Source: a virus. From it: 23,071 nt of DNA. Under the pieces are notes generated by a model. The model did not search any database and had not been told where the DNA came from. It saw only the letters and a list, made by a program, of their open reading frames with translations. The DNA is taken from positions 1-23,071 of the IMG/VR virus record IMGVR_UViG_3300046468_002352; one strand, 5' to 3'. Position numbers and translations under genes: made by a program. The stretch's first letter is position 1. Every line of letters begins with the position of its first letter. Shown in pieces: positions 1 to 23,071 of this stretch.

Positions 1-2
1 TT

Positions 3-3000
3 GTTCCTGCGGCTTATGCAATGGATATAATGTCCGATGCGTTCACAACATTTACAGGTGCGTTAAATACTTTAGAGTGGGAATCAATTGCAAAGATAGT
101 CGCACTACAACTCAGTTTTGCTTTGTTTGGAGTGATAGCTCCTGCGGTTCTAATTGGAGCAGCTTCGGTTTTAGTTATGGGTGCGGCTATTGCGGTATTA
201 GCAGCGGGTGCGTGGGTTTTATCTGACGCACTTGGTAAGTTGGGTCCTGCAATAACATCACTTGGAGATAGTGCCGGAAGTTTGGCCTTATTTGCAGCTT
301 CCATTGCGTACATTGGTTTAATCTCTCCTCTTCTTATTTTTGGAGCAGGTGCACTTGCGATACTGGGTCTTGCGATGATCCCTGTAGCAGCTGCGAGTAT
401 TCTAATAGGTGCTGGATTTAGTTTAATGGCAAAATCAATCTCCGAAGTGGGTGACGCCAATTTAGTCGGAATTGTTTTGCAGATGGGAGCTGCATTTGCA
501 CTGCTTGCTTTGATGTCTCCTATACTTGTTTTAGGTGCAGCTGCGTTGACAATAATGACAGCTGCACTTATACCGTTTTCACTTGCACTTGTGGTAGCTG
601 GTGCAGGAGCTGCATTGTTTGGTCTTGGTATGCAAATGACAATGGATGCATTGAAGGATGCTCCCGAAGCAGCTGCAGGTTTACTTGCATTTGCAGGTGC
701 AGTTGCTATAGTCGGAATAATGGCTCCGTTGATAGTCTTTGGAGCACTTGCTCTTGGAATTTTGGGAGTGGGACTTGCACTACTTGCAGTTCCGTTGCTT
801 GTGGTATCGGCTGCTATGTATGTGATGGGGGGTGCTATGAAATTAATGTCAGACGCAATTGAATCAATGGCAGATGCAGGTGCAATCGGAATAATATTTG
901 GATTAGGAGCAGCTTTTATGTTTCTTGCATTCACCTTTCCTTTAATTGCTCTTGGTGCATTGTCAATGACCTTAATGACGATGTCGTTACTTCCATTGTC
1001 CGCTGCAATGTTTATGGCGGGAATGGGTATGAAAATGCTTACACAGGGAATTCAGAATTTAAAACCTGCACTTGAAGAATTATCCGGTTCAGGTCCTGCA
1101 CTTGATGAGTTTCTTGAAATGATGACAAAAATAGGATTCGCTGCTCCTATGTTTTTATTTGCTGGTATCGCAATGAGTTTAGCTGCATTTGGTGCTACAC
1201 TACTCGGTGGTGCATTGATGGTACTTGGTTTGGGTATGGAAATGATAGCACCTCCTCTTGAGTCTATTACGGATAGTTTGGGGGGTTTGGTGAATGATTT
1301 AACTGAACTAGGAGATGTAGGTCCTGGACTTATAGCAGCTGCCGTAGGTATCGGTGCGATAGGGATTGCGTTACTTGCATTATCAGCGGGTCGTGTTGTA
1401 AACGGAATTGCTAGTTTGTTTGATTTTGGTGGTGATCCAATAGAGCAATTTGTTCGTCTTGGCAAGCAAGGTCCTAAATTAGAAAAAGCAGGCAAAGCAA
1501 TTAAATCGTTTGCAGATGCATCACGTGGTATGGGAAATATGGAAGATATGCTTGAAGATGTAGCAGATGGTCTTGAAGATTTATTTGATATAATGGATGA
1601 TGCACCACGGGGTATCAACGAAACAATGAAGTCAGTTGGTGAGGGAATGAAAGGATTATTGGATGGATTTTCTGGAGTAAGTTTGAGTGCCGATGTTGAT
1701 TACGCAGATGCACTTGAAGGAATTGCCGATGGAATTGATGAAATATTCGGAGTGCTTGAGGATGTAGATGTGTCAATTGCACCGAATCTTTCAATCATAG
1801 GTGATGGAATGAAATCATTATTACCTGCGTTTGCGGGTGACATTGTTGGTAATATAAGTGAGGATATAGACGATATATTAGAAGCAGTTGGTGAAGGCCT
1901 TGAAGAATTTTTCTCAAGTATGGAAGATATTGATCCAGTTGTTCTTCCAATATTACCACAAATAGGTCCAAGTGTATCACAAATGTTAACTGCACTTGGT
2001 TCGGGGGACATCGCCGACTTTGACGCAGATTTAGATGATATTTTTGAAGACCTCGGTGACGGGCTTGTTGAGTTTATGTCAAGTATGTCGGACATTGATC
2101 CTGCTCAGATGGAAGGCATGGGTGGTATAGGTTCTGCTATTAACGATATTCTATCGGGTATAGGAGAAATTGGTGAAATTAATTTTGATTCTGATGATCT
2201 TGCTGACATTTTTGAAGATATGGGTCCTGCGATTGACGCATTTCTAAAACCACTAAAGAAAGTTGATGATAAAGTTCTTGAAGCAGCTGCTTCTGTGGGA
2301 CAAGCACTTGGTGCGGTGTTTGGTAGTTTGGGTGCGGTGGGTGAAAATGCAGACCTTGACTGGGAAGATGTGTTAGAAGGTTTCGGGGATGGAGTTGAAG
2401 AACTTTTTGATGAACTTGAAGATATTGATCCAGATACATTCGGTCAAGCAATATTAGTCGGTGATGTAATGGCACAAGTATTTGCATCACTAAAAGATGT
2501 ACAATTAAATGAATCAATTGGAGATGCAATCGGTGGTCTCGGTGATGGTATAGAAGACTTTTTTGATGAAGTAGAACACATTGATATGGAAACAGCACCA
2601 CAAGTATTGGAAGTGACACGACTTATAGGTAGAACTATAAGTTACTTACCAATAGATAAACTCGGTGCAATACCTGAAAACATTGACGATATAATGGACA
2701 ATTTAGGAGAAGGTATATATGATTTCATGGATTCAGTAGAAGAAATTGATGTAATTGAAAAAGAAACTATGGTCGCATTAGCACTTGGTATCAGGGAAAT
2801 TGTTCCGGTCGTAAGTGGAGAAGCAATGCTTAATATTCCTGATGACATAGAAGATATTCTTGATAATGTGGGTGAGGCAGTTTATGATATGTTTGACTCT
2901 CTTGAAGAAATTGATATGTCAATTGCGATACCAATGGGAGATGTACTTGGTGGAATGGGAACATTCTTCCAGGGTCTGGCAGATATGTCGGACAGTTTCG

Positions 3001-4211
3001 TTGATGTGGGTGTAATAAAAGACATGGGGGTTGCATTCTCCGAGATAATGAAAACTATGACAAACATGAACTCTGGTGATGTTGATGCAGATGCAATGGC
3101 ATCTAGATTTCAATCACTTGGTGATGGTATGAAGAATATAATGGAATCTTTTGGGGAGATGGATCTATCTGCGTTTGCTGGTATAGATATAGGAGGTCTG
3201 CTAGGTGGAGTTGCAAGTGGAATTGGTGCAATGGTTGATTTGGTGGATGGTGACAATGGTATATTCGGAATGTTCGGTAATAGTGGTGTATCTGAACAAG
3301 AACAAACTCAACTATTTGAAGAATTTTCAAAACGAATGAAATCACTTGGTGATGGAGTGTCTAGCATCATGGGTTCATTTAACACAGATCAGTTATCTGC
3401 ACTTGGTGATATTGAACTTGATGATATAATGTACGATATGGCAGACGGAATTTCAAGTCTAATGAATTTGGTGGACTTTGATAGTATGTTTGATGGATTT
3501 GATTCTGAAGAAGAAGAATCTGCTTATTTTGAAGAAATATCCAAACGAATGCAAGATATGGGAACGGGAATCAATAGTTTGATGACTGCATTTCCAGATG
3601 TAAGTGTTATTCAGTCACTTGGTAATGTTGATATAGAAGACGTTTCTGAGAATATGGCAGAAGGAATCGATGAGTTATTTGATGAAATGTCAGACATAGA
3701 TGCTTCTGATGTAGATTTAAAAGTGGTTGATAAGTTTGTTAAAATTACGGATGCAATGAATTTAGTTGCAGATGTAGGTCCTCAAATGAATCTTACACTC
3801 GGGGGATTGCAATCAATTGCCTCTCAAGAATTTGTAGAAGGAATGGCAAACGCTACCAATGCAATACACGATTTTGCACTTGCGGTTCAGGGACTTTCTG
3901 AGATTGAAGGATTATCCGCAATTGAAGTGGCAACAAATATGGACGGAATTCCAAAAGAAGAACAACTTTCGTCAAGTGAATTTTCAGATTTCACATTACC
4001 TACATTAGATATGTCAACTCCTGCTGATTCTACTCCAATTATAATTGAAACAACTCCAATGACAACTACCACGACACCAACAAGTGGTTCGGGAAATGTA
4101 GAAGCAAAACTAGATACATTAATTTCGTTGATGAAATCAGGAGGAATTGCTGTAAATCTTGACGGAAAGAAAGTAAGTAAAACATTGGCACAATCAATTG
4201 AGTCTGGTTGA
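3..4211 (+). CDS. Tail tape measure protein, 5'-truncated by the window edge
   Basis: The frame is open to the left edge, so the N-terminus is missing; 1402 codons are visible. It probably sets tail length and occupies the tail tube lumen before DNA ejection. Support is its size, its position just before tail-tube-cap, LysM and hub genes, and its composition. Bases 100-1420 encode very hydrophobic, Ala/Gly/Met-rich blocks, bases 1540-3000 an acidic helical repeat region, and bases 3100-3600 a third repeat type. The C-terminus has a Thr/Pro-rich linker (about bases 4000-4090) and then a short helical tail ending near a VNLDGKKVSK stretch, a C-terminal style common in tape measures of large myoviruses. 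T4 gp29 is only about 590 residues, so a much longer tail, or a different packing, is expected. No peptidase or lysozyme motif was seen in the visible part. The 21-base ATG is internal, not the start. Confidence 0.85.
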   Translation, partial: VPAAYAMDIMSDAFTTFTGALNTLEWESIAKIVALQLSFALFGVIAPAVLIGAASVLVMGAAIAVLAAGAWVLSDALGKLGPAITSLGDSAGSLALFAASIAYIGLISPLLIFGAGALAILGLAMIPVAAASILIGAGFSLMAKSISEVGDANLVGIVLQMGAAFALLALMSPILVLGAAALTIMTAALIPFSLALVVAGAGAALFGLGMQMTMDALKDAPEAAAGLLAFAGAVAIVGIMAPLIVFGALALGILGVGLALLAVPLLVVSAAMYVMGGAMKLMSDAIESMADAGAIGIIFGLGAAFMFLAFTFPLIALGALSMTLMTMSLLPLSAAMFMAGMGMKMLTQGIQNLKPALEELSGSGPALDEFLEMMTKIGFAAPMFLFAGIAMSLAAFGATLLGGALMVLGLGMEMIAPPLESITDSLGGLVNDLTELGDVGPGLIAAAVGIGAIGIALLALSAGRVVNGIASLFDFGGDPIEQFVRLGKQGPKLEKAGKAIKSFADASRGMGNMEDMLEDVADGLEDLFDIMDDAPRGINETMKSVGEGMKGLLDGFSGVSLSADVDYADALEGIADGIDEIFGVLEDVDVSIAPNLSIIGDGMKSLLPAFAGDIVGNISEDIDDILEAVGEGLEEFFSSMEDIDPVVLPILPQIGPSVSQMLTALGSGDIADFDADLDDIFEDLGDGLVEFMSSMSDIDPAQMEGMGGIGSAINDILSGIGEIGEINFDSDDLADIFEDMGPAIDAFLKPLKKVDDKVLEAAASVGQALGAVFGSLGAVGENADLDWEDVLEGFGDGVEELFDELEDIDPDTFGQAILVGDVMAQVFASLKDVQLNESIGDAIGGLGDGIEDFFDEVEHIDMETAPQVLEVTRLIGRTISYLPIDKLGAIPENIDDIMDNLGEGIYDFMDSVEEIDVIEKETMVALALGIREIVPVVSGEAMLNIPDDIEDILDNVGEAVYDMFDSLEEIDMSIAIPMGDVLGGMGTFFQGLADMSDSFVDVGVIKDMGVAFSEIMKTMTNMNSGDVDADAMASRFQSLGDGMKNIMESFGEMDLSAFAGIDIGGLLGGVASGIGAMVDLVDGDNGIFGMFGNSGVSEQEQTQLFEEFSKRMKSLGDGVSSIMGSFNTDQLSALGDIELDDIMYDMADGISSLMNLVDFDSMFDGFDSEEEESAYFEEISKRMQDMGTGINSLMTAFPDVSVIQSLGNVDIEDVSENMAEGIDELFDEMSDIDASDVDLKVVDKFVKITDAMNLVADVGPQMNLTLGGLQSIASQEFVEGMANATNAIHDFALAVQGLSEIEGLSAIEVATNMDGIPKEEQLSSSEFSDFTLPTLDMSTPADSTPIIIETTPMTTTTTPTSGSGNVEAKLDTLISLMKSGGIAVNLDGKKVSKTLAQSIESG
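99..1390 (+). repeat. Six tandem hydrophobic protein repeats in the tape measure (about 62-71 residues each)
   Basis: Each unit opens with a small residue or Phe, then Pro, then hydrophobics (codons for APAV, SPLL, SPIL, APLI, FPLI, APMF). It continues with a Gly/Ala-rich hydrophobic pair of helices and ends in an amphipathic segment such as MSDAIESM. The Pro codons start at 141, 327, 519, 726, 939 and 1146, giving spacings of 62, 64, 69, 71 and 69 residues. DNA identity between units is low, so this is an old protein-level repeat. Each unit could form membrane-spanning helices. Confidence 0.7.
1537..3010 (+). repeat. Nine acidic helical repeats of about 55 residues in the tape measure
   Basis: The core is roughly [DE]-D-[IVL]-x-[DE]-[IVL]-[LF]-x-x-[LVM]-G-[DE]-G-[LIV]-x-[DE]-[FL]-[FM]-x-x-[ML]-x-[DE]-[IV]-D. 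The equivalent of the second conserved Gly codon begins at 1569, 1731, 1896, 2061, 2229 (Ala), 2391, 2547, 2712 and 2877 (Ala). Spacings are 54, 55, 55, 56, 54, 52, 55 and 55 residues. The near-constant period fits a repetitive ruler. Units have diverged at DNA level, so this is not a recent slippage expansion. Confidence 0.8.
3090..3610 (+). repeat. Three copies of an S-K-R-M-x-x-L-G-D-G type repeat near the tape measure C-terminus
   Basis: Three similar segments read SRFQSLGDGMKNIMESF, SKRMKSLGDGVSSIMGSF and SKRMQDMGTGINSLMTAF. Their last conserved Gly codons are at 3126, 3354 and 3567, 76 and 71 residues apart. The period differs from the upstream 55-residue class, so this is a separate module. 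Confidence 0.65.
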
Positions 4212-4244
4212 TGTTAAAAATATTTTATATTCGTATTTATATAT

Positions 4245-5732
4245 ATGGCACTTTTTGATGAGAAAACTGCAAAGGACCCATTTGGATTTCTTGGCACAAA
4301 ACAACAAACCGAATCATCCTCTATATTAGACGAACTCAGTGGGTATGAAGTAGGAAGTAATGCAAATGCAATTCCAAAAAACACCGATCCTAAGATAAGT
4401 GTTCCAACTGACACGGATGTCACACGGGATTCTGTAGACACCACAGACGGTGAAGGAATATTAGAAAAAAAACTTACCGAGAGAGAGCAGACTGTATATC
4501 GTCCCTCTAAAAATTTACCAAATGTTGCGGATTCTAAGTTGGCACAGACCATAACAGACAGAAAAAATAAACCATATCGTTCCTCTGATGCAGTATCTGA
4601 ACGAGAAAAACTTCACATAGAGAAAACCCATGATAAAACAAAGTATAGTGGTCCAATTCCACCGACAGCAGAGTCGGGTAAACTTGAACAGGATGTCCTT
4701 GATTTTAAAGAACAATATAATACTGCATTAAAAAACTTAGATGTAGAAAGAGATACATCCATGTTAAATAATATTAAAGAAAAAAGTGTATTGTCTGCTC
4801 TTGCGGGTGGAGAAACTTCTAAAATATCAAACCTGGCAAAAAAACCAAGTAAAGATATGTCCGATGCTGAACTTATGGAAATTGAACAGGAACGAAGATA
4901 TTACGATGAACTTGGAAAAAAATATGAAGACAAGTATACAGATGATAAAAATGCACTAAAAAAGAAAAAATTACCTGATTATTCATCGGTTGAGCAGGAA
5001 ACTAGAACCGACCGATTCAATAGACAAGGTGTCGTTGACAATAACATTAGAAGTGAATATTCTTTGGCCGAGGAAGATTTGATTCCACTTTATTTTCATG
5101 ATTTGGTAAATAAAAAATTTATTCCGTTTAGGGCGTTTCTAACAGATGTAAGTGAATCGTCAGATGCAAACTGGTCAGAAGTTAGATATTTAGGTCGTGC
5201 AGATGCAGTTCAGATTTACTCTGGATTTACAAGAACATTATCCGTGGGATTTAATGTTCAGGCATTTAGCATAGAAGAATTGCACCCTATGTGGCAGAGA
5301 ATAAATCACTTAGTTGGTCTTACCAAACCAGCCACATATTCAGGTGATATTTCCGGACAATCTTCAAAATTAAATTCTTTCATAATACCACCTTTTGTAA
5401 AACTCAGATTGGGTGACATATATAGAAATCAACCCGTAATTATAACTACGATAGGAACTACAATTCCAGCTGAAGCAAGTTGGGAACTAGTCTCTAATGA
5501 TAGAGGTGAAGACCGAAGTTATGAATATCTAAATGGAACTATTAAACGTAATAATGTAAAATCTGCACAATATCCCACTATGGTAAATATAAATGTGGGC
5601 ATGACAATGCTTGAAAAACGGGCCCCACAGACGATTGCCAGACACTTTGGTGATTCCAATGTTGAACGTGACAACGGCCTTGATGATGTGTCGATTGAAA
5701 ACGGAGATTTTAACCATCAACTGATTCATTAA
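4245..5732 (+). CDS. Virion structural protein, probable baseplate tail-tube initiator/cap (gp48/gp54-like position)
   Basis: This 495-residue protein lies 33 bases after the tape measure. Residues 1 to about 270 are highly charged, Lys/Glu/Asp-rich and probably disordered or coiled, with no recognisable domain. Residues about 275-470 form a compact domain rich in predicted beta strands, containing FRAFLTDVSESSDANWSEVRYLGRAD in two overlapping parts and a later WELVSNDRGED stretch. The wording 'FLTDVSES..W.E....GR.D.V..Y.G..R....GF' is typical of tail-tube-related baseplate proteins in large T4-like phages. I infer the role from this and from gene order (tape measure, tube initiator, LysM, hub); the gp48/gp54 equivalence is not proven by sequence. 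The start has no Shine-Dalgarno site; its upstream sequence is only AT-rich (TATTTATATATATG). Confidence 0.55.
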   Translation: MALFDEKTAKDPFGFLGTKQQTESSSILDELSGYEVGSNANAIPKNTDPKISVPTDTDVTRDSVDTTDGEGILEKKLTEREQTVYRPSKNLPNVADSKLAQTITDRKNKPYRSSDAVSEREKLHIEKTHDKTKYSGPIPPTAESGKLEQDVLDFKEQYNTALKNLDVERDTSMLNNIKEKSVLSALAGGETSKISNLAKKPSKDMSDAELMEIEQERRYYDELGKKYEDKYTDDKNALKKKKLPDYSSVEQETRTDRFNRQGVVDNNIRSEYSLAEEDLIPLYFHDLVNKKFIPFRAFLTDVSESSDANWSEVRYLGRADAVQIYSGFTRTLSVGFNVQAFSIEELHPMWQRINHLVGLTKPATYSGDISGQSSKLNSFIIPPFVKLRLGDIYRNQPVIITTIGTTIPAEASWELVSNDRGEDRSYEYLNGTIKRNNVKSAQYPTMVNINVGMTMLEKRAPQTIARHFGDSNVERDNGLDDVSIENGDFNHQLIH

Positions 5733-5733
5733 A

Positions 5734-6027
5734 ATGAGATACGGAGCATCAAAAATAAAAAAAGGAACGGGTGGTAATAGAACACTTACAACTACTTTAT
5801 ATCCACGTATAAAAGAAAAAACTACAGATGTTTATTTAGTTATAAAAGAGAAAACTAGACTTGATCACCTGGCTTTTAAGTTTTATGAGAATGCCAACTA
5901 TTGGTGGATCATAGGAGTGGCCAACAGCATAAAAGGAACAATGTATGTAACACCGGGTACACAGGTCAGGGTTCCACGTGAAATATCAGCGGTAATACAG
6001 GATTTTAATAAGATTAATAAAAGATAA
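5734..6027 (+). CDS. Small baseplate protein with LysM-like fold (gp53-like)
   Basis: A 97-residue basic protein starting one base after the previous stop. Residues about 40-82 carry a LysM-type pattern: TRLDHLAFKFYENANYWWII, then ANSI, then TPGTQVRVP. The usual pattern is 'D-x-L-A-x-x-x-Y-G-x-x-x-x-W-x-x-I-x-x-x-N ... P-G-x-x-L-x-I-P'. In T4, gp53 is a LysM-like baseplate wedge protein; in P2-like tails a LysM protein (gpX) sits between tape measure and hub. Both fit this position. I infer a non-enzymatic structural adaptor joining tube and baseplate. It is translationally linked to the gene before it and lacks its own Shine-Dalgarno site. Confidence 0.65.
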   Translation: MRYGASKIKKGTGGNRTLTTTLYPRIKEKTTDVYLVIKEKTRLDHLAFKFYENANYWWIIGVANSIKGTMYVTPGTQVRVPREISAVIQDFNKINKR

Positions 6028-6047
6028 AAATATGAAGGTTATGAACA

Positions 6048-8786
6048 ATGGGATTCTTAGACGATCAACTTGGTGATTTAAAAGATAAAATATCAGGTGC
6101 ATTCAACCCGTTCGAACAAAAAAATGGTTTGGGTGGTTTAATTGACTCAGCCCTCGGAGGAGTAACTGATGCACTCGATAATGTGTTTGATTCTGTATCT
6201 GGAATATTTAAACCTCAATTCGAATCAAAGCAAGAAGCAGAAGATTCGTTGTTCAATTCTCAACCAGAACCAGTTCCACGGGGTACAATTTATGAAAGTA
6301 GTATTCAAGATGCAGACCAAATGCGTAGTCCAAATGATCCACTTCATATTAGAAATTTCGTCAGACAAGAGTTTGTGAATCGTGAACATGACTTTGGGTT
6401 ATATTACACACACGGTACATCGGGAGAAGCAATAGATGGTGAGTTACCCGAAAATCCAATGGACTATACTGGTGAAATATACAGAGGACCCCGTTCGGCG
6501 TGGACACGGATGACTTCAAACGCAGTTTACACCGATCCAAAAACGAGTAGGAACTACGAGGGGTTCGTAATGAATGGAGTCAGTGGGTTTGAAGATACAT
6601 ATGGATTTAACGATACACTACGTGATCAATCTACAAGTGTTCTTGGGTATGATGTACACGGACTTCCTCATGTTATGGAAGAACCCAGATTCAAGCATAG
6701 ACCATGTCCTGGTATCACCGGAGTAGAATCATCGTTAGTCGACATGATGCACAATGGTCGTACTACAACGATAAATTTTGTATGTTGGTCTAGGGCCCAA
6801 CTTGATTATCTTGAACCTTATTTTTTCGCACCTAAAATGACAATCGTTTTAGAGTGGGGGTGGAACAACTATCCACGTGACGCACTGACAGATTTAACTG
6901 ATGTGGGGAAATCAAAAGTTGCATCCGGTTGGGCTGGGTTGTTAACAGAAGAAACAGAATCTTCTGGATTAGTTGCATTATATGCTGATCCGGAATATGG
7001 TTCTGATGTAATTAAAAAAGGCCGTGGAAATTATTATGCAATGGTTGGTATGATTACTAAGTTCGAATATGCAATTCGTGATGATGGTGGATATGACTGC
7101 ACATTAAACGTGGTGAATATTGGTGGAACTGCAATGGATCAAACTACAAAAAATGGAAAAGTTTCATGTGGCAATGAAGTTACAAAAGAAACTAATAGTG
7201 CAACCAAGGAGGACTTAGATCAAAAAACCTACGATTTTAAAGATTTTATCAACGATGAAATAACATCATATTTAGAAGGGGGTATGATGACAGATGATAC
7301 ATATGATGCTTCATTGTTTAGTGATGTTGAATATTTAAAAGGTGGAAAAAAGAAATTCACAGCTGGCCGGTATTTTATACCCGATTCGTTAAATTCAAAA
7401 AAAGATTATGAACTTGGTTTTAGTAATGATAGTTATTACATAACATTTGGTTTATTCATCGACTTTGTAAACGACTTTTTCGCACGTGAAGTGTATTCTT
7501 CAACAGGTACGAATACAAATCTTTTTAAATTTACATGTGAGGATACACGAATTACTGCACATCCAAATATAAAGTCAAATGACGGTTCTGTATTGTTGAT
7601 ACCAAATTCTACTTCTCCAAGAAGAAATGACAAAATAAATACAGCAATAGAAAATAATATACTTTCACCTAATCGTGGAGTTTCGAGTGATGAAATTAAA
7701 GCTGCACTAATGAAAAGTTCGGGTAAAGGTCGTGTAGGTAGTTTAGCAGACGCATTAAAACAATTCCCACGTGACGATTTATATGATCTACTCGCAACAA
7801 ATGCAATATCACAAGGTAACCTTAGACAAAGAGAGGCTTGGAAAATAAATCCGACTACGGGTGTAAGTAAACGCAGTATGGTATTCGAGTCCTCGGTAAA
7901 ACCGTTTCCAGACTATGCAAAAGGAACTGGTGGTTATTCGGGTAGACTAAAAGATTTATATGTAAATATTGAAACAATCAGAGCTGCGGTAAATTCTTCA
8001 AATACCGTAAAAGATTTTACATTAAATATATTAAAAAAGATGTCAGAATCGGTTGGGGGGATTTGGGATTTTTCTTTTACAGCTGAAGATAAATCAAGTC
8101 CAAATTGCCCAATTACTGCAATTGTAGATAATAATTATGGAGGTCCCGTGTCGGTGGCTGAAATAGAACGTGAGGGTCAGACTTACATATTCAAATCTCA
8201 TCAAAAAAATAGTATAATTAAAAGTTTAACTTTAAATGTAGAACTCAGTGGTGAAGTTGCAACTGAGGTACTTGGAAATGCGGGAGCATCAGATGCTTCA
8301 AAAGAAACTAGAATGTTTGAAAGTGGTCTTGCAGAAGACCGTGTTTTTAAAAAAGTTCCCAGAAATACAAGATGTCGTGATGCAAATGTTGCCAGAGAAA
8401 ACTTAAAAAAATCAGACATCGAAGATCCTGAAAAATATATTGTTAGAAAAAATATTGAGATTCCTGGTATGTTTAATGATGAAGAAATTTTGATTGAAAT
8501 GGCAGATTCGCAACTTCAACGTGTGTTGAGTGGAATGCGAGACGATAAAAACCCAAAAAATAATGTTAATTTTAACGGTCCTGTACCGGGAGTTGAGATT
8601 GAGATACAATTGCTTGGAATTGCAGGTGTGCGAGCAATGGAATGCTTTCAATGTACGGGTATCCCTACTTCATATTACGAACGTGGGCATTTTAGGGTAA
8701 CGAATATTAAAGATTCATTGTCAGACGGAGACTGGACAACAACTTTAACAGGACAATATTATCCAAATTCGGCCGGAGGAAGGTAG
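6048..8786 (+). CDS. Large baseplate hub-like structural protein
   Basis: A 912-residue protein with a good Shine-Dalgarno site (GAAGG at 6034-6038, 9 bases before the ATG). The N-terminal 50 residues are Gly/Asp/Phe-rich with amphipathic helices, as in proteins that enter or seal the tube. Residues 255-275 include FVCWSRAQLDYLEPYFFAPK followed by an EWGW motif at 269-272, which I associate with large hub/baseplate proteins of T4-like marine phages. The C-terminus (about 845-912) reads like a hub domain: PGVEIEIQLLGI, GHFRVTNIKDSLSDGDWTTT, then TGQYYPN. This resembles the end of gpD/gp27-type hub proteins, where a 'V..V.HS...G.W.T.L' strand pattern is common. No lysozyme catalytic motif was recognised. 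The function is inferred from motif style and gene order. It shares the last base of its stop with the next GTG start. Confidence 0.55.
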   Translation: MGFLDDQLGDLKDKISGAFNPFEQKNGLGGLIDSALGGVTDALDNVFDSVSGIFKPQFESKQEAEDSLFNSQPEPVPRGTIYESSIQDADQMRSPNDPLHIRNFVRQEFVNREHDFGLYYTHGTSGEAIDGELPENPMDYTGEIYRGPRSAWTRMTSNAVYTDPKTSRNYEGFVMNGVSGFEDTYGFNDTLRDQSTSVLGYDVHGLPHVMEEPRFKHRPCPGITGVESSLVDMMHNGRTTTINFVCWSRAQLDYLEPYFFAPKMTIVLEWGWNNYPRDALTDLTDVGKSKVASGWAGLLTEETESSGLVALYADPEYGSDVIKKGRGNYYAMVGMITKFEYAIRDDGGYDCTLNVVNIGGTAMDQTTKNGKVSCGNEVTKETNSATKEDLDQKTYDFKDFINDEITSYLEGGMMTDDTYDASLFSDVEYLKGGKKKFTAGRYFIPDSLNSKKDYELGFSNDSYYITFGLFIDFVNDFFAREVYSSTGTNTNLFKFTCEDTRITAHPNIKSNDGSVLLIPNSTSPRRNDKINTAIENNILSPNRGVSSDEIKAALMKSSGKGRVGSLADALKQFPRDDLYDLLATNAISQGNLRQREAWKINPTTGVSKRSMVFESSVKPFPDYAKGTGGYSGRLKDLYVNIETIRAAVNSSNTVKDFTLNILKKMSESVGGIWDFSFTAEDKSSPNCPITAIVDNNYGGPVSVAEIEREGQTYIFKSHQKNSIIKSLTLNVELSGEVATEVLGNAGASDASKETRMFESGLAEDRVFKKVPRNTRCRDANVARENLKKSDIEDPEKYIVRKNIEIPGMFNDEEILIEMADSQLQRVLSGMRDDKNPKNNVNFNGPVPGVEIEIQLLGIAGVRAMECFQCTGIPTSYYERGHFRVTNIKDSLSDGDWTTTLTGQYYPNSAGGR
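8775..8783 (+). promoter_or_regulatory. Strong Shine-Dalgarno site deciding the GTG start at 8786
   Basis: GGAGGAAGG lies inside the end of the hub gene, just before the TAGTG stop/start overlap (TAG 8784-8786, GTG 8786-8788). It is the best Shine-Dalgarno sequence in the window and supports the GTG as start of the 132-residue gene. Confidence 0.75.
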
Positions 8787-9184
8787 TGAGCACAGAAGAT
8801 GTAGATGTATATAAGTTGTTGTCACATGGTTCTGGTAAAGTGTTTTCCCAAAAACCGGACTTGTTTTTTCCAACTATAACAGAACTCCATTACTCAGATG
8901 GTTTTATTGATAGATATTTTTTAAAGTCTGCCAGTGATAAATATTCATCTATTATAGAGGTAACCCAGATTGAGTTTTTGTCATTTGAACAAAATCCATT
9001 TTACAAACGAGCATCGGTGAGATGGAAACTGACAGGTCCACTTGACAATGTTACACGGAATGGCATCGTAGAAGATGTGGGTGTAATTGAATATAACCAC
9101 ACACAACTTAAAAATGCGGAAAACTCAATAGACGGACTTTTACAGAAATTTTCAGACTTAATGCAATTCTATAAAGCAGATTGA
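8786..9184 (+). CDS. Conserved phage protein of unknown function, tail gene cluster
   Basis: A 132-residue protein beginning with GTG in a one-base overlap with the hub gene's stop, which implies coupled translation. Visible features are a central segment with aromatic residues and a WKLTGPLDN stretch (about residues 79-87), then a GVIEYNHTQLKNAE stretch and a helical C-terminus. The phrase 'W-K-[IL]-[ST]-G-P-L-[DN]' followed by 'G-V-I' is one I associate with small uncharacterised proteins of large T4-like phages, but I cannot name a function. Its place at the end of the tail block suggests a structural or assembly role. It is neither a clear gp25 nor an obvious lysozyme. Its stop codon lies within the -35 element of the next promoter. 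Confidence 0.6.
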   Translation: MSTEDVDVYKLLSHGSGKVFSQKPDLFFPTITELHYSDGFIDRYFLKSASDKYSSIIEVTQIEFLSFEQNPFYKRASVRWKLTGPLDNVTRNGIVEDVGVIEYNHTQLKNAENSIDGLLQKFSDLMQFYKAD

Positions 9185-9209
9185 CAAACTATAATAACTA
9201 ACGTATAGT
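9181..9209 (+). promoter_or_regulatory. Near-consensus sigma-70 promoter for the polymerase-like gene
   Basis: TTGACA (9181-9186), a 17-base spacer, then TATAGT (9204-9209). The -35 box overlaps the preceding stop codon. The predicted transcription start is around 9215-9217, at the ATG itself (9216). It marks the switch from tail genes to a new unit. Confidence 0.75.
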
Positions 9210-9215
9210 ATACCT

Positions 9216-10511
9216 ATGCGATTTATTGAAACTGGGAAAGATGTAGGTGAACTTCTTGATTTGTTGAAATCGGGTGAATGCTTTATTCACGTATTTGACA
9301 GATTCAATGTACATCCTATTAAAAACGAACCACTTATGGCAATGATTCGTCATTTTGACAAAGACGAAGTTTATGTAATTTCGTTTTCTCATCCCGATTG
9401 CATTCCGACAAAAGTTGAAACACTTGAACTTATTGCAAACACCGAGTGTAAAAAGTACGTATTAAACAGAAAAAATCTGTTGCATTACGTGACGATGAAA
9501 AATTGCGTGGACATAGGATGGTGTATTTACTCGGAAACTTTGAATACAATTGAAGTGGAAAAGTTTCGTTGCAAAGATACAAGGTCTGTGCCGATTATGC
9601 AAATGATAAAAAGTTTCAAGGATACCTTCAAACTTTTTTATTCTTCTGTACAATCAATGGATTTACAAATGAGTCAGTATGAAACTGAGTTCTCTGAAGT
9701 ATTGTGTGAACTTGAAAAAGGTGGGTTGTATGTAAACAATTTTGAGTTGGGTGATCCGTCTTTGGTAGATGAAAATCAATGCGTTTATACTCAATACAAT
9801 TTACACACACCTACATCTCGTCCAAGTAATCGTTTTGGAAACGTCAACTATGCGGCCTTGAACAAAAAGACCGGTGATAGAGATTGTTTCGTAAGCCGAT
9901 ATGGAAAAGACGGAGCAATCGTTATGATGGATTATGAAAGTTATCATCTTCGTTTGTTTGGTAATCATGTAAATTTTGATTTACCCGATGAATCTTTACA
10001 CGGATACTTGGGAAATTTGTATCATGGAAAAGACGAACTAACTGAAGAAGAATATGATTTATCCAAGAAGATTACATTTAATTTGATATACGGAGGTATA
10101 ACAGACGATGTTCGTGACAATGTTCCGTTTATGGCAAGAATCGCAGAATTCGTAGACGAAGCATGGAATTCATATAAACAAAATGGATACATTGAAACTT
10201 GGTTTTACAATAGAAAACTCAAGTCTTCTATTTTTGATGATAAAACAAATTCATACAAAGTTTTTAATTATCTTCTTCAGTCCGCCGAGACCGAACGCAA
10301 TTGCAAGATTCTGAAAAATATATTTGAATATTTAAACGACAAAACTACAAAGTGTGTACTTTATACATACGATGCATTTTTATTTGATGTACCCAAAGAA
10401 GAGTTTCCATTGGTTGTTGATTTAAAGAAAACAATGAACCCAGATGGAGATTATCCTATACGAACTTATGTAGGTGCTAGTTACGGAGATTTGCGTGAAG
10501 TGAGTGTTTGA
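9216..10511 (+). CDS. Short, divergent family-A DNA polymerase-like protein
   Basis: A 431-residue protein with recognisable polymerase I palm and finger motifs. A TSR at 200-202 matches the 'TGR.S' motif (R202 = E. coli Pol I R668). MMDYESYHLRLFG at 237-249 is motif A (D239 = D705). KKITFNLIYGG at 284-294 is motif B (K284 = K758, F288 = F762, Y292 = Y766). YTYDAFLFDV at 383-392 is motif C (D386 = D882). Unusual points by eye alignment: the E710 steric-gate position is His244, R754 is Tyr280, and the H881 and E883 positions are Tyr385 and Ala387. Motif A to C spans 147 residues against 177 in Pol I. The first 150 residues may be a decayed 3'-5' exonuclease fold; I see no intact DxE motif. It may be a repair or accessory polymerase, or inactive. 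The start lacks a Shine-Dalgarno site and sits on the predicted transcription start. Confidence 0.7.
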   Translation: MRFIETGKDVGELLDLLKSGECFIHVFDRFNVHPIKNEPLMAMIRHFDKDEVYVISFSHPDCIPTKVETLELIANTECKKYVLNRKNLLHYVTMKNCVDIGWCIYSETLNTIEVEKFRCKDTRSVPIMQMIKSFKDTFKLFYSSVQSMDLQMSQYETEFSEVLCELEKGGLYVNNFELGDPSLVDENQCVYTQYNLHTPTSRPSNRFGNVNYAALNKKTGDRDCFVSRYGKDGAIVMMDYESYHLRLFGNHVNFDLPDESLHGYLGNLYHGKDELTEEEYDLSKKITFNLIYGGITDDVRDNVPFMARIAEFVDEAWNSYKQNGYIETWFYNRKLKSSIFDDKTNSYKVFNYLLQSAETERNCKILKNIFEYLNDKTTKCVLYTYDAFLFDVPKEEFPLVVDLKKTMNPDGDYPIRTYVGASYGDLREVSV

Positions 10512-10554
10512 GATAATAATCATATATTTATCTGTAAATAATGGTTATGTTAAT

Positions 10555-10953
10555 ATGAAAACACAATTACTTTGCACTTTTACAGATATAAACAACTATT
10601 CAAACGCAATTGACGGGGTAACAAAATTTTACGATGTCGTTTTTGGAAAAGTATATTTGTTGCAAAATAAAGACAATGTTAACGAAATACTGTTGACATA
10701 CAATATTAATGTAGATAATATTAATGTTAAAAGTTTTTATCCGAACACCATAAGTGTTCATAGAAAAAAAGACTCTAACACACTATACACAATAAACTCA
10801 TTGAACGAACTAATTAAACAACTCAATAATGGTATATTAGATACCAGATATTCTGTTGATTGGAAAAATTATGAGAACACGATATTGTTAACAGACCCTG
10901 TGACGGGTATAAAATTAATCCCAACGAAACTATATCAAATTATTAAAATTTGA
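10555..10953 (+). CDS. Small conserved phage protein of unknown function
   Basis: The protein is 132 residues from the ATG at 10555 (MKTQLLCTFTD). The open frame reaches upstream to a GTG at 10504 that overlaps the polymerase-like gene, but the extra 17 residues are AT-derived (IIIIYLS) and unlike a protein start, so I prefer 10555. The body is Asn/Ile-rich, with HRKKDSNTLYTINSLNELIK near the middle and a C-terminus ending in LYQIIKI. The pattern (MKTQLLCTFT, LLQNK, TYNI, ISVHRKK..NTLYTIN.LN.LI) recalls an uncharacterised small protein of many marine T4-like phages. No catalytic motif or membrane segment is visible. Neither start has a good Shine-Dalgarno site. It probably shares a transcript with the polymerase-like gene. 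Confidence 0.6.
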   Translation: MKTQLLCTFTDINNYSNAIDGVTKFYDVVFGKVYLLQNKDNVNEILLTYNINVDNINVKSFYPNTISVHRKKDSNTLYTINSLNELIKQLNNGILDTRYSVDWKNYENTILLTDPVTGIKLIPTKLYQIIKI

Positions 10954-10961
10954 TTTATTAT

Positions 10962-10990
10962 TTGACTCGCTAACAAAAAAAATATAAGGT
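10962..10990 (+). promoter_or_regulatory. Possible weak promoter before prkA
   Basis: TTGACT (10962-10967) is followed after 15 bases by TATAAG (10983-10988), or after 17 bases by TAAGGT (10985-10990). The spacing/-10 compromise makes this tentative. It overlaps the AAGG ribosome-binding site at 10986-10989. Confidence 0.3.
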
Positions 10991-10997
10991 AATGGTT

Positions 10998-13100
10998 ATG
11001 GAAAATAAAAAACGACAAAAACAAAATAAGGAAGAACGAGCAAGCACCCTCGAATCCTTGATAAAGTCTGACAATGATGATGCGGTAAAAACATATGAAA
11101 CTTTGAACTGGACCGGTTCTTTTTGGGACTACGTTGCAATGTTGGAAGAAACCCCACGAATTGCAAGAAATTCATATCAACGATTGTACGATATGGTAAT
11201 GTCACACGGAACTGAAGAATTCACATACTGCAAACGAAAACACGTTAAGTATAAATTTTTTGAAGGTCTTGGTGACATTTCTATTTATGGTCTTGAAGAA
11301 AATTTGATGGAGTTTATGGACATTTTGAAAAGTGCAAGTAGGCATTATGGTCCAGAAAGACGAGTTATTTTGCTACACGGACCAGTCGGTAGTAGTAAAT
11401 CAACAATCGTAACTGCTCTTAAGAAAGGTCTTGAGGCATATACCCAAACAGACGAAGGTGCTTTATATTCGTTTAGTTGGAAACTTACTGACAAAGATGG
11501 AAATGATACTCTCGTTCCATGTCCCATGAACGAAGAACCACTCAAACTTCTTCCGGATGACGTCCGTAATCAAATTATTGGTAACCTCAATGCATCTAGG
11601 AATGATGATGATTACAAATTAAAATTGGATGGTGCGTTGAATCCAGTAAACGAGTTTTACTATAATCAACTTATGGAAATGCATAACGGAGATTATCGTA
11701 AAGTACTTGATCACATTGTTATACGTCGTGTGACTTTGTCCGAAAAGAATCGTGTCGGCATTGGTACTTTCCAACCAAAAGATGAAAAATCACAAGATGC
11801 AACTGAACTTACAGGTGATATCAATTATCGTAAGTTGGCAGAATACGGAAGTGAAAGTGATCCACGTGCATTTGATTTTGACGGAGAATTCTTGGTATCC
11901 AATCGTGGACTTATTGAATTTCAAGAAATTCTTAAACTTCAAACTGAATTCCTTTACGATTTACTTGGTGCAACTCAAGAGCATCGTGTTAAACCACGTC
12001 GTTTTAATCAAGTGCCGATTGATGAAGTTATTCTTGGTCATACCAACAATGCTGAATTTGAAAAGTTAACAAACAACAAGTTCATGGAAGCACTTCGTGA
12101 TAGAACCATTAAAATTGATATTCCATATCTTCTAAAAATTGATGAAGAGAAGAAGATTTATGATCACTTCTATAATGGTACAACTGTTAATAAGCACATT
12201 GCCCCTCATACAACTTATCTGGCTGCGTTATTCGCAGTTGTAAGTCGTTTAGAAGAAAGTTCCAAGCAAGATATGAGTATCATTCAAAAAGCAAAACTTT
12301 ACAATGGCCAAAGTGTACACGGATTCACAGATGAACACGTAAAAGAAATGCAAGATGAATCACCAAAAGAAGGATTATATGGTGGAGTATCAGCACGATT
12401 CATTCAGAATCAGTTTTCCAACGCAATTGTAAATCCAAGAATGGGTGCAAAAAGTTTGAATCCATTTATGCTGTTTGCACAAATTCGTGAAGGACTTAAA
12501 AGTTATAGTGGATTCAATAGTGAAGATGATAAAAAGAATCTGATGGAACGACTTGAACTCGTAGAAAAAGAATATGACAGAATTGTGAAACGAGAAGTAC
12601 AACAAGCACTTAGTAGCAGTGAAGAAGCAATAAAAGCAACTTGCACCAACTACATTGATAACATCGTTGCGTATATTCAAGATGAAAAAGTTACTAACCA
12701 AGTTACTGGTAAAGAAGAAGTTGCCAATGAACAACTTATGCGTAGTATCGAAGAAAAAATTGGTATTTCCAATGGTATGAAAGATGATTTCCGTAGAGAA
12801 ATTATGAATTATATGGGTGGACTTGCCGCTAAGGGTAAAGAGTTCAAATACGACTCTAACGAGCAGTTATACAAAGCACTTGAAAAGAAGTTGTTTGAAG
12901 ATACTAAAGATAGCATCAAGTTATCTGCTCTTGCTCAAGATACTGCAACTGTCGTTGACAAAGAACTTCTTGAGAAGATTGACGCATTAAAGCAACGTCT
13001 TATTACTTCGTTTGGATACGATGAAGATAGTGCTTCAGATGTTCTTACATATGTTGGAAGTATTTTTGCGAGAGGTGATGCAGACGAAGACGAAGATTAA
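10998..13100 (+). CDS. prkA: PrkA/YeaG-family AAA+ serine protein kinase
   Basis: A 700-residue protein from the ATG at 10998. AAGG at 10986-10989 is 8 bases from this ATG but only 2 from the in-frame ATG at 10992, so 10998 is preferred. The Walker A is GPVGSSKS (128-135), the family-specific form. Further PrkA features are an ANRG-like element (SNRGLIEFQEIL, Asn302-Gly304), GHTNNAEFEK at about 347, and DRTIKIDIPYLLKIDEEKKIY, matching the family's 'DR...I.VPY.L...EE..IY'. The C-terminal half is helical and charged, as in the PrkA C-terminal domain. Bacterial YeaG is about 640 residues, so this copy is slightly longer, with a basic N-terminal tail and an acidic end (DADEDED). Bacterial PrkA is linked to stress, nitrogen starvation or sporulation; it was described as a serine kinase, and protease activity has also been proposed. 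It is followed by its usual partners, DUF444 and SpoVR. Confidence 0.93.
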   Translation: MENKKRQKQNKEERASTLESLIKSDNDDAVKTYETLNWTGSFWDYVAMLEETPRIARNSYQRLYDMVMSHGTEEFTYCKRKHVKYKFFEGLGDISIYGLEENLMEFMDILKSASRHYGPERRVILLHGPVGSSKSTIVTALKKGLEAYTQTDEGALYSFSWKLTDKDGNDTLVPCPMNEEPLKLLPDDVRNQIIGNLNASRNDDDYKLKLDGALNPVNEFYYNQLMEMHNGDYRKVLDHIVIRRVTLSEKNRVGIGTFQPKDEKSQDATELTGDINYRKLAEYGSESDPRAFDFDGEFLVSNRGLIEFQEILKLQTEFLYDLLGATQEHRVKPRRFNQVPIDEVILGHTNNAEFEKLTNNKFMEALRDRTIKIDIPYLLKIDEEKKIYDHFYNGTTVNKHIAPHTTYLAALFAVVSRLEESSKQDMSIIQKAKLYNGQSVHGFTDEHVKEMQDESPKEGLYGGVSARFIQNQFSNAIVNPRMGAKSLNPFMLFAQIREGLKSYSGFNSEDDKKNLMERLELVEKEYDRIVKREVQQALSSSEEAIKATCTNYIDNIVAYIQDEKVTNQVTGKEEVANEQLMRSIEEKIGISNGMKDDFRREIMNYMGGLAAKGKEFKYDSNEQLYKALEKKLFEDTKDSIKLSALAQDTATVVDKELLEKIDALKQRLITSFGYDEDSASDVLTYVGSIFARGDADEDED

Positions 13101-13120
13101 TAGTCAACGGATACATCATT

Positions 13121-14275
13121 ATGCCATCACGTAGAATACGAGAAGACCACGGTGAATACAGAGATATCGTCAAAGGAAACGTTGACGAAAAACTCAAAAA
13201 GCACATTAAAGGTGGTCAACGAGTTACACGAAGAGGAAAAGACTTCGTTGTTGTTCGTGTTCCTCATGTAGAACTTCCAAGTTTTCGTTACGGACAACCT
13301 TCTGATGGAGGTGGTATCGGCAACGGAGAAGCAGAAGTCGGTGATGAGGTCGGAGAAGGTCCACCACAAGGTCAAGGTCAGGATGGTCAACCAGGTGAGG
13401 GTGGAGAAGGTGAAGGTGAGGGTCACGAAATTGATGTAGGAATCAGTATGGATGCTTACTTTGATATGATCGGCGAAGAACTTCGTTTGCCGAATCTACT
13501 TCCTAAAGAAAATGGGGAAATGGTCAAAGAAAAAATAAAGTGGAATCGTATTGCAAAAGTGGGAAACAATAGTTTGCTTCACAAACGCAAAACACTCAAA
13601 AATGCTTTCAAACGACTTATCTCTTCTTCAGATTATGATCCAGAAGATTTATCTAACTTTTATCCAATCAAAGATGATAAAGAATTCAGAAGTTGGAGTT
13701 CAGTAGAAGTACCTGATACAAACGCCGCAATCTTTTTTGTGTCGGACATATCTGCGAGTATGGATGAACCTAAACGTGCATTGATTCGTGAATTGTGCTG
13801 GTATCTTGATAACTGGGTTCAACGATTTTATCAAGAAACACAAGTAAAGTATATTGTACACGATCATCATGCACAAGAAGTAGATCAAGAAAAATTCTAC
13901 AAATATAAAAGTGGTGGTGGAACACAAATTAGTAGTGCATTTCATTTAGTCAACGATATTGTAGAAAAAGCATTTCCATTAAACGAGTGGAACATTTATG
14001 TATTTTATTTAAGTGACGGAGAAAACTTTGGTTCTGATAATGATTTATGTGTTGATTATTTAACAAAAATGCAAACATATGCAAACTTAATCGGCATCAC
14101 CGAAGTAAAAGCAATTAGAAGTTGGGCAACATTTTTGCCACACATTCAATCTAAATTATCAAGTGGAGAACTTGATCCAAAAACAATAGTAACTGCGTCA
14201 ATGGACTCGCAAGCAGATGTATTTAAGACACTACAAAAACTGCTTACACCTGCTGACGAAGAAGTACCTTTTTAA
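13121..14275 (+). CDS. yeaH: YeaH-type DUF444 protein with von Willebrand A-like domain
   Basis: A 384-residue protein (E. coli YeaH about 427). The N-terminus is basic and includes RRIREDHGEYRDIVKGNV and VRVPHVELPSFRYG, which parallels YeaH's early segment. Residues 61-102 are a Gly/Glu/Gln-rich linker. ISMDAYFDMIGEELRLPNL (109-127) matches the 'IS.DEYLDLLFEDLALPNL' element. The C-terminal half is a vWA-like fold with an intact metal site: D209-x-S211-x-S213, T268 in a GGGT loop, and D299 in SDGEN. VHDHHAQEVD (246-255) matches YeaH's 'IRHHTQAKEVDE'. About 40 residues between the linker and vWA domain are shorter than in YeaH. Bacterial YeaH is a partner of PrkA; a substrate or adaptor role is likely but not established. 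It lies 20 bases after prkA and has only a weak Shine-Dalgarno site. Confidence 0.92.
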   Translation: MPSRRIREDHGEYRDIVKGNVDEKLKKHIKGGQRVTRRGKDFVVVRVPHVELPSFRYGQPSDGGGIGNGEAEVGDEVGEGPPQGQGQDGQPGEGGEGEGEGHEIDVGISMDAYFDMIGEELRLPNLLPKENGEMVKEKIKWNRIAKVGNNSLLHKRKTLKNAFKRLISSSDYDPEDLSNFYPIKDDKEFRSWSSVEVPDTNAAIFFVSDISASMDEPKRALIRELCWYLDNWVQRFYQETQVKYIVHDHHAQEVDQEKFYKYKSGGGTQISSAFHLVNDIVEKAFPLNEWNIYVFYLSDGENFGSDNDLCVDYLTKMQTYANLIGITEVKAIRSWATFLPHIQSKLSSGELDPKTIVTASMDSQADVFKTLQKLLTPADEEVPF

Positions 14276-14279
14276 TATT

Positions 14280-15845
14280 ATGGGAATTGCATGGGAAGTA
14301 GATAGTTTAAACGAAGGAGTGTGTCCAGAGTTGGCAGCTCTTATACCTGATTGCCTCAAGGCGTGTTACGACAATGGACTTGATCCATATCCTTTAGTCA
14401 TCGAAGAATTTGATGCAGACGAAATAGTTGAGATTGCCGCTTATGGTGGATTTCCTGTTCGTTATCCTCATTTTAATTTCGGGCAACAATTTGAACAACT
14501 TCATCATCAATATCACTCTGGTATGGGTAAGATTTATGAGATGGTTGTAAACACTGATCCAACTTATATGTACCTACAACGAAACAATCCTATCGTTGAT
14601 AATTTGACCGTTGTTGCTCACGCAACTGCACATAGTGATTTCTTTAAAAATAACATTATGTTCAAACACACAAATCGTAACATGATGAATGTAATGGCAA
14701 ATCATAGTGATAAAATTCGTATGTATATGGATCGGTTCGGTCGCAAAAAAGTGAAAGACTTTTTGAATGCGGCTCTTGCAATTGATGATTTAATTGATCC
14801 ATCACTTTGTTATCGTGAAAGTAATTTAAAGAAAGCAACTAAATTCAACTTTGAAGACCGTCAACCACGTGAACACGTTTCTCGTATGGAAACAAAGGAA
14901 TATATGCAGAAGTATGTCAACCCTCCTCATTATATTGAAAAGCAGAGAAGAGACAGAGAAGAGCGTACAAAGTTAGCAGAAAACAAATTTCCTCTACGTC
15001 CTGAACGAGATATTATGTTGATGATTATCAATCATTGTCGGTTAGAACCTTGGCAACAAAATATTCTTAGTATGATTCGTGATGAATCTATTTATTATCG
15101 TCCACAAGGAATGACAAAAGTTCTCAATGAAGGTTGGGCAAGTTATTGGGATTCGTTTATCATGGCAAGTTGCAATTTTGCAGGAGACGAAGGAATTTTT
15201 GATTATGCAAAACACCACGCAGGAGTTCTTGGTGGAAAATACAATATGAACAATCCATATAAACTTGGAAACACTTTATTGCGTGACATTGAAGATAGAT
15301 GGGATAAAGGAAAGTTTGGAAAAGAATATGAAAATTGCGACAACGGAGACGAAAAAAGATATTGGAATAAACACCTCGGTCTTGGTCGTGAAAAACTTTT
15401 TGAAGTTCGTGAGTTGTACAATGATGTAACATTTCTTAATGAATTTTTTACACGTGATTTTTGTGAAAAGTATGAATACTTTGAATATGCACTTGATAAA
15501 TCAACCAACAAATATGTAGTTGTTAGTAAAGATCATAAAAAGATAAAAGAAAAGTTAGTTGAACGTCATGTTAATATGGGTAGACCGGTTATTTATATGG
15601 AGAATATGAAGTATAAAAATACTGAAATTCTACTCAGACACGATTTTGATGGAAGACCACTAGATGTAAAATACGCAACAGGTACAATGGCATATCTACA
15701 TGAAATTATTAAAAAACCAATTAATATTCTTACATATGATGTAGAAACTGAAGGTTATGGTAAAGAAAAAGAAACTATTGAAGTAGAAGTTCGTTATCGG
15801 TATAATAATGGAGAAATGAAACGTTACGAAGGTGGTAAAGTTTGA
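14280..15845 (+). CDS. spoVR: SpoVR family protein
   Basis: A 521-residue protein, close to E. coli YcgB (about 510). I choose the ATG at 14280, four bases after the DUF444 stop: an upstream in-frame ATG (14217) would overlap yeaH by 59 bases and add 21 residues with no family similarity. Family signatures are GFPVRYPHFNFGQQFEQ (57-73), YMYLQRNNPIVDN (96-108), HATAHSDFFKNN (114-125) and NEGWASYWD (283-291). The conserved His, Asp, Asn and Glu positions suggest a metal or nucleotide site, but its biochemistry is unknown. In Bacillus, SpoVR affects spore cortex formation; in Gram-negative bacteria the homologue is part of a stationary-phase stress set with PrkA/YeaG and YeaH. Here it is the third gene of that set. 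The following methyltransferase is in the same reading frame, just past this stop. Confidence 0.93.
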   Translation: MGIAWEVDSLNEGVCPELAALIPDCLKACYDNGLDPYPLVIEEFDADEIVEIAAYGGFPVRYPHFNFGQQFEQLHHQYHSGMGKIYEMVVNTDPTYMYLQRNNPIVDNLTVVAHATAHSDFFKNNIMFKHTNRNMMNVMANHSDKIRMYMDRFGRKKVKDFLNAALAIDDLIDPSLCYRESNLKKATKFNFEDRQPREHVSRMETKEYMQKYVNPPHYIEKQRRDREERTKLAENKFPLRPERDIMLMIINHCRLEPWQQNILSMIRDESIYYRPQGMTKVLNEGWASYWDSFIMASCNFAGDEGIFDYAKHHAGVLGGKYNMNNPYKLGNTLLRDIEDRWDKGKFGKEYENCDNGDEKRYWNKHLGLGREKLFEVRELYNDVTFLNEFFTRDFCEKYEYFEYALDKSTNKYVVVSKDHKKIKEKLVERHVNMGRPVIYMENMKYKNTEILLRHDFDGRPLDVKYATGTMAYLHEIIKKPINILTYDVETEGYGKEKETIEVEVRYRYNNGEMKRYEGGKV

Positions 15846-15848
15846 TCG

Positions 15849-16604
15849 GTGAATCCAAACACAAATCAAATATATCATTTAGATAATTTAAAGTTACTTG
15901 GTAGATTAGATACCGAGTCCATAAATCTAATTTATTGTGATATTTTATACGGAACTGGTAAAAAGTTCAAAGATTACCAAGATTTACCAACTGACCGTCA
16001 TATAATAGATGCTCATTATATTCCTCGTTTGCACGAAATGAAACGAGTATTGAAATCAAACGGAACAATTTATTTACAAATGGATTTACGTATAGTTCAT
16101 TGGATACGAGTTTTGATGGATGGTGTATTTGGATATGAAAATTTCAGAAATCAAATTGTGGTAAAATTTAATATCGGTGGAAGAGGTAAACGAGAGTTTG
16201 CAAAAAAGCACGATTACATTATAGTGTATACAAAGTCGGATGAATTTATTTTTAATGACCTTGATATAAGAGTTCCATATAAGTCAGTTATCAGCAAAAA
16301 ACAAGATAGACCAAACATAACCGAAGAGAAATTAAAAATCGGAACGATACCTACAAATGTTTGGGATGATATTCCGTCAGGATTAAAAGTTAAAAAAGCA
16401 ACTGACTATTATAGTGAGAAACATCCTAAGATTTTAGAAAGAATAATTAAAGCAAGTAGCAATGAAAATGATGTAGTTGCAGATTTTTATTGTGGAAGTG
16501 GTACTACTTTTGCAGTTGCCAAGTCGTTGAATCGCAACTTTATAGGATGTGATATTAATGCCAATGCCGTGCGAATTTCCAACGAACGATTAAGCAAAAA
16601 ATAG
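15849..16604 (+). CDS. DNA methyltransferase (beta-class N6-adenine or N4-cytosine type), unusual motif IV
   Basis: A 251-residue protein starting at GTG 15849. In-frame TGA (15843) lies immediately upstream, and the only later ATGs would remove motif IV. The order motif IV then motif I is that of the beta class. IYCDILYGTGKKF (28-40) stands where 'IY.DPPY.TG..F' is expected, so the DPPY tetrapeptide is DILY (31-34). Motif I is DFYCGSGTT (212-220), followed by NRNFIGCDIN, as in 'R.FIG.DI'. HPKILERIIKASSNENDVVA matches the segment that precedes motif I in type III-like and phage methylases. I cannot assign a target sequence. No restriction endonuclease lies next to it, so an orphan phage methylase protecting or marking phage DNA is likely. 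The DILY change leaves activity uncertain. There is no well-spaced Shine-Dalgarno site; translation probably couples to spoVR. Confidence 0.85.
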   Translation: MNPNTNQIYHLDNLKLLGRLDTESINLIYCDILYGTGKKFKDYQDLPTDRHIIDAHYIPRLHEMKRVLKSNGTIYLQMDLRIVHWIRVLMDGVFGYENFRNQIVVKFNIGGRGKREFAKKHDYIIVYTKSDEFIFNDLDIRVPYKSVISKKQDRPNITEEKLKIGTIPTNVWDDIPSGLKVKKATDYYSEKHPKILERIIKASSNENDVVADFYCGSGTTFAVAKSLNRNFIGCDINANAVRISNERLSKK

Positions 16605-16616
16605 TTGATTTTTTTG
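16595..16616 (+). terminator. Weak A/U hairpin with U-tract after the methyltransferase gene
   Basis: CAAAAAAT (16595-16602), loop AGTTG, then ATTTTTTTG (16608-16616) can pair with one extra T. The stem is nearly all A-U, so it would terminate only weakly. The hairpin overlaps the gene's last codons and stop. Confidence 0.3.
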
Positions 16617-16618
16617 TC

Positions 16619-16647
16619 TTGAAAACGACATAAAATTAAGTTAAAAT
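16619..16647 (+). promoter_or_regulatory. Sigma-70-like promoter before the 76-residue gene
   Basis: TTGAAA (16619-16624), a 17-base spacer, then TAAAAT (16642-16647). The rest of the 110-base gap (16605-16714) is A/T-rich, with a CA-repeat-like stretch (16685-16700) and nothing else recognisable. Confidence 0.55.
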
Positions 16648-16714
16648 ATATTTATATATAAGCATTAATTCGTTAATGTTTATCACACACAAACACACAA
16701 AAATCTAATAAGAA

Positions 16715-16945
16715 ATGACTAATAACAATAATAACTTAAATGCCTACGGCATTCGACTGGAGGTATTAAAAAACGCAAAAGATATGGTATGGGATTCTTG
16801 GCATCAAGAAACCGATGAAGTGAAAAATAGAGCAGTACTTGAAAATACTGCATACGACTTACCACCACTTCCAACTACGCAGGATGTTTTAGCAACTGCA
16901 TCTGAATTTTACGATTTCGTACAAAATCACGGAAAAAATTCTTAA
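16715..16945 (+). CDS. Small conserved phage protein upstream of gp32
   Basis: A 76-residue acidic protein. After an Asn-rich start it has NAYGIRLEVLKNAKDMVWDSW (split here as NAYGIRLEVL and KNAKDMVWDSW) and ends with LPTTQDVLATASEFYDFV. The pattern 'N-x-Y-x-I-R-L-x-x-L-x-x-A-K-D-M' followed by 'P-T-x-x-x-[IV]-L-x-x-A-x-x-[LF]-Y-x-F-[IV]' is one I associate with small uncharacterised proteins of marine T4-like phages. It probably forms two helices joined by a Pro-rich loop. No function can be assigned. T4 has the small genes 33 and dsbA near gene 32, but I see no sequence reason to equate it with either. It has its own putative promoter and only a weak ribosome-binding site (TAAGAA). Confidence 0.6.
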   Translation: MTNNNNNLNAYGIRLEVLKNAKDMVWDSWHQETDEVKNRAVLENTAYDLPPLPTTQDVLATASEFYDFVQNHGKNS

Positions 16946-16998
16946 TAAATATAATTCTTATTGACGAATGTCGAGTAGAGTAGTATTATATTAAGAAT
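16938..16998. repeat. 10-bp perfect inverted repeat flanking the gp32 promoter
   Basis: ATTCTTAATA (16938-16947) is the exact reverse complement of TATTAAGAAT (16989-16998). The arms bracket the -35/-10 region: the left arm covers the preceding stop codon and the right arm covers the predicted transcription start. This could be an operator or a chance feature of AT-rich DNA. Confidence 0.4.
16961..16989 (+). promoter_or_regulatory. Sigma-70-like promoter of the gp32-type gene
   Basis: TTGACG (16961-16966), a 17-base spacer, then TATTAT (16984-16989). The predicted transcript has a roughly 35-base A-rich leader with AAGGA at 17019-17023, 7 bases before the ATG at 17031. Confidence 0.75.
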
Positions 16999-17030
16999 AT
17001 TATTAAACAATAAAAACTAAGGAATAAATA

Positions 17031-17861
17031 ATGGCAATTGACCTAGACAAAATCAAAGCAAAACTTACGAATCTCTCTCAGAGTAACAATCGTAAGAATT
17101 ATCAATGGAAACCCCAACCGGGTAAACAACAGGTTCGTATCGTACCTTATATGCATCAACCAGATAATCCGTTCATCGAGTTGTTTTTCCACTATGGAAT
17201 CAACAATCGGACTTATCTTTCTCCCAAGTCGTTTGGTCGTCCTGATCCAATCGTAGAGTTCGCAGAAAAGTTGACTCGTAGTGGAGACAAAGATGATTAT
17301 CGTATGGGGCGTTCCTTAATGCCAAAGATGAGAACTTTTGTTCCTGTCATCGTTCGTGGTGAAGAAGCAGAAGGAGTTCGTTTTTGGGGATTTGGTAAAG
17401 AAGTTTACCAAGAACTACTAGGTGTCATCGCAGACCCCGATTATGGAGACATTACCGACCCAGTCAACGGAAGAGACATTACAATTGAATTTCTTTCTGC
17501 TGAAGAGGCTGGTCGTTCATTTCCAAAGACAAATATTCGTGTTAAACCCAACACATCACCTGTATCCGACAACAAAAATATTGCTGACGGAGTTGCTAAC
17601 AATCAAGCAGAAATTACTGAAATCTATCAAGAACTCAGTTATGATGATTTGAAAGAAGCACTTGAAAAGTGGGTGAGTGGAGAATCTGAAGAAGATGCTC
17701 CTCCTGCTGAATCGGTATCAACTGATGAAGTTGTTGTTGAATCAACACAGACCGAGGTTAAACAACCAAAAGTTGCAAGTGCAACTTCTGAGCAAAGCAA
17801 ACCAAACGCAACTTCCACGGAAGATGTTGAGGCTGCTTTTGAAGAGTTGTTTAAGTCTTAA
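17031..17861 (+). CDS. 32: Single-stranded DNA-binding protein, T4 gp32-like
   Basis: A 276-residue protein that coats single-stranded DNA at the fork and during recombination. The N-terminus (KIKAKLTNLSQ, then WKPQPGKQQVRIVPY) is the gp32 pattern of a short basic B segment leading into the OB-fold core. YLSPKSFG and VRFWGFGKEVYQELLG follow, matching the gp32 core in order. The C-terminal 50 residues are acidic and low in complexity, ending in EDVEAAFEELFKS, like the acidic interaction tail of gp32. Odd feature: there is no cysteine in the protein, so the His/Cys zinc site of T4 gp32 is absent; the segment after SPKSFG is RPDPIVEFAEKL where CPVC would be expected. Its neighbours (UvsX, flap nuclease, helicase) fit. 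It has its own promoter and a clear Shine-Dalgarno site. Confidence 0.9.
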   Translation: MAIDLDKIKAKLTNLSQSNNRKNYQWKPQPGKQQVRIVPYMHQPDNPFIELFFHYGINNRTYLSPKSFGRPDPIVEFAEKLTRSGDKDDYRMGRSLMPKMRTFVPVIVRGEEAEGVRFWGFGKEVYQELLGVIADPDYGDITDPVNGRDITIEFLSAEEAGRSFPKTNIRVKPNTSPVSDNKNIADGVANNQAEITEIYQELSYDDLKEALEKWVSGESEEDAPPAESVSTDEVVVESTQTEVKQPKVASATSEQSKPNATSTEDVEAAFEELFKS

Positions 17862-17881
17862 AGAAGTAAAAAGAACTATAA

Positions 17882-17910
17882 GTGTGGTGAGGGCAACTCC
17901 CTCACCACAC
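17882..17910 (+). terminator. Strong 12-bp hairpin between gp32 and uvsX
   Basis: GTGTGGTGAGGG (17882-17893), loop CAACT, CCCTCACCACAC (17899-17910). The stem is perfect and GC-rich in an AT-rich genome. No T-run follows (AAGTTCACAA), so it is not a classical terminator. It may attenuate transcription into uvsX or protect the 3' end of abundant gp32 mRNA. Confidence 0.65.
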
Positions 17911-17937
17911 AAGTTCACAAAATAGAAATTATTAAAT

Positions 17938-19098
17938 ATGGCAAAGAAAAAAGAAGTAAAAGCAACAAGCAAGTCCGATGATTTAGCAAGTGTACTTGCA
18001 GATAGTTTAAATACCGCATATAAAGACGAAGGTAAAGTAGCCTTCTTTTTAAGTGAAGGTGATGACCCATCACTAATATCAGATTGGATTTCAACTGGAA
18101 GTAGTCTTCTTGATCTTGCCATTTCAAATCGTCCCAACGGAGGAATCCCAACCGGCCGAATCACAGAACTAACTGGACTTGAACAAAGTGGAAAAAGTTT
18201 AGTATCTGGACACATTCTTGCGGAAACTCAAAAGAAAGGGGGTGTTGCGGTATTAATTGATACCGAGACCAGTGTATCAGTTGAGTATTTAAAAGCAATT
18301 GGTGTTGATACTGAAAAGTTATTGTATGTTCATGTTGATACGATTGAAGATATATTTGCAACGATTGACAACATCATCGCAACTATTCGTAAAAGCAACA
18401 AAGATAAACTCGTAACGATTGTAACCGACAGTGTATCAGCTGCGTCAACTAAAATTGAAATGGCTGCAGATTATGCAAAAGATGGTTACGCAACAACCAA
18501 AGCAATTTTAATTAGTAAAGCAATGCGTAAGTTGACCTCAACAATTGGAAGACAAAAAATCGCATTAGTATTTACTAACCAACTTCGTCAAAAGATGGGA
18601 GTTATGTTTGGTGACCCCTGGACAACAAGTGGTGGTAAAGCAATTGCGTTTCACGCAAGTGTTCGTATTCGTCTTAAAAGTATGGGTCAAATTAAAAAAG
18701 GTGCAACTACTGAAGTTGTCGGTGGTAAGTGTGAAGCAACCATTGTAAAAAACCGAATGGGTCCACCTCAAAGAAAAGCATCATTTGAAATTTATTTTAA
18801 TCGTGGTATTGATGATATAGGAAGTTGGATAACAACATTAAAAACTCACAAAATCTTAAAACAAGGTGGTGCTTATTATTCATTCACGGATTCTAAAGGA
18901 AAAGATTATAAGTTTATGGCAAAAGAATTTCCTGAAATGCTGAAAGATGTAGAACTCAAAAACGAATTATATCAGCATATTTGTGATAATCTTATCATGG
19001 AATATGAATCAGCAAATAGTGTGGTAGACGAAGATGTTGAGTTTACAGATAATGCAGAACTTGAAGATGCAGAATTGGCATCTGTTTCAAATGAGTGA
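17938..19098 (+). CDS. uvsX: RecA/UvsX-type recombinase
   Basis: A 386-residue protein (T4 UvsX 391) that forms filaments on ssDNA and drives strand exchange and recombination-dependent replication. Walker A is GLEQSGKS (80-87), with K86. IDTETS holds the catalytic Glu110 (RecA E96 position). Walker B is VTIVTDSVSA with D164. VFTNQLRQKMGVMFGDPWTTSGG (positions 211-233, with Q215 at the RecA Q194 position) covers the strand preceding loop L2 and the L2 region. The ATP loop is nearer to bacterial RecA than the T4 UvsX version. The C-terminus is acidic. It lacks a Shine-Dalgarno site; the context TATTAAATATG is shared with the helicase start. Its last 8 bases overlap the next gene (ATGAGTGA). 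Confidence 0.93.
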   Translation: MAKKKEVKATSKSDDLASVLADSLNTAYKDEGKVAFFLSEGDDPSLISDWISTGSSLLDLAISNRPNGGIPTGRITELTGLEQSGKSLVSGHILAETQKKGGVAVLIDTETSVSVEYLKAIGVDTEKLLYVHVDTIEDIFATIDNIIATIRKSNKDKLVTIVTDSVSAASTKIEMAADYAKDGYATTKAILISKAMRKLTSTIGRQKIALVFTNQLRQKMGVMFGDPWTTSGGKAIAFHASVRIRLKSMGQIKKGATTEVVGGKCEATIVKNRMGPPQRKASFEIYFNRGIDDIGSWITTLKTHKILKQGGAYYSFTDSKGKDYKFMAKEFPEMLKDVELKNELYQHICDNLIMEYESANSVVDEDVEFTDNAELEDAELASVSNE

Positions 19099-20170
19099 TA
19101 AAAAAAAGATATTTAGTTTATTTCAAGAATTTTCCGAGGAACAAAAAGCAGAATTAGAAGCAGATCGAAATATAAATTCTGATGCTCTTTTAATTGATGG
19201 TATGAACACATTTATGCGTGTTTGGAGTATGTATCCAACCACAAACGACAATGGTGATCATATCGGTGGTTATACCGGGTTCCTAAAAAGTATAGGACAC
19301 GCGATTCGTTTGCGTAAACCCACACGATGTATCGTTGTATTTGATGGAAAGGGTGGAAGTGCAAGAAGACGTAAAATCTTTCCCGACTATAAAATGAAAA
19401 AGAATGTTCGGTTTCGTGTAAATCGTGCGTTGAGCTTAGACTTGGATCAAACCGAAGAATCAAGTTCGATGAAGTATCAGATAGTTAAATTGATACAATA
19501 TTTGAATATGCTTCCTGTTACTACTATATGTATGGATAATGTAGAAGCAGATGATGTTATGGCATTATTAGCACGATCATATTTTAGTGGTCTTGGAAAA
19601 AAGTGTACAATAATGAGTACCGACAAAGATTTTCTTCAGTTGGTTGATAACGATGTAACTGTTTATAGTCCAACTAAAAGAACAGTTTATACTCCTGAAA
19701 AAGTTTCGTTGGAATATGGAATTCATCCAAATAATTTTTTATTATATAGAACCATTGATGGTGATCGTGGGGATAATATAGATGGAATCAAAGGTATAGG
19801 TGAAAAGAAACTTAAAACTGCGTTTCCAGAACTCGCAACCGAGCAACTGATAAGCAGAGAAGATTTAATAAAAATTTCAGAAGATAACCTCAAAGAAATG
19901 CCTTTGTATAAAAATTTTCTAAAAGAAGATAATCAGAGTTTACTTAAACGAAATTATGATTTAATGCAATTAAAAGATAGTATTCTTCCTGCAAGTATGC
20001 AAACGAAAGTATTTGATCATGTAGATTCTCATGTAACTGAACTTAATAAATTTGAATTTAGTAAAAAGTTCGCAGAAGACCAATTGTGGGCTGCGTTTCC
20101 CAATCACCATAACTGGCTTATGGAAACTTGGACCATTTTGAACAACTATGCAATTACAAGTAATTCGTAG
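19091..20170 (+). CDS. rnh: RNase H-type 5'-3' exonuclease/flap nuclease (T4 Rnh-like)
   Basis: A 359-residue protein from ATG 19091, in the 8-base ATGAGTGA overlap with uvsX. An earlier in-frame ATG (19034) would overlap uvsX by 65 bases and precedes the acidic/PIN pattern without similarity. It is a PIN-like FEN nuclease: LLIDGMN (D36), VFDGKGGSARRRKIFPDYK (D85), VEADDV (E152, D154, D155), STDKDF (D178, D180), then the helix-hairpin segment DGDRGDNIDGIKGIGEKK (D223, D225, D228). In T4 this enzyme removes RNA primers and flaps during Okazaki fragment maturation. T4 RNase H is 305 residues; this copy has an extra roughly 30-residue N-terminal helix and a longer C-terminus. It is co-transcribed with uvsX. 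Confidence 0.88.
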   Translation: MSDKKKIFSLFQEFSEEQKAELEADRNINSDALLIDGMNTFMRVWSMYPTTNDNGDHIGGYTGFLKSIGHAIRLRKPTRCIVVFDGKGGSARRRKIFPDYKMKKNVRFRVNRALSLDLDQTEESSSMKYQIVKLIQYLNMLPVTTICMDNVEADDVMALLARSYFSGLGKKCTIMSTDKDFLQLVDNDVTVYSPTKRTVYTPEKVSLEYGIHPNNFLLYRTIDGDRGDNIDGIKGIGEKKLKTAFPELATEQLISREDLIKISEDNLKEMPLYKNFLKEDNQSLLKRNYDLMQLKDSILPASMQTKVFDHVDSHVTELNKFEFSKKFAEDQLWAAFPNHHNWLMETWTILNNYAITSNS

Positions 20171-20176
20171 TTTTTT

Positions 20177-20184
20177 TATAAATA
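20177..20184 (+). promoter_or_regulatory. TATAAATA, matching the T4 late-promoter core
   Basis: An exact TATAAATA in the 55-base gap before the helicase gene; I found no other + strand copy between genes. A helicase is not normally a late gene and the genome is AT-rich, so chance is quite possible. Confidence 0.3.
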
Positions 20185-20188
20185 GACT

Positions 20189-20205
20189 TGATTCATTTAG
20201 AATCA
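20189..20205 (+). repeat. Small palindromic hairpin before the helicase gene
   Basis: TGATTC (20189-20194), loop ATTTA, GAATCA (20200-20205): a perfect 6-bp stem. It overlaps the spacer of a possible weak promoter (TTGATT 20188-20193, 17-base spacer, TAAAGT 20211-20216), so it could be an operator. Confidence 0.35.
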
Positions 20206-20225
20206 TCTGATAAAGTTTATTAAAT

Positions 20226-21638
20226 ATGACGGAGACTAATAATAATAATGTAGATACCTTACAAAAGTTTGGAACTGCATTTCAAAGTAAAACAATTCGT
20301 GCTTTAATTGATGATAAAAAATTCTTGGACAGAACACATGATATCATTGAAACAGAGTATTGGGAAAGTGAAGCACACAAATGGATTGTTGATGAGATTT
20401 TAACGCATCATCAAAAATACAAAAAAACCGCAACATTAGATGTATTTAAAATTAAATGTGATGATGTAGGAATTGATTCATTAAAAGCGGCAATTATAGA
20501 TCAACTAAGAAATATATTTACGCAAGTTGATCTAAATGATACAGAGTTCGTTAAAAACGAATTTTTAGACTTTTGTAAGAACCAAAAGTTGAAAAATGCA
20601 ATTATGCAAAGTGTTGACTTTCTTAAAGGTGGTCAATACGAATCAATCAAACGAATAGTTGATGATGCATTAAAAGCAGGAACTGCACGTGACATGGGTC
20701 ACGATTATGCACGTGATATTGAACTTAGAATGTCAGAAACTGCACGTGATACAATAGGCACTGGATGGGAAGTCATTGATGATTTAACAAACGGAGGTTT
20801 GGGACCAGGAGAACTTGGTGTTATTATTAGTAGTGCCGGTGGAGGAAAAAGTTGGTGCTTGGCATCACTTGGAAAGTCGGCAATGAAAATGGGTAAAAAT
20901 GTTTTGCATTATACAATGGAACTTAACGAGTGCTATGTAGGTCTTCGTTATGATAGTTGTTTTACAGGTATCCCGTTTCAAGATATTATTGAACACGAAG
21001 AAACTGTAAAAAATGTTGTAGCAAACATCAAAGGAAAACTTCTTATTAAAGAATATCCAACAAAAAGTGTAGGAGTTAGTACAATTCTTGCTCATGCAAG
21101 TTTAGCAAATACAATGGGGTATCCTGTTGATATGGTCGTGATTGATTATGCAGATATTTTATCTCCAGGTAATCACGGAAATAATGCCAACAGTTATGTT
21201 GAGCAAGGAGGAATTTATGAGGATCTCCGAGGCCTTGCGGGCGAACTCGGAGTACCTGTGTGGACTGCATCACAAGCAAGTCGTTCATCGTTGGAAGATA
21301 ATATTATTGAAGCACAAAAAGTTGCGGATAGTTATCGGAAAATAATGACGGCAGACTTTGTGATAAGTTTATCAAGAAAAGCAACTGACAAAGTCAGTAA
21401 CACAGGTAGATTTCATGTCATTAAAAATCGGTTTGGACCCGATGGTTTGACATTTCCAAGTAGAGTTGACACGTCTTCGGGTGTTATTGAAATATATGAT
21501 GAAAAAAGTACAAAGGGTACAGAAATAATGGTGGAAATGAATGATTCTGAAAATGGTGCAAAGAATCTTCTTAAATCTAAGTACGACCAAATGAACAAAA
21601 ATTCATATAATAACGAAGATGTGTCGGATATTGGATAA
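20226..21638 (+). CDS. 41: Replicative DNA helicase, DnaB/T4 gp41-like
   Basis: A 470-residue protein (T4 gp41 475). The N-terminal 160 residues are helical, as in the DnaB/gp41 N-terminal region. The RecA-like motor domain begins at about 175: GLGPGELGVIISSAGGGKSW with Walker A 202-209 (K208), MELN with the catalytic Glu232 position, and Walker B VDMVVIDYADIL (D307). SQASRSS (about 355) and IKNRFGPDG, with the arginine finger region near the end, are typical of the family. It unwinds DNA 5'-3' ahead of the polymerase as a hexamer and normally works with a primase (gp61), which is not in this window. Order uvsX-rnh-41 parallels T4 uvsX-40-41 with the nuclease inserted. It lacks a Shine-Dalgarno site. 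Confidence 0.92.
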   Translation: MTETNNNNVDTLQKFGTAFQSKTIRALIDDKKFLDRTHDIIETEYWESEAHKWIVDEILTHHQKYKKTATLDVFKIKCDDVGIDSLKAAIIDQLRNIFTQVDLNDTEFVKNEFLDFCKNQKLKNAIMQSVDFLKGGQYESIKRIVDDALKAGTARDMGHDYARDIELRMSETARDTIGTGWEVIDDLTNGGLGPGELGVIISSAGGGKSWCLASLGKSAMKMGKNVLHYTMELNECYVGLRYDSCFTGIPFQDIIEHEETVKNVVANIKGKLLIKEYPTKSVGVSTILAHASLANTMGYPVDMVVIDYADILSPGNHGNNANSYVEQGGIYEDLRGLAGELGVPVWTASQASRSSLEDNIIEAQKVADSYRKIMTADFVISLSRKATDKVSNTGRFHVIKNRFGPDGLTFPSRVDTSSGVIEIYDEKSTKGTEIMVEMNDSENGAKNLLKSKYDQMNKNSYNNEDVSDIG

Positions 21639-21701
21639 AAAATTTAGTGTAGATAGTATGTATTTTTACGGAACATTTCGTAGAAGTATTTTCTATAAGA
21701 T

Positions 21702-21710
21702 TGTTATAAT
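21702..21710 (+). promoter_or_regulatory. Extended -10 promoter for nrdA
   Basis: TGT followed by a perfect TATAAT (21705-21710) makes an extended -10 element; I see no good -35. The predicted start is near 21717, with AAAGG at 21731-21735 and GTG at 21742. The upstream part of this 103-base gap contains a near-palindrome, TACGGAACATTTCGTA (21667-21682). Confidence 0.6.
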
Positions 21711-21741
21711 GTTTCTATAAAATTTAAACCAAAGGTTACAA

Positions 21742-23071
21742 GTGAAAGTAAAAAAACGCAACGGCAGACTCGAAAATTTTAATGTTGATAAAATCAATAC
21801 GTGTGCAGAACGTGCGTGTAAAAATCTCGAAAACGTAAGTGCAAGTGAAGTGCTTATCGATGCAAAAATAAAGTTATACGATAAAGTTACAACGGTAGAA
21901 ATAGACAAATCACTTATTATGAGTGCTAGGTCTAAAATCGAATTTGAACCCAATTATGCTTATATGGCTGCAAGAATGCTTCTTAATACAATTTACAAAG
22001 AAGTATTTGGAGAAGGTGTGGATAGTGATGCGTTTGAACTTCAGTATCGTAAAAGTTTTATTACGAATATGCGTAGGTTAGTCCGTGAAGAAATTCTTAA
22101 CGAAGAGTTACTTGAAAGTTTTGATTTACGTGAACTTAGTGCAAAACTTAATATTGATAGAGAAAAAGATTGGAAGTATCTTGGAATACAAACAATTTAT
22201 GATCGGTATCTTTTGCATATAGAAGGACGTCGTATGGAAACTCCACAAGCAATGTGGATGCGTATTGCAATGGGATTGGCACTCAATGAGAAACCAGAAG
22301 ACCGACAAGCATATGCATTAAAGTTTTATGAAACTCTTAGTTGCTTTGATGTAGTAAGTTCCACACCAACTTTGTTTAATAGTGGAACAACTCATAGTCA
22401 ACTTAGTAGTTGCTATCTTAATACCTTTGATGATTCTATTGATGGAATTTTTGATGGCATTTGGCAAGAAGCAAGAAAAAGCAAATTCGCAGGTGGTCTT
22501 GGATTTGATATCACCAACTTTCGTGCAAGAGGAAGTTACATCAAAGGAACAAACGGAATTAATCAAGGACCTGTATACTTTTGGAAACTTTACAATGATA
22601 TGCTTGTTGCAGTTAATCAAGGTGGAAAACGAAAAGGTGCAGGATGTGCATATCTTGAAACGTGGCATTCTGATATTGAAGACTTTTTGGCATTACGAAA
22701 AACCGTAGGTGATGACAGAATGCGTTGCCACGATATGAATACTGCAAATTGGATTCCTGATTTGTTTATGAAACAAGTTGAAGCAGATGGACCTTGGTAT
22801 TTGTTTAGTCCCAATGAAGTTCCTGAATTACACGAAATCTTCGGTGAAGCATTTGAAACAAAATATTGGGAATATGTTAAAAAAGGTCAAGACGGAGAAT
22901 TAAATGTTTTTCGTGAACTCAAAGCAAAAGACCTTTGGAAGAAAATGTTGAAAAGTATTTTTGAAACTGGTCATCCGTGGGTAACTTTCAAAGACCCAAG
23001 TAACATTCGGTATAGTAATCAGCACGTAGGAACGGTACATAGCAGTAATTTGTGTACAGAGATTCTTCTGC
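21742..23071 (+). CDS. nrdA: Ribonucleotide reductase class I, large subunit, 3'-truncated by the window edge
   Basis: The GTG start at 21742 has AAAGG 6 bases upstream; 443 codons are visible before the edge. It converts ribonucleoside diphosphates to dNDPs, supplying dNTPs for replication. Residues 1-90 form an ATP cone (VKKRNGRLENFNVDKINT, then YAYMAARMLL), so allosteric activity control is probably kept. SSCYLN holds Cys224 (E. coli C225), and NLCTEI at the edge holds Cys438 and Glu440 (E. coli C439, E441). SQLSSC, AGGLGFD, GTNGINQGPVYFW and GKRKGAGCAYLETWH are family landmarks. Numbering is almost the same as E. coli NrdA, so about 300 residues should follow. The small subunit (nrdB) and perhaps glutaredoxin are expected downstream, as in T4. 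Confidence 0.93.
   Translation, partial: MKVKKRNGRLENFNVDKINTCAERACKNLENVSASEVLIDAKIKLYDKVTTVEIDKSLIMSARSKIEFEPNYAYMAARMLLNTIYKEVFGEGVDSDAFELQYRKSFITNMRRLVREEILNEELLESFDLRELSAKLNIDREKDWKYLGIQTIYDRYLLHIEGRRMETPQAMWMRIAMGLALNEKPEDRQAYALKFYETLSCFDVVSSTPTLFNSGTTHSQLSSCYLNTFDDSIDGIFDGIWQEARKSKFAGGLGFDITNFRARGSYIKGTNGINQGPVYFWKLYNDMLVAVNQGGKRKGAGCAYLETWHSDIEDFLALRKTVGDDRMRCHDMNTANWIPDLFMKQVEADGPWYLFSPNEVPELHEIFGEAFETKYWEYVKKGQDGELNVFRELKAKDLWKKMLKSIFETGHPWVTFKDPSNIRYSNQHVGTVHSSNLCTEILL

Follow-up and report, generated by a model that had tools for sequence, protein, structure and literature searches.

Does the 431-residue open reading frame at positions 9216–10511 (plus strand) of the window, by which we mean the whole 23,071-nucleotide stretch analyzed here, encode a working DNA polymerase, and what might a phage use it for? 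The sole Pfam match of this protein is DNA_pol_A (PF00476, E = 1.5e-6); the T4 gp43-type family-B domain (PF00136) was absent from the reading frame in the same search. With 27.9 bits, the match does not reach the curated cutoff of 34.3 bits, which some members of the family pass. Nevertheless, this similarity exceeds chance, because 55 of 61 aligned relatives also match DNA_pol_A (best E = 2.2e-13), and because a profile built from the family finds the Klenow fragment (E = 2.3e-9). A search for relatives, as proposed in a preliminary description of this locus, also led to a named family. The window protein is 29% identical to immuto35A_1 over 90% of its length (E = 2e-49), and the two could be placed in a joint alignment. 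The phage that encodes it, Flavobacterium phage immuto, is named as founder of divPolA1, a family that Yutin et al. (2024, PMC11348598) established on 14 phages, immuto_3-5A among them. The window protein is almost certainly a member of this family. As described in the main text of that report, divPolA1 proteins have a truncated thumb, an inactivated exonuclease and conserved palm residues, and their genomes also encode a regular PolA, PolB or PolC; its authors concluded that polymerase activity is probably retained and serves replication. In the literature, the name divPolA1 occurs only in this report and its preprint.

Good coverage of the protein among annotated phages is limited to six records, which belong to the Flavobacterium immuto phages, Microcystis phage Mel-JY01 and the 484-kb huge phage LR756508. 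Metagenomic members number in the hundreds, and an alignment-based scan of IMG/VR returned at least 516 confirmed stretches with relatives. The collected members are about 28–95% identical to the window protein. To assess conservation, 117 distinct members, which form 53 clusters at 70% identity, were aligned with E. coli Pol I, T7 gp5, three SPO1-type phage PolAs and four full-length PolAs of divPolA1 phages. One subclade is N-terminally shortened to about 336–342 residues and has lost most of the exonuclease-like domain. Cellular homologues were found on only four contigs of metagenome-assembled genomes; L215, L217 and L218, binned as Nitrosopelagicus, Winogradskyella and Rickettsiaceae, carry divPolA1 together with the small gene w10504 discussed below. 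Since all four carry w10504 as well, they are probably misbinned phage contigs. Rhodothermus phage RM378 was also considered as a relative and rejected: it gave no family-A match, and of the two fragments annotated as polymerase, one is a 5′ nuclease and the other the exonuclease part of a family-B enzyme, with the PolB core elsewhere.

The gene is under strong purifying selection, with dN/dS values of 0.04–0.14 between pairs of relatives. These values exclude a decaying gene, and together with the invariance of key residues in 117 members they rule out a pseudogene. The residues singled out in the preliminary description (D239, D386, K284, F288, Y292, H244, Y280 and the YDA motif) all map to E. 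coli Pol I as it had stated. The motif A aspartate D239 (positions 9930–9932; all active-site coordinates are on the plus strand) corresponds to D705, and the aspartate of motif C, D386, to D882. Both are present in 117 of 117 members, as are R202 (R668), K284 (K758) and Q355 (Q849). The motif B core at 10065–10091 further contains F288 (F762, 115/117) and Y292 (Y766, 116/117), and N351 (N845) is kept in all members except one.

Four other positions are replaced relative to E. coli Pol I. The steric-gate glutamate E710 is a histidine (H244, 9945–9947) and H881 a tyrosine (Y385), both without exception among the 117 members. The triphosphate-binding R754 is represented by Y280 (10053–10055), a tyrosine in 101 of 117. 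All eight full-length PolAs in the comparison set for these positions have Glu at the gate and Arg at 754. Motif C at 10368–10376 reads YDA in place of H881-D882-E883, with Ala (81 members) or Ser (36) in the third position. The change at E883 alone is not special, since ordinary phage PolAs vary there too (Ser in the SPO1 type, Gln in the regular PolA of immuto). In addition, the helix after Q355 contains three residues, E358, T359 and N362 (10287–10301), that are absent from the full-length PolAs compared and nearly invariant here (117, 117 and 116 of 117). The spacing between motifs A and C is 147 residues versus 177 in Klenow, in agreement with the shortening by about 30 residues noted earlier. 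Because the odd residues are invariant across members and dN/dS is low, this altered site reads as a conserved design and not as decay. Each of E710, R754 and H881, and often E883 too, is important in Klenow. With all of them replaced in divPolA1, ordinary dNTP polymerization may be weak or absent.

An AlphaFold2 model of the window protein (pLDDT 91.3, pTM 0.89) predicts a family-A polymerase fold over the palm, fingers and exonuclease-like domains. The preliminary description had proposed such a structure prediction as a check. The best Foldseek match is Klenow with DNA (1d8y, E = 7.7e-18), and VIA-align superimposes Bst polymerase with Z = 28.7 over 405 aligned residues (rmsd 3.4 Å). The nearest folds in these structure searches are DNA polymerases I, nu and theta, with no RNA polymerase among the matches listed. 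The chain is laid out as an inactive DEDD-exonuclease-like N-terminal domain (residues ~1–125), linker helices, the palm and shortened fingers. The thumb is absent, a feature that had been overlooked: the corresponding region aligns as 19 residues versus 110 in Klenow, and residues 169–220 of the model lack any helix of four or more residues. With the thumb gone, DNA binding must come from elsewhere. The N-terminal domain retains an exonuclease-like fold, but the catalytic acids D355, E357, D424 and D501 align to M, R, T and T (the alignment is approximate in this region), so that the domain is predicted to be dead. The earlier impression of a decayed exonuclease region agrees with this. In summary, the large fragments of Klenow, Bst and Taq share with the window protein the fold, the catalytic Asp pair, R668, H734, K758, F762, Y766, N845 and Q849, and differ from it at E710H, R754Y, H881Y and E883A, in having a thumb and exonuclease acids, and in the longer distance between motifs A and C.

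If divPolA1 is a polymerase, it is not the only one in these phages. A full replicase accompanies divPolA1 in 17 records. A PolA of about 780 residues is present in immuto (MW353176), G007, G008, G009, G010, G011 and G016, and a PolB in Mel-JY01 (PP395634), LR756508, G006, G018, G019, G020, G022, G023, G024 and G025. The suspicion of a second polymerase was therefore justified, since complete relatives also carry a full PolA, PolB or PolC; the view that this would be unusual was not, because phages of this lineage regularly have an extra polymerase, as described for divPolA1 in the main text of the 2024 report (PMC11348598). Likewise, the remark that T4-type phages use a family-B polymerase holds for T4, while the replicase of several relatives is a full family-A enzyme. 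The suggested check for a gp43-type polymerase gave a PolB in the ten records listed above and on a further contig, G030, and no other polymerase on the 23-kb window itself. By Pfam or phmmer, no PolA, PolB or PolC was detected on the closest contigs G001, G002, G004 and G005 (77–94 kb). G030 encodes an 837-residue PolB closest to that of Mel-JY01, and comes from the same metagenome as a relative with 95% identity to the window protein. The two contigs have zero genes in common, and G030 encodes a protein homologous to one that lies near the start of G002; G030 is probably a complementary part of a genome of the window-clade type. Two annotations in these records deserve mention. In LR756508 (L004), divPolA1 occurs with a 575-residue PolC-type protein and with a PolB region that reads as at least two pieces across about 6 kb. 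In Mel-JY01, the gene labeled DNA polymerase I (L003:20318-21358) encodes a 346-residue 5′-3′ exonuclease homologue, and the actual divPolA1 is annotated as hypothetical.

In a quick tree with long branches, divPolA1 forms one group with 100% support, on a long branch apart from all full-length PolAs including those of the same phages. Together with the conservation in 117 members, this bears out the earlier proposal of a distinct minimal family-A clade with an altered active site, and the tree gives no support to a recent duplication of the PolA of the phage itself. The full-length PolA of immuto (immuto35A_71, 777 residues, adjoining GroES/GroEL) illustrates the distance: it is a family-A enzyme from the same genome as a divPolA1, but it has Glu at 710, Arg at 754, an HD motif C and a thumb region. 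In the same quick tree, members from phages with PolB and with PolA replicases fall in different parts of divPolA1, indicating that divPolA1 stayed while the replicase changed.

The surroundings of the gene are also conserved. Across 22 divergent loci, and as far as each contig reaches (some end early), the order is structural genes (w4245, gp53-like, w6048, w8786), divPolA1, w10504, SSB, UvsX, 5′ nuclease and helicase. In the window, all on the plus strand, these include the gp53-like baseplate wedge subunit of the structural block just upstream (5734–6027; phrog_7145, E = 2.1e-9), the gp32-type single-strand DNA-binding protein (17031–17861; PF08804, E = 5e-13), the UvsX/RecA recombinase (17938–19098; PF00154, E = 9.6e-60), a 5′-3′ exonuclease resembling T4 RNase H (19034–20170, start possibly inside the listed ORF; PF02739, E = 3.8e-30) and the DnaB/gp41-like replicative helicase (20226–21638; PF03796, E = 1.4e-13; phrog_19, E = 9.1e-72).

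The immediate neighbor, w10504 (10555–10953, plus strand), codes for 132 residues from its ATG. It is present at 61 of 61 loci with enough downstream sequence. Among annotated phages it occurs in exactly the same six records as divPolA1, hundreds of family members are found in IMG/VR, and every larger w10504 contig tested also carries divPolA1. The protein is confidently predicted to form a ferredoxin-like domain of β-α-β-β topology. It matches no Pfam or PHROG family with a credible score and no solved structure by sequence; a structure search gave no Foldseek match under E = 0.3 and a best Z of 6.7, which is within chance. On one contig (L098:1699-3252), divPolA1 and w10504 lie in a single open frame in which the intervening stop is lost, although evidence from one contig is weak.

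We surmise that divPolA1 is kept as a second, accessory family-A DNA polymerase beside the main replicase. Its palm and fingers, with both metal-binding Asp residues, the O-helix Lys, Phe and Tyr, and the template and primer contacts, would be predicted to catalyze nucleotide transfer, most likely to synthesize short pieces of DNA, non-processively and without proofreading, where gaps, flaps or recombination intermediates occur. Such substrates could be handed over by the neighboring gp32-type SSB, UvsX, 5′ nuclease and gp41-type helicase, and w10504 may be a partner that replaces thumb or tethering functions. The present analysis shows homology, fold, conservation, the missing thumb, the co-occurrence with w10504 and the coexistence with a replicase, and we infer catalysis, the role in gap filling or recombination and the function of w10504; the statement as a whole, that divPolA1 serves as an accessory DNA polymerase of low processivity and without proofreading, together with these four proteins, has in our estimate a probability of about 0.6. 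Another explanation, that divPolA1 is the main and only replicase of the window phage, is highly improbable. The gene does sit in a replication cluster, and the closest fragments (G001, G002, G004 and G005) lack another polymerase, but relatives with large records carry one, the PolB on G030 comes from the metagenome of the relative with 95% identity, and an enzyme that lacks a thumb and has a dead exonuclease is unlikely to serve as a replicase.

Two further explanations take the unusual active site as their starting point. The protein could be an active nucleotidyltransferase with a changed substrate, such as ribonucleotides, an RNA template or unpaired 3′ ends, and thus a primer maker, an RNA polymerase or a terminal transferase. 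The replacements at E710, R754 and H881 occur in a coordinated way and are conserved along with E358, T359 and N362, a pattern more like the rebuilding of a pocket than a loss, and sugar selection may possibly be altered. We regard this explanation as possible though less probable than an accessory DNA polymerase, since the closest folds among the matches listed are DNA polymerases and a Toprim primase is already encoded in MW353176, LR756508, G001, G002 and G007 (with weaker matches in PP395634 and G006), which makes a primase role for divPolA1 unnecessary. Its most specific form, in which a pocket with a His gate, Tyr for R754 and H881 and the new Glu, Thr and Asn uses ribonucleotides or RNA while w10504 supplies the thumb in trans, is speculative. 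Alternatively, a catalytically dead polymerase may have been retained because it binds DNA or docks proteins, as a scaffold of the replication and recombination complex. The loss of thumb and exonuclease, four changed active-site positions and the strict co-occurrence of w10504 would fit such a role, which the preliminary description had also entertained. However, the Asp pair is normally the first to be lost in dead paralogues, and the equivalents of D705, D882, K758, R668 and Q849 are present in every member, with Y766 and N845 missing from only one each. Because the catalytic pair never varies, a dead scaffold is unlikely, and less likely than a changed substrate.

An RNA-polymerase role has been raised for the other divergent family, divPolA2 of barbaviruses, in the main text of PMC11348598. 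By that description, divPolA2 too is an additional, divergent PolA that lacks a canonical thumb and accompanies a regular PolB, but its N-terminal domain is unrelated and its gene neighborhoods vary. The window protein shares with divPolA1 as described there the family-A palm with the main catalytic residues, the truncated thumb, the inactivated 3′-5′ exonuclease and the conserved replication genes downstream, and in relatives the same position as an extra to a regular PolA, PolB or PolC. With the family itself already in the literature, the surprise is limited. The main text of PMC11348598 makes no mention of the E710, R754 and H881 replacements, the new invariants or a partner gene. New relative to the published family are these coordinated replacements, the invariants E358, T359 and N362, the co-occurring partner, the subclade with a truncated N-terminus and the hundreds of members from metagenomes. 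A large T4-related phage lineage appears to keep a dedicated second polymerase while its main replicase swaps between families A and B. The invariant non-canonical site offers a natural experiment on which family-A residues nucleotide selection and catalysis really require, and w10504 is a concrete partner to assay.

The window clade is only about 30% identical to immuto in divPolA1 and differs from it further by an insertion between w10504 and SSB that is found in this clade only. It consists of genes for a PrkA-type serine kinase, YeaH/DUF444 and SpoVR in a row (10992–15845), the bacterial yeaG-yeaH-ycgB stress set, followed by a DNA N6/N4 methyltransferase gene (15849–16604; PF01555, E = 9.6e-43). 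The PrkA, YeaH and SpoVR genes are 79–98% identical among window-clade phages and more conserved than the polymerase. Finally, the phage contig G005 contains at 27–45 kb (L224-L225) reading frames that by eye resemble a thiolase, a serine dehydratase and a succinylarginine dihydrolase, possibly auxiliary genes or the product of a chimera.
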